This document shows, in pieces, positions 1 through 64,000 of a DNA stretch of 64,000 bases. The DNA is taken from contig NC_013203.1 of NCBI RefSeq assembly GCF_000024225.1, forward strand, positions 1,302,001 to 1,366,000, given 5' to 3'. The notes under the pieces were generated by a model, which saw nothing but the letters and a program-made list of their open reading frames with translations, was not told the DNA's origin and ran no database searches. Position 1 is the stretch's first letter; each line of letters begins with the position of its first letter. The DNA is from Lancefieldella parvula DSM 20469. Its GTDB lineage: Bacteria; Actinomycetota; Coriobacteriia; Coriobacteriales; Atopobiaceae. The translations under genes and the position numbers were made by a program.

Positions 1-402
1 GAATGCAATACGAGGTACGCCGTACTTGGTTGCCTGACGCCAAACGGTCTCGGACTGTGGCTGAACGCCTGCAACTGCGTCGAAGACTGCAACTGCGCCG
101 TCCAGAACACGAAGAGAACGCTCAACCTCAGCGGTAAAGTCAACGTGACCTGGGGTATCGATAATCTGAATGACATGGTCTTTCCAGAAGCAAGTAGTAG
201 CTGCGGAAGTAATGGTTACGCCGCGCTCTTGCTCCTGAACCATCCAGTCCATAGTTGCTGCACCGTCGTGGACCTCACCAATCTTGTGGGTCTTACCGGT
301 GTAGTAAAGAATACGCTCCGTAGTGGTGGTCTTACCAGCATCGATGTGAGCCATGATGCCGATGTTACGGAGGTCTTTAAGATTGTACTTAGTCTTAGCC
401 AT
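1..402 (-). CDS. fusA: Elongation factor G, N-terminal part (cut by window edge)
   Basis: This is the translational GTPase that drives tRNA/mRNA translocation on the ribosome in the cytoplasm. The visible 134 codons begin [20 protein letters not shown] and contain the G1 P-loop [12 protein letters not shown], the switch I region ending in RGVTITSAA and the G3 motif DTPGH. The rest of the gene lies beyond position 1. The ATG lies 24 nt downstream of the rpsG stop, so it is the third gene of a classic str operon (rpsL-rpsG-fusA). No tuf follows inside the window; tuf sits 15 kb away next to tRNA genes. Confidence 0.97.
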
Positions 403-426
403 TTGTTTGCTACTCCTGAATTCCGA

Positions 427-897
427 CTAGAAGCGGTAGTGGGAGAAGGCGCGGTTGGCCTCAGCCATCTTGTACAGGTCCTCGCGGCGCTTGACGGATG
501 CACCTACGCCATTAGTTGCGTCGATGATCTCGTTTGCAAGACGCTCTGCCATGGTCTTCTCTTTACGGCTACGGCTGAAAGTGACCATCCAGCGAATAGC
601 AAGAGTAGTTGCACGGCGGGAGTTAACCTCCATTGGGACCTGATAAGTAGCGCCACCAACACGCTTAGGCTTAACCTCAAGTGTTGGGCGAATGTTATCC
701 ATAGCCTTCTTGAAGACAGTGAGGGCATCCTCGCCAGTCTTCTCTGCAACGATGTCAAATGCACCGTAGACAATACGCTCTGCGGTTGCTTTCTTACCGT
801 CGAGAAGGACCTTGTTAATGAGCTGGGTTACCAGACGATTGTTGTAGACGGCGTCAGGCATAACCTCACGACGTACTGCTGCTGCGCGACGCGGCAT
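427..897 (-). CDS. rpsG: 30S ribosomal protein S7
   Basis: Primary 16S rRNA-binding protein that organises the 3' domain of the 30S head. The product is 156 residues, the usual bacterial length, and starts [15 protein letters not shown]. The conserved core includes [20 protein letters not shown] and the C-terminal [24 protein letters not shown] lies just before the ATG. It is 38 nt downstream of rpsL and directly upstream of fusA, so all three are presumably one transcript. Confidence 0.97.
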
Positions 898-935
898 ATT
901 AATCTCCTAAGAACTAGTTCGAGTAGTGGACGTGA

Positions 936-1307
936 TTACTTAGCACGCTTAGTGCCGTAACGAGAACGGCCCTGAGCACGATTCTGAACTGCTGCGCAGT
1001 CGAATGCACCGCGAACAACCTTATAACGAACACCAGGAAGGTCACGGACACGGCCGCCACGAACCAGAACAATGGAGTGCTCCTGGAGGTTGTGGCCCTC
1101 ACCAGGAATGTAAGCGGTTACCTCAATGCCATTAACAAGACGAACACGAGCAACCTTACGGAGTGCTGAGTTAGGCTTCTTTGGCGTTGTGGTGAAAACG
1201 CGGGTGCAAACACCGCGCTTCTGTGGGTTGTGCTGAAGAGCGGCGTTCTTGGACTTTGACTTGACGCTCACGCGGCCCTTACGTACGAGCTGGTTAATAG
1301 TAGGCAA
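936..1307 (-). CDS. rpsL: 30S ribosomal protein S12
   Basis: Decoding-centre protein of the 30S subunit and the classical streptomycin-resistance locus. The conserved protein begins [11 protein letters not shown], so I place the start at the TTG at 1307 (123 residues), which has an AAGGAG about 8 nt upstream. An in-frame ATG at 1364 would add 19 residues with no counterpart in the family. Conserved [19 protein letters not shown] and the [10 protein letters not shown] loop are present. First gene of the str operon. Confidence 0.93.
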
Positions 1308-1680
1308 GATCTTCTCCTTCTTATACCTATCTACCTGCAGTTTTACATATTCGAAAGGCGACACAGCACTGTCCCCTTGGAATTACGCAAGGAAGAACTT
1401 TACGCCGACAACAACCACATGTCAACAAGCCACTGTTCCGGGCGTATCTATATACAGAAAAAACACTTTTTCATTGGCGAGAAATACTTCTTATCGGACA
1501 ACCTGCAGTCCGTCTTCTCCCTTTTCTGTAGTTTTCAAAATCTACTACAAATTCGTTCTTTTGCAGAGCTGCAGAAACCATTCGAACTGATGAAATTTTG
1601 TAAAACCAACGGAACTGTGCCAGGTATGGTAACGCAGAAACTAAATTGATACATTTTTTTGGCAGTACTAGTAATTTAAC
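1308..1680. other. Non-coding stretch upstream of rpsL
   Basis: No supported gene; the short open frames here lack family features. It must hold the rpsL promoter (minus strand), but I see no convincing -35/-10 pair. It contains one copy of the over-represented 9-mer GGCGAGAAA (1476-1484). The T-rich stretch at 1652-1659 lies next to the end of the acetyltransferase gene without a clear stem. Confidence 0.6.
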
Positions 1681-2556
1681 TTAGCCCAAAATAACCTCAA
1701 GCTCAAAGACAATCTTCCCGTCTTCAAACCAAAACATGTCACATGAACGTGTACCCGCATCGCTTACAAGCATAGCGGCAAGGCATGAATTATCGGCTCC
1801 TGTGTACAGGCCTTCGCAGCTAAACGTTGCATTACTCCCCCTGTACGCCGAACGAATACAGTTCATATAGGCGCACTTGCCTTTGATTATCTTAGTTTGC
1901 CCAGCTTCTCGAAGTTCCCAAACAACATCCTTGGCAAGAAATGTCTCGTATGTTTCCCAATCGCGCATATTTTCCGCTTGGAAGAACTGAGCGAGAAGTT
2001 CTTCATTGTCAGAAGAAAATACCGCACCGTTATCGAGAAGTTCCTTAGTGCTGGATACTTCAGATACATCTGAGACTAACTTCAAAACGGCAATCAATTC
2101 TTCGCCGTCCTTCTCGCCCGTCTCAACAAATCCAAACGAACGATAGAGATCCCGAGCAACTTTATTTTCAGGCTCATAAGAAAGCCAACAATACTCTGCT
2201 TTTCCACAAGGAAAAGTGTGTATAAACTCCAACGCAAGGTTGAGCGCTTCTTTACCGTATCCCCTACCTTGATACTTTATATCAATCATCAAGCGTCGGA
2301 GATCGTAGTTATTTTGAGCTATTGCTGGAGCGTCATCCCAGCTGCTGTCTGTACCAAAACCAATCATTAAAAAACCTACCGGAACATCATCTTTGTATAT
2401 ACCAAAGGGAAAGATCTGTCCGTTTTCTGTCTTAGAAATATAGGCTTCGATAAGACTTACATCATTGCCGGCAACATAACTTTGCTGCTCTTTGGACACC
2501 TTAAGCTTAAGGATGTCCCATACATTTCTTCCGTCTATGCGCTGAAGACTTAACAT
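1681..2556 (-). CDS. GNAT acetyltransferase fused to an NTF2/SnoaL-like domain
   Basis: 291 residues in two parts. Residues 1-160 are a GCN5-related N-acetyltransferase resembling the spermine/spermidine (BltD/PaiA-like) branch. The acetyl-CoA-binding motif is visible as LRRLMIDIKYQGRGYGKEAL, and the terminal strand as ARDLYRSFGFVETGE. Residues 185-291 (AQFFQAENMRDWETYETFLA to FELEVILG) have the look of a SnoaL/NTF2 cone-fold domain ending in an EDGKIV strand. The substrate cannot be told. No clear Shine-Dalgarno precedes the ATG. The gene stands alone between rpsL and an ArsR regulator. Confidence 0.8.
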   Translation of the reverse strand: MLSLQRIDGRNVWDILKLKVSKEQQSYVAGNDVSLIEAYISKTENGQIFPFGIYKDDVPVGFLMIGFGTDSSWDDAPAIAQNNYDLRRLMIDIKYQGRGYGKEALNLALEFIHTFPCGKAEYCWLSYEPENKVARDLYRSFGFVETGEKDGEELIAVLKLVSDVSEVSSTKELLDNGAVFSSDNEELLAQFFQAENMRDWETYETFLAKDVVWELREAGQTKIIKGKCAYMNCIRSAYRGSNATFSCEGLYTGADNSCLAAMLVSDAGTRSCDMFWFEDGKIVFELEVILG

Positions 2557-2618
2557 ACGGTATCAATCAAAAAATTCATTGCTCGTTGAAAATCAAGGCA
2601 CCAAAAACTTCTAATGTT

Positions 2619-2987
2619 TTAGTGCTGATGTGCAGCATGAGCAAGGCCGACGCTAATAAGTGTAATGACATGATCGTCAGCAAGAGAATAAATGACGCGA
2701 CGACCATCTCTTTTTGCGGTTACCAGACCACGATCACGCAAGAGACGGAGCTGGTGAGAAGTAGCAGACTGAGAAACAGAGAGGAGCTCCTGCAGTTCAG
2801 TTACGCTTTTCTCACCCAAAAGAAGAGCTCCCAAAATCTGGAAACGTGTAAAGTCGGAAAGCGCATCATAAATTTGAGTGGCATCGTAGATGATATCGTC
2901 ATTAGTGAGAAACTCGTGCAGTTGTTCTTCAGAAACGCACTCGCAAATATTGTTTGTATGCTCACACTCGTGAGAATGATTAGTCAT
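2619..2987 (-). CDS. ArsR/SmtB-family metal-sensing repressor
   Basis: 122-residue winged-helix regulator. The recognition helix is SVSQSATSHQLRLLRDRGLV and the wing is RDGRRVIYSLAD, typical of CadC/CzrA/SmtB proteins. A His/Cys-rich N-terminus (HSHECEHTNNICEC) and a C-terminal helix with D, H, H and H (DDHVITL, GLAHAAHQH) match alpha-N and alpha-5 metal sites. It probably senses a soft or divalent metal such as Zn, Cd or Pb. No efflux pump is adjacent, so its target is elsewhere or itself. GGAAG precedes the ATG. Confidence 0.88.
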   Translation of the reverse strand: MTNHSHECEHTNNICECVSEEQLHEFLTNDDIIYDATQIYDALSDFTRFQILGALLLGEKSVTELQELLSVSQSATSHQLRLLRDRGLVTAKRDGRRVIYSLADDHVITLISVGLAHAAHQH

Positions 2988-3100
2988 GATACTTCCTACT
3001 CTTTACAATTCAAAGCTCTGAGTACACAGGGCTTCTCGCTAAATATTGTTTGTAACGCATCTTAGTATATACCGACTCTATCCCGTTAGAACAAATAATA

Positions 3101-3134
3101 AAAAGAGGACTCCAGCTAACAGCTGAAGTCCTCT
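3101..3134 (-). terminator. Intrinsic terminator after rpoC
   Basis: The stem AGAGGACT...AGTCCTCT (arms at about 3104 and 3134), read on the minus strand, is followed by a T-tract at 3101-3104 and further Ts. It lies 50 nt past the rpoC stop. Confidence 0.85.
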
Positions 3135-3185
3135 TCTGTATCGGAGCTAATCTCCGAAAAAATTTGATGTATTAGGCGAGACTAC

Positions 3186-6100
3186 TTACTCGTCATCCCC
3201 TGCCTCAGCATCCATACGAACAACCTGGTTGAGAAGGTCATCCAGAGAACCAAGATCCTCGTTAATTACATCAGGGCTAACCTCATCAGAAGAAGAACCA
3301 ATGAGCGTCTCGGTGTAATCAGGGTGAGCAGATGGAGCTGCAGAACCCAGCATCAGACCACCGTCGCCTTCTGGCGAGAAGACCATGTTGAGCAGCTGAG
3401 AAAGATCCTCAGAATCTGCCTCATCCTCTTCTGGCTCAAGGATATAGAGGAGGTTACGAGCCTCAAGGCCATCGCGAAGCTCCTCGATTGCCTTTGCACC
3501 AATACCGTCGATGCGAAGCAGATCTTCCTCGGTCTTGCCAATAAGATCGCCTACGGTCTCAATGCCAACCTCACTGAACTTGTTGGTCCAACGCTGTGAC
3601 ACACCAAGATCGTCGAAGAGGTAAAGCTTTGCGTCCTCGCTAGAAAGCGTGCGGCCATTCTTGGAGTAAACGCCACCGTTGTAGTCTTCGTTGACCCAGT
3701 CAAGCTGCTTAGGAAGCTGCTCCTCAATGTCCTTAAGCTCTGCTGGTGCCCAGTCTGGAAGAGACTTAGCAAGAGAAGAGGTTGGGCCATCAATCTTGGT
3801 GCCATGGTACGTAAGCTCAACATCGTTGTATGCAGAGAGGCCTGTACCTGCAGGAATCTGCTTACCAACAATAACGTTGGACTTGAGGTCAAGCAGGTGG
3901 TCAACATCGCCTTCGATAGCTGCAGAGGTAAGAACACCTGCAGTACGGATGAACGATGCGCTAGAGAGCCAAGAATCAATAGAGCTTGCAACCTTCAGAG
4001 TACCAAGGATTGCTGGCTCTGCCTCTGGTGGAGTACCACCAGCAAGGGCAATATTCTGGACAGTCTCTGCAAAGACGTAACGATCCACATACTGACCAAG
4101 CAGGTACGAAGAGTCACCTGGGTTGGTAACCTGAACACGGCGAAGCATCTGACGTGCGATAACCTCGATGTGCTTATCGTTGAGTTCTACACCCTGGGAG
4201 GTATAGACGTCCTTAACGGACTCAACGAAGGTGTGCATAGTGGACTCAATGTCGGTGAGTCGACGGAGCATACGGAAGTTGACGAAGCCGCGGGTAATCT
4301 GATCACCAGCACGAACAACAACGCCATCCTCAATGCCAGGCATGAAGCGGACGGATGCAGGTACACGCCACTCCTCGATGACACGGGAAGCATCATCTGC
4401 ATCAACAATACGCAGCAAGTATTCGGTAGTCTCTGGAGTGATGTGAAGAACACCAGAAACTGGAGCCAGGTCAGCCTCACGACCAAGAATCTTCTCATTG
4501 ACATTACCAACGACGTCGAACATACGAGCAACGGTAGGAAGACCCTGCGTAATATCGTCTGCACCTGCAACACCACCGGAGTGAATGGTACGCATGGTCA
4601 ACTGAGTACCAGGCTCACCAATGGACTGAGCTGCGATAATACCAACTGCAGTACCAATGTTGACGGGGCGACGGGTAGAAAGATCCCAACCGTAGCACTT
4701 CTGGCAGACGCCGTACTTAGACTTACAGGTCAAAAGCGCACGGAGCTGAACCTTAGTAAGGCCATGCTCAACAAGACGCTCAAGATCCTGCTTGGACTCA
4801 ACATAGCCACCAGCAGGAATAAGAACCTCGCCAGTGTTTGGATCGCAGACATCCTCAAGGGTGCAGCGACCAATGAGATCCGTATCAACAGAAGTCTGAC
4901 CAGGCTTAATCAGTGGATAAGTAACTGCCTCATCAGTGCCGCAGTCCTCCTCACGAACAATGACGTCCTGTGCAACGTCGACAAGTCGACGAGTCAAGTA
5001 ACCAGAGTCAGAGGTGTGAGAAGCGGTATCTACCAGACCCTTACGAGCACCGTAAGTAGAAATAAAGTACTCAAGAGGCTCAAGACCCTCACGGAAGTTT
5101 GCCTTAATTGGAAGGTCGATGGTTTCACCAGACATATCTGCCATCAGGCCTCGCATACCAGCAAGCTGGCGAAGCTGTGTCTTAGAACCACGAGCTCCAG
5201 AGTCAGCCATCATGTAGATTGGGTTGTCCTCTGCAAAGCCTGCAAGCATCTCAGAGCCGAGAAGATCGGTGCACTCGGTCCATGCATTAACAACCTCAAC
5301 GTGACGCTCTCGCTCGGAGAGGAAGCCGTCCTCGTAGTACTCGTTGATCTGGTCAACGCGATCTTGTGCCTCTTGAAGAAGCTGTGGCTTATGCTCAGGA
5401 ATAACAGCATCCCAAACAGAAACGGTCAGACCAGCAAGCGTTGCGTAGTGGAAACCAGTTTTCTTGATGTTGTCCAGGATTGGCTCAACGTCAGCCATTG
5501 GATAACGGTCACAACAATCGTTGACCAAAATACCAATATCGGACTTAACCATCTTGTAGTTGATGTATGGGTAATCCTCTGGCAGGCACTGACGGTTGAA
5601 AATAATGCGACCAACAGTGGTCTCAAAACGCTTAGTTCCCTCAGTAACGTTCAGATCCTCATACTGACCACGGCCAGTCATAACGCGGAAGATAGCACGA
5701 CCACTATCAGCAACGTTTGCATCCTTGGTACTTACACGGACAACAACCTTTGCCTGAAGATCAAGATCGCGGTTGGCCTCAATTGCCAAGAGAGCATCCT
5801 CAAAGCTTGCGAAGGTAAGTGTCTTAGCATCTGCACCGGTCTTCTCGGAAGTAAGGTAGTAGACACCAAAGACCATATCCTGAGAAGGAACGGTCAGAAC
5901 CTTACCAGAAGCAGGGCTTCTAAGGTTGTTGCTGGAGAGCATTAGAATGCGAGCCTCTGTCTGTGCCTGAGTAGAAAGTGGCACGTGAACAGACATCTGG
6001 TCGCCGTCGAAGTCTGCGTTGAATGGTGCGCAGACCAGTGGGTGCAGGTGGATTGCCTTACCCTCAATAAGGACTGGCTCAAATGCCTGGATAGACAGAC

Positions 6101-7613
6101 GGTGAAGCGTAGGTGCGCGGTTGAGAAGAACAAGACGATCCTGAATAACCTCATCCAAAATGTCCCAAACAACCGGAGTACCACGGTCAATAGCACGCTT
6201 TGCGCCCTTAATGTTTTCAACCTTGCGGAGCTCAACCAAACGACGCATGACAAATGGCTTGAAGAGCTCAAGTGCCATAGCGGATGGAAGACCGCACTGG
6301 TGCAGCTTCAAGTGTGGGTCAACAACAATGACGGAACGGCCAGAATAGTCAACACGCTTACCCAGAAGGTTCTGACGGAAGCGACCCTGCTTACCCTTAA
6401 GGGCCTCAGCAAGTGACTTCAGAGGACGTCCACCACGACCAGTGACTGGACGACCACGGCGGCCGTTGTCAAACAGAGCATCAACGGACTCCTGAAGCAT
6501 ACGCTTCTCGTTGTTAACAATGATAGAAGGTGCCTCAAGATCAAGCAGGCGCTTAAGACGATTGTTACGGTTAATAACACGACGATACAAATCGTTTAAG
6601 TCAGAAGCTGCAAAACGGCCACCATCAAGCTGAACCATAGGACGAAGATCAGGTGGGATAACTGGTACAACGTCAAGGATCATGTTAGCTGGATCATTAC
6701 CGCCCTTAAGGAAGGCGTCAACAATCTCAAGGCGCTTGATAGCCTTCTCGCGCTTCTGCTTCTGAGCATCCTCATTGGCGATAATAGCGCGGAGCTCCTT
6801 AGCCTCTTTCTCAAGGTCAATGTTGGAAAGAAGATCGCGGACTGCCTCTGCACCCATGCCACCCTTGAAGTAGATGCCATAATAGCGCTTAAGCTCGGAG
6901 AACAGACCTTCATCGGAGATGAGCTCTCTGGTCTCAAGCTGCATGAACTTCTCGAAAGCCTCACGACGAAGCGTCTTCTCTTCCTCGTACTCTTCCTCAA
7001 GATCAGCGACGCCTGCGCGAATCTCATCCTCAGAAAGAGGCTCAAAATCGCCAAACTCGTCATCCTGTGGCTGGCCCTGCTCACGAAGACGTGCAATCTG
7101 ATCGTCACGCTCTGCGTCGAGCTCTTCAAGGTCTGCAGCAAGCTCCTCACGAAGATCGTCTACATCAGCCTCACGTGCCTCAGTGTCAACACTGGTAATC
7201 ACGTAAGATGCAAAGTAGAGGACTTTCTCGAGGTCTTTGCTCTTGATGTCAAGAAGACGTGCCAGAGGGAAGCTGGTTGGACTCTTAAAGTACCAAATGT
7301 GGCTTACAGGAGCAGCAAGCTCGATGTGACCCATGCGGTCACGACGAACCTTTGCGGTGGTTACTTCAACACCGCAGCGCTCGCAAGTAATGCCCTTGAA
7401 ACGAATGCCTTTGTACTTACCGCAGGCGCACTCCCAGTCCCTCACAGGTCCAAAGATCTTCTCGCAGAAAAGACCATCCTTTTCTGGCTTAAGAGTACGG
7501 TAGTTGATGGTCTCAGGCTTTTTTACCTCGCCATAGGACCAACCGCGGATATCATCAGCAGACGCTAAAGAAATTTTAATAGCGTCAAATTCAGTGGAAT
7601 CGAAATCTGCCAC
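3186..7613 (-). CDS. rpoC: RNA polymerase beta' subunit with C-terminal HhH extension
   Basis: Catalytic subunit of RNA polymerase, 1475 residues. The N-terminal zinc site (CACGKYKG...CERCGVEV), the absolutely conserved NADFDGDQM that chelates the catalytic Mg2+, and the second zinc cluster ([11 protein letters not shown]) are all present. An acidic coiled segment follows [11 protein letters not shown], as in other actinobacteria. The canonical protein should end near IIPAGTGL-like residues (about 1290). Here about 190 more residues follow, including an alpha-CTD-like helix-hairpin-helix (about 1336-1390) and an acidic tail. GTG start with AAGGAG; 5 nt separate it from the rpoB stop. Confidence 0.97.
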
Positions 7614-7618
7614 AGTCG

Positions 7619-10600
7619 CTACTCCTTATCGGTGGTCGCGTCGCCTACAAGTGCGGATGCACCCTCAGCGTCTTGGGACAGGTCGGAAGCGGTTACCTCA
7701 GTAAAGCCAAGGTCGTTGAGGATCTCAACAGCGTTCTTCTCCTCAGGATCTGTGACCTTTGCGGTATTTGCACGCTTACGATAAGAGATTGGCTCAATGT
7801 CAAGTGCCAGGGAGCGAATCTCTTTGACCAGAACCTTGAAGGACTCAGGAATTCCTGCAGTAGGAATATTCTCGCCCTTAACAATGGACTCATAGGTCTT
7901 AACACGGCCGTTGGTATCGTCAGACTTAACGGTAAGAATCTCCTGGAGGACGTTAGCAGCACCGTATGCGTACAGTGCCCAAACCTCCATCTCACCAAAG
8001 CGCTGACCGCCGAACTGTGCCTTACCGCCCAGAGGCTGCTGGGTAACAAGAGAGTAAGGACCAGTTGAACGTGCATGGATCTTATCGTCAACCATGTGAC
8101 CAAGCTTCAAGATGTAAGAAACACCAACGGTAATTGGACTCTTGAATGCCTCACCGGTACGGCCATCATAGAGGGTAGTCTTACCACGCTCGTTGAGCTG
8201 TGGAACAAACTCCTCACGCATGTTCTCGCCGTACTCCTTGAGAGCCTTGTTAATCATATTGATGTTGGCGCGGCGAACAATCTCTGCAACGGACTCATCA
8301 GTAGCACCGTCAAAGAGTGGTGTTGCAACAGGAATTGGGCCCTCAACATAACGCTTAGAATCTGCGTCATCGTCATCCCAACCATGTGCAGCGCCCCAAC
8401 CAAGGTGGCACTCAAGCAGCTGACCAACATTCATACGAGAAGGAACACCCAGTGGGTCGAGAATAACGTCTACTGGGGTACCGTCTGCCATGTAAGGCAT
8501 GTCCTCAACAGGAAGAACCTTACAAATAACACCCTTGTTACCGTGACGACCAGCAATCTTATCGCCCTGCTGAATCTTTCTGCGCTGAGCAACAAAGACG
8601 CGAACCAGGTCGTTTACTCCTGGAGGCAGGTCATCTCCAGCCTCACGGCTGAAGCGAACAACGTCAACAACACGACCATAAGAGCCGTGTGGCATCTTAA
8701 GAGAAGTATCACGAACGTCGTGTGCCTTTGCACCAAAGATTGCGCGAAGCAGACGCTCTTCTGCGGTCAGAGCAGTCTCGCCCTTAGGGGTGACCTTACC
8801 AACCAGAATATCGCCAGGACCAACCTCGGCGCCAATGCGGATGATGCCGTCATCGTCAAGATTTGCGAGCATATCCTCACCAAGGTTTGGAATCTCTCGG
8901 GTAATCTCCTCAGCGCCAAGCTTGGTGTCACGAGCATCAATCTCGTGGCGGGAAATGTTAACGGAAGTCAAAAGATCTTCCTGAACAACACGCTCGGAGA
9001 CGATAATACCGTCCTCGTAGTTGTAGCCTTCCCATGGCATATAAGCAACGGTAAGGTTTGCACCAAGTGCCAGCTCAGAGTGGTCAACAGATGGACCGTC
9101 TGCAATTGGTTGGCCCTTCTCGACCTTCTGACCCATGGTAACGATTGGACGGTGATTGATACAAGTGGACTGGTTAGAGCGCTCGTACTTAGGAAGATCG
9201 TAGCGCTGAGAACCGTGCTCATCTGAGTAGATGACAACATGAGCTGCATCAACCTCAGTGACCTCGCCTGCAAACTCTGCGCAAATAAGCTCGCCAGAGT
9301 CCTGAGCTGCACGACCCTCCATACCAGTTCCAACAAATGGAGCGTGGGACTGGATCAGAGGCACTGCCTGACGCTGCATGTTTGCACCCATGAGAGTACG
9401 CTTTGCGTCGTCATGCTCCAAAAATGGAATGAGGTTAGCTGCAACAGAGAGAAGCTGACGTGGAGAAACGTCCATGTAGTCAACGTCCTCAACAGGAACC
9501 TGTGCAGGAGCACCAAAAGAACCGTCGAAGTCGCGGGTACGTGCAATAACGCGGTCTGCGTCAACAATCTTGCCGTCTTTGTCAACTTCAACAAATTTCT
9601 TAGTCTTAGGGTCAATTGGAGTATTGGCAGGAGCAATAATGTGATTCTCCTCCTCATCTGCAGTCATCCAAACAATGTCGTCAGAAACAACACCGCCTGT
9701 AACCTTGCGATAAGGAGCCTCAATAAAGCCGTACTCATTTACGTGAGCATACAGTGCCAAAGAGCCGATAAGACCAATGTTTGGTCCCTCAGGAGTCTCG
9801 ATTGGACACATACGGGAGTAGTGTGAGTTGTGAACGTCGCGAACTGCTGTAGGAACGTTGGTACGACGGCTGGAACCGGACTTGTGTCCTGCAAGACCGC
9901 CAGGTCCCAAAGCAGAAAGACGACGCTTATGAGTCAAACCAGCAAGTGGGTTTGCCTGGTCCATGAACTGCGAAAGCTGAGAAGAACCGAAGAACTCCTT
10001 GATTGCAGCAACAATTGGACGGATATTGATCAGAGACTGTGGAGTGATGTCGTCTGCATCCTGAGATGCCATGCGCTCACGGACAACGCGCTCCATGCGG
10101 CTCATACCAATACGGAACTGATTCTGGACCAGCTCACCAACAGTACGAACGCGGCGGTTGCCAAAGTGATCAATATCATCAAGGTGCTTAGACTCATCAC
10201 CTGCGTGAACAGCAAGAAGATACTGAAGAGCTGCAACAATGTCCTCTTTGGTAAGAACACGTACGTCTGCAGGAATCTCTTCCTCAAGCTTCTTGTTGAT
10301 CTTGTAACGACCAACACGAGCAAGGTCATAGCGCTGCTCGTTGAAGAAAAGGCCGTCAAGCAAAGAACGGGCAGAGTCAACAGTTGGTGGCTCACCTGGA
10401 CGCTGACGACGATAAATCTCGATAAGAGCATCCTCACGTGTAGTTGCAACATCACGCTCAAGTGTGTTGCGAACAACATCGGAATCACCAAGAAGCGAGA
10501 GAATCTCGTCATCGGTAACAGCAATGCCGAGTGCACGGAGGAAGACAGTAGCGCTCTGGCGACGCTTACGGTCAATAGAGACGACCAAATGGCCGCGCTT

Positions 10601-11134
10601 ATCAACCTCAAACTCAAGCCATGCACCACGTGCAGGAATGAACTGAGACTTGTGAACCAAAACACCGTTGTCCATCTCTGACGAGAAGTACACGCCAGGT
10701 GAACGAACGAGCTGAGAAACCACAACGCGCTCAGAACCGTTGATGATGAAGGTACCACGCTCAGTCATCAGTGGGAAATCACCCATGAAGACAAGCTGCT
10801 CCTTCATCTCACCAGTCTCTTTGTTGACAAAACGAACGTCAACAAAGAGAGGTGCTTGATATGAAATGTCTTTTGCACGACACTCAGCCATTGAATTGGC
10901 AGGGTCGCCGAACTGATGGTCACCAAAGGTGACCTGCATGGTTCCAGCGCTGTTCTCAATTGGCGAGAACTCAGCGAAGGACTCTGCAAGGCCCTCTCCC
11001 ATAAAGCGCTCAAATGATTCCTTCTGTACAGTAATCAGATTTGGCAGCTCCATAGCTGCGGGAATCTTACTGAACGTTCTGCGTCCAGTATGCGCCTGAG
11101 GCGTGGTGAGGGAAGTCTTTTTAGCGGTAGACAC
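7619..11134 (-). CDS. rpoB: RNA polymerase beta subunit
   Basis: Second-largest RNA polymerase subunit, forming the DNA/RNA cleft and the rifampicin pocket. I choose the GTG at 11134 (1171 residues, beginning [13 protein letters not shown]) because AAGGAGG lies directly upstream; an ATG at 11179 would add 15 atypical residues. Visible landmarks: [20 protein letters not shown] (Rif cluster), [18 protein letters not shown], and the C-terminal [19 protein letters not shown]. Wild-type-looking Rif residues suggest drug sensitivity, by inference only. It is co-transcribed with rpoC and has its own promoter. Confidence 0.97.
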
Positions 11135-11185
11135 CAGGTTGTCCTCCTTCAAAAGGGTGGAAGGTGGCAATTGTCGCAACCTAGT

Positions 11186-11214
11186 AATTTAGTCAAGATT
11201 TTAATGCGCGTCAA
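11186..11214 (-). promoter_or_regulatory. Predicted rpoBC promoter
   Basis: Minus strand: TTGACG (11209-11214), 17-nt spacer, TAAATT (11186-11191). Transcription would start about 45 nt before the rpoB GTG. It lies in a strikingly AT-rich 250-bp gap after the rplL terminator, supporting rpoBC transcription independent of rplJL. Confidence 0.55.
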
Positions 11215-11445
11215 CAGAAAAACACTTGATTTTCTAAGACGTTTTGACTATATTATCGCGTTTATGTTTTTCAACTGCACAAACGTTATGCTGCAGGTAA
11301 ATACTTTACTAGCTCGTATTTTTTATATATGAAGATTTTGTGAATAAGTCTTACAAAGACAGAATTCAATTTCGGTAAGCGGCTTTCCTCCGTTGAGTTG
11401 CTCAATTGATGCTCAGAGATTTACAGGGTTTCTCGCCAAATGAGT

Positions 11446-11476
11446 AAAAAAGAGGCCAGACCAAAGTCTGACCTCT
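11446..11476 (-). terminator. Intrinsic terminator after rplL
   Basis: Stem AAGAGG.CAGAC / GTCTG.CCTCTT with a CAAA loop, followed on the minus strand by six Ts. It lies just past the rplL stop; a copy of TTTCTCGCC (11429-11437) lies immediately beyond it. Confidence 0.88.
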
Positions 11477-11499
11477 TCAGTAAGCTATTTAGGATGGAC

Positions 11500-11880
11500 T
11501 TACTTAAGGGTGACGGTAGCACCAGCCTCCTCGAGCTGAGCCTTAGCAGCCTCAGCGTCCTCCTTCTTAGCGCCCTCGAGGACAGCCTTAGGAGCACCCT
11601 CGACGACCTCCTTTGCCTCCTTGAGGCCAAGGTTGGTAAGAGCACGAACAACCTTGATGACGCCAATCTTGTTGTCGCCGAAGCCCTCGAGGATAACGTC
11701 AAAGTTAGACTTCTCCTCTGCTGCCTCAGCAGCGCCACCAGCTGCAGGAGCAGCAGCAACTGCTACAGGAGCAGCAGCAGAAACGCCGAAGACGTCCTCA
11801 AGCTCGTGAACGAGCTCAGAAAGCTCGAGTGCTGGCATCTCTTTAAGGGCCTCAATGATCTCATCTTTAGTGACAGCCAT
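11500..11880 (-). CDS. rplL: 50S ribosomal protein L7/L12
   Basis: Multicopy stalk protein that recruits translational GTPases. 126 residues: an N-terminal dimerisation domain ([20 protein letters not shown]), an Ala-rich flexible hinge (about 33-52), and the C-terminal factor-binding domain with [12 protein letters not shown] and [24 protein letters not shown] precedes the ATG. Second gene of the rplJL unit. Confidence 0.97.
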
Positions 11881-12012
11881 GTCAATTCTCCTTTTTAAAT
11901 GATGCAGCCTTTGTACTGCATCTGGGCAAAAGCCCGGCTTATATGTGTACGTTTGAGTGCATTTACACTCTCACGCGGTTTGCGCAAATGCGCGGGTACA
12001 ACAAAACGTTGC

Positions 12013-12534
12013 TTATGCAGCGTTCTTCTGATCTGCGATTGCAGAAAGAGTGGTTGCGAGTCCACGAGCTGGACCAGCGCAAACCTGTGCAATACCGGTA
12101 AGTGGGCTTGCAACAACGAAGACAAGCTTTGCTATGAGCTCCTCGCGAGAAGGAAGATCTGCGTAAGCCTCTGCCTCGTTAGCATTAAGTGCCTGACCAT
12201 CAGCGATACCACCAATGAACTCAAGTTTCTTGAGCTTCTTGGCCTGATCCTTGATGACCTTAGCGGCCTCGACAGGATCGTTCTCATAGAAAACGTATGC
12301 ACAGGTACCGGCGAGCATCTCGTCAATCTCTGGCATACCAGCGTTCTTAAGAGCAATCTTGACGATGTTGTTCTTATAGACCTTCATGTGGGCGCCTGCT
12401 GCGGTAAGTGCGCGGCGAAGCTCTTGAGTCTCCTTTACGGAGAGACCACAATAGTCAATAACAAACAGGCCTTTGGAGTTGTCGAGAGAAGTGGAAACTT
12501 TCTCGAGCAAGTCAAGTTTAGACTGAGCTGGCAT
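12013..12534 (-). CDS. rplJ: 50S ribosomal protein L10
   Basis: Stalk-base protein that anchors L7/L12 dimers and autogenously represses its own mRNA. The start is placed at MPAQSKLDLLEKVS (12534; 173 residues), preceded by AAAGGAGG. An upstream in-frame TTG or ATG would add seven residues within the ribosome-binding site. Conserved FVIDYCGLSVKETQELRR and AGAHMKVYKNNI are visible. It lies 130 nt upstream of rplL and behind an L10-type leader. Confidence 0.95.
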   Translation of the reverse strand: MPAQSKLDLLEKVSTSLDNSKGLFVIDYCGLSVKETQELRRALTAAGAHMKVYKNNIVKIALKNAGMPEIDEMLAGTCAYVFYENDPVEAAKVIKDQAKKLKKLEFIGGIADGQALNANEAEAYADLPSREELIAKLVFVVASPLTGIAQVCAGPARGLATTLSAIADQKNAA

Positions 12535-12574
12535 GTAGTACACCTCCTTTATCATGTCTTAGGCACGAGCGCCA

Positions 12575-12740
12575 ATAGGTGCGGCCCTCACATGAAAAGA
12601 CCCCACTTTGGCAACCAAAGCGGGGTCTGGATGTACTAATCTCAAGACCACCTCGGCAGGCGGGAATTCCCATTAAGCCTTGGATTCAAGGCACCGGCTG
12701 TCTTTGGCAGCGAACGTGCAACTACAGGACGTCTGTCCTG
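12575..12740 (-). ncRNA. L10 leader (autoregulatory rplJL 5' UTR)
   Basis: On the minus strand the region contains CCTGCCGAGGTGG (12648-12660), resembling the conserved core of the ribosomal protein L10 leader family. It is followed by a strong stem AGACCCC.CTTTGG / CCAAAG.GGGGTCT (about 12598-12629) ending in TTTTC, which could act as an attenuator. This placement directly before rplJ fits L10/L12-mediated control. Exact boundaries are estimates. Confidence 0.7.
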
Positions 12741-12906
12741 CGTTGGATATTGTGCAGCAAAAAACTATTCGAGTCAAGGTTGGAAGCACAATTTCTTTAC
12801 CTTCACAAAATTTTGATGACCCAAATAACTATGCAAGTAGTCGCACAACCCTGACGCCCAAGATTCTATGCAAGTTCCTGCATTAATTTCACAACAAAAC
12901 ACGCCC

Positions 12907-12940
12907 AAAAAATCCGGTACCTGCAAGCAGATACCGGATT
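12907..12940 (-). terminator. Intrinsic terminator after rplA
   Basis: Stem AATCCGGTA / TACCGGATT with CTGC/GCAG reinforcement, followed on the minus strand by six Ts (12907-12912). It separates rplKA from rplJL. Confidence 0.88.
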
Positions 12941-12970
12941 AAACATGCTAGGTACTTCTAAGCGTTAAGC

Positions 12971-13678
12971 TTAGTCCTCCATGAGGTTACGAACCTTGGT
13001 TGGATCAATCTTAATACCAGGACCCATAGTAGAGGAAATAGCAACAGTCTTGACGTACTTACCCTTTGCGCTGGATGGCTTGACGCGAATGATCTCAGAA
13101 ATAAGTGCGCCGTAGTTCTCAACAAGCTGCTGGACCTCAAAAGAAGCCTTGCCGATTGCAACGTGGCAGATACCAAAACGGTCTGCACGATACTCAACAC
13201 GACCAGCCTTGAGCTCGTTAACCATCTTTTCAACATCCATGGTAACGGTGCCGAGCTTAGGGTTAGGCATAAGGCCACGAGGACCAAGAACGCGACCAAG
13301 ACGACCAACCTTACCCATCATCTGAGGGGTTGCGATTGCTGCGTCAAAGTCAAGCATGCCCTTCTCGACCTCTGCGATAAGCTCGTCGCCACCAACAATA
13401 TCAGCGCCAGCTGCCTCAGCCTCGCGGGCCTTCTCGCCCTCTGCAAAGACTGCAACGCGAACGGACTTACCAGTGCCGTGAGGCAGAGAGATGGAACCGC
13501 GAACGTTCTGGTCAGCCTTACGAGTATCGACACCAAGGCGAATTGCTACCTCAATGGTCTCGTCAAACTTAGCAGTTGCAAGCTCCTTAGCAAGGGTTAC
13601 TGCCTCTTTTGGGCTGTAGAGGTTTGAACCGTCTACCTTGGCAACTGCATTCTTGTAGTTCTTTCCGTGCTTAGGCAT
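12971..13678 (-). CDS. rplA: 50S ribosomal protein L1
   Basis: L1-stalk protein that helps release deacylated tRNA and often represses its own operon. The start is set at [17 protein letters not shown] (13678; 235 residues) behind AGGAGGTACATA; the longer frame adds 13 non-homologous residues. Landmarks include [33 protein letters not shown] and [11 protein letters not shown]. It follows rplK by about 150 nt. Confidence 0.96.
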
Positions 13679-13800
13679 TATGTACCTCCTGTGGTTAGCG
13701 GGCGTCTGCCCTCCCACTCCTGCATCTTCTGTCCGTAGTTACGCTCTCTTGGCGAGAAACCCAACTACGTGCACTAACATCGGATGCTCTGACAAAACAC

Positions 13801-13826
13801 CATCAGTCAAACAAATGACTGATGGG
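13801..13826 (-). terminator. Possible partial terminator between rplK and rplA
   Basis: Stem CATCAGTCA / TGACTGATG with a 6-nt loop; on the minus strand it is followed only by TGGTGTTTTG, a weak T-tract. It could be attenuating or protect the rplK mRNA end. A copy of GGCGAGAAA lies at 13751-13759, between the stem and rplA. Confidence 0.4.
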
Positions 13827-13834
13827 AGTAAACA

Positions 13835-14263
13835 CTACTCGGCGATGGTTACACCCATGGAACGAGCTGTACCAGCGACGATCTTCTTTGCAGCCTCAAT
13901 GTCATTTGCGTTGAGGTCAGGCATCTTGATTTCAGCAATCTTGGTGAGCTGCTCCTGGGAGAGCTGGCCAACCTTATCACGCTGAGGAACACCGGAACCA
14001 CCCTTGAGGTGAAGCTCCTTCTTGATAAGCTGAGCTGCTGGAGGAGTCTTGGTTACAAAGTCAAAAGAACGGTCCTCGTAAACAGAAATCTCGACTGGGA
14101 TGATATCGCCAGCCTTGTCCTGAGTTGCAGCGTTAAATGCCTGGCAGAACTGCATGATGTTGACCTGTGCAGCACCCAGAGCTGGTCCTACTGGAGGAGC
14201 TGGGTTTGCCTGGCCTGCAGGAATCTGCAGCTTAATAAAGTTAACAACCTTCTTTGCGGGCAT
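13835..14263 (-). CDS. rplK: 50S ribosomal protein L11
   Basis: GTPase-centre protein and thiostrepton target. 142 residues with the expected [21 protein letters not shown]-terminal signature, and the C-terminal rRNA-binding domain ending [25 protein letters not shown] precedes the ATG. It sits between nusG and rplA as in most bacteria. Confidence 0.97.
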
Positions 14264-14359
14264 GTTAAGCCTCCTGTTTGAATACGTGTGAGTCTATTCT
14301 CGCGCACTCCCGAGAAGCAATCCACAAGGAACGAGAAGTGCGGGATAATCCGTTAGTTA

Positions 14360-14905
14360 CTAGTCTATCAAGGAAATCTGGTCCATGGTAAGCTCAACCG
14401 GAGTCTCACGACCAAAGATGGTGAGCATAACCTTAATCTTGCCGGACTCTGCATTGACCTCAGAAACAGTGCCATCAAAGTCAGCAAGAGGACCTGAAAG
14501 AACATGAATTGCCTGACCGACCTCAATATTGGTTGCTGTACGCTTAGGTACAGGGCTACCTGTCTTCATGCCGCCACGACGCATAATCTTATCAAACTCA
14601 TCGCGACGCAGAGGAACTGGCTTACCGTCGATGCCAACAAAACCAGTTACACCTGGTGTGTTGCGAACAACAGCCCACGTATTGTCATCCAGCTCCATGC
14701 GAACAAGAACATAGCCTGGGAAAACCTTAGATTCTTTGGTCTCGCGCTTACCGCCGTCCTTGACTTCAGTAACTTCCTCAGTAGGAATCTGAATATCAAC
14801 AACAGCACGCTCAAGACCATAGGTCTCAATACGGTGCTCAAGGTCAGTTTTTACCTTGTTTTCATAACCTGAATAGGTGTGAACTACATACCAGCGCTTA
14901 GCCAT
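14360..14905 (-). CDS. nusG: Transcription termination/antitermination factor NusG
   Basis: Processivity factor that bridges RNA polymerase clamp and protrusion and couples to ribosome or Rho. 181 residues: NGN domain (KRWYVVHTYSGYENKVK ... FPGYVLVRM) and a C-terminal KOW domain (VGQAIHVLSGPLADFDGTV). It has no large actinobacterial N-terminal extension. The ATG is 3 nt after the secE stop. Confidence 0.97.
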   Translation of the reverse strand: MAKRWYVVHTYSGYENKVKTDLEHRIETYGLERAVVDIQIPTEEVTEVKDGGKRETKESKVFPGYVLVRMELDDNTWAVVRNTPGVTGFVGIDGKPVPLRRDEFDKIMRRGGMKTGSPVPKRTATNIEVGQAIHVLSGPLADFDGTVSEVNAESGKIKVMLTIFGRETPVELTMDQISLID

Positions 14906-14908
14906 TGG

Positions 14909-15271
14909 TTATCCCCTCAGTCCAGTAAAGGCGACGAGACCAGCAACAATGCCAGTATCAACCAGCCAAGTTACCAAGCCAAAGAAAACAATTGTTGCAA
15001 TTACGGCTACAGAGAAGCCAGCAAGCTCAGAGCTTGATGGCCACACGACGCGGTGCATTTCTGTACGAACGCCTGCAAAATAAGCACCCAGGCGACCAAA
15101 GAAGCCAGGGTTAGCATTACGCTGAATAGACTTCTCCTGCTTCTTTGCCTCGGCCTTGGTAGCCTTAGCAGAAGCTTCAGAAGTAGCCTCAGCCTGAAGG
15201 GCCTCACGCTGAGCGCGCTCTTCTGCGCGAGCCTTACGTGCGCTCCTCTTATTGCGCTCCTTATTTGCCAT
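14909..15271 (-). CDS. secE: Preprotein translocase subunit SecE
   Basis: Essential small subunit of the SecYEG channel. I start it at MANKERNKRSARKARAEER (15271; 120 residues), which has AAGGGAG upstream. A charged, Ala/Glu/Lys-rich cytoplasmic region (1-60) precedes the single transmembrane helix (VAVIATIVFFGLVTWLVDTG) and the conserved amphipathic segment GVRTEMHRVVWPS. It is followed directly by nusG, the usual pairing. Confidence 0.95.
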   Translation of the reverse strand: MANKERNKRSARKARAEERAQREALQAEATSEASAKATKAEAKKQEKSIQRNANPGFFGRLGAYFAGVRTEMHRVVWPSSSELAGFSVAVIATIVFFGLVTWLVDTGIVAGLVAFTGLRG

Positions 15272-15341
15272 CCTACGCTCCCTTGGATGTTTACCTACAT
15301 ACAAACCGGCCAACCCGTATGGGAAGGCCGGTGAAGTTATC

Positions 15342-15417
15342 TGGCAGGCCAGGAAGGACTCGAACCCTCAACAAACGGTTTTGGAGACCGCCGCTCTACC
15401 ATTGGAGCTACTGGCCT
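15342..15417 (-). tRNA. tRNA-Trp (CCA anticodon)
   Basis: 76-nt cloverleaf with encoded CCA. Acceptor AGGCCAG/CTGGCCT, anticodon loop TCTCCAAAA giving CCA, T-loop GGTTCGAGTCC. It lies between rpmG and secE in the same direction, so probably co-transcribed, an arrangement known from several bacteria. Confidence 0.97.
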
Positions 15418-15435
15418 AGAACGAAACCACCTAGC

Positions 15436-15585
15436 CTAGCGAGTCTCGCGATGTACTGTGTGCTTGTGGCACCATGGGCAGTACTTCTTCAACTCCATAC
15501 GATCTGGGTTGTTGGACTTGTTCTTATCCGTAGTGTAATTACGACGCTTGCACTCAGTGCAGGCGAGAGTAACGAGTGTACGCAT
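15436..15585 (-). CDS. rpmG: 50S ribosomal protein L33
   Basis: Small 49-residue large-subunit protein. The translation begins [19 protein letters not shown] and ends [14 protein letters not shown]. It has the two CxxC pairs of the zinc-binding (C+) L33 type. AGGAGG precedes the ATG. It heads the rpmG-tRNA-Trp-secE-nusG-rplKA run. Confidence 0.96.
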
Positions 15586-15640
15586 TAATCCTCCTGAACA
15601 CGATCACGAGATGTATTCTCGAAATGTAACGCGGTTGCCT

Positions 15641-15670
15641 AGGTTAGCACCCACTACCCAGAGATGTCAA
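15641..15670 (-). promoter_or_regulatory. Predicted promoter for rpmG-secE-nusG-rplKA
   Basis: Minus strand: perfect TTGACA (15665-15670), 18-nt spacer and TAACCT (15641-15646, only 3/6). It lies about 56 nt before the rpmG start and after the tuf terminator. Confidence 0.45.
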
Positions 15671-15715
15671 TACTTTTCTCTAATTACTCTAGGCGTTCAC
15701 ATATTTTTTCTCGAC

Positions 15716-15747
15716 AAAAAACCCGGCGCGCAAAAAGCACGCCGGGC
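15716..15747 (-). terminator. Intrinsic terminator after tuf
   Basis: GC-rich stem CCCGGCG / CGCCGGG, followed on the minus strand by six Ts (15716-15721). It lies 22 nt past the tuf stop. Confidence 0.92.
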
Positions 15748-15769
15748 AAAATAGTAACTATAAAAGTGG

Positions 15770-16975
15770 TTACTCAATGATGGTGGAAACACGACCATCG
15801 CCGACGGTGTGGCCACCCTCGCGGATAGCGAACTTCAGACCCTGCTCAAGAGCGATTGGGTGAATAAGCTCGCAGCCAACGGTGATGTGGTCACCAGGCA
15901 TAGCCATCTCTACCTTGCCACCATTTGCATCGGTGAGCTCGTAGATGTCGCCAGTTACGTCAGTTGTACGGAAGTAGAACTGTGGACGGTAACCAGAGAA
16001 GAATGGGGTGTGACGGCCGCCCTCTTCCTTAGTAAGAACGTAGACCTCACCGGTGAACTTCTTGTGTGGAGTAACTGTACCAGGCTTGCAGAGAACCTGA
16101 CCGCGCTCGATATCCTCACGCTTAACACCACGAAGAAGAATACCAACGTTGTCGCCAGCCTCGCAGAAGTCCATGGTCTTACGGAACATCTCAATGCCAG
16201 TAGCAACAGACTGCTGAGTAGGCTTAATACCAACAATCTCAACAGGCTCATTGAGCTTAAGCTCACCGCGCTCAACACGGCCGGTAGCAACGGTACCACG
16301 ACCAGAAATGGTCATGACGTCCTCGATTGCCATCAGGAATGGCTTCTCGTTGTCACGAGCAGGTGTTGGGATGTAAGAATCAACGGTGTGCATGAGCTCG
16401 CGGACGGAATCCATCCACTTCTCTTCTCCGTTAAGAGCGCCGAGAGCGGAACCACGGACGATTGGAAGATCGTCACCTGGGAAGTCGTACTCGGAGAGAA
16501 GGTCACGGGTCTCCATCTCAACGAGGTCAATGAGCTCCTCGTCGTCAACCATATCGCACTTGTTCAGGAAGACGATGATGTAAGGAACGCCAACCTGACG
16601 TGCAAGAAGAATGTGCTCGCGGGTCTGAGCCATAGGACCATCGGTAGCAGCAATAACGAGGATTGCACCGTCCATCTGAGCTGCACCAGAAATCATGTTC
16701 TTGATGTAGTCTGCGTGACCTGGGCAGTCAACGTGAGCGTAGTGGCGCTTCCATGTCTCATACTCAACGTGAGCAACAGAAATGGTAATACCACGCTGAC
16801 GCTCCTCTGGAGCCTTATCGATATTCTCGAAGGCGGTAAAGTCTGCCTTGCAGCCCTCGGTCTCAGAGAGAACCTTGGTGATTGCTGCAGTAAGGGTAGT
16901 CTTACCGTGGTCGACGTGACCAATCGTACCGATGTTTACGTGTGGCTTAGAGCGGTCAAACTTTTCCTTGGCCAT
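15770..16975 (-). CDS. tuf: Elongation factor Tu
   Basis: GTPase that delivers aminoacyl-tRNA to the ribosome. The start at [19 protein letters not shown] (16975; 401 residues) is chosen because AAGGAGG is correctly spaced. G-motifs [14 protein letters not shown] and NKCDMVDD are present, with intact domains 2 and 3 ([20 protein letters not shown]). It is the last gene of a tRNA-Tyr/tRNA-Thr/tRNA-Met/tuf unit, like the E. coli tRNA-tufB operon, rather than part of the str operon. Confidence 0.97.
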
Positions 16976-17080
16976 TGCCAATCCTCCTTCTGGAACTAAC
17001 CCTCGGGCTAGACCGTGGTGAAAAACGTCTGTTTATACTCAACGGCGCAAATGTCGAGGACATATACGCCGTAAAGAATC

Positions 17081-17157
17081 TGGTACCGGCGACTGGATTC
17101 GAACCAGTGACGTCACGGGTATGAGCCGTGTGCTCTAACCAGCTGAGCTACGCCGGC
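17081..17157 (-). tRNA. tRNA-Met, elongator (CAU)
   Basis: 77 nt with encoded CCA. Acceptor GCCGGCG/CGCCGGT, anticodon loop CTCATAC. It lacks the three G:C pairs of initiator tRNAs in the anticodon stem, so elongator. Third of three tRNAs directly upstream of tuf. Confidence 0.93.
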
Positions 17158-17176
17158 ATAAATGCCACTTGAAAAA

Positions 17177-17252
17177 TGGAGCCCGCGACCGGATTTGAAC
17201 CGGTGACCTCTTCGTTACCAACGAAGTGCTCTACCTACTGAGCTACACGGGC
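17177..17252 (-). tRNA. tRNA-Thr (GGU)
   Basis: 76 nt with encoded CCA. Acceptor GCCCGTG/CGCGGGC, anticodon loop TTGGTAA giving GGU. Middle tRNA of the Tyr-Thr-Met-tuf unit. Confidence 0.95.
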
Positions 17253-17253
17253 A

Positions 17254-17337
17254 TGGTGGGGATACTTGGACTCGAACCAAGGAACCCAGAGGGAGCGGAT
17301 TTACAGTCCGCCGCAGTTGCCGCTGTGCCATATCCCC
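17254..17337 (-). tRNA. tRNA-Tyr (GUA)
   Basis: 84 nt with the long variable arm of class II tRNAs. Acceptor GGGGATA/TATCCCC, anticodon loop CTGTAAA giving GUA, encoded CCA. First gene of the tRNA-tuf transcript; its 3' end is one base from the next tRNA. Confidence 0.95.
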
Positions 17338-17446
17338 GAATGCCGTTTTCAAGCACTTTTGAAGTAATTGTGTACGCTGTTTACCTTGCGGTTTAACGCA
17401 CGTAGGAAGTCCAGTTAATCTTCCGTATTACCTCTTAAGCGGGAAA

Positions 17447-17475
17447 ATATTACGATTGAATAAAAATCTTGTCAA
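17447..17475 (-). promoter_or_regulatory. Strong predicted promoter of the tRNA-tuf operon
   Basis: Minus strand: TTGACA (17470-17475), exactly 17 nt, then TAATAT (17447-17452). This near-consensus promoter lies about 110 nt upstream of tRNA-Tyr, as expected for a highly expressed stable-RNA/EF-Tu transcript. Confidence 0.75.
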
Positions 17476-17561
17476 CGCAATCCACCCAACCAGGCGTATC
17501 TTATCAAATATTTTCCACAAATACCCGTGTGCTTCCACGAGTATCACAAAATTTACGTAAG

Positions 17562-17585
17562 AAAAAAGCCAGGCAATGCCTGGCT
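17562..17585 (-). terminator. Intrinsic terminator after tRNA-Thr (UGU)
   Basis: Perfect 9-bp stem AGCCAGGCA / TGCCTGGCT with a one-base loop, then six Ts on the minus strand. It starts 11 nt past the tRNA 3' end. Confidence 0.9.
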
Positions 17586-17596
17586 GAAAATTCAAG

Positions 17597-17672
<76 letters not shown>

Positions 17673-18019
17673 ATTAAGTGCAGAGGTTATTTTATAGACT
17701 TTTTTGGCTTTGGTCTAGTCCCAATTTTTTAGAAATTTTTCTCCACAAATTGCGTGATGTGGCATGTAGGTGCACTTTCCTTCCTATGGAAATACGCTTA
17801 GCGCAAGTATGTTGTCTGATCAAGCCCAACGCGCCTTAAAAGTGCAAAGAATCTGTGTTTGAGACACCGATTCTTTAAGGAAATCAGGCAAATCCACAGA
17901 TTCTTTGATATTTTTAGGCAAAATCCACCGAATCTTTGCAGCAATCAGGCTTTGCAACAATCAGGCGCGTTTAGCGCGTTTGGCGCGTTAGGTCAGTTAG
18001 ACGTATCAGGCGCAGCGAC
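17673..18019. other. Gene-free stretch between tRNA-Thr and yacP
   Basis: Holds repeat copy A and, at about 17967-17992, three tandem 9-mers of the type GCGCGTTTN. The part near 17680-17740 is AT-rich and should contain the tRNA-Thr promoter (a TATAAA is visible on the minus strand), but without a clear -35. Confidence 0.6.
17838..17969. repeat. Interspersed repeat, copy A
   Basis: Starts AAAAGTGCAAAGAATCTGTG. An inverted CACCGATTCTTT completes a hairpin, then two further direct copies (CACAGATTCTTTG, CACCGAATCTTTG) follow at 30-31-nt spacing, with AATCAGGCAAA-like linkers and an extra AATCAGGCGCG tail. It lies 3' of yacP. On the minus strand it encodes KESVDLPDFLKESVS then QTQILCTF, the same frame as copies B and C. 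Confidence 0.85.
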
Positions 18020-18598
18020 CTATCTGCCCAACAGCTTCCAGAGTTTCTCGCGCTGTTCTGGAGAAATGCGGTCTTCTAGCGTCATACGCGTACTGACCTG
18101 ATCGCGGCGCATCTCTTCGACAACGTTATCTGCCTGGGAAATCTCATGGACAAGAGAGGCGCTGGCAATGCGTGTGACCTCACCGGGGCCAAAGCCGGCC
18201 GTAGCACGAATATCTCTATCCGACGTGACCAGAAATACTTTGCGACCAGCCTCTCGCGCTTCTGTAACCAGGCGCTCGATAACACTATCTGCGGACTCCC
18301 CCGTTTCGGAGAAGACCAGCTGTACGCCTGCATGACTGCGCTCCGGGCGCTCGTCGTTTACGTTTCCCTTACCATCAAACACAATAACTGCCTCGTAGGC
18401 GCCCTGTGCAAAAGTAGCAACATCAGAAATGAGCGCCAAACGAGCGCGATAAAACGGATCGCTGTTTAGGTGATAGGCTCTCTCAGCAGCGGTTTCTTGA
18501 GCAAAAGAACCGCGCTCATTCAACAACGCCTCATAGCGAGGAGTTGCTAGCATAACGTTATAGCCATCGACCACAAGCAGCGATTTTTTCTGAGCCAT
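18020..18598 (-). CDS. rae1: NYN-domain ribosome-associated endoribonuclease (YacP/Rae1 family)
   Basis: 192 residues of the YacP family, PIN-like NYN nucleases; the Bacillus member Rae1 cleaves mRNA in the ribosomal A site. The N-terminal acidic motif LLVVDGYNVMLA, the central AVIVFDGKGNV and VFLVTSDRDIRATA, which carry the catalytic acidic residues, are present. It follows rlmB by 3 nt, the same cysS-rlmB-yacP order as in Bacillus. The functional call is by family and synteny. Confidence 0.88.
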   Translation of the reverse strand: MAQKKSLLVVDGYNVMLATPRYEALLNERGSFAQETAAERAYHLNSDPFYRARLALISDVATFAQGAYEAVIVFDGKGNVNDERPERSHAGVQLVFSETGESADSVIERLVTEAREAGRKVFLVTSDRDIRATAGFGPGEVTRIASASLVHEISQADNVVEEMRRDQVSTRMTLEDRISPEQREKLWKLLGR

Positions 18599-18601
18599 AC
18601 C

Positions 18602-19618
18602 TTACGCTTCCTGGGTCCTACGGAGCCACTCGTAGCACATAACCGTCGTTGCCTGAGCAACGTTCAGAGACTCTACCTGGCCAAACTGAGGAAGTTTGCA
18701 CGTAAAATCGCACTTCTCGAGCATAAGGCGAGATATTCCTGAACCTTCAGAACCCATAACAAGTGCAAGGCGGCCTCCCATAGGAGCCTCCCACACGGAC
18801 TGGGTAGCATGCTCGGTAGAGCCACATGTCCAAAAACCTGCGGCCTTAAGCTCTTCAAGCGCACGTGGCAAATTAGAAACCTGAGCGATTGGCAAATGAA
18901 GTACGGCTCCTGCGGACGTCTTGTATGCTCCAACGCCAACGCGGGCGGCGCGGGCATTTGCAATAACAACGCCAGCTGCACCAACTACCTCGGCACTTCT
19001 TACAATTGCGCCAAAGTTTCCTTCGTCGGTGACGTGATCAAGAACTACAACAAGAGCATTTGCGGAACCGGCGCGCTGGATAATTTCAGAGAGGTCAGCG
19101 TAGGCAAAAGGCTGCGTACGGACAATAACTCCCTGGTGAGCACCATGGCTTGAAAGCGAGTCAAGCACTGGCCTTGCAACACGCTCGACAGGAATACCCT
19201 CCTGCTCAAGCTGGCGAGCAAGAGCCTCAATCTCTTGGTCCTTCTGTCCACTTGCAGCCTGTACCAGCGCATTCTTCAACGGAATACCAACGGTCAGCGC
19301 CTCTGCTACTGCACGACGACCTTCGATTAAATCAGTTGCAGGCTTCTTGTTGCCAGGACGTCCAGCGCCAGCTCCTCGCTGTCCGCGAGTACCCTGAACT
19401 GCGCGTACGCCTTGTGCAGAGCGGCCACCTTTAGAGCCCTTGCCATTCTTGGAGCCGAAATAACCGCCCCAGTCGGCAGCCTTCTTGGAGCCGCGACCTG
19501 CAGAACCGCCACGACCTGTAGCTCCACCGCGGCCGGAAGCACCGCGACTGGAAGCACCGCGACCTGCAGCACCCCCGGAACGAGTATTTTTAGAGGTAGA
19601 ACGCTGATTTCTTGCCAT
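18602..19618 (-). CDS. rlmB: 23S rRNA 2'-O-ribose methyltransferase RlmB (TrmH family)
   Basis: SPOUT-class SAM-dependent enzyme that methylates a guanosine in the 23S peptidyl-transferase region. 338 residues: a roughly 95-residue low-complexity Gly/Arg/Ser N-terminus (repeats such as GRGASSRGASGRGG), a substrate-binding L30e-like part (LIEGRRAVAEAL), and the knotted domain with DHVTDEGNFGAIVRSAEVVG and the C-terminal LALVMGSEGSGISRLMLE and SLNVAQATTVMCYEWL. Two nt separate it from the cysS stop. Confidence 0.92.
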   Translation of the reverse strand: MARNQRSTSKNTRSGGAAGRGASSRGASGRGGATGRGGSAGRGSKKAADWGGYFGSKNGKGSKGGRSAQGVRAVQGTRGQRGAGAGRPGNKKPATDLIEGRRAVAEALTVGIPLKNALVQAASGQKDQEIEALARQLEQEGIPVERVARPVLDSLSSHGAHQGVIVRTQPFAYADLSEIIQRAGSANALVVVLDHVTDEGNFGAIVRSAEVVGAAGVVIANARAARVGVGAYKTSAGAVLHLPIAQVSNLPRALEELKAAGFWTCGSTEHATQSVWEAPMGGRLALVMGSEGSGISRLMLEKCDFTCKLPQFGQVESLNVAQATTVMCYEWLRRTQEA

Positions 19619-19620
19619 AG

Positions 19621-21102
19621 TTAGTCTGCCTTACGCTTAAGTCGAGCGCCAGCGGCGGTATCTTCAATCAAAAGTCCAAGCTCGGCAATGCCGTCTCTAA
19701 TTTGATCGGCAACTGCCCAGTTCTTCTGGGAACGAGCTTCCTGACGAGCAGCAAGCAAAACCTCTGCGGCCTCGTCAGCTGAAGAGCCTTCATAGGCTGC
19801 TACCTGGGCGGCAAGTGCTACAAGCTCTTCTGGTAAATCAGAAGTAGACGCCGCCTGGGTCAAATCAATTCCCAAGGCTCCTGTGAGCTCGCACAACATA
19901 TCTGATGCACGGAGAACAGGGCTTGCGCCAACGTTCTGCCCAACCTCTGCAAGATAGGTATTTGCAGCAGTTACCAGCGCAAAGATGGCAGCAAGCGCTC
20001 CTGCGGTATTGAAATCATCATCCATCTGAGCGTCAAACTCGCTCTGGGCTATGTTAATTGCCTCAGCAAGCGTACGATCAGCGTCAGAAAGCTCGTGCTG
20101 AGCAGAAGACTGCTTGTAGGCCCAACGAAGATTTGCAACGCAGGTCTTCATGCGCTCGAGTGTGCCAACGGTTCCTTCAAGGCGTTCAAACGAGAAATCA
20201 AGTGGCGCGCGATAGTGCGTTTGAAGCATCAAAAGTCGTACTGCATCTGCAGGATACTTGTCCAAAACTTCCTTAAGCGTATAGAAGTTACCCAAAGACT
20301 TAGACATCTTCTCACCGTCAACACGCAGCATTCCGGTGTGCATCCAATAATTAGCGAGAGGAGCATGCCAGGCGCAAGATGCCTGTGCGGTCTCGTTCTC
20401 ATGGTGAGGGAATACCAGGTCAGAGCCACCACCATGAATATCAATTGGAGTGCCTAAATAGCGATGAATCATCGCACAGCACTCACTGTGCCAACCTGGA
20501 CGACCTTCTCCCCATGGGCTTGACCAGCTAGGCTCACCAGGCTTAGCAGCCTTCCAGAGTGCAAAGTCAAATGGATCGCGTTTCTCGTCATTAACCTCAA
20601 CACGCTCACCTGCGCGAAGCTGATCAAGATCGCGGCCAGAAAGCACACCATAGTCGTGGTCAGAACGAACCGAGAAATACACGTCGCCCGAAGGCACCGC
20701 GTAAGCGTAACCCTGCTCAATCAAAGATTGAATCATCTGGAGCATGGCTTCAATCTCATGCGTTGCGCGAGGACGAATATCTGGATCCAGTATATTGAAG
20801 CGATGCATCTGCTTGATAAACGCCTGAGAAAACTCTTCAGAGACCTCTTGAGCAGTCCTTCCCTGCTCGTTGGCGCGCTGAATAATCTTGTCATCAACAT
20901 CGGTCAGATTCTGAGCAAACGTAACCTCAAAACCTTTATACATCAGATAACGTCGAATAACGTCAAACGAGAGGAACGTACGGGCATTTCCGATATGAAT
21001 CTGGTCGTAGACCGTAGGACCGCATACGTACATGCGGATTTTGCCTTCATCGATTGGCTTAAACTCTTCTTTTTTATGCGTCTGAGTGTTATAGACAAGC
21101 AT
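19621..21102 (-). CDS. cysS: Cysteinyl-tRNA synthetase
   Basis: Class I aminoacyl-tRNA synthetase charging tRNA-Cys. The start at MLVYNTQTHKKEEF (21102; 493 residues) has GAGGAG upstream; a start at 21117 would add five residues. Visible: the zinc/active-site CGPTVYDQIHIGNARTF (HIGN), WHSECCAMIHRYLG, HHENETAQ, and the KMSKS loop in DGEKMSKSLGNF. First gene of the cysS-rlmB-yacP operon. The mini-RNase III gene that often lies between cysS and rlmB is absent. Confidence 0.96.
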   Translation of the reverse strand: MLVYNTQTHKKEEFKPIDEGKIRMYVCGPTVYDQIHIGNARTFLSFDVIRRYLMYKGFEVTFAQNLTDVDDKIIQRANEQGRTAQEVSEEFSQAFIKQMHRFNILDPDIRPRATHEIEAMLQMIQSLIEQGYAYAVPSGDVYFSVRSDHDYGVLSGRDLDQLRAGERVEVNDEKRDPFDFALWKAAKPGEPSWSSPWGEGRPGWHSECCAMIHRYLGTPIDIHGGGSDLVFPHHENETAQASCAWHAPLANYWMHTGMLRVDGEKMSKSLGNFYTLKEVLDKYPADAVRLLMLQTHYRAPLDFSFERLEGTVGTLERMKTCVANLRWAYKQSSAQHELSDADRTLAEAINIAQSEFDAQMDDDFNTAGALAAIFALVTAANTYLAEVGQNVGASPVLRASDMLCELTGALGIDLTQAASTSDLPEELVALAAQVAAYEGSSADEAAEVLLAARQEARSQKNWAVADQIRDGIAELGLLIEDTAAGARLKRKAD

Positions 21103-21345
21103 ACATACTCCTCGCAACCATTGTGTATTGGTGTAAGTATAAACGGTTTATGGAAAACCTTTAACTTCCATATCCCATCAATCAAAATTCAATTTTGTTA
21201 CCATTTACGAACTAACACTAGATTGTTTTTTTGTTGCATTAAACTTTATGAACAAAATTTAAAGAGTTTATATTTTGAGATAGAACTACAAAAGACTAGA
21301 AGACAAAAGAAATCTTGCTCTTACCAACTTTAGAAGGTGATTTGA

Positions 21346-22986
21346 ATGAGTAAGTTTTTTAACATTATTCACTACTGTATATCTACCATTCTGGATAAAG
21401 GCAGTCTTGCAGTCTTTCTCTTTCTGTCATTTTTTGTTACAGCGCTTACTGTAATTCAACCGCTTCTTGTTGGATTTGTGATTAATCTTTTTATTGCAGG
21501 AACAACTTGGAACGAAATAATTTTCTATTGTGCCGTAATTGCTGCACTAGGAATCCTTATTGCCAGCTGCTCCTATCTTGCTAAAACGCGCTATTGTCAA
21601 TTACAAATTGACTCTGCCTTTACTATTGAGCGACAGCTCATCGATAAGATCCAACACGCCGATCCATCGTTTTTCTCGTCATATGATTCCGGACATTATC
21701 GTCAGACAGTAAATAATGACGCTAATGATGTTTCCATTTTTATACTTACACAATGTGTGAGCTTTGCAACAACTATTATCTCCGTCTTAGGAACTCTTGC
21801 GATAATTTTATATTTGAACCCATTAACTGCTCTTGTAACGGCTGCTCTGTTATTGATTAGCTACATTATCTATAAGCAGATTCAAGCATCAGCCTATAAA
21901 AGATACAGAGAATCTAAAGAGCTGAGATCTCAATATGGATCAGTAGAACTCTCACAATTTACTGATGTTGATTTCATCAGACGTCATTCTCTTTTTGAGC
22001 GTTTCTTTAATCAGCACTATGTCCTTAATCAAAAACTTCGTAATGCTATTAATCAACAATACAAACTGGAGTTTGGTGTACAGGAGTTAAACAATGCTGT
22101 AATTGCCGTATTCCAAGCCATTGTATTTATTACTTGTGCGTATCAAATCTTTCTTGGAGCGCTGCAACCTGGTTATATTGCAACCATTTCAAGCTATTTT
22201 GTAACACTCTTAGGTTCCATCACTCTTCTCATGGAATTTGGTATGGCTTATCAAAGCATTACGGTAAGCATCAATCGAATTGAGCAGATTCTAGATTTAC
22301 CTCAAGAACCCGTTGGAAACATCATTCCATCAGACAACGTCAATCAAATTACCTGCACAAATGTATCTTTTTCTTATCCACATACAAATAAAGTACTGAT
22401 GAACAACTTGTCTTGTGATTTTGTAAAAGGAAATATATACGCCATTACAGGTGGAAACGGTACAGGCAAATCTACTTTTCTGAAACTCATTAACGGAGAG
22501 TGGTCTTCTCACCTATCAGGTGACATTGCCATTAATGAGGACTTACTAGCTCAAATAAATCAATATGAACTTCGAAAAAACACTCTTGGATTTACTGAAC
22601 AAGAGCCAAGCATTGTTGACGATACGGTAAGAAATAATTTGACCTTGCTCTGCAAAAATCAGCCGAAAGATGAAGAGATAATCAACTATATCAAGCTGTT
22701 CAATTTGGAAAAATTGCTGCTTGGTGATGATCAAAATCTTGACGTTCGTCTCAATGAACGAAGCTCTGCAATCTCTGGTGGAGAAAAACAAAAGATTGCA
22801 ATTATCCGCATGATGCTTATGAATCCAAGTGTAATGTTGCTTGACGAACCAACTTCTGCATTAGATCAAAAAAGTGTTGAGGTTCTTCTTAATCTTCTAA
22901 AGAAGGTCAAGAAAGACCACATAATACTTCTCATATCTCATGATCCTAAAGTGGTGGAAGCAGCCGACCATATCGTAGAGCTGTAA
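21346..22986 (+). CDS. ABC exporter, fused membrane and ATPase domains
   Basis: 546-residue half-transporter that would work as a dimer in the inner membrane. Residues 1-310 hold about six membrane helices (AVFLFLSFFVTALTVIQPLL, LGTLAIILYLNPLTALVTA). The ATPase follows: Walker A GGNGTGKST, Q-loop GFTEQEPS, signature ISGGEKQ, Walker B VMLLDEPTSALD, H-loop LISHD. There is no C39 peptidase domain, so the substrate is unknown (peptide, lipid or drug). AAGGTGATTTGA precedes the ATG. It is AT-rich, on the opposite strand to all its neighbours and without a partner gene, which suggests acquisition. It converges on ispF with 4 nt between. Confidence 0.9.
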   Translation: MSKFFNIIHYCISTILDKGSLAVFLFLSFFVTALTVIQPLLVGFVINLFIAGTTWNEIIFYCAVIAALGILIASCSYLAKTRYCQLQIDSAFTIERQLIDKIQHADPSFFSSYDSGHYRQTVNNDANDVSIFILTQCVSFATTIISVLGTLAIILYLNPLTALVTAALLLISYIIYKQIQASAYKRYRESKELRSQYGSVELSQFTDVDFIRRHSLFERFFNQHYVLNQKLRNAINQQYKLEFGVQELNNAVIAVFQAIVFITCAYQIFLGALQPGYIATISSYFVTLLGSITLLMEFGMAYQSITVSINRIEQILDLPQEPVGNIIPSDNVNQITCTNVSFSYPHTNKVLMNNLSCDFVKGNIYAITGGNGTGKSTFLKLINGEWSSHLSGDIAINEDLLAQINQYELRKNTLGFTEQEPSIVDDTVRNNLTLLCKNQPKDEEIINYIKLFNLEKLLLGDDQNLDVRLNERSSAISGGEKQKIAIIRMMLMNPSVMLLDEPTSALDQKSVEVLLNLLKKVKKDHIILLISHDPKVVEAADHIVEL

Positions 22987-22990
22987 TTTA

Positions 22991-23482
22991 TTACGCACTA
23001 CGTCCCAGCAGGACAACTGCCCAGGCAGCAATGCCTTCTTGTTGACCCACAAAGCCAAGGCCTTCAGTGGTAGTTGCTTTTACGCCAACTTTATCTGGTG
23101 TAACACCCATGACCTCAGCCATACGGTTTCTCATAGCCTCACGATAAGGAAGCAACTTAGGCGCTTGAGCTGCAACGGTGCAATCACAGTCCACAAGTTC
23201 AAAGCCCTTATCACGAACAAGCTGCATGACATGAGATAGAAGCACCATAGAATCAGCGCCTTCATAAGCAGGGTCTGTATCTGGAAAGAGCTGACCAATA
23301 TCGCCAGCACGCATAGCTCCTAGCAGGGCATCCATAAGCGCATGAGCCAAAACATCGGCATCAGAGTGACCGAGAAGACCCTTTTCATGCGGAATTTCAA
23401 CACCGCCAAGGATAAGCTTTCTACCTTCTACCAAGCGATGAACATCATATCCGTGACCAATTTTAAGCTCCGGCATACTCAC
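22991..23482 (-). CDS. ispF: 2-C-methyl-D-erythritol 2,4-cyclodiphosphate synthase
   Basis: MEP isoprenoid pathway enzyme that cyclises CDP-ME-2-phosphate to MEcPP with loss of CMP. The zinc-binding IGHGYDVHRL and HSDADVLAHALMDALLGA and the GVKATTTEGLGFVG motif are present; 163 residues is normal. A GTG start at 23482 overlaps the ispD stop (GTGA); an ATG two codons later (MPELKIGHG) is equally plausible. Translationally coupled to ispD. Confidence 0.96.
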   Translation of the reverse strand: MSMPELKIGHGYDVHRLVEGRKLILGGVEIPHEKGLLGHSDADVLAHALMDALLGAMRAGDIGQLFPDTDPAYEGADSMVLLSHVMQLVRDKGFELVDCDCTVAAQAPKLLPYREAMRNRMAEVMGVTPDKVGVKATTTEGLGFVGQQEGIAAWAVVLLGRSA

Positions 23483-24282
23483 TCTACAGCCCCACTTCCA
23501 GTTGCGCCTTCTACCAGGCGACGGCTGAGCGTAGCCTCAACAATTGCAAAATCAGACGGATACGTGACCTTCACGTTTTCTCGTTGCGACTCAACGCACA
23601 GCACCGTAAGTCCCAATCGTTCAACTAACGATGAGTCATCGGTTCCCTGATAGCCTTCCTGGCGAGCCACTTCATGGGCTTCAAGGAGCGTGCGTGTCTT
23701 GAACACTTGAGGGGTCTGAGCAGCCCAAAAAGTTGAGCGATCAGGCGTATCTACAATGGTTGCGCCGTCTACGCGCTTCAACGTATCTGTTGCACGATGA
23801 GCCAAAATTGCTCCTGCAATCTTAGGAGACTTGCGAACCGTGCTAATAACCTGCTCGATTGTCTCTACCTCAATAAGCGGACGAACCGCATCGTGAACAG
23901 AAATAAAATTGTATCCAGCAGGCACTACCTGAAGCGCATTGTAAACCGAATCCTGCCTGGTGTTGCCAGACGTTGCAAAGTGAATGGGCTTGTGGAGCAC
24001 AAGCTTACCCAGAACATCCTCTTGAACTGCAGCGCGTTTCTCGTCAGAGCAAGCAATCACAATGTGAGCCACGCTTGGAGCGTGATCAAACGCAAGGATT
24101 GACCAGCTCATCAACGGAAGACCGCAGACAGAAATAAATTGCTTGCCGTCGGGATAGCCAAAGCGCTCGCCAATGCCGCCAGCCACAATTACGGCAACAG
24201 TATCGGCTTTTGCTCCATGTGCTGAAAGGCGAAAAGGGCGTGGCTTTGACACAACCTTTGCGCAGGTACTGCTTGCAGTCAT
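23479..24282 (-). CDS. ispD: 2-C-methyl-D-erythritol 4-phosphate cytidylyltransferase
   Basis: Makes CDP-methylerythritol from MEP and CTP. 267 residues; a roughly 28-residue extension precedes the nucleotide-binding VAVIVAGGIGERFGYPDGKQ. Later landmarks are SVHDAVRPLI, AATDTLK-like HRATDTLKRVDG, and AAQTPQVF followed by TDDSSLVERLG. The ATG overlaps the disA stop by one base (TAATG), giving a disA-ispD-ispF operon. Confidence 0.95.
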   Translation of the reverse strand: MTASSTCAKVVSKPRPFRLSAHGAKADTVAVIVAGGIGERFGYPDGKQFISVCGLPLMSWSILAFDHAPSVAHIVIACSDEKRAAVQEDVLGKLVLHKPIHFATSGNTRQDSVYNALQVVPAGYNFISVHDAVRPLIEVETIEQVISTVRKSPKIAGAILAHRATDTLKRVDGATIVDTPDRSTFWAAQTPQVFKTRTLLEAHEVARQEGYQGTDDSSLVERLGLTVLCVESQRENVKVTYPSDFAIVEATLSRRLVEGATGSGAVE

Positions 24283-25361
24283 TATTCTGACTTACCCCAC
24301 ATTCTGCGGAGACTGTTAGCAAGTGCACCGGGGTTCTCGACACCCAGAGATTTGAGGCTAGACGTATCATTTTCTGCAACGTGAAGCAGCTGCTGCAGGT
24401 TATCGTAGGCATCAACAATTCTGGCTGCAATCTCATCGTTGACTACGTGAACGCGGGAAAGTGTACGCAAGCCCAGAGGTTCCATGGACGCATCTTCTCC
24501 GCGACCATCGGAGTAGCCAAGAATCTGGCCGACGCTTTCTGCAGAGCGGAGTTCAGTGTTGGCCGTCTCATGGAAACGGCGGCGAATGGCGCGCGCTTCT
24601 TCAGCAGAAGAATCTACGGCGTAGTCGCGAATCATCAAATTGTAGGCCTCATCAATGCCACCCAAATATTCCTCACGCTGCATAGCGGTGGTTTTGCCCT
24701 CGCTACCCAGCTCCAAAAGACAGGCATCAAGTTGATCAGCTGCACTCATAAGAACCTCAAAGAGATAAAAAATACCTGCTACATCTCCCAGAGTGACATA
24801 GTTATCAAGCTCAAGCGCAGTCAGGCGCAAAAGCGCACGATCAAGCTGCTGGCGCGTATTTTGCATAGCAACCGAAAGCTGATTGACGGTGGACATAATG
24901 GCTGGTACAGACTTCAACGGAATAACGTGACCATCAACATAGACTGAAATCAACGAACGGCGAGAAGACACTGCAATCACAATTGACTTGGTGAGCAAGC
25001 TCATGCGAGCAGCAGTACGGTGACGAGTGCCTGTTTCTGCAGTTGGAAGCGTTGCATCAGGATTAAGGTGGAAATTGGCGCGAAGAATTCTGGTGAGGTC
25101 TTTGTCCACCACAACGGCGCCATCCATCTTACAAAGCTCAAACAGTCGGTTTGCCGTGAAGGAAACATCAAGTTTGAAACCATCTCCACCTGCAGCAAGG
25201 ACATTTTCTGTATCGCCTACACAAATAAGGGCACCCAGACGACCGGCGATAATCATATCCAGTGCAACGCGAAGCGCTGTTCCAGGAGCAGTCATCTTCA
25301 GAGCTGTAGCAATACGGTCCTCATTTTCCATCATGCTTGGATCAAGTTGCGTTGGCTCCAT
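24282..25361 (-). CDS. disA: DNA integrity scanning protein DisA (diadenylate cyclase)
   Basis: Octameric enzyme that makes c-di-AMP from two ATP and pauses on DNA lesions. 359 residues: N-terminal DAC domain with the diagnostic DGA (KMDGAVVVDKD) and RHR (TGTRHRTAARMS) motifs, a middle helical spine, and a C-terminal HhH DNA-binding region (LGLRTLSRVHVVNDEIAARI). GGGAGAG precedes the ATG. The radA gene often upstream is missing; clpC lies upstream after a terminator. Confidence 0.95.
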   Translation of the reverse strand: MEPTQLDPSMMENEDRIATALKMTAPGTALRVALDMIIAGRLGALICVGDTENVLAAGGDGFKLDVSFTANRLFELCKMDGAVVVDKDLTRILRANFHLNPDATLPTAETGTRHRTAARMSLLTKSIVIAVSSRRSLISVYVDGHVIPLKSVPAIMSTVNQLSVAMQNTRQQLDRALLRLTALELDNYVTLGDVAGIFYLFEVLMSAADQLDACLLELGSEGKTTAMQREEYLGGIDEAYNLMIRDYAVDSSAEEARAIRRRFHETANTELRSAESVGQILGYSDGRGEDASMEPLGLRTLSRVHVVNDEIAARIVDAYDNLQQLLHVAENDTSSLKSLGVENPGALANSLRRMWGKSE

Positions 25362-25557
25362 AGCTCTCCCTCAATTACTTGCAGCTTAAAGGCTGCGTTT
25401 TGCGTTTTTGTACGTTTACGGCTTCAATTTATTTCACTATTTTAAGTATACGGTTTTGTTGCCGGTGAGTGTAGTGACGGTTTTGAGAAGACGAATTTAT
25501 CGACAGGTTTCTCGACGGGTTTCTCGCCAAAAGAACTACACGTTTTAGCTGCGATAC

Positions 25558-25585
25558 AAAAAGACCCGAGGCAGAACCTCGGGTC
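25558..25585 (-). terminator. Intrinsic terminator after clpC
   Basis: 9-bp GC-rich stem GACCCGAGG / CCTCGGGTC, then five Ts on the minus strand. It separates clpC from disA-ispDF. A TTTCTCGCC copy lies next to it at 25520-25528. Confidence 0.92.
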
Positions 25586-25594
25586 AAAACTAAC

Positions 25595-28225
25595 TTACTC
25601 AGCAGAAGACATCAAATCAGACGAGCTGCCCGCACTACCCTGTGGCAGCGAGGATGGCCCCATGCTGACATCCATCTGATCAAGCTGCGCCATTGTCTCT
25701 TTTTTACGAGGCTCAGGGATGACGCCTGTAGTCTTGGTAAACACAAGCTTCTTGCCCTCAGCATCAACATCAACAGCAACAATGTCACCTGCAACCCACT
25801 GTCCAGAAAGAAGCTCCTCAGACAGTGGATCTTCAATCATCGACTGAATGGTACGACGCAGCGGACGAGCACCATAGACAGGATCGGTACCATCTTTGGC
25901 AATCAGATCCTTTGCAGCCTCGGTAAGCTCAATGGACATGCCGTTGGCAATCAGGCGGTCGCGCAGCTCAAGAACCATGAGGTCAACAATGCCACGAAGC
26001 TGCTCGGCAGAGAGCGACTTGAAGACAACAATCTCGTCCACGCGGTTCAAAAACTCTGGGCGGAATCCACGCTTGAGCTCAGACATAACGCGGCTGGTAA
26101 TCTCTTTGTCAGACAGACCCTTAGAACCCTCTGACGAGAAACCCATAGTGTTGGTGCGGGCAATCTCGCGAGCACCAATGTTAGATGTCATAATGACAAC
26201 AGTATTGGAGAAGTCCACGTGGCGACCTTGACCGTCAGTCAAGCGACCCTCGTCCAGAATCTGAAGCAAAATGTTGAAGACGTCTGGATGTGCCTTCTCA
26301 ATCTCGTCGAAGAGCAAGACAGAGTATGGACGCCTACGAACCGCCTTGGTAAGCTCGCCACCCTCATCATAGCCCACATATCCTGGAGGTGCGCCAACCA
26401 GCTTAGCTACGGTGTGACGCTCCATGTATTCGGACATATCGTAAGAAAGCAGGGCATCTTCGGAGCCAAACAAAAACTCTGCTAGAGCCTTTGCAAGCTC
26501 GGTCTTACCTACACCGGAAGGACCTAGGAAGATGAAGGAGCCACCAGGTCGCTTAGGGTCTTTGAGAGGACTGCGGCTTCTACGGATTGCCTTTGCAACC
26601 TTAACAACTGCCTCGTCCTGACCAACAACGCGCTTGTGAAGGATATCTTCTGTGCGAAGCAGCCTTGAAGCCTCAGTCTCGGTGAGGTTAGAAACAGGAA
26701 CACCAGTAATGCCAGAGACAACCTTTGCAATGTCGTCCTCGTCAACGGTAACGATGTTCTTGTCTAGCTGCTCACGCCATTCAGTCTCTAAGCGGTCCCT
26801 CTCTGCTACCAGGGATTTCTCCTGGTCACGCAGACGAGCTGCCTGCTCAAACTCCTGAGCACTAGCTGCCTCGGACTTCTCAGTACGAACGCGGAGAAGG
26901 TCTGCGTCTACCTGGGCAATCTCTGGTGGAAGGCTCATCTTGTGGATGCGTGCGCGAGCGCCGGCCTCATCAAGGACATCAATAGCCTTGTCTGGCAAGA
27001 AACGATCCTGGATGTAGCGGCTAGAAAGCGCAACGGCAGCCTTGATAGCAGCCTCGGTGTAGTGAACATGGTGGTGCTTCTCGTAGCGGTCCTGAAGACC
27101 GTGGATGATAGAAATGGTGTCGTCATTGTTTGGCTCGCCAATATTGACAGGCTGGAAACGCCTTTCAAATGCAGCGTCCTTCTCGACATGTTTACGGTAC
27201 TCTTCTGCCGTAGTTGCACCGATGACCTGAATTTCTCCACGAGACAGTGGTGGCTTAAGAATGGAAGCGGCATCTATAGAGCCCTCTGCAGAGCCTGCGC
27301 CAATGACGGTGTGAATCTCGTCAATAAAGAGGATGTCGTTCTTGGATTTCTCCAGCTCAGCAACAACCTTCTTCATACGGTCTTCGAACTCACCGCGATA
27401 CTTAGAGCCAGCTACCAGACTTGCTAAATCAAGCGTCCAAACCTGCTTTCCGCGCAGAATATCAGGGACGTTGCCAGAAGCAATGAGCTGAGCCAGGCCC
27501 TCAACAATGGCAGTCTTGCCAACGCCAGGATCTCCCAGAATAAGCGGGTTGTTCTTCTGACGGCGTGCAAGAACCTGCATGACACGCTCAATCTCGCGGT
27601 CACGACCAATGACAGGATCAAGCTTTTTATCTGCGGCAAGCTTAGTAAGGTTGCGACCAAACTGTTCCAGCATGGAAGCGTCATCGTTTGCGTTAGGATG
27701 CATCTGACCAGCACCAACAGGTATGCCAAAGATGCCACCCTCAATGCGAGGTTCTGCCATGTGAGGACCAGCAGGCGCGTCTTCTGGAGTCTGAGCAACC
27801 AGCTCATCAACGGCGTTTCTTACCGCGTCACCCGAGACACCCATGGTACGCAGGGCATCCATAGCGCGACCGTTACCCTCGGACACAATGCCCAAAAGCA
27901 AGTGCTCCGTTGCAATATAACTTTGACCATGGGTCATGGTTTCTCTGTATGCGTCCTCAAGCACGCGTTTTGCGCGAGGAGTAAACGGAATGTGGCCGCC
28001 AGGAATAGGGTCTCCTGCGCCAGTAGTAAGCTCTTTTACAGTTGCTAGGGCCTCATCATATGAGACCTCCAGCTTAGCCAAAGCCTGAGCAGCAATGCCC
28101 TCCCCCTCTTTGATGAGAGCAAGTAGCAGGTGCTCGGTACCAACATACATCTGGCCTAGACCGCGAGCTTCGTCCTGAGCCAAGCTCATGACTTTACGCG
28201 CTCTGTCAGTGAATTTATCAAACAT
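25595..28225 (-). CDS. clpC: ClpC AAA+ unfoldase
   Basis: Hexameric ATP-driven unfoldase that feeds substrates to ClpP. The start is set at MFDKFTDRARKVMSLAQDEA (28225; 876 residues), the universal ClpC N-terminus; the open frame upstream to 28456 has no homologous look. Two Clp-N repeats (about 1-150), D1 with Walker A GDPGVGKTA, a UVR-like segment in the middle domain, and D2 with GPSGVGKTELAKALAE are visible. No ctsR or mcsAB is adjacent, unlike Bacillus, so control must differ. Confidence 0.95.
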   Translation of the reverse strand: MFDKFTDRARKVMSLAQDEARGLGQMYVGTEHLLLALIKEGEGIAAQALAKLEVSYDEALATVKELTTGAGDPIPGGHIPFTPRAKRVLEDAYRETMTHGQSYIATEHLLLGIVSEGNGRAMDALRTMGVSGDAVRNAVDELVAQTPEDAPAGPHMAEPRIEGGIFGIPVGAGQMHPNANDDASMLEQFGRNLTKLAADKKLDPVIGRDREIERVMQVLARRQKNNPLILGDPGVGKTAIVEGLAQLIASGNVPDILRGKQVWTLDLASLVAGSKYRGEFEDRMKKVVAELEKSKNDILFIDEIHTVIGAGSAEGSIDAASILKPPLSRGEIQVIGATTAEEYRKHVEKDAAFERRFQPVNIGEPNNDDTISIIHGLQDRYEKHHHVHYTEAAIKAAVALSSRYIQDRFLPDKAIDVLDEAGARARIHKMSLPPEIAQVDADLLRVRTEKSEAASAQEFEQAARLRDQEKSLVAERDRLETEWREQLDKNIVTVDEDDIAKVVSGITGVPVSNLTETEASRLLRTEDILHKRVVGQDEAVVKVAKAIRRSRSPLKDPKRPGGSFIFLGPSGVGKTELAKALAEFLFGSEDALLSYDMSEYMERHTVAKLVGAPPGYVGYDEGGELTKAVRRRPYSVLLFDEIEKAHPDVFNILLQILDEGRLTDGQGRHVDFSNTVVIMTSNIGAREIARTNTMGFSSEGSKGLSDKEITSRVMSELKRGFRPEFLNRVDEIVVFKSLSAEQLRGIVDLMVLELRDRLIANGMSIELTEAAKDLIAKDGTDPVYGARPLRRTIQSMIEDPLSEELLSGQWVAGDIVAVDVDAEGKKLVFTKTTGVIPEPRKKETMAQLDQMDVSMGPSSLPQGSAGSSSDLMSSAE

Positions 28226-28396
28226 GTGCTGAAACCTCTCAAAACTCTCTATATATTTTTGATTTATACCCATCAAAAGGCTCTGCAAACATACGACCCG
28301 TGTTGGATTTTCTCCTACGTACGAACCACACAAACTTCCCGTGGCGAGAAATTCGCGCAGTAGTGAAGGCCTGGCGACATAGCCATTACAGCGCGC

Positions 28397-28430
28397 AAAA
28401 AACCCGGCACCTACAACAGCAGATGCCGGG
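28397..28430 (-). terminator. Intrinsic terminator after lysS
   Basis: Stem CCCGGCA.CT / AG.TGCCGGG, then six Ts on the minus strand (28397-28402). It lies 47 nt past the lysS stop. Confidence 0.9.
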
Positions 28431-28476
28431 CTAATACAGTTATAGACTGCTCTCAAGCAGTTAGGCTTCCAAGCTT

Positions 28477-30078
28477 TTAGCGTTTCTCGGGCTTGAGCTG
28501 TGGGAAGAGAAGGACATCGCGGATAGAAGGCTGATCGCAGAAGAGCATCATCATGCGGTCGATGCCGTAGCCGATGCCGCCCGCTGGTGGCATACCATAC
28601 TCAAGTGCGCGAATGAAGTCGTAATCGTACTCCATGGCCTCTTCGTCGCCCTGACGTTTAGCCTCCATCTGAGCAGCAAAGCGCTCCTCCTGATCAACAG
28701 GGTCATTGAGCTCGGAATATGCGTTTGCGTACTCTGCGCCACAGATAATAAGCTCAAAGCGATCGGTCAGGCGAGGATCGTCTGCCTTGCGTTTAGTAAG
28801 CGGAGAAACCTCTGCAGGATAATCACAGACAAAGGTTGGGTTTACGATGCTTTTCTCGCCAAGCTCGTCGTAAATCTCAAAGAGCAGCTTGCCAGCCTGC
28901 CACTCTGGGTTCCACTCAATCTCGTAGCGATCCAGGACTGCACGGAGTTTCTCGACAGGAGTGTCAATGGAGAGCTCCTCGCCGGTGACCTCGGATGCAA
29001 TCTCTGCCAGAGATGCGACGCGCCAGTTGCCGGAGAGATCAACCTCGGTACCCTGGTAGGTGATGACCTCGTGGCCTTCCTCACAACCGCAGGTCTTGCG
29101 AGCAATCTCTTGGAAGAGGTTCTGGGAGAGCTCGCGCATGCCGGCCAGGTCAGAGTAGGCAGCATATGCCTCCATGGAAGTGAACTCTGGATTGTGCGTG
29201 AGGTCGGTGCCCTCGTTCCTGAACTGACGACCAAGCTCATAGACGCGCTCAAGACCACCAACAAGCAGGCGTTTCAGCGGGAGCTCGGTTGCAATGCGCA
29301 GGTAGTCCTCGGTGTTTAGAGCATTGTAATGTGTGATGAACGGCTTTGCGTTTGCGCCGCCAAGAATCTCCTGGAGAACAGGAGTCTCAACCTCCATATA
29401 GCCGTCCGCCTCCATGAACTGGCGGATGATGGAGATAATCTGAGAGCGCTTGCGAAATACGTCGCGGACCTCAGGATTCATGATGAGGTCAACGTAGCGC
29501 TGGCGATAACGAACCTCGCGATCAGTGAGGCCGTGGAATTTCTCTGGAAGAGGACGCAGCGACTTGGAGAGAACCTCCAGCGAGGTCACTGCCAAAGAAA
29601 GCTGGCCGCGGCGCGTACGCATAATAGCACCGGTTGCGCCGATGATGTCGCCAAGGTCGAGAAGACCCAGAAGCTCCCAGTTTTTCTCGTCAAGGTTATT
29701 GATGCGGCAGAAGAGTTGAATCTGACCGGTATAGTCCTCTACCACGACAAACGCGATCTTGCCCTGGTTGCGAATGGCACGGACTCGGCCAGCGACAGAA
29801 TAAACTTCCTCGCCAGTCTGGCCGTCCTCGAGGTCAGCGTAGCGCTCCTCCAGCTCAGCAACGTGAGCGGTGACAGTGGACTGGATTGGATATGGGTCAA
29901 TGCCAGCGTCAAGCAGCGCCTGGCGACGGGCCTTGCGCTGAGCACGCTCGTCGTTAATGGAAGCTTCTGGGGTGGCTTCAGTTGCGTCGGCGGCAGTTAT
30001 GACAGCTGTGTTGTTCTTTGCAGCAGTGTTCTCAGCAGCGGCCGAGTTACCAGCAATGTTGTTTTCTACTTCGGACAT
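28477..30078 (-). CDS. lysS: Lysyl-tRNA synthetase, class II
   Basis: Charges tRNA-Lys. The start at MSEVENNIAGNSAAAENTAA (30078; 533 residues) has GGAGG at the right distance. An Ala/Asn/Thr-rich 40-residue leader precedes the OB-fold anticodon domain (VYSVAGRVRAIRNQGKIAFV). Class II motifs are present: motif 2 FRNEGTDLTHNPEFTSMEAY and motif 3 GGIGYGIDRMMMLF. The greA terminator lies just upstream. Confidence 0.96.
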   Translation of the reverse strand: MSEVENNIAGNSAAAENTAAKNNTAVITAADATEATPEASINDERAQRKARRQALLDAGIDPYPIQSTVTAHVAELEERYADLEDGQTGEEVYSVAGRVRAIRNQGKIAFVVVEDYTGQIQLFCRINNLDEKNWELLGLLDLGDIIGATGAIMRTRRGQLSLAVTSLEVLSKSLRPLPEKFHGLTDREVRYRQRYVDLIMNPEVRDVFRKRSQIISIIRQFMEADGYMEVETPVLQEILGGANAKPFITHYNALNTEDYLRIATELPLKRLLVGGLERVYELGRQFRNEGTDLTHNPEFTSMEAYAAYSDLAGMRELSQNLFQEIARKTCGCEEGHEVITYQGTEVDLSGNWRVASLAEIASEVTGEELSIDTPVEKLRAVLDRYEIEWNPEWQAGKLLFEIYDELGEKSIVNPTFVCDYPAEVSPLTKRKADDPRLTDRFELIICGAEYANAYSELNDPVDQEERFAAQMEAKRQGDEEAMEYDYDFIRALEYGMPPAGGIGYGIDRMMMLFCDQPSIRDVLLFPQLKPEKR

Positions 30079-30091
30079 GTATCCTCCACGT

Positions 30092-30123
30092 AAAAACGCC
30101 CCGCGCCAGACAGACACGGGGCG
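30092..30123 (-). terminator. Intrinsic terminator after greA
   Basis: Stem CGCCCCG / CGGGGCG with a 13-nt loop, then five Ts on the minus strand. It sits between the greA stop and the lysS ribosome-binding site, 14 nt before the lysS ATG, so it could also shape the lysS 5' end if there is read-through. Confidence 0.88.
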
Positions 30124-30144
30124 ATCAAAAAATTTTGTGCCAGT

Positions 30145-30624
30145 CTAGCGAGTAATAGAAATAATGGTGTACTTCTTCACTTTGCCGTTTGGCGTAGTGA
30201 ACTCAACCTCGTCGCCCTTCTTGTGACCAATAAGAGCCTCGCCAGCTGGTGACTCGTTAGAGATCTTGTGCTCAAGGGAGTTAGTCTCAGTAGTACCAAC
30301 AATTACATACTTAGTTGTCTTGCCTTTTGCATCAGCAAGCTCGACGGTTGTACCAATTGCAACGGTAACCTTGCGCTTACTGCCACCCTCGACAACCTTT
30401 GCGACAGAGAGAATCTGACGAATCTCGTTGATACGAGACTCGTTGTGAGACTGCTCTTCTTTTGCGGCGTCATACTCGGAGTTCTCAGAAAGGTCACCAA
30501 AACCACGAGCCTCTTTGATGCGCTCAACAATCTCGTCGTGCTTCTCGCCCTCACGATAAGCCAGCTCATCGACAAGCTTCTGACGGCCTTCTGGGGTAAG
30601 TACAATCTCTTTAGTAGTGTCCAT
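30145..30624 (-). CDS. greA: Transcript cleavage factor GreA
   Basis: Rescues backtracked RNA polymerase by stimulating transcript cleavage through its secondary channel. 159 residues: an N-terminal coiled-coil with the acidic tip (RGFGDLSENSEYDAAKEEQ), and an FKBP-like C-terminal domain (NESPAGEALIGHKKGDEVEF). The ribosome-binding site is weak (GAAAG). Confidence 0.96.
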   Translation of the reverse strand: MDTTKEIVLTPEGRQKLVDELAYREGEKHDEIVERIKEARGFGDLSENSEYDAAKEEQSHNESRINEIRQILSVAKVVEGGSKRKVTVAIGTTVELADAKGKTTKYVIVGTTETNSLEHKISNESPAGEALIGHKKGDEVEFTTPNGKVKKYTIISITR

Positions 30625-30674
30625 CGTGTTCTTTCTGTTGATGGGTCAAGTAGGTCTATACGTGTGAAATGGAG

Positions 30675-30887
30675 TTACTCAGATTTTTTGGACTCTTCGT
30701 CCTCAACGATCTCAGCCTCTGGCTCCTTAGACTCTTCTTCCTTATTCTCGCTCTCCATGCCCTCGCGAACGCCCTTAACGGTCTCGCCGACAGCTTTACC
30801 AAGCTTTGGAAGATTCTTAGGTCCAAAGATCAACATAACAACGACAACAATAAGCACGAGCTCAGGAATACCAAGTCCTAAAATCAT
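30675..30887 (-). CDS. tatA: Twin-arginine translocase subunit TatA/TatE
   Basis: Pore-forming Tat subunit. The start is at MILGLGIPELVLIVVVVMLI (30887; 70 residues) behind GGGGG; an upstream ATG would add 29 unrelated residues. It has one transmembrane helix, the hinge FGPKNLPKLGKAVGETVKG, an amphipathic helix and an acidic tail rich in Glu. tatC is not in the window. A Tat-signal lipoprotein at 45.9 kb is a likely client. Confidence 0.93.
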   Translation of the reverse strand: MILGLGIPELVLIVVVVMLIFGPKNLPKLGKAVGETVKGVREGMESENKEEESKEPEAEIVEDEESKKSE

Positions 30888-30983
30888 ATAAACCCCCAGA
30901 AAATCTTTTCCTGTAAAAGCGTTCAGAAAAAACGCCGTATCGGCTAGTATAACCGAGGGAAACCTTACTAACAAGGAATTAAC

Positions 30984-31814
30984 ATGGTCTTACATGATTT
31001 TTGGACATTTTTTATCTGGTCGACCGTTGCGGGACTTGCCGTTGTTGGCATTTACCAGCTACTTCTGCTAATTCTGCGTGCTCGAGGCGTTTTTGTGACA
31101 CGTACAAAATTTGGCCTCACGATGATTTTTGACTCCGAGGACGAAGACGATACGCCTATTAGACTGCTTAACGTTAACGGCGCCTTCCAGTCCGTGAGCT
31201 ACATAGCACCTAAACTGCGCTTTGAACTCTGCGTTCACTACCACCGTCTGATGGCAGAGATTATTCAGCAGACGGCTCCACAAGGGCACATTATAGTTAT
31301 GGGCGGCGGAGGTTTCTCACTACCAAAACATCTGGCCACGCACATGAGTAATGCCGTCATAGATGCGATTGAGATTGACCCGAAGATTGTCTCGCTCGCG
31401 CGCGAACACTTCTTTTTGGACGAGGCACTGGCTGTGGCTTCAAGTGAGCTGCGAATCATCGAAGACGATGCGTGGAAAGTTCTACAGAGCGCAGACGCCG
31501 GCAGTATTGACGTTCTGGTAAACGAGGTGTTCGCTGGTCGCAAATCACTTGGACCCCTAGGAACTGTGACCGGTGCGCAAGTGGTCAAAGAAAAGCTTGC
31601 GTCTGGCGGAGTATATCTGGCTGATGTTCGCTGTCCGCTGGAAGGGCGAGGATCAGCACTGCTCCACCAAGTTTCAAGCGTATTTGCACAAGAGTTTGCG
31701 CACGTTGCTTACGTACCTGAATGGCCCAATACTCCTAAAACACCAGGTAACAATCTCTTAATTGCAACCGACGCTGATATTGTACTTCCTGAAGGTGCCA
31801 TTGTAGTGAAATAA
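30984..31814 (+). CDS. Membrane-anchored spermidine-synthase-like methyltransferase-fold protein
   Basis: 276 residues. A transmembrane helix (FFIWSTVAGLAVVGIYQLLL) is followed by a Rossmann domain: GHIIVMGGGGFSLPKHLA, the acidic loop VIDAIEIDPKIVSLAREHF, then LRIIEDDAWKVLQ and DVLVNEVFAG. This is the spermidine/spermine synthase superfamily pattern. The usual DxxD substrate pocket is not clearly visible, so it may not make polyamines. AAGGAATTAAC precedes the ATG. It is divergent from tatA with 96 nt between. Confidence 0.8.
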   Translation: MVLHDFWTFFIWSTVAGLAVVGIYQLLLLILRARGVFVTRTKFGLTMIFDSEDEDDTPIRLLNVNGAFQSVSYIAPKLRFELCVHYHRLMAEIIQQTAPQGHIIVMGGGGFSLPKHLATHMSNAVIDAIEIDPKIVSLAREHFFLDEALAVASSELRIIEDDAWKVLQSADAGSIDVLVNEVFAGRKSLGPLGTVTGAQVVKEKLASGGVYLADVRCPLEGRGSALLHQVSSVFAQEFAHVAYVPEWPNTPKTPGNNLLIATDADIVLPEGAIVVK

Positions 31815-31902
31815 TAGCGCGTAGTGAGCTAATCATTGCCGTCAGATTTTCGCACTTACTTTGGTTAATTCACCTGGGAATACAATGCACTTGGGAGCTG
31901 CT

Positions 31903-33537
31903 ATGAAAACGGGTTTTGAACTACTGAACGATCCCTTCCTCAACAAAGGAACCGCTTTTTCGCAGGAGGAACGACAGAAGTATGGTCTGGTAGGTCTTTT
32001 ACCTCCAAACATTCAGACCATCGAGGAGCAAGCAGAGCAGGCATATGTGCTTTTCCAGCAGTATCCTGACCTCGAGACTAAGCGTCACTACCTGATGAGG
32101 CTTTTCTCCGAAAACCGCACGCTTTTCTATAACCTGTTCTCAAAGCACGTCGAAGAGTTCATGCCTATCGTCTACGATCCAACCATTGCACCTGACATTG
32201 AACAGTACTCCCTGCGCTACGTTGACTCGCAGTACGCATGCTTCCTATCCGCTGATCACCCTGAGGACCTTGAAACTTCGCTGAAGGACGCAGCCGCAGG
32301 TAGAGACATTGACCTGATTGTCGTTACCGACGCAGAGGCCATTCTGGGCATTGGTGACTGGGGCACCAACGGTGTCGAAATTTCCGTCGGCAAGCTCATG
32401 GTTTACACCGCTGCAGCTGGCGTTGATCCAAACCGCATCATGCCTGTTGTCATTGACGCAGGCACCAACCGCCAGGAGTTGCTCGATAACCCTCTCTACC
32501 TGGGCGAGCGTCACAAGCGCGTTGATGAGGACCGCTACAACGCCTTCATTGATAACTTTGTAACCACCGTGGAGCAGCTCTTCCCTAACCTCTACCTGCA
32601 CTTTGAGGACTTCGGACGCTCACACGCTGCAGCAATCCTGGACCGCTACAAAAACACCTACCCCGTCTTTAACGACGACGTCGAGGGCACTGGCATTGTT
32701 ACCCTCGCAGGCATCCTCGGCGGCCTCAACATTTCTGGCGAGAAACTCGTTGACCAGGTATATCTCTGCTTTGGCGCAGGAACCGCCGGTTGCGGCATTG
32801 CTGAGCGCGTACTACAAGAGTTTGTGGACCAGGGAATGGATCGCGAGGAGGCTCGCAAGCGCTTCTACCTGGTAGATCGCCAGGGCCTGCTCTTCGACGA
32901 CATGGACAACCTTACTCCACAGCAAAAGCCCTTTGCTCGCAAGCGCTCAGAATTTGCAAACGCTGATGAGCTCACTAACCTTGCAGCTGTTGTAAAGACG
33001 GTCCATCCAACAATCATGGTTGGCACCTCTACCGTTCACGGTGCCTTCACCGAGGAGATTATTAGCGAGATGGCAGCTCATTGTAAGCGCCCAATGGTCT
33101 TCCCTCTATCCAACCCAACTAAACTTGCAGAGGCAGCCGCTCAGGACCTGCTGACCTGGACTGATGGTCGCGCGCTTGTAGCATGCGGTGTCCCATCCGA
33201 TGATGTTGAGCTCAACGGTATAACCTACCAGATTGGCCAGGCCAACAACGCTTTAATCTATCCGGGTCTTGGACTTGGCGTTCTTGCATCAAAAGCTCGC
33301 CTACTCACAGACCAAATGATTTCGCTGGCAGCTCACTCACTTGGCGGAATTGTTGACACCACAAAGCCTGGTGCTGCAATTCTTCCTCCAGTCTCCAAGA
33401 TTACTGAGTTCTCTGAGCGTATTGCCATTGGTGTTGCAGAGGAAGCAATCAAGCAAGGTCTAAACCGCAAACCAATCGCTAATGCAAAAGAGGCAGTTGA
33501 TGCCCTCAAGTGGTTCCCTGTCTACAAAGAACTCTAA
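31903..33537 (+). CDS. Malolactic enzyme or NAD-dependent malic enzyme
   Basis: Large-type malic enzyme family; members turn L-malate into lactate (malolactic) or pyruvate plus CO2. I start at [19 protein letters not shown] (31903; 544 residues) with GGGAG upstream. The opening [26 protein letters not shown], the metal-binding FEDFGRSHA and [11 protein letters not shown], and the NAD site [15 protein letters not shown] are all intact. The N-terminus resembles lactic-acid-bacterial malolactic enzymes as I recall them. No malate permease or MleR is adjacent, so malic enzyme cannot be excluded. Confidence 0.88.
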
Positions 33538-33585
33538 TATCTGGGCAATAGGCAATACCTAGCGCTAAATTTAGCGAGAAACTCG

Positions 33586-34572
33586 CTAATCCAGCAGCAC
33601 GCCTTCGACCGCAGGAGCGGAGCCGTCGAGGACGTTACACTTTTGAATCTGATGGACAAACCAAGTACGGAATGCCTTTTGGTCAACGCCAACGCAAACT
33701 GTTGCGTTGGGTTTCTCGCCAAGGTATCCGGCTAGGTCAACAACGGTGCAGCCGGTTGTCAAACCACCAGCGCACTCGACGTCCACAAATACATCCCTGG
33801 TTTCAAACATCTGAGGCGCCAACAGGTAGGCCACGGCCGTTGGGTCATACATGCTGAAACCCTCCTCCTTGTAGTGAACGCGATAGTTGAGCAGCAGCTT
33901 TACCAACATGTCGCCGCTCTTTCCGGAGTTTTGGATATTCTCGATATCCTCAGGCATAACACGCGCGTCATCGCCTACTTCAAGGCCAACCATGTCCACG
34001 TGAACACCAGATGCAAAGACAATCTTTGCCGCCTCAGGGTCAACACCCACGTTGAACTCGGACATGACGCCAAGGTTACCGCGGGTCAAGGCGCCACCCA
34101 TCATGACTATGCGGTCGATATGCTCTTTAACCTCTGGATATGCTTTAAGCAGCAGTGCAATGTTGGTCAGAGGACCAAGTGTCACCAGCGTGGTTTTCTC
34201 GCCAACGGAAGCGCCTTCCAAAATGACGCGACGCTGCGCTTCAAGTGCGGTTTCTTCAAGCAAACAATCGGACTGAATGCCGTCGAACTCGTAGCCTCTC
34301 ATGCCAGACGCACCGTGGACATCGCTTGCGTCCATGGGCTTTCTGAGCAGCGGCTCAGCAGCGCCGCGCGCAACAGGCACGTGCTGATTCCAGAATTTGA
34401 GCAGCTTGAGGGCATTGTTAGTGACATTCTCAATACCAACATTTCCGCTGACTGTGGTGATAAGTTTAATATCAAGCGCCTTTGCAGCCAGGGCAAAACC
34501 CAGTGCAATAGCGTCGTCAATACCAGGATCTGTATCAATAATGACGCGTGTCTTAGTTGAAAGCGTTGCCAT
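33586..34572 (-). CDS. Inosine/uridine-preferring nucleoside hydrolase
   Basis: Hydrolyses ribonucleosides to base plus ribose. 328 residues with the Ca2+-binding signature VIIDTDPGIDDAIALGFALA, the second Asp region VTLGPLTNIALLL, and MGGALTRGNLGVMSEFNVGVDPEAA. AAAGGAG precedes the ATG. It lies directly downstream of ribokinase on the same strand, so the two probably form a ribose salvage unit. A palindromic TTAGCGAG/CTCGCTAA stem overlaps its stop and lies between it and the convergent malic enzyme gene. Confidence 0.93.
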   Translation of the reverse strand: MATLSTKTRVIIDTDPGIDDAIALGFALAAKALDIKLITTVSGNVGIENVTNNALKLLKFWNQHVPVARGAAEPLLRKPMDASDVHGASGMRGYEFDGIQSDCLLEETALEAQRRVILEGASVGEKTTLVTLGPLTNIALLLKAYPEVKEHIDRIVMMGGALTRGNLGVMSEFNVGVDPEAAKIVFASGVHVDMVGLEVGDDARVMPEDIENIQNSGKSGDMLVKLLLNYRVHYKEEGFSMYDPTAVAYLLAPQMFETRDVFVDVECAGGLTTGCTVVDLAGYLGEKPNATVCVGVDQKAFRTWFVHQIQKCNVLDGSAPAVEGVLLD

Positions 34573-34646
34573 AAATCTCCTTTGTACGTTTAATCTGCGT
34601 TTAAGCTATATCTGCGAATTATGGAAACAATACCTGTAATTCTAAC

Positions 34647-35567
34647 CTAAAAGTCAACTACCTGCTGATACGTTGGAATTGATTGCTGAGCGCCAACCTT
34701 AGTAGTAGCAAGCGCTGCAGCCTTCGCAGCCACGTCAAGAGCCTGCTTGATATCTTGACCCTGCAACTGTCCCGACGCCTGAAACGCGGCGAGTGTACCC
34801 ATAAACGTATCTCCTGCACAGGTAGTGTCAACGGTATCCACGCGATAGCATTCCTGCTGGTAAACGCCTTGTGCATCAGCAGCAATCGAACCCTTGGACC
34901 CCAGTGTCAACACCGCAGTTGCCACGCCACTTGCAAGCACCTTCTGCACCGCGACCTCTGGCTCTGCCAGTGGGCTGATCTTGCCCTCACCAAACAGGTC
35001 CGCAAACTCAATCTCGTTCAGGCAGAGCAAGTCCACGCTGGCGAGAAGACCGATGGTCATGGTAGCCGCTGGCGATGGGTTCACCATCGTATAGAGCCCC
35101 AGCTCATGCGCGTACCTAATAAGCTCAAACGTGCTCGACAACTCGCACTCAAACTGTGTCAAGAACACGTCACCTGGCTCTGCAATGCAATCGAGCACTG
35201 CTTTTACGTCGTCAACTGTGCGTGCATGATTAGCGCCGTGGTCCAAAATGATGCGATTGTCGCCGCCAACACGCACGATTACGGCAACACCAGTGGAGAC
35301 TCCAGACAGCTCATCTACCTGCTCCGCATTGACACCGTAGCCAATAAGCGACTGCTTGAGGTCCTGTCCAAACGAATCAGCACCAACAGCACCAATCATG
35401 TGAACATCTGCACCCATTCGAGCTGCAGCAACTGCTTGGTTGGCACCCTTTCCGCCTGGGCTTGTGACAAGATTTTTGCCGCCCATGGTTTCTCCCTGCT
35501 GAGGCATCTTATCCACCTCAATAGAGATGTCCATGTTCAGGCTTCCAAATACAATCACTTTGCCCAT
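34647..35567 (-). CDS. rbsK: Ribokinase
   Basis: PfkB-family kinase that makes ribose 5-phosphate. 306 residues with the N-terminal GSLNMDISIEVDKMPQQGET, the di-Gly substrate motif PGGKGANQAVAAARMG, and the C-terminal catalytic VDTTCAGDTFMGTLAAF (catalytic Asp). GAGGGAG precedes the ATG. Seventy-odd nt upstream of the nucleoside hydrolase. No ribose transporter is present, consistent with ribose arising from nucleosides. Confidence 0.95.
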   Translation of the reverse strand: MGKVIVFGSLNMDISIEVDKMPQQGETMGGKNLVTSPGGKGANQAVAAARMGADVHMIGAVGADSFGQDLKQSLIGYGVNAEQVDELSGVSTGVAVIVRVGGDNRIILDHGANHARTVDDVKAVLDCIAEPGDVFLTQFECELSSTFELIRYAHELGLYTMVNPSPAATMTIGLLASVDLLCLNEIEFADLFGEGKISPLAEPEVAVQKVLASGVATAVLTLGSKGSIAADAQGVYQQECYRVDTVDTTCAGDTFMGTLAAFQASGQLQGQDIKQALDVAAKAAALATTKVGAQQSIPTYQQVVDF

Positions 35568-35642
35568 GAGATACTCCCTCTTGATATGAATAACGATGCT
35601 TGATGTGACTTTTTACTGTTTCACATCAAATAAATATGCAGA

Positions 35643-35671
35643 TTAAACACGTTGTTTATAGGATATATAGT
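35643..35671 (+). promoter_or_regulatory. Predicted mgtA promoter
   Basis: TTAAAC (35643-35648), 17-nt spacer, TATAGT (35666-35671). It is divergent from rbsK and upstream of the structured mgtA leader. Confidence 0.45.
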
Positions 35672-35675
35672 AATA

Positions 35676-35803
35676 GGTTGACCAAAGTCGTCAACCCAAC
35701 TACTCTTAGAGAGATGTCTGAGTAGATGTGACGTCCGTCCTTTACGGGATTCCAGCTTCACGGGACGTCCCTTACAGAACTCCGATAAAAGGAGGTGCTT
35801 TAT
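35676..35803 (+). promoter_or_regulatory. Structured mgtA leader (candidate Mg2+-responsive element)
   Basis: Three successive stems can be drawn: GGTTGAC/GTCAACC (35676-35696), CTACTC/GAGTAG (35700-35725), and GACGTCC/GGACGTC (35730-35769). Then comes AAAAGGAGG and a small ORF. I do not see the conserved core of the M-box riboswitch. The leader-plus-small-ORF layout upstream of an MgtA pump recalls enteric mgtA control, but the sequences are unrelated. Confidence 0.45.
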
Positions 35804-35902
35804 ATGCCTAGTCGAAGTAGCAGCTTACGTCTGACAGCAGATGCTGACCCTGTTCATTTATGTGTGACGGATATAAAGAAACCTCTTATTCAAAAGTTTT
35901 AA
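35804..35902 (+). CDS. Candidate 32-residue leader peptide upstream of mgtA
   Basis: ATG at 35804, seven nt after a near-perfect AAAAGGAGG. The peptide runs MPSRSSSLRLTADADPVHLC then VTDIKKPLIQKF. The strong ribosome-binding site, and the position in a 550-nt leader of an Mg2+ transporter, suggest a regulatory ORF whose translation senses an ion or amino acid. The stop is followed by TTTTTACT. No homologue is known to me. Confidence 0.5.
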   Translation: MPSRSSSLRLTADADPVHLCVTDIKKPLIQKF

Positions 35903-36121
35903 TTTTTACTGCACCACAAGCCTATAGGGATATAAATTTGCAGGTTTACTTGAACAATCCTGCAGATATATGAATCTATGTGGCAGGTTTCAAGATTGTC
36001 CAATCCGGATCGTCTGTCTCAGATCGTTCAGTTTCAATTCCCACACATAACAGAACGCTTTCAGTTTGCGTCATACACCAACCAGTTAGTCACTCGTTTT
36101 CACTAATCATCGGAGGTGCAC
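35903..36121 (+). other. Remaining mgtA 5' untranslated region
   Basis: No supported gene. A stem TTTGCAGG / CCTGCAGA (about 35937-35967), flanked by ATAT runs, could pair differently depending on translation of the leader peptide. No run of Ts follows it, so it does not look like a simple terminator. Confidence 0.4.
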
Positions 36122-39037
36122 ATGACAATCATGAAGCGCACAACCCAAACAAAAACAACTCAGACCACCTCAGGAGAGCTTGGACAGTCCCTGACTTTTG
36201 CCGCAACTCACTCGGTAAAAAGTGTCTGTAGAAAATTCCATACCACTCCCGACGGCCTTGCCATTGACATTGCGCAAGCAAAATACGACCTCGATGGCCC
36301 AAATGTTATCACCGGTGCCGCTGAAGAGCCCTTCATCATCCGCTTGCTCAAGAGCTTTGCAAGTCCCTTCACCTTCATTTTGATTGCTCTCGCAGGCATT
36401 TCTTACATCACTAACGTGGTCCTTGCCACAGATGGCGAGAAGGACCCTTCAACCGTCATTATCATTACGTCAATGGTGTTTATTTCCGGCATTATCGACT
36501 TTGTCCAGAGCTCCAAGGGAGCCTCGGCAGCGGCGGCGCTCTCCAAAATGGTGACCTCCACTACAAGGGTTATCCGTCGTCCCATCGACTTTGATGACCT
36601 GGCCACTGACCAGGATTCTAGCCAAAATCTCAACCAGAACTCAGACGAAAGTACAGATGAACTCAAGGACTTTGAAGATGAATACGCTACAGATGAAACC
36701 GCGGGCGAATCCGAGGACGCCGCCGACGAAGACGAAGCTTCAGAGCCTAAACTTGCTTCCGCGCTGGGAGAAGAAATACCCTTTGAACAGGTAGTTATTG
36801 GTGACATCATCCGCCTTGCTTCGGGCGACATGATTCCTGCAGATTGTCGCGTTCTGGACGCCAAGGACCTCTTTGTCAACGAAACAGCGCTCACCGGAGA
36901 ATCAGAGCCTGTCGAGAAAACCGCTGGTGTAGTCCACGCTCGCCGTCGCGCAGATGGAACACGCTATCCTCTCTCGCTCTCGGAGTGCACAAACCTGCTG
37001 TTCGCCGGCACTACCGTTCAGTCAGGAAGTGCAACGGTGGTTGTTGTTGCAACTGGCAACAAGACTTATGTGGGCACAATGTCCGAGATGCTCCAGCAGC
37101 CTTCTGGCGAGACCAGCTTTGATGAGGGTCTCAAGTCCGTTTCCAAGGTACTTGTTTCCTTCATGTTGATCATGTGCCCCATCGTGTTCTTTGCAAACGG
37201 ATTCCTTAAGGGCGACTGGTTTGATGCACTGCTCTTCAGCGTTTCCGTTGCCGTTGGTATTACTCCTCAGATGCTGCCCGTTATTGTAACCACTTGCCTT
37301 TCTCGCGGTGGAACACAAATGGCCAAGCAGGACGTTATTGTTAAGAATCCAGCCGCAATCCAGAACCTGGGCGCCATGGACATCCTGTGTACCGACAAAA
37401 CTGGCACCATCACCGCAGACGAGGTTGTTCTCGAACGTCACCTCAACATTCTGGGTGAAGAGGACGCTCGCGTGCTCCGCCATGCGTATCTGAACAGCTA
37501 CTTCCAAACCGGCCTCAGAAACCTTATTGACAAGGCAATCATCAAGACTTCAAACGATGAACTGCCCACCAACTTGCTGAGCATTGAATACGAGAAGATC
37601 GACGAAGTCCCGTTTGACTTTGAGCGTCGCCGCATGAGCGTTGTGGTAAGAAACACAAAAACTAACAAGACGCAGATGATCACTAAGGGCGCCGTTGAAG
37701 AAGTCCTCAACGCATGCTCCTTTGTTGACCTTGACTCTGAGATTAAGCCACTCACTCCCGCCCAGCGCAAGAGCGTTATGGACCGCGTCTACCAGCTCAA
37801 TCAGGAGGGTATGCGCGTGGTTGGCGTTGCTCAGAAGAGCGACCCTCGCGGCGTCGGCGAGTTTGGCGTAGACGATGAGCGCGACATGGTGCTCATTGGC
37901 TACCTGGCCTTCTTGGATCCGCCAAAAGAGAGCGCTCGCGAGGCAATTGCCAAGCTTAACCAGAGAGGCGTGCAGGTCAAGGTGCTCACCGGCGACAACG
38001 AGGGCGTTGCTGCCGCCGTCTGCAAAAAAGTGGGCATCCACGTTGACGAACTCCTGCTTGGTAGCGACGTAGAGAACCTCAACGATGAGCAGCTCAAAGA
38101 GCGTGTTGAAAAGACCCAGCTCTTTGCAAAGCTTTCCCCCATGCAAAAGGCCCGTGTTGTCTCTGCGCTCAGATCCAACAACCATGTTGTCGGCTTTATG
38201 GGCGACGGCATTAACGATGCTGCTGCTATGCGCTCTTCCGATGTAGGAATTTCCGTAGATACCGCTGTTGACGTGGCAAAAGAATCTGCTGACATTATCT
38301 TACTGCAAAAGGATCTGCTGGTACTTGAGCACGGCGTTGAAGAAGGTCGCAGAACCTACGGCAATACCATCAAGTACATCAAGGCAACCGCAAGCTCCAA
38401 CTTTGGTAACGTACTGTCCGTTTTGGTGGCCAGTTTCTTCCTTCCGTTCTTGCCTATGAGCGCCCTTCAGCTGCTCCTTTTAGGACTCGTATACACCGTT
38501 ACCTGCATTGCCATTCCTTGGGACAACGTGGATGATTCATTCCTTTCAAGTCCGCGCTCTTGGGACGCCCATTCAATTACAAACTTTATGCTTTGGATTG
38601 GACCTATCAGTTCAATTTTTGATGTACTTACCTTTGCCCTCATGTTCTTTATGGTCTCTCCCACTCTTGCCGGAGGAACCTGGGCAGAACTTACCGCAGC
38701 TGGAAACACCGCAGCTCAGACGCTCTTTATCCTGTCTTTCCAAACAGGCTGGTTCATCGAATCTATGTGGACCCAAACCTTTGTCCTCCACGCACTTAGA
38801 ACCAATAAAATCCCGTTTGTTCAGAGCATGCCATCAGCTTCCTTACTTACTCTAACCACCGCGGGAATCGTTGTAGTCAGCGCTCTTCCGTATCTGCCGG
38901 TGTTCGCCCAGCCCTTGAGCCTTGTTGCTCTACCTTTGTCGTTCTTTGGATGGCTAATTGCACTCATGAGCGGGTATATGGTTCTTATCACCATAATCAA
39001 GAGCCTCTACGTTAAGCGATTTGGCTCTCTGCTCTAA
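36122..39037 (+). CDS. mgtA: Mg2+-transporting P-type ATPase (MgtA/MgtB type)
   Basis: P3B-type pump importing Mg2+ across the inner membrane. I use the ATG at 36122 (971 residues) with CGGAGG upstream. Landmarks: actuator loop TALTGESEPVEK (TGES), phosphorylation motif DKTGTIT, TGDNEGVAAAVCKK, and the hinge GFMGDGINDAAAM. About ten membrane helices. Between RRPIDFDDLA and LGEEIPFEQV lies a roughly 55-residue Asp/Glu-rich insertion. The GTG at 36116 is an alternative but overlaps the ribosome-binding site. Confidence 0.95.
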   Translation: MTIMKRTTQTKTTQTTSGELGQSLTFAATHSVKSVCRKFHTTPDGLAIDIAQAKYDLDGPNVITGAAEEPFIIRLLKSFASPFTFILIALAGISYITNVVLATDGEKDPSTVIIITSMVFISGIIDFVQSSKGASAAAALSKMVTSTTRVIRRPIDFDDLATDQDSSQNLNQNSDESTDELKDFEDEYATDETAGESEDAADEDEASEPKLASALGEEIPFEQVVIGDIIRLASGDMIPADCRVLDAKDLFVNETALTGESEPVEKTAGVVHARRRADGTRYPLSLSECTNLLFAGTTVQSGSATVVVVATGNKTYVGTMSEMLQQPSGETSFDEGLKSVSKVLVSFMLIMCPIVFFANGFLKGDWFDALLFSVSVAVGITPQMLPVIVTTCLSRGGTQMAKQDVIVKNPAAIQNLGAMDILCTDKTGTITADEVVLERHLNILGEEDARVLRHAYLNSYFQTGLRNLIDKAIIKTSNDELPTNLLSIEYEKIDEVPFDFERRRMSVVVRNTKTNKTQMITKGAVEEVLNACSFVDLDSEIKPLTPAQRKSVMDRVYQLNQEGMRVVGVAQKSDPRGVGEFGVDDERDMVLIGYLAFLDPPKESAREAIAKLNQRGVQVKVLTGDNEGVAAAVCKKVGIHVDELLLGSDVENLNDEQLKERVEKTQLFAKLSPMQKARVVSALRSNNHVVGFMGDGINDAAAMRSSDVGISVDTAVDVAKESADIILLQKDLLVLEHGVEEGRRTYGNTIKYIKATASSNFGNVLSVLVASFFLPFLPMSALQLLLLGLVYTVTCIAIPWDNVDDSFLSSPRSWDAHSITNFMLWIGPISSIFDVLTFALMFFMVSPTLAGGTWAELTAAGNTAAQTLFILSFQTGWFIESMWTQTFVLHALRTNKIPFVQSMPSASLLTLTTAGIVVVSALPYLPVFAQPLSLVALPLSFFGWLIALMSGYMVLITIIKSLYVKRFGSLL

Positions 39038-39059
39038 CCTTGCTCCAGGAAGGACCACG

Positions 39060-39830
39060 ATGGACCTAAAAGAAGCTATGGACCAGCGCATTTCCCTGCG
39101 CGCCTACGACCAAAAGCCTATTGAACAAGAAAAACTTTCTCAGCTCCAGGAAGCCATTAACGTTGCAAATGCCCAGATGGCAAAAGTTGCACCCGATCAC
39201 CCTGCAATCCTTACCATCGAGGGTCCTCACCTTGAAGATGGCACTTCCGTCCACATGAAGAACAAGTCCATTGTCGGCCCCATTTACCACTACATAGCAG
39301 GCTATTGTGAAGATGCAATTGCCCGTGAACTCATCGGCTACTATGGCGAGAAGATCGTTCTTCTCGCCACACAACTAGGCATAGGCTCATGCTGGATTGC
39401 CGAGACCATGGACTGGAAAACCCTAGCTCGTGACGAGTACAACGGCCTTAAGCTGGGCATTATTATTTCTATCGGCTATGCTCCGGAAAAGATTCCGCTC
39501 AAGCAGGAAGGTATTCGTACCGCAATTCGCCTACGCACCAAGAAGCCCGCGCAGATTATGACTGCAAATGGCGCGCCAACTGAACCGAAGCAGATGCCTG
39601 AGTGGTTTAATCGTGGCATTGATGCGGTTTTGGCATGTCCAACTGCCATCAACAGACTGCCTGTCGTATTTGACCTGACAGATGGCGTGGTAAGCGCTTC
39701 TATGCCTGACCAGCGCCACTTTGTTCAAGACTACGACTTAGGTATCTCCAAGCTGCACTTTGAGCTTGCCGCTGACCTTAAAGGTACGTGGGAACTTGGA
39801 CAGCCTGGTCGCTTTATCGTTTCTGAGTAG
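39060..39830 (+). CDS. Nitroreductase-family protein (two-half type)
   Basis: 256 residues beginning MDLKEAMDQRISLRAYDQKP; the ATG at 39060 has AGGAAGG upstream. The N-terminal RISLRAYD is the FMN-phosphate-binding motif of nitroreductases, and ATQLGIGSCWIAETMDW matches the second half. The length and split form resemble the putative TM-nitroreductase subfamily. The reaction is unknown; probably an FMN oxidoreductase. It lies 22 nt downstream of mgtA and may be co-transcribed. Confidence 0.82.
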   Translation: MDLKEAMDQRISLRAYDQKPIEQEKLSQLQEAINVANAQMAKVAPDHPAILTIEGPHLEDGTSVHMKNKSIVGPIYHYIAGYCEDAIARELIGYYGEKIVLLATQLGIGSCWIAETMDWKTLARDEYNGLKLGIIISIGYAPEKIPLKQEGIRTAIRLRTKKPAQIMTANGAPTEPKQMPEWFNRGIDAVLACPTAINRLPVVFDLTDGVVSASMPDQRHFVQDYDLGISKLHFELAADLKGTWELGQPGRFIVSE

Positions 39831-39921
39831 TAAGTTTCCCGATTAGCACTTTTCAAAGAAATACGCTCTTTGAGTAACACCTTCAACCATACGCTGCACT
39901 ACCAATACGAAAGGATCTCAC

Positions 39922-40629
39922 ATGGCCTGTTCCGCACAACACGTTGCAAACAAAGTTCTCTCATCCTACCAGTGGAGACTTGCAACCAAGAAATATGATC
40001 CAACCAAGAATGTCTCTGACGAGGACCTTGATGTAATTCTTGAGGCCGCTCGTCTGGCACCAAGCTCTTACGGACTGGAGCCTTGGCGCTTCCTGGTCAT
40101 TAACTTGCGAGAAAATCAGGCATCTGAGCAGTCACTTCGCCTTAAAGAGAAGCTTTACGAACCATCCTATGGTGCTCGTGCATCCCTTGATGGTGCTCAT
40201 TATCTGGTTATTCTTCTTGCTCGTAAGAACGTCAATGCAGAGTCTGCTTACGTCAAGCATATGATGCATGATATCAAGCAGCTTCCTGAAGACTTTGAGC
40301 CAACCTACGCTGCTGCTTTCAAAAACTTCCAGGAGAATATGTTTGACCTGGTGGGCAATGAGCGTGCAACTTTTGACTGGGCTTGCAAGCAAACCTATAT
40401 TGCGCTTTCAAACATGCTCACCATGGCTGCTATGATAGGCGTTGATAGCTGCCCAATCGAGGGCTTTAACCGTGCAACTGTCGATAAGATCTTGGAAGAG
40501 GAGGGTCTTCTCGACGGCGGCCAGTACAACGACTTTGGCGTTTCTTGCATGCTTAGCCTGGGCTATCGCGATATGGCTCCTGTCCAGAAGCATCGCCAGC
40601 CTGCTGAGGATGTTATTGTCAAACTGTAA
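39922..40629 (+). CDS. NAD(P)H-dependent nitroreductase (NfsB-like)
   Basis: 235 residues. The FMN-binding RLATKKYDPTKNVSDEDLDV and LEAARLAPSSYGLEPWRFLV are characteristic of the NfsB/Frm2-type nitroreductases, as is TMAAMIGVDSCPIEGFN near the C-terminus. Cytoplasmic flavoenzyme reducing nitro or quinone compounds. AAAGGATC precedes the ATG. It follows the other nitroreductase by 91 nt and ends at a strong terminator. Confidence 0.9.
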   Translation: MACSAQHVANKVLSSYQWRLATKKYDPTKNVSDEDLDVILEAARLAPSSYGLEPWRFLVINLRENQASEQSLRLKEKLYEPSYGARASLDGAHYLVILLARKNVNAESAYVKHMMHDIKQLPEDFEPTYAAAFKNFQENMFDLVGNERATFDWACKQTYIALSNMLTMAAMIGVDSCPIEGFNRATVDKILEEEGLLDGGQYNDFGVSCMLSLGYRDMAPVQKHRQPAEDVIVKL

Positions 40630-40664
40630 TTGCCTGTATAATCGCCGCCGCATAACAGTACAAA

Positions 40665-40699
40665 ACGAACCCTTACTGCAGAGTAGGGGTTCGTTTTTT
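40665..40699 (+). terminator. Intrinsic terminator after nitroreductase
   Basis: Stem ACGAACCC.TAC / GTA.GGGGTTCGT with a 6-nt loop, followed by six Ts. Confidence 0.93.
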
Positions 40700-40728
40700 G
40701 TGCTGATGTTTATTGGTTTGTGTGCGTT

Positions 40729-41784
40729 CTATTTGCGTACAAACCTAAAACCGCGGCCAGAGTGAATGTACGGCAAGAACGCCTGATCTTCTTCGCAGAT
40801 TAATCCTGCAACGTTATCACGAGCATCAGGCTCCAAAAGACCTCGAACAATTGAAAGCTCCCCTGCATAGCGGCCATAAGCCTTGCTACTCACCAAGATC
40901 GTGCCAGTAGAAACAGTCTCACGAGTAGAAGACTTTGCATCGTATACTGGAGCATCTTTCCAGAGCCTGGACTCCTGCGAGCGAATAATATACGAGCTGG
41001 AATCAGGTCTATCCGTCTGAGTGCGGTCATATAGATACTCAAAATCAGACTTCAACTCAGCTTTTAGCTCAATACAGTTTCTCTCAAGCTGACCAATGCG
41101 CCTCCAGGTAGCCTCAGTGACGTCTGGGTCACCAATAAGCACCACGTCAGAGTCAACGTCGTAAAGTGAGAGCATTGCCTGAATAAGTGCATCACCAGAG
41201 AGCCCACGGTGTTCCTCAACAGTTGGCAATCCCTCATAGAGAGGTCCACGGAAAACCTCGCCAGGAACAAACGAGAAAATCTGGAATCCAAGAGCAGAAA
41301 GACGCGCATTAATTTGAGCTACGCGCTCAAGAGAAAGGCCTGTGTAGCTCTTAGGATAGTAATTGTGGCAGGCGGCAAAACGAGTGAAGTCAGCACCAGC
41401 TGCGCGCCACGCAGAGATATCGTCCTTAGTAATGGTTGAAGCATTAAAAACCACATGAAACTTGTGAGAAAGCTCTACAGTCTCTGCCGCGTCAAATCCA
41501 AAGTCAAGGCGCACGTACGTAATGCCAAGCTCTGCAAGTTCGTCAAACTTCTGAACGCCAAGTTTTGAAAGGGTAACGGGAGAAATATCAGCAATAAGAT
41601 TAATCTCAGCTTTTCTGCAAAGCTCTAAGAGCTTGCGAGCCTCAGTGCGGTAATCAATCTCCTCTTCTTCAGGGATGTGTAGTGAGGTAAATGCATAGTG
41701 ACATCCGGCTGCCTGCGCTTTTGCTACAACCTCAGCATTAGCTTCATATCCACTGGCAAAATACAGTGAAATCCCGGTGCGCAT
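40729..41784 (-). CDS. mupG: 6-phospho-N-acetylmuramidase MupG (DUF871 family)
   Basis: 351 residues of the former DUF871 family, a TIM-barrel enzyme with a C-terminal beta domain. The characterised member MupG cleaves MurNAc-6P-GlcNAc taken up by MurP. Seen: MRTGISLYFASGYEANAEVV, the barrel strand YVRLDFGFDAAETVEL, ADFTRFAACHNYYPKSYTGL and the C-terminal GELSIVRGLLEPDARDNV. It lies downstream of murP, completing a MurNAc route. Assignment is by family and context. Confidence 0.9.
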   Translation of the reverse strand: MRTGISLYFASGYEANAEVVAKAQAAGCHYAFTSLHIPEEEEIDYRTEARKLLELCRKAEINLIADISPVTLSKLGVQKFDELAELGITYVRLDFGFDAAETVELSHKFHVVFNASTITKDDISAWRAAGADFTRFAACHNYYPKSYTGLSLERVAQINARLSALGFQIFSFVPGEVFRGPLYEGLPTVEEHRGLSGDALIQAMLSLYDVDSDVVLIGDPDVTEATWRRIGQLERNCIELKAELKSDFEYLYDRTQTDRPDSSSYIIRSQESRLWKDAPVYDAKSSTRETVSTGTILVSSKAYGRYAGELSIVRGLLEPDARDNVAGLICEEDQAFLPYIHSGRGFRFVRK

Positions 41785-41826
41785 AAATCCTCCAAGTGAA
41801 TTGCAAAACGCTTTCTAGAAGACGGG

Positions 41827-41845
41827 TTTCTCGCCAGGCGAGAAG
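41827..41845. repeat. Inverted pair of the over-represented TTTCTCGCC motif
   Basis: TTTCTCGCC at 41827-41835 is followed after one base by GGCGAGAAG (41837-41845), making an 8-bp perfect stem next to the murP terminator. Confidence 0.8.
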
Positions 41846-41882
41846 AAAAATCCCTCTTCCTAGGATACCTAAGAAGAGGGAT
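41846..41882 (-). terminator. Intrinsic terminator after murP
   Basis: Stem ATCCCTCTTC / GAAGAGGGAT, then five Ts on the minus strand (41846-41850). Confidence 0.9.
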
Positions 41883-41907
41883 AAACGTTTCTAAAACGTC
41901 GAAGTAC

Positions 41908-43395
41908 TTACTCGCCAAAGACGTCGTTGATACGATCCTCGTCAACGCCAAAGAACCAAGTAAGTGCAAAGCCTGCAGCATAAGCAAGAAGCATTGCAAG
42001 CAGGTAGAAGACCTGGTTACCAGGCTGAACAATCAGCAGACCAAAGAGGCCAGAGACGCCCTGGGAAACGGTGCCAAGGTGGAAGAGGTAAGCAATTACG
42101 GAGCCAACACCAGAGCCAAGGCATGCGGTAATGAATGGCTTACCAAGAGGCAGAGTAACTGCGTACATAAGAGGCTCGCCGATGCCGAGCATACCAACTG
42201 GGATGGACTCGGTGAGGTACTTCTTAACGCGCTTGTTCTTAGTCTTGAAGAGAATAGCAAGACCAGCACCAACCTGGCCACCGCCTGCCATCATCAGCAG
42301 AGGAAGCAGGTAGTTGATACCCTGAGTTGGGCCTTCTGGGTTGTTAAGCATAACGTGGATTGGTGTAAGTGCCTGGTGAAGACCAACAGAAACCAGTGGC
42401 AAGAAGGTAGAACCAAGCAGGTAAGCACCAAAGACGCCAAGCTTGTCATAGAAGAACTGAAGAACAAAGAAGATTGCCTGAGTGAGCCATGCACCTGCAG
42501 GCTGAAGAATCAGGACAGAACCAATGACACCGATGATGACGGTGCAAAGTGGGGTCAGGAAGGTGTCAAGAACGCTTGGCATAACCTTGTGCAGGTTCTT
42601 CTCCAGGAATGCAAAGAAGATTGCGCAGATGATTGCACCAATCATGCCGCCTGCTGCTGCGTTGAACAGGTCAGAGGAAGCAACGATAAATGCGCCCTCC
42701 TTGAAAGCAACAGTTGGGAGGCTAAATGGAAGGTGAACCAAACGAGTTGCAACGCCGTCAACAGTCTTGGAAGCAAGAAGAGGCATACCAGCGTTAGCAA
42801 TGGAAAGTGCACCAGCCATAGCACCAAGAACGCGAGAACCACCAAACTCCTTGGCAGCGTTTTCGCCAGCGAGAATTGGCAGATAAGCAAAGAGCGCCCA
42901 ACCCATAGTCCAGATAGCTGCAAACCACCACTCGTTGGCATAAGCCTTACCAGTGGAGAAGTTGATAACGTTGATGATACCGTTAATCAAACCTGCAGAA
43001 ATGATGCCAGGAAGCAGTGGAACAAAGATGTTAGCAATCTTCTTTAGGAAACGCTGAACAGGCTTGTTCTCATACTTAGCCTTCTGAGCTGCCTTGTTGT
43101 CCTTAGCTGCAGAAACAACATCATCCTCAGATGCGTCGCCAGCAGCAACACCGGTAAGCTTGGAGAACTCAACAATAACCTTGTTGACAACGCCAGGACC
43201 AAGAACAACCTCAAGGTACTCTGCATCCTCGACCAGACCCATGACGCCATCAATAGCCTTGATGGCCTCAGAATCAACCTTTGAAGGATCTACGGTCTTA
43301 ACGCGGAGCCTGGTCATGCAGACCATGTTGCTCTGAACATTTTCTTTACCACCGACGGCAGCAAGAATCTGTTCTGAAAGCTTGGTGTAATCCAT
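41908..43395 (-). CDS. murP: PTS MurNAc transporter, EIIBC
   Basis: Phosphotransferase permease that imports MurNAc or MurNAc-GlcNAc as the 6-phosphate. Start at MDYTKLSEQILAAVGGKENV (43395; 495 residues) with GAGGGAAAG upstream. The EIIB domain has the phosphorylatable Cys26 in NMVCMTRLRVKTVD. The EIIC domain has about ten membrane helices and the sugar-binding GIGEPLMYAVTLPLGKPF. No EIIA domain is fused, so a shared glucose-type EIIA is needed. Substrate is inferred from murQ, murR and mupG next door. Confidence 0.93.
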   Translation of the reverse strand: MDYTKLSEQILAAVGGKENVQSNMVCMTRLRVKTVDPSKVDSEAIKAIDGVMGLVEDAEYLEVVLGPGVVNKVIVEFSKLTGVAAGDASEDDVVSAAKDNKAAQKAKYENKPVQRFLKKIANIFVPLLPGIISAGLINGIINVINFSTGKAYANEWWFAAIWTMGWALFAYLPILAGENAAKEFGGSRVLGAMAGALSIANAGMPLLASKTVDGVATRLVHLPFSLPTVAFKEGAFIVASSDLFNAAAGGMIGAIICAIFFAFLEKNLHKVMPSVLDTFLTPLCTVIIGVIGSVLILQPAGAWLTQAIFFVLQFFYDKLGVFGAYLLGSTFLPLVSVGLHQALTPIHVMLNNPEGPTQGINYLLPLLMMAGGGQVGAGLAILFKTKNKRVKKYLTESIPVGMLGIGEPLMYAVTLPLGKPFITACLGSGVGSVIAYLFHLGTVSQGVSGLFGLLIVQPGNQVFYLLAMLLAYAAGFALTWFFGVDEDRINDVFGE

Positions 43396-43492
43396 ACTTT
43401 CCCTCTTTCTCTCGTTGCGATGTTGCAACAAATACTTACCAAGAATACATAAAAAATGAACGTAACGATACAACAATCCATACCTGTGGTTC

Positions 43493-43501
43493 ATTGTTTC
43501 A
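43493..43501. promoter_or_regulatory. Candidate MurR-type operator upstream of murP
   Basis: ATTGTTTCA, identical to a 9-mer upstream of murR (45506-45514). A related TGTTTCA half lies before the serine hydrolase (45916-45922). Shared only within this cluster as far as I can see. Confidence 0.35.
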
Positions 43502-43636
43502 TGTTTTGACCGAGTTTGAATAACCTATTACCGCAGGTAAACTAAAAATCTTTCAAAACATACTGCTACAGCATGCGTCATGCTAATACCACTGACCAAT
43601 GCAGCTGCAACAAAATGCACACCACTATGTTTTTTG

Positions 43637-44530
43637 TTATTGCAGTGCTCCTCTCACATGACCATGGGCTGCCTCAAGCTTAGCTTTTGCCTCTTCAACT
43701 GACATCTGAGTAAGCAGCATAACAATAGCAAGCTTTGCATTACCGTCAGCCTGCTCAAGCGCCCGAGCTGCTTCTTCACGAGTACAACCCGTTGCCGCCA
43801 TGGTGATGTTCTGTGCACGAACTACCAGCTTCTTATTAGTTTGCTGAACGTCAACCATAAGATTCTGATATGCCTTGCCCACACCAACCATTGAGCCGGT
43901 AGAAATCATGTTCAGAATCATCTTCTGAGCAGTACCAGCTTTAAGACGCGTAGAGCCCGTTAGAACTTCAGGTCCACAAGAAGGCTCAATAGCAAGCTCT
44001 GCCTCTTTACCCACCTCAGAGCCCTTATTACACGCAATAGCAACGGTTTTACAACCCAAAGAGCGAGCATAGCGAAGTCCTCCAATAACGTAAGGAGTAC
44101 GACCACTAGCTGCAATTCCAATAGCGATATCGTTCTTGTTCAGGCCAATCTTCTTGAGCTCCTCTTCACAAAGCTCAAGAGAATCTTCTGCGCCTTCAAC
44201 TGCACGTACAAAGGCCTTCTCGCCACCAGCGATAAGACCAACAACCACGTCAGGAGAAACACCAAAAGTTGGAGGACACTCAACAGCATCCAAAACGCCT
44301 AAGCGGCCCGAGGTACCAGCGCCAAAGTACACAATTCTGCCACCAGCCTCAAGCGAAGAGACTGCCCACTCGATTGCTTGCGCTACCTGCGGAAGAACTT
44401 CTTTTACGCCAGCCACAACGTTCAAATCTTCCTGGTTCATAACGCTGACCAGCTCAAGCGGCGTCATCTGATCAAGTTCCATAGTGTTGGGATTTCTTGT
44501 CTCCGTGACAAGCTTTGTTAAATCAATCAC
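43637..44530 (-). CDS. murQ: N-acetylmuramic acid 6-phosphate etherase
   Basis: Cleaves the lactyl ether of MurNAc-6P to give GlcNAc-6P and D-lactate. SIS-fold protein; landmarks are YFGAGTSGRLGVLDAVECPP, the catalytic-Glu region AVEGAEDSLELCEEE and IAASGRTPYVIGGL. I choose the GTG at 44530 (297 residues, VIDLTKLVTETRNPNT) for its AAGGTG site; a TTG start would add 11 residues overlapping murR. 25 nt downstream of murR, so co-transcribed. Confidence 0.95.
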   Translation of the reverse strand: MIDLTKLVTETRNPNTMELDQMTPLELVSVMNQEDLNVVAGVKEVLPQVAQAIEWAVSSLEAGGRIVYFGAGTSGRLGVLDAVECPPTFGVSPDVVVGLIAGGEKAFVRAVEGAEDSLELCEEELKKIGLNKNDIAIGIAASGRTPYVIGGLRYARSLGCKTVAIACNKGSEVGKEAELAIEPSCGPEVLTGSTRLKAGTAQKMILNMISTGSMVGVGKAYQNLMVDVQQTNKKLVVRAQNITMAATGCTREEAARALEQADGNAKLAIVMLLTQMSVEEAKAKLEAAHGHVRGALQ

Positions 44531-44555
44531 GCTTTCACCTTCTGTGTTGTGATTT

Positions 44556-45470
44556 CTACGCAATAACGTCGTTAGCTATACCAGGCAAATCTTCATCAGA
44601 AGAAAGCGTAGCAACACGCTCAGCTGAATCTAATTTGCCAATGTAGTTTGTCGAGAAACGCTTAACGCTCTTCTCGTAGTTTCTGTTTACGTATGCTGCA
44701 AAAAGTGCGTCTACTACATTGAGCTGGGCAATTCGTGAAGACATTGCGCCGCTTCTCATAATGTGCTCAGTCTCTGCAACACCCAAAACATAGTCAGAAC
44801 GATGAATTAATTCCGAGTCAATACCACCACGAGTGATGGAGATTACCTTGGCGCCGTTTGCTTTTGCAATCCAAGCACACTCAATGGCTTCACGCGTAAG
44901 ACCTGAGTAACTAACCACAATGGCAAGATCTTCTCGGCTCATGTTTTTGGCGTAGAGCAACTGAGAGTGGTAATCATCGCTTAAGTTGCAGTTAATGTTG
45001 AGGCGCATAAGCTTGAGCTGCAGATCTCTTGCAACCAGAAGCGAAGCTCCCATACCAAAAAGACAGATAGAATGCGCTTGCATCATAAGTGAAACAACCG
45101 AGTCAACGACCTGAGCATCAAGCAACTGCATGGTAAGTTCCAACGAAGAAATGTTCTTTGCAGTTACTTTTTCAATGATCACGTCAGTAGTGTCACCTGC
45201 AATAACGCCGCCAACAGCAATATCGTTGCTCTTGTTGCTTACCGCCAGCTCATAAATAAGAGCCTGCTGAAACTCTTTATAGCCACCGCAGCCAAGCTTC
45301 TTGCAAAGTCTAACCACCGTTGATGCAGATGTATACGTTTGAGCAGCAAGTTTATGGATTGACTGACCAACTACTGCCTCTGGGTCGGACAAAATGTAGT
45401 CAATAATATCGCGTTCAGCCGAACTGGCATTCTTGCGATACTCTTCCAGGCGTAAACGAACACCCCTCAC
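44556..45470 (-). CDS. murR: RpiR-family regulator of MurNAc catabolism
   Basis: 304 residues: an N-terminal helix-turn-helix (QSIHKLAAQTYTSASTVVRL) and a SIS sugar-phosphate-binding domain (ICLFGMGASLLVARDLQLKL, AIVVSYSGLTREAIECA). By family it represses until MurNAc-6P or a related ester binds. GTG start behind a strong AGGAGG. It heads the murR-murQ transcript and is divergent from the serine hydrolase. Confidence 0.88.
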   Translation of the reverse strand: MRGVRLRLEEYRKNASSAERDIIDYILSDPEAVVGQSIHKLAAQTYTSASTVVRLCKKLGCGGYKEFQQALIYELAVSNKSNDIAVGGVIAGDTTDVIIEKVTAKNISSLELTMQLLDAQVVDSVVSLMMQAHSICLFGMGASLLVARDLQLKLMRLNINCNLSDDYHSQLLYAKNMSREDLAIVVSYSGLTREAIECAWIAKANGAKVISITRGGIDSELIHRSDYVLGVAETEHIMRSGAMSSRIAQLNVVDALFAAYVNRNYEKSVKRFSTNYIGKLDSAERVATLSSDEDLPGIANDVIA

Positions 45471-45948
45471 GCAATCACCTCCTGTTGACTAAAACGTTTG
45501 ACTATATTGTTTCACGTTGCCATAAAAATTTCATTTGTAAAGTAGGAGTGCCGTAAACGGTAGTATTGCGTGCGTAAGTGTAAGTACATGTTGTTCTTGT
45601 TGCATATACACTCACTCATGTTTCCCCAGCTTAATATAGAGACAATTGTCGTAAAAGCTTATTTTATTTTGGATACTTTTACATCAACTTATAAAAACTT
45701 TTACTATCAAGTAGACATTTGACTACGTAATACCTGATTAAAATATTTCATTATTTGCCTAAAAAATTCAAATTTAGATACCATTGACAGCTTTTTTGAT
45801 ACCGCTCGCAGTACGTTAACGTACCCATTATTTCAACTTACGCAAGCTAGCTGCAATTTTGATAGAACACACGTCATCATAAGCGCAAATTATCTCAGTC
45901 AATTGAGATAGCAAGTGTTTCACCTAAGGCAAACCCGAAGGAGACAAT
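45471..45948. other. 478-bp divergent regulatory region
   Basis: AT-rich gap between murR and the serine hydrolase with no supported gene. It holds ATTGTTTCA (45506-45514) near murR, and a perfect 7-bp inverted repeat TATCTCA-6-TGAGATA (45891-45910) 38 nt before the hydrolase ATG. I could not fix promoters. Confidence 0.6.
45891..45910. promoter_or_regulatory. Inverted repeat, possible operator
   Basis: TATCTCA and TGAGATA arms separated by six bases, placed where a repressor or activator could act on the serine hydrolase promoter. The binding protein is unknown. Confidence 0.4.
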
Positions 45949-47946
45949 ATGCGCGCCAACGAAGATTTGTACCAAAATCAAACCGCTCACTCTGAGCACT
46001 CACCTAACGCAGACTCCCCTGCTGGACAGACCAGAAGACAATTTTTGAGTAGAAGTGCTCTTGGTTTAGCTGCTCTTGCAGGTCTTGGTCTTACTGCTTG
46101 CCAGACAAAAGGTGGCACAACTGCTGCTAAGGGAACCTCAAAGAAAGTTGATTCCGTAGATGGAACCTTCCAGTACGAGAAGGTTTTTCCTGTTGCCAAT
46201 TCCGATGATGCCTTTGATGACTCTCTTGTTACCAACCAGCTCAACAGCTTTGTCTGCTTTGCTGGCCAGGGCACTGTCTATGTAAAAAGTTCTGAGCCTC
46301 AAAGCTTTGCTCTCTTTGTAAATGGTCATCAAGTGCCAACTGATAAGCTTGACGGTTCTTCTTGGAACCAAATTGACATCTCTGACGTAACTGTCAACGG
46401 CGATAACCGCCTGCAGGTCAGCACTGTTAAAGAGACCCAGGCAACCTTTGAGGTCAAGATTGGCTATCCAACCCTTATTGACGGCACCAAAGACTACGCT
46501 GATAATGACAACTTCAAGTTGATTGACCAGATTATCAACGCAGAGATTGCCAACGGTTTTACCTCTGCCCAGCTGGTTGTTACTAGATACGGCAAGATCA
46601 TCAAGAAGACCAACTACGGCAACGTCAATTCTTACAACAAGGACGGCTCTCGCATCAAAGATGGCAAGGCTGTTGACGACAACACCCTCTACGATCTGGC
46701 TTCTAACACAAAGATGTATGCCACTAACCTAGCAATTGAGAAGCTGGTAACCGACGGCCAGCTGGATGTTTCCAAGAAGGTTCAAGAGTACATTCCAGAC
46801 TTTAAAGACCAAGAAGGCGATAAGATCCTGGGCAAGAATGACCTTACTATTCGTGAGATTCTTGAGCATCAGGCTGGATTCCCACCAGATCCTCAGTACC
46901 ACAACCGCAACTACAATCCAGAGAAACCCGATGATCCGCAGCCAAATGCAAACCAGAAGCTGTACTCTCAGAATCGCGATGAGATTCTGCAGAAGATTAT
47001 CGAGACACCTCTGCAGTATGTCCCAGGCACTAAGACTGCCTATTCCGACGTAGACTATATGCTTCTTGGTTTTATCATCGAGAAAATTACCAATAAGCGC
47101 CTTGACCAGTACGTTAAGGAAGCTCTTTACGAGCCGCTGGGACTTAAAAACGTCACGTTCAATCCACTAGACAACGGCTTCAAGGCTGACGGAATCGCAG
47201 CTACCGAGCTCAACGGCAACACCCGTGATGGTCTCATTACCTTTGACAACATGCGCACAGACACCATTCAGGGTACGGTCCATGACGAGAAGGCCTACTA
47301 CGCCATGGGCGGCATCTCTGGTCACGCTGGTCTGTTTGCAAACGCTTCCGACCTGGCAGTTCTTGTACAGACCGTTATGAACCGTGGTGGCTACGGCAAC
47401 ACCATGCTCTTCAGCGAGGACGTTCACGACCAGTTCATCAAGCCAAAGGACACCAGCGTCACCTATGGTTTAGGCTGGAGGCGTAAGGGTCACATTGGCT
47501 ACCAGTGGGCCTTCTCGCCAATTGCAAACGCTGCAACCGTTGGCCACACCGGCTGGACCGGCACGCTCACCGTCATCGACGTCTACAACAACACCAGCTT
47601 AGTGCTGCTTACCAATACTAAAAACTCGCCTGTCATTGACAACAAGGTCAACCCTAACGACTTTGTAGGCAACCACTTCCTAACCGGCGGCTACGGTGTT
47701 GTTTCTACGCTGGCATTTGATGGCCTTGACAACGCAAACGCTGAGGGAAACAATGCCAAGCTCATGGACATGGTCATTGCAAAGTACAAGCTCATTCAGG
47801 CGGAAACAGATTATCAGACTGACCCCGATAAGGCTTCCCTGAAGGCACTGCTTGAGGTCTGTGACCAGAGGAAAAATTCCAAGATTATCAAGGACTTCCA
47901 GGCAAGTGACTTGTACAAGACCATCTCAGAGTTTGTTGGCAAGTAA
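45949..47946 (+). CDS. Tat-exported serine-hydrolase lipoprotein (PBP4b/AmiE-like)
   Basis: 665 residues. A twin-arginine signal (TRRQFLSRSALGLAALAGLG) leads into a lipobox LTAC, so it is probably folded in the cytoplasm and anchored outside. A roughly 150-residue Ig/galactose-binding-like region follows, then a beta-lactamase/transpeptidase-like domain with SxxK (ASNTKMY), YSDVDY and HTG (GHTGWTG). This matches the YfeW/PBP4b group; AmiE in the Bacillus mur cluster is a relative. It likely trims peptides from muropeptides before MurNAc uptake. AAGGAGACAAT precedes the ATG. Confidence 0.88.
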   Translation: MRANEDLYQNQTAHSEHSPNADSPAGQTRRQFLSRSALGLAALAGLGLTACQTKGGTTAAKGTSKKVDSVDGTFQYEKVFPVANSDDAFDDSLVTNQLNSFVCFAGQGTVYVKSSEPQSFALFVNGHQVPTDKLDGSSWNQIDISDVTVNGDNRLQVSTVKETQATFEVKIGYPTLIDGTKDYADNDNFKLIDQIINAEIANGFTSAQLVVTRYGKIIKKTNYGNVNSYNKDGSRIKDGKAVDDNTLYDLASNTKMYATNLAIEKLVTDGQLDVSKKVQEYIPDFKDQEGDKILGKNDLTIREILEHQAGFPPDPQYHNRNYNPEKPDDPQPNANQKLYSQNRDEILQKIIETPLQYVPGTKTAYSDVDYMLLGFIIEKITNKRLDQYVKEALYEPLGLKNVTFNPLDNGFKADGIAATELNGNTRDGLITFDNMRTDTIQGTVHDEKAYYAMGGISGHAGLFANASDLAVLVQTVMNRGGYGNTMLFSEDVHDQFIKPKDTSVTYGLGWRRKGHIGYQWAFSPIANAATVGHTGWTGTLTVIDVYNNTSLVLLTNTKNSPVIDNKVNPNDFVGNHFLTGGYGVVSTLAFDGLDNANAEGNNAKLMDMVIAKYKLIQAETDYQTDPDKASLKALLEVCDQRKNSKIIKDFQASDLYKTISEFVGK

Positions 47947-48051
47947 AACTCGTGTAAACAAGCTGTGAAGCGGGAATAAACAAAGTACACGAACAAGGTA
48001 CGATACACATCTTGTCTAGCAACGGCCCTCTCCTCCGTCTAGACACACCAA

Positions 48052-48088
48052 AGCCCGGATGCTATTGCGCGGCATCCGGGCTCTTTTT
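48052..48088 (+). terminator. Intrinsic terminator after serine hydrolase
   Basis: 11-bp stem AGCCCGGATGC / GGCATCCGGGCT with an 8-nt loop, then CTTTTTG. Confidence 0.92.
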
Positions 48089-48165
48089 GTATGTACGCTA
48101 ACCTTGCGAGCTACACGGGTTTCTCGCCAGGTACGCTTGAATAACCAGTCAAAAAAGCAAGCCCG

Positions 48166-48281
48166 AAAAGTGCAAAGAATCTGTGTTTGGAGCACAGATT
48201 CTTTAACAAAATCAGGCAAATTCACAGATTCTTTGATGTTATTAAGCAAAATCCACCGATTCTTTGCAGAAAACAGGCGCG
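48166..48281. repeat. Interspersed repeat, copy B
   Basis: AAAAGTGCAAAGAATCTGTG, then CACAGATTCTTT making a perfect 12-bp inverted pair, then CACAGATTCTTTG and CACCGATTCTTTG at 30- and 32-nt spacing with ATCAGGCAAA linkers. It ends five bases before the stop of the FMN reductase. On the minus strand it reads KESVNLPDFVKESVLQTQIL. A TTTCTCGCC copy (48120-48128) lies 38 nt to the left. Confidence 0.88.
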
Positions 48282-48285
48282 CAAC

Positions 48286-48834
48286 TTACAGTGCGGCGAG
48301 AAAATCCTCTGCTTGCTGGGCAATTGCTTCGTGAACCTCTGGCTCGGGCTCCCAAGTTCCCTCAGTCCAAGCGGTAACAGGAAGCGAGAAACCATTGAAC
48401 GGCTCAACTGGCTTGGTGCGCAGAGCCAGGAACTGCTGCTTTACCACGGCGAGCGATCCTGCAGTCTTGTTTCTGCCGCCAACACCACTTGCGGTGACAA
48501 CCTTGCCAGCAATAGCAGTCTCAGATTTCTTCTCATAATCAGAGGTGAGTGGACGGCTCAGCCAGTCAAGGATGTTCTTAACAGTGCCGGGGATGCTGTA
48601 GTTGTACTCTGGAGTAAAGAGCCACACGCCATCAGCAGCCATAACGGCGTCTCTTACCTTCTGGACACCTTCAGGAGCTGGGAATTCTTCATCTTGATTG
48701 AGCAGAGGAACATCCAAGACGTCAACAACCTCAATCTCTGCCTTGCCTTCAAGTGCCTTTGCAGCAACCTGACTCAACGTCTTATTAAACGAGTTCTTTC
48801 GACCAGAACCGATGATAAATACAATTTTCTTCAT
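48286..48834 (-). CDS. NADPH-dependent FMN reductase (flavodoxin fold)
   Basis: 182 residues from MKKIVFIIGSGRKNSFNKTL. The phosphate-binding GSGRKNSFNKTL and the flavin-site FTPEYNYSIPGTVKNILDWL define the NADPH-dependent FMN reductase/azoreductase family. Cytoplasmic; may reduce quinones, azo dyes or metals. GGAGAGG precedes the ATG. Its last codons contain a GGCGAGAAA copy (48295-48303) and abut repeat B. Confidence 0.9.
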   Translation of the reverse strand: MKKIVFIIGSGRKNSFNKTLSQVAAKALEGKAEIEVVDVLDVPLLNQDEEFPAPEGVQKVRDAVMAADGVWLFTPEYNYSIPGTVKNILDWLSRPLTSDYEKKSETAIAGKVVTASGVGGRNKTAGSLAVVKQQFLALRTKPVEPFNGFSLPVTAWTEGTWEPEPEVHEAIAQQAEDFLAAL

Positions 48835-48961
48835 GAGCAAACCTCTCCATGAATGCTACGTGGATGTAATAAAAATCATGCACGAGCAAACCTGCCCATA
48901 CATGATTTGTGTACCCAAATGTTAGTTCTGTAGTCGTATTTAACGGAAGTCCAAGACGTAT

Positions 48962-49492
48962 TTAGCAAAAGTCCGAGAAATCCACACAGCTCTCAAGCGC
49001 CTTTACTACCCGCTCAAGACCTGCTAGGTCTTCTTGAGTAAATCGTGCAGCGCTAGGACTATCAATGTCTAACACACCAACTACCTGGTCACCCTCAAAG
49101 ATGGGAACGACTACCTCAGAGTTTGATGCAGAGTCGCACGCAATGTGTCCTGGGAACTGATGCACGTCTTCTACCAGCTGACTTGTCTTTGTTGCCGCAG
49201 CCGTACCGCACACTCCCCTTCCAAAAGGAATACGCACACAGGCAACCTTTCCCTGGAAAGGCCCCAGGCGCAGATCGGGAGAGACTGGCTCCAACCCCGG
49301 CTCCGCACCCGACCCCGAGCCTAGCTCCACACCCGCCACCGTAGCAGGATCTACCAGATAGAAGCCTGCCCAGTTAATGTCATCCAGAGCGTCCCACAAA
49401 AGAGCCGCAGCATTAGACAACACCGGCAGCCAGTGAGCGTCAACCTCGGCAAGCGAGATAATCTGTTTTGCAAGTAAGCCGTAGTCTGCCAT
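48962..49492 (-). CDS. msrC: Free methionine-(R)-sulfoxide reductase (GAF domain)
   Basis: Reduces free Met-R-sulfoxide using three cysteines in a GAF fold. 176 residues with NWAGFYLVDP, LGPFQGKVACVRIPFGRGVC, HIACDSASNSEVVVPIF and VLDIDSPS; the conserved cysteines are in KVACVR, RGVCG and HIACDS. An insertion rich in Gly, Ser, Glu and Pro (GVELGSGSGAEPGLEPVSPD) follows the first strand. It starts 2 nt after the glyoxalase stop. Confidence 0.92.
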   Translation of the reverse strand: MADYGLLAKQIISLAEVDAHWLPVLSNAAALLWDALDDINWAGFYLVDPATVAGVELGSGSGAEPGLEPVSPDLRLGPFQGKVACVRIPFGRGVCGTAAATKTSQLVEDVHQFPGHIACDSASNSEVVVPIFEGDQVVGVLDIDSPSAARFTQEDLAGLERVVKALESCVDFSDFC

Positions 49493-49494
49493 GG

Positions 49495-49863
49495 TTACTT
49501 CTCTGGCAAAATCTCAATCCAGCAGCCATCGGGATCTGCAATAAAGTAAAGGCCCATCTTTGGGTTCTCTTTGACAATGCAGCCCATCTCCTCGTGGAGT
49601 GCGTGGAAGGCATCAAAATCGTCAACGCGGAAAGCAATGTGCGTGTCTTTTCCGCCGTTGTCGTAAGGCTCTACCCAACCGCGGTTCCAGGTGAGCTCCA
49701 GTTCAAATGGAGACCAATCGTTTACCAAAAACGTATTAGTCCAAGAACCATCCTCTGGTCCCTTAACGCGATCAACACGAAATCCCAAAGCCTTCTTGTA
49801 GAACTCAACGGTTTTCTCGTTATCCAAAACATGAGTGCAGCGGTGAACAAAACGTGCCTGCAT
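49495..49863 (-). CDS. Glyoxalase I-like protein (lactoylglutathione lyase family)
   Basis: VOC metalloenzyme fold, 122 residues from MQARFVHRCTHVLDNEKTVE, with AAAGGAGG upstream. HRCTHVLDNEKTVEFYKKAL, FELELTWNRG, THIAFRVDDFDAF and YFIADPDGCWIEILPE supply the His/Glu metal ligands of glyoxalase I. Actinobacteria often lack glutathione, so the thiol partner is uncertain. It probably detoxifies methylglyoxal and pairs with msrC in a stress operon. Confidence 0.87.
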   Translation of the reverse strand: MQARFVHRCTHVLDNEKTVEFYKKALGFRVDRVKGPEDGSWTNTFLVNDWSPFELELTWNRGWVEPYDNGGKDTHIAFRVDDFDAFHALHEEMGCIVKENPKMGLYFIADPDGCWIEILPEK

Positions 49864-49874
49864 AAATCCTCCTT

Positions 49875-49942
49875 TGTTGTGCGCTCGACTGCGCACCTAG
49901 TTGAGCGCTTGGTCGTGGCTAGTTAAGCGCTTGGTCGCGGCT
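49875..49942. repeat. Short tandem repeats at the pepF 3' end
   Basis: Two and a half copies of a 22-24-bp unit (CTAGTTGAGCGCTTGGTCG type) abut the pepF stop. Each unit carries a CTAGTT that reads as an AAC-TAG stop on the minus strand, so duplication preserved the terminal codons. Confidence 0.7.
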
Positions 49943-51734
49943 AGTTGAGCTCCTGCTCAAGCTGGTCGACAAGCTCGCCAAAGTACTTGAGCGCAGCATT
50001 AACGGGATCTGGGGTTGCCATGTCAACGCCAGCTCCGCGGAGCAGCTCAATTGGAGTCTTGGAGCAGCCGCCGGATAGGTAGCCAATGTAGTCTTTGACC
50101 GCAGGCTCGCCCTTAGAAAGGATACGTTGAGACAGGGCAATAGCTGCCGAGAAACCAATGCAGTACTGGTAGACATAGAAGTTGTAGTAGAAGTGAGGGA
50201 TGCGCGACCACTCCAGCTTGATCTCTTCGTCCAGCTCAATGCCAGGTCCAAAGTATTCTGCGCAAAGCTTGCCGTAGCGCTCGGAGAGAACCTCAGCGTT
50301 CAGAGCCACGCCATCAGCGTTCATCTGGTTGATGTCGCGCTCAAACTCGGCAAACATGCACTGGCGATAGATGGTGCCACGGAAGCCCTCAAGGAAGTGG
50401 TTAAGGATGTACGCATGGCGAGCAGGATCAGTCTCGTGCTCAAGCAGGTAGTGCGAGAGCAGCGCCTCGTTGCAGGTAGATGCAACCTCTGCAACAAAGA
50501 TGGAGTAATCAGAGTAGGTAATCTCCTGGTTGTGGGACGAGAAGTACGTGTGCAGGGAGTGACCCATCTCGTGAATAAGGGTGTAGACATCGTCGAGGCC
50601 GCCCTGGAAGTTGAGGAGCATGACAGGGTTCATACCCTTGCCACCTGCAGAATAAGCGCCGGAACGCTTACCTGGAGTTTCGTAAACGTCAACCCAACGG
50701 CTCTCCAGACCCTTCTTGACCAGGCCAACGTACTCCTCGCCCATAGGTGCCAGCGCCTTAACAATGAGGTCGCAAGCCTCTTCGTAGGTAAACTTCATGT
50801 CAACGTCGTCAACAAGAGGAGTGTAGACGTCCCAGAAGTGCAACTCATCCAAGCCCATAACGCGCTTGCGCAGGTCAACGTACTTGTAGAAAGCTGGGAA
50901 GTTCTGGTGAACGGCATCGATGAGGTTGTTATAAACCTCAACAGGAATCTCGTTCTCTGCAAGAGCAGCCTCAAGGGAACTTGCATACTTTCTAGATGAC
51001 GAGAAGAACTGCAGGTTCTTAACCTGGCTAGTCAGAATTGCAGCGGAGGTGTTGCGGAACTCACCAAAGCGGCTGTAGAGCTGCTTAAATGCGGACTCGC
51101 GTAGGACGCGGTCGCCATTCATCAGCAAAGGAACAAATGAACCGCTGGTCAGCTTATGTGTCTTGCCCTCAGAGTCTACAGCGTCGTCAAAGATGAGGTC
51201 TGCATCATCAAACATGGAAAAGATGTTGGTTGGCTGAACAGCAAGCTCTTCAGCGCGTGCCAGAAGAGCCTCTTCCTCAGCAGAGAGGGTATGCTCGCGC
51301 TGGTTCAAGATCTTGTTGAGCTTACGACGATAGAACTCAAGAGCTGGAACCTCTGCATAGAACTTCTCGACAGATTCTGCTGGAATAGCCAGAAGCTCTG
51401 CGGCAAACCAAGAAGTTGCCTCGCCAGCCTGTGTATATACGCTGGTAGCGTTTGCGACGTATGCCTGATACTTGGCAACGCGGGTGTCCTCGTCACTCTT
51501 GCGCTCGGCGTAGTTGATAATCTTGTAGAGCAGAAGGTTCATCTGGTCCTCAAGCTGCAAGAACTCCAGAAGAGCCTGAGCGGAAGTGGAAATCTTTCCT
51601 TTGAACGCAAGCAGTTTTGGGCAGTAAGCCTTGAGCTCCTCAAGTCCAGCCTCAAATGCCTCATCACTTGGGAACATTGAAGACAGGTCCCACTTATATT
51701 TGCTGTCAATTTCTCCACGAGACTCGTATGCCAT
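49941..51734 (-). CDS. pepF: Oligoendopeptidase F (M3B metallopeptidase)
   Basis: Cytoplasmic zinc peptidase cutting short peptides. 597 residues from MAYESRGEIDSKYKWDLSSM, with GGAAGG upstream. The zinc motif is LIHEMGHSLHTYFSS (HExxH), with the third ligand region EVASTCNEALLSHYLL. The N-terminal domain begins KYKWDLSSMFPSDEAFEAG, typical of PepF. A stand-alone gene. Confidence 0.95.
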   Translation of the reverse strand: MAYESRGEIDSKYKWDLSSMFPSDEAFEAGLEELKAYCPKLLAFKGKISTSAQALLEFLQLEDQMNLLLYKIINYAERKSDEDTRVAKYQAYVANATSVYTQAGEATSWFAAELLAIPAESVEKFYAEVPALEFYRRKLNKILNQREHTLSAEEEALLARAEELAVQPTNIFSMFDDADLIFDDAVDSEGKTHKLTSGSFVPLLMNGDRVLRESAFKQLYSRFGEFRNTSAAILTSQVKNLQFFSSSRKYASSLEAALAENEIPVEVYNNLIDAVHQNFPAFYKYVDLRKRVMGLDELHFWDVYTPLVDDVDMKFTYEEACDLIVKALAPMGEEYVGLVKKGLESRWVDVYETPGKRSGAYSAGGKGMNPVMLLNFQGGLDDVYTLIHEMGHSLHTYFSSHNQEITYSDYSIFVAEVASTCNEALLSHYLLEHETDPARHAYILNHFLEGFRGTIYRQCMFAEFERDINQMNADGVALNAEVLSERYGKLCAEYFGPGIELDEEIKLEWSRIPHFYYNFYVYQYCIGFSAAIALSQRILSKGEPAVKDYIGYLSGGCSKTPIELLRGAGVDMATPDPVNAALKYFGELVDQLEQELN

Positions 51735-51847
51735 GAGCCTTCCTTTCTTGACCGGGTTAGTATTCACTGCTATTTAGTGTCCCACATCAATGTTAATTTC
51801 ATGCTAATAACAAGAAATTAGTTATAACGCATTAAAAAACATATAAA

Positions 51848-51876
51848 GAAATGATCCACAGTTAGTGGACCATTTC
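51848..51876 (-). terminator. Possible terminator after zinc-ribbon membrane protein
   Basis: 12-bp stem GAAATG.TCCAC / GTGGA.CATTTC. On the minus strand it is followed by TTTATATGTTTTTT, so moderately convincing. Confidence 0.5.
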
Positions 51877-51934
51877 TAGTATTGAAAACATAACGTAGTC
51901 AGTTTTATTGAGGCTGAAACAGTAAATAACTTAT

Positions 51935-52312
51935 TTACTGTTTAATAACCCAAGTTTTTCCGCAATTTTGACAAACTGCCACCGTTGTAAGAACAGTCTT
52001 AGATTTTCTATTTGGATGAATAATTCGCCAAATTAGCATTGGAATTGTTGCCCATATCCAAAGAATTGGATGAAGCCACCAACCAATAAAAACCCAGTAA
52101 AGAATGCCATGTCTATTCTTAGCTTTTTCTGTAGCTGAAGCAGAAATAATAATACGTGTTGAATGACAATTTGGGCAGGTAATACTTGGTTGAGCAGGCA
52201 TAGTCGGAGCAACCTTTTCTCCTACTCTATCAAGCGAATCAGTAACTGGAAAACCTGTCTCTTCTTCAATAACAGATGTTTCAGGTACGTTTTGCTGAGT
52301 ACTCTCCTCCAT
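51935..52312 (-). CDS. Zinc-ribbon membrane protein of unknown function
   Basis: 125 residues from MEESTQQNVPETSVIEEETG, with GGAAGG upstream. A polar 45-residue N-terminus, then two knuckles CPNCHSTR and CQNCGKTW that could bind one zinc, separated by a hydrophobic hairpin (GILYWVFIGWWLHPILWIWA). I do not recognise the family. Two-pass topology with both knuckles in the cytoplasm is likely. Confidence 0.75.
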   Translation of the reverse strand: MEESTQQNVPETSVIEEETGFPVTDSLDRVGEKVAPTMPAQPSITCPNCHSTRIIISASATEKAKNRHGILYWVFIGWWLHPILWIWATIPMLIWRIIHPNRKSKTVLTTVAVCQNCGKTWVIKQ

Positions 52313-52547
52313 AGTTCTTCCTTCCAAATTACCAGAACGACTTTCAAAAACCTTCAATCTCAAATTCTATTAAAAAAGAATAGCACCAAAATACAATTTA
52401 AATGGGTGGTACATTGGACAGTAAGAAGAAAATTCTTTATTACTGTTGTCTTATCATTGCATATATGAATTTAGTACTTAACAAAAATAGCTTCTAAATA
52501 TAATATAAATTTAAAAAAGCGGTTCACATTGAATCGGAGTAATTACT

Positions 52548-52859
52548 ATGACATCTTCAATTATATTGTGGTCCTTAACCGCAATTCTTGGCATTTGTTC
52601 TCTCATACTTTTATCCGGTCATGGTGCTGCTTTAATTGCTGGATATAACACAATGACTGAAGATGAAAAGAAAACAATTGACGAGAAAAAACTCTGTTTT
52701 GTAATGGGTATTTCTACGTCTGTATGTGCGCTAACAATGCTTTACATGGCCGTACTTAACCCAAATATAACGATTACAACAACAATCATTGCAAGCAGTA
52801 TTATCACAATAGATTTGGTAGTATCAATTTATATAGCAAACACAAAATGCAACAAATAA
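52548..52859 (+). CDS. Small membrane protein, DUF3784-like
   Basis: 103 residues with three predicted membrane helices. The AALIAGYNTMTEDEKKTIDE segment, then KKLCFVMG, matches the DUF3784 signature (GYNTM...E+...D.KKLC). Function unknown. CGGAG precedes the ATG. Flanking DNA is very AT-rich. Confidence 0.82.
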   Translation: MTSSIILWSLTAILGICSLILLSGHGAALIAGYNTMTEDEKKTIDEKKLCFVMGISTSVCALTMLYMAVLNPNITITTTIIASSIITIDLVVSIYIANTKCNK

Positions 52860-52958
52860 TAAAAACCTGACGATAAAGTACCTATCGCTTTAAGGTAACA
52901 ACTCTTGTCAAAACAAATACAAAACATCATCTCAAGCTACTCGTCTCTTTCGTCTCTC

Positions 52959-53882
52959 TTAAGACAAAGTTAGATCACGCACGTATACAAGTAATCGTAC
53001 AAGCACAACAATACAAAGTCCTGCTGCAAGCACCGTTTCAACAGTAGCTATTCCATCGAGCCATTGAAGGGGCTGACCAAGTTCAGCCAGGTATGTCGAC
53101 GTCTGCGTATGCGCAATGACACAAATTACAAAGGGAAAAGTAAACGCAGCATGACTGGGAAAGAACGGCTTTGTAAGACACCTGATGCACCACACAAAAG
53201 AAACCACATAAATAATTGAAGCAATCGCTAGCATGACTAAAAGAAACGGTACGGACTTTGGCGTAATAGATTGAATATATCCCACAATACAAAGACTTGT
53301 TGGAGCTGCATAAATACAAGCGAGCGACTCAGCGGAATCAGGCACCGGCCCATATTTAACATACCGAATGCTTACTACTATAAAAAGCACTACAAGGCAG
53401 ATAAATCCAAACCAAAATGCAACCGTACCAACACTTGTTTCAAAGTTAAACGCCGGCGCTGTAACACTGGCAACCACAATACCTACATACACAATGAACC
53501 AGCTGGCGTGCACATTCTCCCAATTAAATTTTGCAATATATCGAGAAGTAAATAGAGCTATGCACAGTATGTGCAACGCAATTCCAGTAAACCAAAATAA
53601 TTGTGCTGCATCACCGATATCAGCCTTCAAATACACCGAAATCAGCATAACTGCCATCGGATATGTTGCGGCAACTGAAAGCCCAATCGGATCCGAGAGC
53701 TCTCGCAATACAACTTTTGTCGACACGATAAATTTGAGGGTATAGAGAGCTAAAAGAAAAATAGAGAGTATGCCGCAGACAAGATAAAGACCCTCGAAAG
53801 AAGTCTTGAAAAGATTTCCAAGTGCTACAAAACCTAATGCAACACCACAAATAGCAACAGGAACTTTTTGGACATAGTTCAT
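52959..53882 (-). CDS. TDT/SLAC1-family membrane transporter
   Basis: 307 residues, about ten hydrophobic segments. The start VPVAICGVALGFVALGNLFK and the repeated helical pairs (YPMAVMLISVYLKA, FPFVICVIAHTQ) fit the tellurite-resistance/dicarboxylate transporter (TehA/SLAC1) family. The likely substrate is an anion or dicarboxylate, not known. No regulator is adjacent. Confidence 0.75.
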   Translation of the reverse strand: MNYVQKVPVAICGVALGFVALGNLFKTSFEGLYLVCGILSIFLLALYTLKFIVSTKVVLRELSDPIGLSVAATYPMAVMLISVYLKADIGDAAQLFWFTGIALHILCIALFTSRYIAKFNWENVHASWFIVYVGIVVASVTAPAFNFETSVGTVAFWFGFICLVVLFIVVSIRYVKYGPVPDSAESLACIYAAPTSLCIVGYIQSITPKSVPFLLVMLAIASIIYVVSFVWCIRCLTKPFFPSHAAFTFPFVICVIAHTQTSTYLAELGQPLQWLDGIATVETVLAAGLCIVVLVRLLVYVRDLTLS

Positions 53883-53996
53883 AAGGACTCTTCTATCTGT
53901 TTAGAAATCTCTTTTTATTTCTTTCAATAATAGATATTTATTTTCATGACGGTGAACTTATGAGCAAATATATTTCTATGCGTTATGACAAAAGCT

Positions 53997-54079
53997 AACA
54001 AAAAACCCGCTGATGGCGGTTTTGAAATTTTTTTGGTCGCGGGAGCAAGATTTGAACATACGACCTTCGGGTTATGAGC
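53997..54079 (+). repeat. Left boundary repeat of the tRNA-fMet island (att-like)
   Basis: 83-bp direct repeat of 61620-61702, aligning without gaps with 7 mismatches. It contains a decayed terminator (AACCCGC/GGCGGTT) and the 3' 46 nt of tRNA-fMet up to the anticodon loop, then diverges. This is what a displaced original tRNA 3' end looks like after integration of an element at a tRNA gene. Confidence 0.85.
54034..54079 (-). pseudogene. tRNA-fMet 3' fragment (46 nt)
   Basis: Matches positions 61657-61702 of the intact initiator tRNA with three changes, including one in the T-arm. The 5' half is replaced by unrelated sequence, so it cannot fold into a cloverleaf. Confidence 0.85.
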
Positions 54080-54287
54080 AAATCAAGCTGGAGGTCCCGC
54101 AAATTTTTCCTTCATCTACCTCATCTAGACGCACTACGTTGAACAAACGTTTTGTGTTTTTTGCGTCTTCAACATTCTGTAGAAATCTGCTTCTTCTGCA
54201 TCTTCAACCTCGTTTTGGCAGTCCTTTCGTACGCTGACTCCGTCTCGCCTTGAGATCGAATCCCCCAACACGAGGAGACAGACGGCC
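54080..54287. other. Island left flank, no gene seen
   Basis: Low-complexity AT/CT-rich sequence with several TTC runs and no supported open frame. It probably contains the promoter of the following YraN-like gene. Confidence 0.5.
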
Positions 54288-54641
54288 ATGAGAAAGAGCA
54301 TTGACGAGAGGTCGCATGAGGCAATCAGCGCGAACCTGAAGCACAGGGACATCGAGGTCCTGGAGAAGAACTGGGCACACGGCTCGGATGGCATCGACTT
54401 CATCGTCATGGACGACGAGGAGCTCATCTTCGTGGACACCGCCACCAAGTGCGGGGGCTTCGACGTGCCCCGTGAGGAGCCCGACCAGGAACGCTTCGAG
54501 CGCATCGCGGCAGCCTACCTCGCCGAATCCGAGGTGGAGGGTCTCGCCAGCATCCGCTACGACATCGTGAGCCTACTGGTGACGGGCTCGGAGAAGGCGC
54601 TCCTGCGCCACCACAAGAACGTCCTAAACGACGGGAGATGA
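54288..54641 (+). CDS. YraN-like (UPF0102) predicted nuclease
   Basis: 117 residues. HEAISANLKHRDIEVLEKNW, then GIDFIVMDDEELIFVDTATK, resemble the D...(E/D)xK core of the YraN/UPF0102 fold, related to Holliday-junction resolvases. Here the canonical GEIDL and EVK are GIDFI and DTATK, so activity is uncertain. GAGGAG lies about 12 nt before the ATG. GC-rich codon use unlike the host core. It points away from the defence operon and is the only plus-strand gene in the island. Confidence 0.7.
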   Translation: MRKSIDERSHEAISANLKHRDIEVLEKNWAHGSDGIDFIVMDDEELIFVDTATKCGGFDVPREEPDQERFERIAAAYLAESEVEGLASIRYDIVSLLVTGSEKALLRHHKNVLNDGR

Positions 54642-54649
54642 CCCTAAGG

Positions 54650-54690
54650 CGGCTGCCCCGGGCCTTCGGGCTCGGGGCGGGGCGTCCTTC
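54650..54690 (+). terminator. Possible terminator after YraN-like gene
   Basis: GC-rich stem GCCCCGGGCC / GGCTCGGGGC around a TTCG-type loop, then a weak CCTTCCTC tract. The tract is poor, so efficiency is doubtful. Confidence 0.4.
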
Positions 54691-54825
54691 CTCGAGTCAA
54701 CATGTCAGCTGCGGCAATACCTCAACGCGCTCGGCACTCTCTAAACGCAGGCTGCTCTCAGGAGCTGCGGCTCTGGGACAGCTGGTCATGGCTTGTTATA
54801 ACGTGAAATCTGGTGAGTGCCCGTC

Positions 54826-55656
54826 TTAGCCAGGTAGCGGGAATTGAAAGCCGCAGTTATTTACGAACTGGATAAGCTGAACAACAGCAGCAGCGAACTG
54901 TACCCCGCCGTTGACTCCTCGCAAGAAGCCAAGTGCGCTCTTGAGTACTCCTCGCTTAGGTTTCCCGCTTTCTATCTGCGCGCGAACAATCTCGGCATTA
55001 TCGCGTACATCTTCAATTGTTTCGGCATCGTCAATTTCCGTCCCTGCCGCGCTAAGAATCGCATCAATCAATTTGTTCAGAGCTTGCTCGTCAATGCCGA
55101 TGTTCTGAGTTGCGTTGATGGTTGAGCTGTCAGTCGCTTGGTTCATCTGCAGGTTGTTCACGGACCCGAAATTGTTTGTCACTGAATCTCCGCCATCGAG
55201 TCCTATTTCGAATCCAATCATGGTCAGATGTTCGGTTATGTTCGCGATGAGGCGCCGTACAACTTTGTCCAAGAAGCCTTTGTACATATCCGCGAATTTA
55301 TTTCCACTCGCAAAGGTGTAGTAAAAATAGCTTCTACCGGAAATGTTCTGGACAATCATTTCCTTGAGGATGAGATACACTTCTGCGCTCTCTTCCTCGG
55401 GTATAGTGCTGAAATTGATGAGGGTAGTTCTAAGGCCCCCCGCTACCTCCCGGACGTCTTCTTCTGCATTGAAGCCCTCAGGGGTATGGCTATCAACGCA
55501 ATCATCGAGATACGCCTTTACATCCGGCTCTGCTTCAATACGGTCAAGAAACCGTTTAAAAGTCGCTGGCGATTCGTCCCAATTCGATCGTAAAAGTATG
55601 TTCGCCTCGTGGTTGAAGCGATAGAGGGTCTTCTTAAAGGCGGTCTTATCGGTCAT
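54826..55656 (-). CDS. Unrecognised Asn-rich protein, candidate defence effector
   Basis: 276 residues, last gene of the island operon, overlapping the zinc-ribbon gene by 11 nt. Residues 1-155 are mixed helical. 157-185 (DSVTNNFGSVNNLQMNQATD onward) is an Asn/Thr/Ser stretch with alternating hydrophobics, as in AbiTii-like and other effector-associated tails. A helix at 186-203 and a C-terminal hydrophobic segment at about 252-268 (VQFAAAVVQLIQF) could insert in a membrane. No catalytic motif is visible. The function is inferred only from position; it may be an effector or an oligomerising partner. Confidence 0.7.
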   Translation of the reverse strand: MTDKTAFKKTLYRFNHEANILLRSNWDESPATFKRFLDRIEAEPDVKAYLDDCVDSHTPEGFNAEEDVREVAGGLRTTLINFSTIPEEESAEVYLILKEMIVQNISGRSYFYYTFASGNKFADMYKGFLDKVVRRLIANITEHLTMIGFEIGLDGGDSVTNNFGSVNNLQMNQATDSSTINATQNIGIDEQALNKLIDAILSAAGTEIDDAETIEDVRDNAEIVRAQIESGKPKRGVLKSALGFLRGVNGGVQFAAAVVQLIQFVNNCGFQFPLPG

Positions 55657-56107
55657 TGAAATTGCTCACCCCGCATAACGGACATACGTACATCGACATT
55701 GAAAGGAGACGTGACACTTTCGACTGCTTTCCGCAGTGCTTGCAAGTCGCAATGGCAAGCGTATCTATGGAAGGCTGCAAGACGGGCTCGTCATCCGGTT
55801 TCGGCTGTTTGCCCGCCTTGAACGACACGGCCTTTCCTTTAGTTCGTCTCTCGAGCTTCTTCATCTCTTTATGAATGGCGTCGAACGCCTGGTTCTTGCA
55901 TATAGCCATCGCAAGGTCTATGACGTCTTGGGTCAGATAGTTATCGGATACGATACCACAGGCGGGGCAGTAGACCTCCAATACGTCATCCGACTCGTAA
56001 TCGCTCGGTTTCAGCTTGAAGAATTCGCCGCATTGCGGACATTGCAGCAAGACAAACCCGTCTTCATCGCAAGGTATCTCTATGGCGAAGCTCAAGTCAT
56101 CGCTCAT
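55646..56107 (-). CDS. Double zinc-ribbon protein
   Basis: 153 residues from MSDDLSFAIEIPCDEDGFVL; GGAGG before the ATG at 56107. Four CxxC knuckles: CPQCGEFF and CPACGIVS near the N-terminus, CKHCGKQS and CPLCGVSN at the C-terminus, joined by a basic linker (KKLERRTKGKAVSFKAGK). It could bind nucleic acid or act as an adaptor. It overlaps both its neighbours by 11 nt, so translation is coupled. Not recognised beyond zinc-ribbon. Confidence 0.8.
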   Translation of the reverse strand: MSDDLSFAIEIPCDEDGFVLLQCPQCGEFFKLKPSDYESDDVLEVYCPACGIVSDNYLTQDVIDLAMAICKNQAFDAIHKEMKKLERRTKGKAVSFKAGKQPKPDDEPVLQPSIDTLAIATCKHCGKQSKVSRLLSMSMYVCPLCGVSNFNDR

Positions 56108-56525
56108 TGCTGCCTCCATTGTCAATCTCGCGCAGCCTCAACAGCCAGCGTCTAATGCTCCCGTCCTCAAAGAAGCCAAGTAGTGCTCCGTCGCAGAAGC
56201 GTTCTGCCCTCACGGCTCCCAGCAGAAGTGCCATCACCGCCTGGCCGTCGAGATCCGACACGTCTGCTCTGGACATTGCCTGTCTGCCCCACTCGAGCCC
56301 GTTGCGCTCGAGTATGTCGCGGTAATGCGTGAGTTCATATTCGGGATGCCCGTCCGCAAAGTCATAGATTGCCTGGTCAACATTCGTGACTGTCGTTTCG
56401 TAGTCCACGTAAGGCATCTGGATTGGGTCATCCATGGTGCCCTTGCTCTCTCGGTCTACGACCCAGTTGCCAAATCTCTCGGCTTTCTCAATGGCAGGCA
56501 GGTGCTTCGTCAGTCCTTCAAACAC
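56097..56525 (-). CDS. DUF6508-like protein
   Basis: 142 residues from the GTG at 56525 (VFEGLTKHLPAIEKAERFGN) with GGAGG upstream; this start overlaps the mcrC stop by 8 nt. DDPIQMPYVDYETTVTNVDQ, the helix DILERNGLEWG and the tail LDGQAVMALLLGAVRAERFC then DGALLGFFEDGSIRRWL match the DUF6508 pattern as I know it. Function unknown; family members occur in accessory regions. Confidence 0.78.
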   Translation of the reverse strand: MFEGLTKHLPAIEKAERFGNWVVDRESKGTMDDPIQMPYVDYETTVTNVDQAIYDFADGHPEYELTHYRDILERNGLEWGRQAMSRADVSDLDGQAVMALLLGAVRAERFCDGALLGFFEDGSIRRWLLRLREIDNGGSNER

Positions 56526-57573
56526 AGGCTGCCTCCTTTGAGAAATGTGCCTTGGCAATTCCATCGAGCTGCGAGCGTATCTCCTCGAAAGGCTGGTTGA
56601 GATCGAGCGTCCTCACGCTTATCTGGTTGCCGCTCATCTGGTACACGCCATCAGGCTGGATTTCTTCGTCGGTCTTTGCGTAGAGCAGCATGCCCGATAC
56701 ACTGTGGGCTTTGAGGGTACTGGAAAGCTCCACTTCCTTGTTCTTCACGTAGGTGAAGATCTGGTACAAGTTACTCGAATGGACGCTTCGCTTGTCAAAC
56801 TGCTGTTGCATTGTGCGGCTGTAGTACTTCGCGTCGATGATGAGGACAGTCCTGCCCTGCTCGAGCATTATGTCAGTGTGCATGGCGGGGAGCATGTCAT
56901 CGAAGCCGTCGTCGAGAGCCCAATCGATGTATGGAGCCCCTGCGGAGAGTTTCGGGTGCTCGCGCCTGTAGTACTCGAGGATGAACTTCTCGTACAGGTG
57001 GCTCATGCGCTGCTCGTCGAGGAGGTCCATCATGCGGATGCTTCCGTCTTCCTGCGTCTGGAGGAGGCCCTTCACGACCAGCCAGCACACATTCATGAGC
57101 ATGCGGTAGGCCTGATTGTTCCGGTCGAAGCGCATGTGCCAGTCCTCATGTTCAAGGTCTACGTCGCCCACGTCCACGAAGTACGGTAGCAGCCGCCTGA
57201 GCGCCTTCTTGCGTACCTTGTCGATGTCCGAGCGGACCAGGAGCGCAATCGTCGCCTTGAGGATGCGGTTCATGCGCGTGTCCGTGCTGAACTCGTCGTA
57301 GCTGCAGACCAGCTGCCTGCGCAGGATCGAGCGTGTCTTCAGAGACTCGGACAGCTCTATCTTTCCCCTCGGGGAGGAGAGCGCCTCCTCGCGGTCGATA
57401 TACTCTTGACCGAGGCCTCGCTTTAGCTGCAAGCTCACACCCCGCGCCAGTATCTCAGCGAGGAGCTCGGTGGTGTTTCCAAACTCCTCGGCGGCTATGT
57501 CGCGGTAGCCCTGCCCCTGCAGCGTCTGGAACGCGTAGGCGAGCATGTGGTAGATGTTCTGTATCCGAATCAC
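56518..57573 (-). CDS. mcrC: McrC-family restriction nuclease subunit
   Basis: Nuclease partner of McrB in modification-dependent (type IV) restriction. 351 residues: a helical N-terminal bridge (IQNIYHMLAYAFQTLQGQGY) and a C-terminal PD-(D/E)XK core with D234 (MHTDIMLEQG) and D247-A-K249 (VLIIDAKYY), then QIFTYVK. The ATG overlaps the mcrB reading frame end by 4 nt (ATGA). GC-rich; a 60-nt sample at 56881-56940 is about 62% GC. Confidence 0.93.
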   Translation of the reverse strand: MIRIQNIYHMLAYAFQTLQGQGYRDIAAEEFGNTTELLAEILARGVSLQLKRGLGQEYIDREEALSSPRGKIELSESLKTRSILRRQLVCSYDEFSTDTRMNRILKATIALLVRSDIDKVRKKALRRLLPYFVDVGDVDLEHEDWHMRFDRNNQAYRMLMNVCWLVVKGLLQTQEDGSIRMMDLLDEQRMSHLYEKFILEYYRREHPKLSAGAPYIDWALDDGFDDMLPAMHTDIMLEQGRTVLIIDAKYYSRTMQQQFDKRSVHSSNLYQIFTYVKNKEVELSSTLKAHSVSGMLLYAKTDEEIQPDGVYQMSGNQISVRTLDLNQPFEEIRSQLDGIAKAHFSKEAACV

Positions 57574-59768
57574 TTGATGGACCTATGTAGTTTGTCTGCC
57601 CAGTCATCGACCTTGGAGGGCTCGTCAAACCAGTACTCGCGCAGCATCGGCACGAGCTCGTAGTCGACGATTTCCGAGAGCTTCTCATCCGTCACGTCGT
57701 CCGGAGACACGCGGCAGAAGTAGCTGTGGCCGATGCAAAAGCCGTCTCCGAGCGACTCGTCGGAAGCGATCGCCTCGTTCAGCTTCACGACGCAGGCGAC
57801 GAGCCTGTCGAACTTCTCGCTGGCAAGCCCCTCCTGGTACGCGGCGAAGCTCTCCGTGTCGAAAGCTGGTCAGAGCTCGAAGAACGCGAAGCGGCGGCGC
57901 AGCGCGTAGTCGAGCATGGCGAGTGAGCGGTCAGCTGTGTTCATCATTCCTATGAGGTAAACGTTGCTCGGGACGTAGAACAGTTCGTGCGAGTAGAGCA
58001 GCTGCAGCGTGTTCCTCGGTCCGCGCTTGTCGTTCTCGATGAGCATGAACAGCTCGCCGAAGATCTTCGAGAGGTTACCGCGGTTGATCTCGTCGATGAT
58101 GAAGAAGTAGTCGTTGTCAGAGTCGTCCTGCGCCTTCTTGCAGAAGCTGTAGAACGTGCCCTTCTCGAGGTCGAAGCCCTGCGCATTCGGGCGGAACCCC
58201 TCGATGAAGTCCTCGTAGCTGTAGCTCTGGTGGAACTGCACCATCATCACGCGCTCGGCGTCCTTCACACCCATCATGGAATAGGCCAGGCGCTTTGCGG
58301 CGAAGGTCTTGCCCACGCCCGGGGCGCCCTGCAGGATGATGTTCTTCTTCGCGCGCAGGACGTTGGCGAGGGTCCTGTAGCGCTCGGCGTCCATGTAGAC
58401 CTCCGAGAGGAAGTCCTCGGGTGTGTACGCCGGGTATTCGACTGCGCCTGAGCCTTCCTCGGGTTCGCCGTCCTCGTCCTCGAAGAACGAGTCGAGCTTC
58501 GCGACGAGGTCGGGATAGGCGGTGATGTCCGTCAGGGTCTTCATGGCGAGGAGGTCTTCTGTTTGCCACTCTCCGCCGTGCGTCCAGCGTACCTTGCGGA
58601 TGTTCGGGTAGGAGTCGCCATTGTCGTCGAACTGGTAGTCCCCCTCGACGACGCCGCGGCCTATGATCACGCTGCGGCCCCGCTTCGCGAAGACGACATC
58701 GCCCGGCTTCAACTCACGAGAGAACTGCCAGAGCGCGAGTGCGGAATTCTTCTGCGAGAACTTGCTGCTGTACAGGGTGCGCAGGCTCTTGCGGATGTCT
58801 TCCTTGCTGGCGTACTGCTCGACGTTGCCGAGCTTGCTCCAGCCGATGCCCATGATGCCGCGCGCGTAGAAGTCGTCCCACCTAGCGGCGCCGTCTCCCG
58901 GGGAGTAGGTCCAGTAGTGCGTGGTCCTGATACCCTCGTCTCCGAGGGCGTTTTCCTCCGCTTTCACAGCTGCTGCCTTCTCGGCAGCCTTCCTCTCCTG
59001 GTTGACGCGCTCGGACTCCACGAAGGCGGCAGCTGTCAGCGAGGGGAAGTCTGTATACGGGCACTCTTCGCTTCTAAGCTCCGACTTAATGGTGTCGCAA
59101 ATGGCGAGGTAGCGCTCTCCGTCGTGAACTGGCGAGTCCTTCTCCTTCGGCACGGCGTTGGCGATGGCGCTACCGGTCTTTGCGACGTCGGCCATAAACC
59201 AGCGGTTGCGCGAATCCAAACTGATGAAGCTATAGGGCCTTGCCCAGTAGAGGCCCATGGTGAGCTTCCAGCCAAGCGAAAACTGGATGACTGTGGCATC
59301 GAATGCATCGACGAATGCCTTGCGGTTCTCTTCGCTATCATCCGCGTCTAGCGCGAGTTCGGCTTCGAACACGCTCCAGAGGTTATCGATGTCGTGCTCA
59401 CTGCGCCGTTCGTCGTTGGCGAAGGCATAGAAGGTCGCGTTGAGATTGTTGAGCACGGGGATGCCCTCAAAGTCCGTGGGCTGGTCTGCCCCAATGTCGA
59501 ACACCTCGGCGATGACTGCGATGATCTTCCGTCGGTTTGCATCCGTGATGCCCTTATTGAAAAGGCCGAAGACGGTGAACGGGTCAATATCATTCAGCTC
59601 ATCTGCCTCGAGCTTGGGCAGTTGCATCCCAGTGCGCGAATACGCGTCGTTCAACATGGAGATGAGTGTCTGTCGGTCATTCCTGTAAGCCAGCAGCTTG
59701 TCTGCGAGTTTCTGGTAGAAGCCCGTCCACGAGTGTTGACTGTCTATCTGTATCGCCACGTTGTCCAC
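57570..59768 (-). pseudogene. mcrB: McrB AAA+ GTPase with EVE domain, interrupted by in-frame UGA
   Basis: The motor of the McrBC system. Residues 1-280 are a helical N-terminus. About 283-405 is an EVE-type (PUA-like) modified-base reader (THYWTYSPGDGAARWDDFYA ... GDVVFAKRGRSVIIG). About 450 onward is the McrB AAA+ domain: Walker A GAPGVGKTF (481-489), Walker B FFIIDEINRGN, signature MNTADRS. At 57870-57872 a TGA follows RRRFAFFEL. The same frame then continues PAFDTESFAAYQEG to the stop at 57570 (ending DKLHRSIK). Full length would be about 732 residues. Whether it is a real nonsense mutation, read-through or a sequencing error cannot be told here. Confidence 0.88.
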
Positions 59769-59779
59769 AGCTTCCCTCC

Positions 59780-61027
59780 TTATTTCGAGTACAGGTCGAA
59801 AACCAAAACCCGCACGTAAGTAATCTGGCCAGGTTTATCGCTTCTCACGAACTGGCAATCGAGTTCGTTCTTATCGATAGCCTTGAAACTGCGGATATCT
59901 TCATGTGACTGAAGGGCATTGCTCACATGTGCGAGGACATCGTCAAACCTGCGCTTCCGGGAAAACACTATCAGCGCTGTTTTGACATCGCGCCAAGTCA
60001 AGTACCCCAAGAGCTGAGCTATAGCGTCAGTGAATTTCTTTTTGCCGTTCCATATCTTACATTCAGCTACAAAAGCGGCTCTGTTATCGGCTTCGATCGA
60101 TATGTCGGTCTTCCCTTTGTGCCGGAAGGTTTCCCCACCAGCTTTACCCTCGTAAACACTGTTTAGACTAGCCAGCGACAAGTCTCGAAGCGCCTCTTCA
60201 TTTAGAGAACTGTAAGTCTCCGGCGTCCTCTCGCAAGTTGAATAGAAGTTCTTGATCATGCCAAGAATTTCCTGGTATTCACCATCACTGATGCACCAGT
60301 TGTTTTCGCGGGTACTGGTGGTGCTCAGCTCGAGTATCTTTCGTTTCTTTAACGGTACAAGAGAGCTTGCTGCTTTAGCCTTAGTGAGCGGAATTTCAAG
60401 GTCACGTTCCAGTCCCTCGAATTTCCGTGCCAGGTCCTCTCTCTTGCCAAGTTCAGCCTCAATCAAAGTGGCGAGCTCACTGTTGAATTCATTTACATCA
60501 TTGTTGACGTAGGTAACGCCCCCGTCGATATCTTTCTTACGCTCTTCGAGATCTTTTAGAATCTGGTCTCCCGAGGGCAGTTCGGCATTCGTGTAAATTT
60601 GATATTCAAGCCGGATAATCAGTGTATTACCAGCAAGCTCAATTTCTTGATAGCCCCCTAAAGAAAAGGTGCTCGCCCTCATATGGAAGAGTTGCGGATC
60701 CCCCGTAAACGGAAAGTGGAAGGAGATGCGTATACCCTCGACTTCAACACTGCTTCTCCCGTAAAGTTGCCTCTCAAAGTCTGGCAAGCGCTTATTGATT
60801 TTGCAGCGCTCCTGTTCCCGAACAGAGACGTCTTCATCTTCGATCACGATGGGAGCTACATGGTATTTATCGAGGAAATACGATACCAGATAATCATGCG
60901 TATTAGCGTGCAGCGCGTCTCCGGATAGCCCGTTGATTTCATTTTTCAGTCGATTTGCTTTTTCTCCAAAATAGCAACGCAGCTCTTGGTCTCTGAACGG
61001 TTGAAATGATGTACTGTACATGCCCAT
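59780..61027 (-). CDS. PD-(D/E)XK endonuclease-like protein
   Basis: 415 residues. A coiled-coil-prone middle (LATLIEAELGKREDLARKFE) separates an N-terminal module from a C-terminal nuclease core: E299 (GGETF), D308 (KTDISIE), E322-x-K324 (FVAECKIWNG), then AIAQLLGYLTWRD. This is the restriction-endonuclease fold with all key residues. It lies 11 nt upstream of mcrB, so the operon encodes two nucleases. It may be a second effector or an independent restriction protein. GC is lower than mcrBC, suggesting a separate origin. Confidence 0.85.
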   Translation of the reverse strand: MGMYSTSFQPFRDQELRCYFGEKANRLKNEINGLSGDALHANTHDYLVSYFLDKYHVAPIVIEDEDVSVREQERCKINKRLPDFERQLYGRSSVEVEGIRISFHFPFTGDPQLFHMRASTFSLGGYQEIELAGNTLIIRLEYQIYTNAELPSGDQILKDLEERKKDIDGGVTYVNNDVNEFNSELATLIEAELGKREDLARKFEGLERDLEIPLTKAKAASSLVPLKKRKILELSTTSTRENNWCISDGEYQEILGMIKNFYSTCERTPETYSSLNEEALRDLSLASLNSVYEGKAGGETFRHKGKTDISIEADNRAAFVAECKIWNGKKKFTDAIAQLLGYLTWRDVKTALIVFSRKRRFDDVLAHVSNALQSHEDIRSFKAIDKNELDCQFVRSDKPGQITYVRVLVFDLYSK

Positions 61028-61041
61028 TTGTCTAAACCACC

Positions 61042-61404
61042 CTACTTAACGGCATTGTTCTTCTTCATGTTCTCGGCCTGCTCGAGCACCTTCTCGAACA
61101 CTTCCTCATCCCACTGAGGCGGATAGCCGTTCTTGTAGAGCAATACTGTGAGTTCCATACTCAGCTGACTCTTGATGTCCTCGCGCGTTGACCAGTCCGC
61201 GAACTGCGCCTTGTTGTTCACGAGCTCTTCGATCATGCACATGCGGATAAAAGCGCTGAAGCTGATGCCGCGCAGGTTCGTAGCCGCTGCTCCCGCTTCC
61301 TTGAAATTTTTAGGGATGCGCATGATAATCATGTCACCGCCGGTAAGTTGTTCTTTCAGCTCGGTCTCAGCAGCGCTACTGTTCACAAACTCCGAATATT
61401 TCAC
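61042..61404 (-). CDS. Chimeric small protein: RHH-like N-terminus plus HsdR-type C-terminal tail
   Basis: 120 residues, first gene of the operon (GTG start; a start at MIIMRIPKNF, residue 25, is possible). Residues 24-62 (MIIMRIPKNFKEAGAAATNL ... SFSAFIRMCMIEEL) look like a ribbon-helix-helix DNA-binding domain of antitoxin type. Residues 66-116 (FADWSTREDIKSQLSMELTV ... YPPQWDEEVFEKVLEQAENM) resemble the extreme C-terminus of type I restriction HsdR subunits. It may autoregulate the operon. The join suggests recombination with a lost type I system. Confidence 0.7.
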   Translation of the reverse strand: MKYSEFVNSSAAETELKEQLTGGDMIIMRIPKNFKEAGAAATNLRGISFSAFIRMCMIEELVNNKAQFADWSTREDIKSQLSMELTVLLYKNGYPPQWDEEVFEKVLEQAENMKKNNAVK

Positions 61405-61619
61405 CTCATGCGCCTATCTTTTGAGTAAATATAAAGTGAATACATTCTAGCAGGTCGCGTTTGCACAAGCGTCATCTCCTGCTGTATAGGGCAGATTCCC
61501 AATTCTAAGCAAACAGTCTTCTCATGCACACAGCGCACGGGATAGCGTTTATCAGCACTGGAAGCCACGTCCATCGCGCTGTCGCTCCGATAAAGCGTCG
61601 ATCCACTCGGATGACGAGC

Positions 61620-61733
<114 letters not shown>

Positions 61734-61949
61734 ATGTATACGCTTATGCGCGAACAAGTACTATACCTTCCCAGCCACAGTGAGTCAAGCAAAATAAAAG
61801 ATTTTCTCGCCATAAAGGTTTAAGGCTTGCGCGAGAGGACCAAGAAAGTTGCGGTGACGTCAGCAGAATTGGGACCAGACGGCTAAACTATTTATACTGT
61901 CTTTGAGGCGCTGTGCTTGCGCCAAACAGCTATAGAAGGACTTTTGAGG

Positions 61950-63503
61950 ATGACATTACACGAGCTCCTGGCGCTCTTTACCAGCAAGAACATCGAGTAC
62001 ACTACCGCCCATTTTGATGCGGTTGATCAAAACGCACAGCTTACCGATGTTGCAAGCGATTCTCGTGAGGTCATCCCCGGTTCGCTGTTTGTTTGCAAGG
62101 GCGCGAGTTTCTCGCCAGCGTATCTGACAAGCGCGGTAAAGGCTGGAGCTGTTGCGTACCTTTGCCAGCGGTCACTTGCAGAAGAACTGCAGGCAGTAGC
62201 GCCAAACGTAGCTGCCATTCACGTGGATGACGTGCGCTTTGCCATGGCCTATGTGGCCGCAGGCGTTGCGGGACATCCCGACAAGAAGCTCACTACCATC
62301 GGTATTACGGGTACAAAGGGCAAGTCTACCTGCTCGTATATGCTGCGCGCCATCCTTGACGGCGACGAGCCGTACTCCAAGTGCGGCGTGATCGGCGGCA
62401 TCGAGGTATTTGACGGCAAGGACACGCAGCCCGCGCACAACACCACACCCGAGGCTCCTGAGCTGTGGCGCCACCTCAAGCACGCCGCGGAGGCCGGCCT
62501 CCCCTACGTTGACATGGAGATTTCCAGCCAGGGACTCAAGTACGACCGCACAGTTGACCTCAACCTGAGTGTTGCGGTGTTCCTAAACATTGGAACCGAT
62601 CATATTTCCCCTGTTGAACACCCTACTTTTGAAGATTACTTTGAGAGCAAGCTGAAGATTTTTGACCTTGCTCGCGTGGCTGTTGTCAACAAGAACACTA
62701 TGATGTTTGACCAGGTCATGGAGCGTGCACAGAGGTGCGAGAAGGTCCTGACCTTCTCCACAACCGATTCCGACGCCACCGTTTGGGCGGACGAGATCAC
62801 CCCTCACCAGGGCATGGTTACCTTTACCGTGCACACGCCAACCTGGACCAGCAGCGCCGCACTGCCTATGTCCGGTCTCTTCAACGTGGAGAACGCTCTT
62901 GCGGCAATCACCGTTGCTGACTACCTGGGCATTCGCGAGAAGGACGCTGTGCTTCCGCTGATGAACGTTAAGGTGCCAGGCCGCATGGAGCTGCTGAGCT
63001 CGCCCGACAACAAGGTCACGGGCTTGGTCGACTACGCTCACAACAAACTTTCCTATCAGAAGCTTTTCTCGTCAACTGCTAAGGAATTCCCTGGTTATGG
63101 CCGCTATGTGGTCATGGGAGCCGTTGGCGGCAAGGCGTACAACCGTCGTCAGGAGCTGCCAGAAGAGGCCGCCAAGTGGGCGGATCTGATGATTTACACC
63201 ACCGAGGACTGCAACATGGAAGATCCTGCGGTGATTTGCGCACAAATGGCCGAAGCCACGCCCGAGGGCGCCGCGCACAAGATTATCCTTGACCGCTACG
63301 ACGCCATTTACGAGGCGGTTTCCGCTGCTTACGACGACCCTCGTCCGTCGCTGGTGTACCTGCTTGCCAAGGGCGACGAGCCGTTCAACATTATCGGCGG
63401 CAAGCACGTTCCGTGGATGACGGACGCTGCTGCGTTCAAGGCTGCCGTTCGTGCCAAGCTGGACAAACGAACCGGTCGCGCGGGACGCGATAACCGCAGT
63501 TAA
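61950..63503 (+). CDS. murE: MurE-like UDP-MurNAc-dipeptide diamino acid ligase
   Basis: Mur ligase adding the third residue of the peptidoglycan stem peptide. 517 residues from MTLHELLALFTSKNIEYTTA. The ATP loop ITGTKGKSTCSYML, NTTPEAPELWRHL, the SQGLKYDR substrate loop, the carbamylated-Lys segment FESKLKIFD and the C-terminal VDYAHNKLSYQKL are present. The DNPR motif of meso-DAP enzymes is replaced by TTEDCNMEDP (about 417-426), so the third residue is probably Lys, Orn or another amino acid. Stand-alone gene. Confidence 0.87.
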   Translation: MTLHELLALFTSKNIEYTTAHFDAVDQNAQLTDVASDSREVIPGSLFVCKGASFSPAYLTSAVKAGAVAYLCQRSLAEELQAVAPNVAAIHVDDVRFAMAYVAAGVAGHPDKKLTTIGITGTKGKSTCSYMLRAILDGDEPYSKCGVIGGIEVFDGKDTQPAHNTTPEAPELWRHLKHAAEAGLPYVDMEISSQGLKYDRTVDLNLSVAVFLNIGTDHISPVEHPTFEDYFESKLKIFDLARVAVVNKNTMMFDQVMERAQRCEKVLTFSTTDSDATVWADEITPHQGMVTFTVHTPTWTSSAALPMSGLFNVENALAAITVADYLGIREKDAVLPLMNVKVPGRMELLSSPDNKVTGLVDYAHNKLSYQKLFSSTAKEFPGYGRYVVMGAVGGKAYNRRQELPEEAAKWADLMIYTTEDCNMEDPAVICAQMAEATPEGAAHKIILDRYDAIYEAVSAAYDDPRPSLVYLLAKGDEPFNIIGGKHVPWMTDAAAFKAAVRAKLDKRTGRAGRDNRS

Positions 63504-63563
63504 ATGCGCAACGCGGACTGAGGGCGCGGAGTAAGTGCTTGAGTTTCTCGCCAAGCCCGCCTG

Positions 63564-63680
63564 AAAAGTGCAAAGAATCTGTATTTCCGACACAGAATCT
63601 TTGCCAAAATCAGGCAAATCCACCGATTCATTGACTTTTTCAGGCAAAAGTTACAGATTCTTTGAAGAAATCAGGCTCGC
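63564..63680. repeat. Interspersed repeat, copy C
   Basis: AAAAGTGCAAAGAATCTGTA, CACAGAATCTTTG, CACCGATTCATTG and TTACAGATTCTTTG at about 30-32-nt spacing with ATCAGGCAAA linkers. Minus-strand reading NESVDLPDFGKDSVSEIQIL matches copies A and B. TTTCTCGCC lies 12 nt to the left (63544-63552). It lies between two convergent genes. Confidence 0.88.
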
Positions 63681-63764
63681 GATTAAGTGCGGCTAAAAAA
63701 CCTTGTAATGAGGTTCGCAATTAAACGCGACGAGAAACCCGTCCACTAGCAGCTTTTTCGCACA
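63681..63764. other. Gap between repeat C and the terminator
   Basis: No gene seen. Contains the near-match GACGAGAAACCC (63730-63741) of the over-represented motif. Confidence 0.5.
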
Positions 63765-63766
63765 AG

Positions 63767-63799
63767 AAAACCCGGTACCCACATGAAGTGAATACCGGG
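63767..63799 (-). terminator. Intrinsic terminator of the gene at the right edge
   Basis: Stem CCCGGTA / TACCGGG, then TTTTCTTG on the minus strand, about 94 nt past the stop at 63893. Confidence 0.8.
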
Positions 63800-63892
63800 C
63801 GGAAGGCACGTTTATGCAGGTAGCGCGCTTGCGCCGAGCGCAGGCCGTCGCCGCGTCGAACGTGACGCGCGCAGGACGCAACTTGCGACTTG

Positions 63893-64000
63893 TTACTCGT
63901 TGTCGCCTGCGGTTGCCTGAGTTGCAGAGATGCTCTGATCAGCATCGGAAGCGTCTGGCCAAGACCAATCAGTAAATGCTGGGTGATCATAGCCCTTCTC
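63893..64000 (-). CDS. C-terminal end of an unidentified protein (cut by window edge)
   Basis: The last 35 codons read EKGYDHPAFTDWSWPDASDA then DQSISATQATAGDNE before a TAA. A terminator lies just downstream, supporting a real gene. The fragment is too short to identify. Confidence 0.6.
   Translation of the reverse strand, partial: EKGYDHPAFTDWSWPDASDADQSISATQATAGDNE

Follow-up and report, generated by a model that had tools for sequence, protein, structure and literature searches.

The mgtA gene of Lancefieldella parvula DSM 20469 stands behind a long leader that holds a short upstream open reading frame (uORF), and the locus raises the question of whether Mg2+ would be sensed there by the RNA itself or by the ribosome that translates it. 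The leader lies in the window, as we call the whole stretch of 64,000 nucleotides that was analysed, and all positions given below are those of the window.

Layout of the mgtA leader

The following features frame the leader:

36122..39037, + strand: mgtA, Mg2+-translocating P-type ATPase (TIGR01524, 1032 bits)
35678..35706, + strand: putative promoter TTGACC-N17-TACTCT, found by eye in 5/5 genomes of the genus, 17-nt spacer
35926..35975, + strand: post-uORF hairpin (z -3.1, 1/200 shuffles as good)
36010..36108, + strand: C-rich, G-poor spacer, candidate Rho-binding region (C 29%, G 13%)
36112..36118, + strand: Shine-Dalgarno (SD) sequence of mgtA, GGAGGTG, read from the sequence

The first-pass annotation had drawn a leader of about 450 nt behind a TAAACA/TATAGT promoter. 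A long leader was retained here, but that promoter was rejected, being kept in the nearest relative (G026) alone and not further out. The sequence TTGACC-N17-TACKCT, recognized by eye, is common to all five species of the genus, and from this putative promoter transcription would start near 35712-35714, giving a leader of about 410 nt. Three stems had also been proposed before the ORF and one after it. The latter stands as the post-uORF hairpin, which is retained in G026 with one G-C pair changed to G-U; no counterpart was seen in G023-G025, the remaining species of the genus. The stem at 35676-35699 (z -4.2 in the shuffle test) overlaps the -35 element, while the -10 element and the transcription start are covered by the inverted repeat CAACTACTC/GAGTAGATG; both structures are therefore better explained as DNA of the promoter than as RNA of the leader. 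The region 35713-35785, on its part, folds no better than its shuffles (z 0.2).

The 100 nt directly 5' of mgtA rank third among 180 upstream regions of this genome for C minus G, C exceeds G in the spacer before mgtA in 41/44 relatives, and a rho gene was found in the genome. An attenuator based on an intrinsic terminator was considered and dropped, since such terminators were found between uORF and mgtA in just 5/48 relatives and not in the window leader. A strong terminator-like hairpin (GGCGAGAAGA..TCTTCTCGCC-TTTTT, about 920-960 of locus L114) does occur in G023, beginning 5' of the uORF at the point where transcription of the leader presumably starts; the genus's other species showed none. 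Elsewhere in the window, a perfect 9-bp, operator-like inverted repeat (TTGATGTGA-N12-TCACATCAA, 35600-35629) lies just 5' of a divergent ribokinase-like gene and is not retained in G026, and a ribosomal protein L10 leader (RF00557, 47 bits, near the gathering score) lies on the minus strand at 12586-12725.

The absence of a recognizable M-box core, remarked upon from the letters alone, was borne out by the covariance model: RF00380 had no match in the leader, in the whole genome or in 140 genomes of the family. With Rfam 15, no family reached its gathering score in the leader, and the only hit up to an E value of 5 was mir-590 (E 1.8), on the other strand.

The uORF, its relatives and its serine codons

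Between promoter and hairpin, the uORF shows the following elements:

35789..35797, + strand: SD of the uORF, AAGGAGGTG (9/9 match)
35804..35902, + strand: uORF of 32 codons, MPSRSSSLRLTADADPVHLCVTDIKKPLIQKF (ATG 35804, stop 35900-35902)
35810..35818, + strand: AGTCGAAGT, with serine written as in-frame AGU at codons 3 and 5, common to the other species of the genus
35843..35854, + strand: DADP (codons 14-17), candidate ribosome-destabilising motif of L. parvula, read from the sequence and of presumed function

Both the 32-codon ORF and its AAGGAGGTG were confirmed where the first-pass annotation had placed them. Such an arrangement is rare in this organism: in 464 kb of control DNA (400 kb of genome pieces plus the window), among genes preceded by a gap of 150 nt or longer, mgtA alone (1/185) carries an ATG uORF of 10-65 codons with an SD match of at least 7. 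The annotation had made its reading depend on conservation of leader and ORF in close relatives, and here it fared very well. By DNA search, the leader was found in one other genome of 140 (G026), at the same place 5' of mgtA, where substitutions number 1/52 nt in the promoter segment, 12/75 in the 5' stem region and 1/99 in the uORF, and reach 4-24% in the segments past the uORF. The single uORF substitution is nonsynonymous, and none of the 31 codons after the start is changed synonymously (P about 7e-5), against a synonymous difference in 27% of the mgtA codons with identical amino acid. uORFs also stand at the same place in three other species of the genus (G023-G025), with TATAAGGAGGTGCTTTATG and AGTCGAAGT and peptides of the type MSDHSRS..., relative to which the window and G026 seem, from the alignment, to have lost two codons (Asp-His).

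In the family as a whole, an SD-led uORF precedes mgtA at 55/64 loci, each upstream region being represented by whichever short ORF had the best SD, picked blind to its peptide; a script assigned both the mgtA starts and the uORFs, and the sequences compared are not independent. Five doubtful uORFs were set aside, leaving 50 for the tests below. Asp or Glu occurs at codons 2-4 in 47/50 of them, compared with 31% of the genes of this genome, and the usual starts are MSDGSS, MSDSHS, MDADSS, MNDRSS and MGDSSH. The window and G026 supply two of the three exceptions: their peptide has no acidic residue at codons 2-4, keeps the AGU codons and carries DADP at codons 14-17. Judged against its relatives, the L. 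parvula peptide is a derived form from which the early acidic residue has gone. Constraint on the peptide as a whole is weak (pN/pS 0.66), and weak past the first codons, and most of the uORFs are separated from mgtA by about 60-220 nt. One locus (G021:C2:319792-325027; L149, L155) holds a tandem mgtA pair with the uORF before the first copy and none before the second.

The most distinctive trait of these uORFs is their serine codon. At codons 4-9, 69% of serines in the family uORFs are written AGT, compared with 3% in the opening codons of mgtA from these genomes. Within the first ten codons, AGT is distributed over the three frames as 74:0:0 (anywhere from codon 2 to codon 10), whereas the ordinary genes of L. 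parvula give 38:37:37; the AGT counts of the uORFs are inflated by the relatedness of the sequences. The signature is present in 13/14 genera of the family, and AGU is strongly favoured over AGC and TCN, GC-rich genomes included. Since AGU occurs in frame at shifting positions, and an RNA motif need not hold the frame, it would act as a codon; such frame-specific use is the best evidence, and strong evidence at the sequence level, that the uORF is translated and that its decoding matters. A serine-starvation attenuator was rejected because TCN codons, the serine-responsive ones in Bacillus subtilis, are depleted in the uORFs. No report of the AGU signature, nor of an effect of Mg2+ on AGU decoding, was found in the open-access literature searched.

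Traits of the same kind were found in a wider sample, composed of the best 80 mgtA loci in a collection of genomes at species level (two of them from this family). An SD-led ATG uORF precedes 44 of these 80 loci, with early Asp or Glu in 34/44 (27/33 distinct ones). Some examples are MDAGSSNG, MDASSSNG, MEDGSSK, MSDESSSG and MDSDSSP, together with MESQSINSPEPE in Lactococcus, MQIDDHPEPH in Streptococcus and MDPDPTP in Serratia. Outside the family, 67% of uORF serines are AGT, compared with 18% in mgtA (p 1.6e-11); the leaders of Streptococcus, Serratia and Rahnella have no AGU and carry D/E-P motifs instead. About 442 nt before mgtA, a Neisseriaceae locus (L074) shows MDSCSSNGPRPVSANPVQA behind a weak SD, near the Clostridial MDASSSNG type. 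Among the 35 loci of the wider collection scanned with Rfam, 20 have a same-strand M-box 5' of mgtA, and at several loci (L015 2480-2717, L037 2559-2819, L055 2652-2873 and others), mainly of Bacillota, the order is M-box, in several cases an intrinsic terminator, acidic uORF and mgtA. Most of the uORFs behind an M-box contain AGU, those of Streptococcus do not. From this arrangement, a single gene is apparently served by two successive Mg2+ sensors, M-box and acidic uORF, mainly in Bacillota; no report of such a tandem was found in the open-access literature searched.

Pairing of the uORF body with its own start region

The strongest RNA feature of the leader, absent from the first-pass annotation, is the pairing of the SD and start region with codons 23-28 of the uORF itself:

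35790..35805, + strand: 5' arm of the self-masking hairpin (SD and start region), from folding
35871..35887, + strand: 3' arm (anti-SD/anti-start) inside the uORF (dG -17.6, synonymous mean -10.8, p 0.0005)

The paired stretches in the window are 35790-35796 with 35881-35887 and 35798-35805 with 35871-35878, and the segment that contains them, 35785-35890, has a folding energy of -30.6 kcal/mol (z -3.2, 0/200 shuffles as good). Native self-pairing beats versions recoded with synonymous codons (p <=0.05) in 32/50 family uORFs and in only 8/143 control genes; the same test was passed by 15/29 uORFs of the wider sample, two of these 29 belonging to the family. When SDs and uORF bodies were permuted between genera, the cognate pairing (-22.5) surpassed the permuted one (-19.5) with p <=0.006 in all 200 genus resamplings over 14 genera, a result that may be raised by base composition shared within genomes, to which the synonymous test is immune. 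G137, a member of the family with a GUG start, has CACGGG in place of the CAUGGG of AUG-start members. RNAalifold, applied to three groups, recovered the pairing of SD and start with CAUGGG in two of them with few changes on both sides, so that the synonymous and swap controls are the stronger tests.

In several genomes, inspection by eye suggests that the leader masks the mgtA SD or that the uORF body pairs with the post-uORF segment; over 44 loci, neither of these two pairings exceeded dinucleotide shuffles overall, and neither is supported as a conserved feature. As read from these comparisons, the uORF shows codon-level selection near its start and RNA-level selection in its body.

Proposed mechanism, rival readings and known systems

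We consider it somewhat probable (about 0.55) that the mgtA leader is a cis-acting element built on a translated uORF, working as a translational Mg2+ sensor of the MgtL kind. The annotation had proposed ribosome- or RNA-dependent sensing of Mg2+ by an undescribed element; ribosome-dependent sensing is favoured here, but control of this kind has already been described for the enterobacterial MgtL, from which ribosomes drop off at EPDP at low Mg2+, the leader then refolding and mgtA being transcribed (PMC11282234). Ribosome-dependent control is preferred over aptamer-type control because of the in-frame AGU codons, the acidic N-termini in relatives, the masking of the SD by the uORF body and the lack of an M-box. 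We infer the Mg2+ response from the identity of mgtA and from precedent, as well as drop-off or pausing at early codons and Rho as the output step. Rho is favoured because the spacer is C-rich and G-poor and rho is present, while conserved masking of the mgtA SD is unsupported and intrinsic terminators are few. With ample Mg2+, ribosomes would pass the early codons, reach the end and hold the uORF body open, and mgtA would be off because the C-rich spacer past the uORF is exposed to Rho. With scarce Mg2+, ribosomes would pause or drop off within the first codons, the body would fold back on the start region, and the downstream RNA would refold to allow transcription and translation into mgtA. 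In L. parvula, which lost the early acidic residue, the motif may have shifted to DADP. The absence of early Asp or Glu from the window peptide and the weak peptide constraint over the whole uORF speak against the MgtL-like reading, as do the two downstream pairings that do not exceed shuffles and the scarcity of intrinsic terminators past the uORF. Moreover, the destabilisation so far described acts through amino acids and gives no reason for writing serine as AGU.

The sensor might instead be codon-specific, the decoding of AGU by the wobble-reading AGU/AGC serine tRNA, slow or prone to drop-off at low Mg2+, being decisive rather than acidic destabilisation. The in-frame AGU at shifting positions and its preference over AGC and TCN, also in GC-rich genomes, fit this possibility, as do its excess outside the family (67% against 18%) and the window species, which lacks the acidic residue yet has AGU; however, no report of Mg2+ acting on AGU decoding was found in the open-access literature, and the AGU-free leaders of Streptococcus, Serratia and Rahnella have D/E-P motifs, so we regard it as doubtful. 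AGY might also have been chosen merely to keep the uORF blind to serine supply, AGU reflecting avoidance and not sensing. The Bacillus subtilis work on SinR and Sda, in which TCN codons slow ribosomes under serine shortage and AGY codons less so (PMC3862929, PMC11925247), suggests such a role, which is nonetheless unlikely, as it does not predict AGU over AGC far past genome usage, and ordinary genes lack such a bias.

A pure RNA switch for Mg2+, that is, a new riboswitch with an incidental ORF, would agree with the conserved structure and the strong nucleotide constraint; it is very improbable given the perfect SD, the frame-specific AGU and the acidic codons, which point to translation, and given that what the pairing conserves is the masking of the SD and that the search brought up no aptamer-like core. 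Just as improbable is a uORF that merely couples translation to mgtA or encodes a small protein with a function of its own, Mg2+ sensing playing no part: the strong SD and a conserved Mycobacterium uORF peptide of unknown role (PMC12810186) would suit it, but the gap of mostly about 60-220 nt, the weak peptide constraint past the first codons and the recurrent link to mgtA and M-boxes do not.

The preferred reading, a translational sensor of the MgtL kind, can be compared with several known systems. In common with MgtL, there is a short uORF before mgtA with early acidic residues (in most relatives here), an SD within a stem, as in the mgtA and corA leaders where the uORF SD is masked in stem A (PMC11552253), and rho in the genome; unlike MgtL, this lineage has no DP/EP run at codons 2-5, uses AGU serines and has a fold-back covering most of the uORF, the leaders have no Rfam-level similarity, and L. 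parvula lacks the early acid. The mgtQ uORF of Salmonella mgtCBR, with Asp2 and Glu5 (PMC8092293), shares a strong AGGAGG SD, acidic residues in codons 2 and 5 and a uORF-body stem competing with downstream stems, but has only 8 codons and lies between genes, before mgtB, and masking of the mgtA ribosome-binding site is unsupported here by the shuffle test. In corL of corA, uORF translation represses a downstream Mg2+ transporter gene, as is proposed here, with the SD in stem A and with Rho; the gene differs, the start is TTG in E. coli and acidic and proline residues are fewer (PMC11552253). The M-box also leads Mg2+-related genes and stands upstream of the same kind of uORF at many non-Coriobacterial mgtA loci, and the translational M-box with uORF of Mycobacterium tuberculosis follows a similar SD1/anti-SD/SD2 logic (PMC12810186), whereas the window and the 140 family genomes have no M-box.

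Reports of MgtL-type sensing were found in the open-access literature only from enterobacteria, and none for this lineage. More tentatively, ribosome handling of in-frame AGU beside acidic residues, coupled to fold-back on the uORF start site, might act as a Mg2+ sensor in several phyla, lying behind the M-box in many Bacillota and replacing it in Coriobacteriia. If the proposed reading is true, Mg2+ sensing by the ribosome would be a widespread strategy, Actinomycetota and Bacillota included. The AGU signature points to the decoding step and would make the mechanism addressable by synonymous codon changes, and the tandem loci suggest that a single gene can be placed under M-box and leader-peptide control at once.
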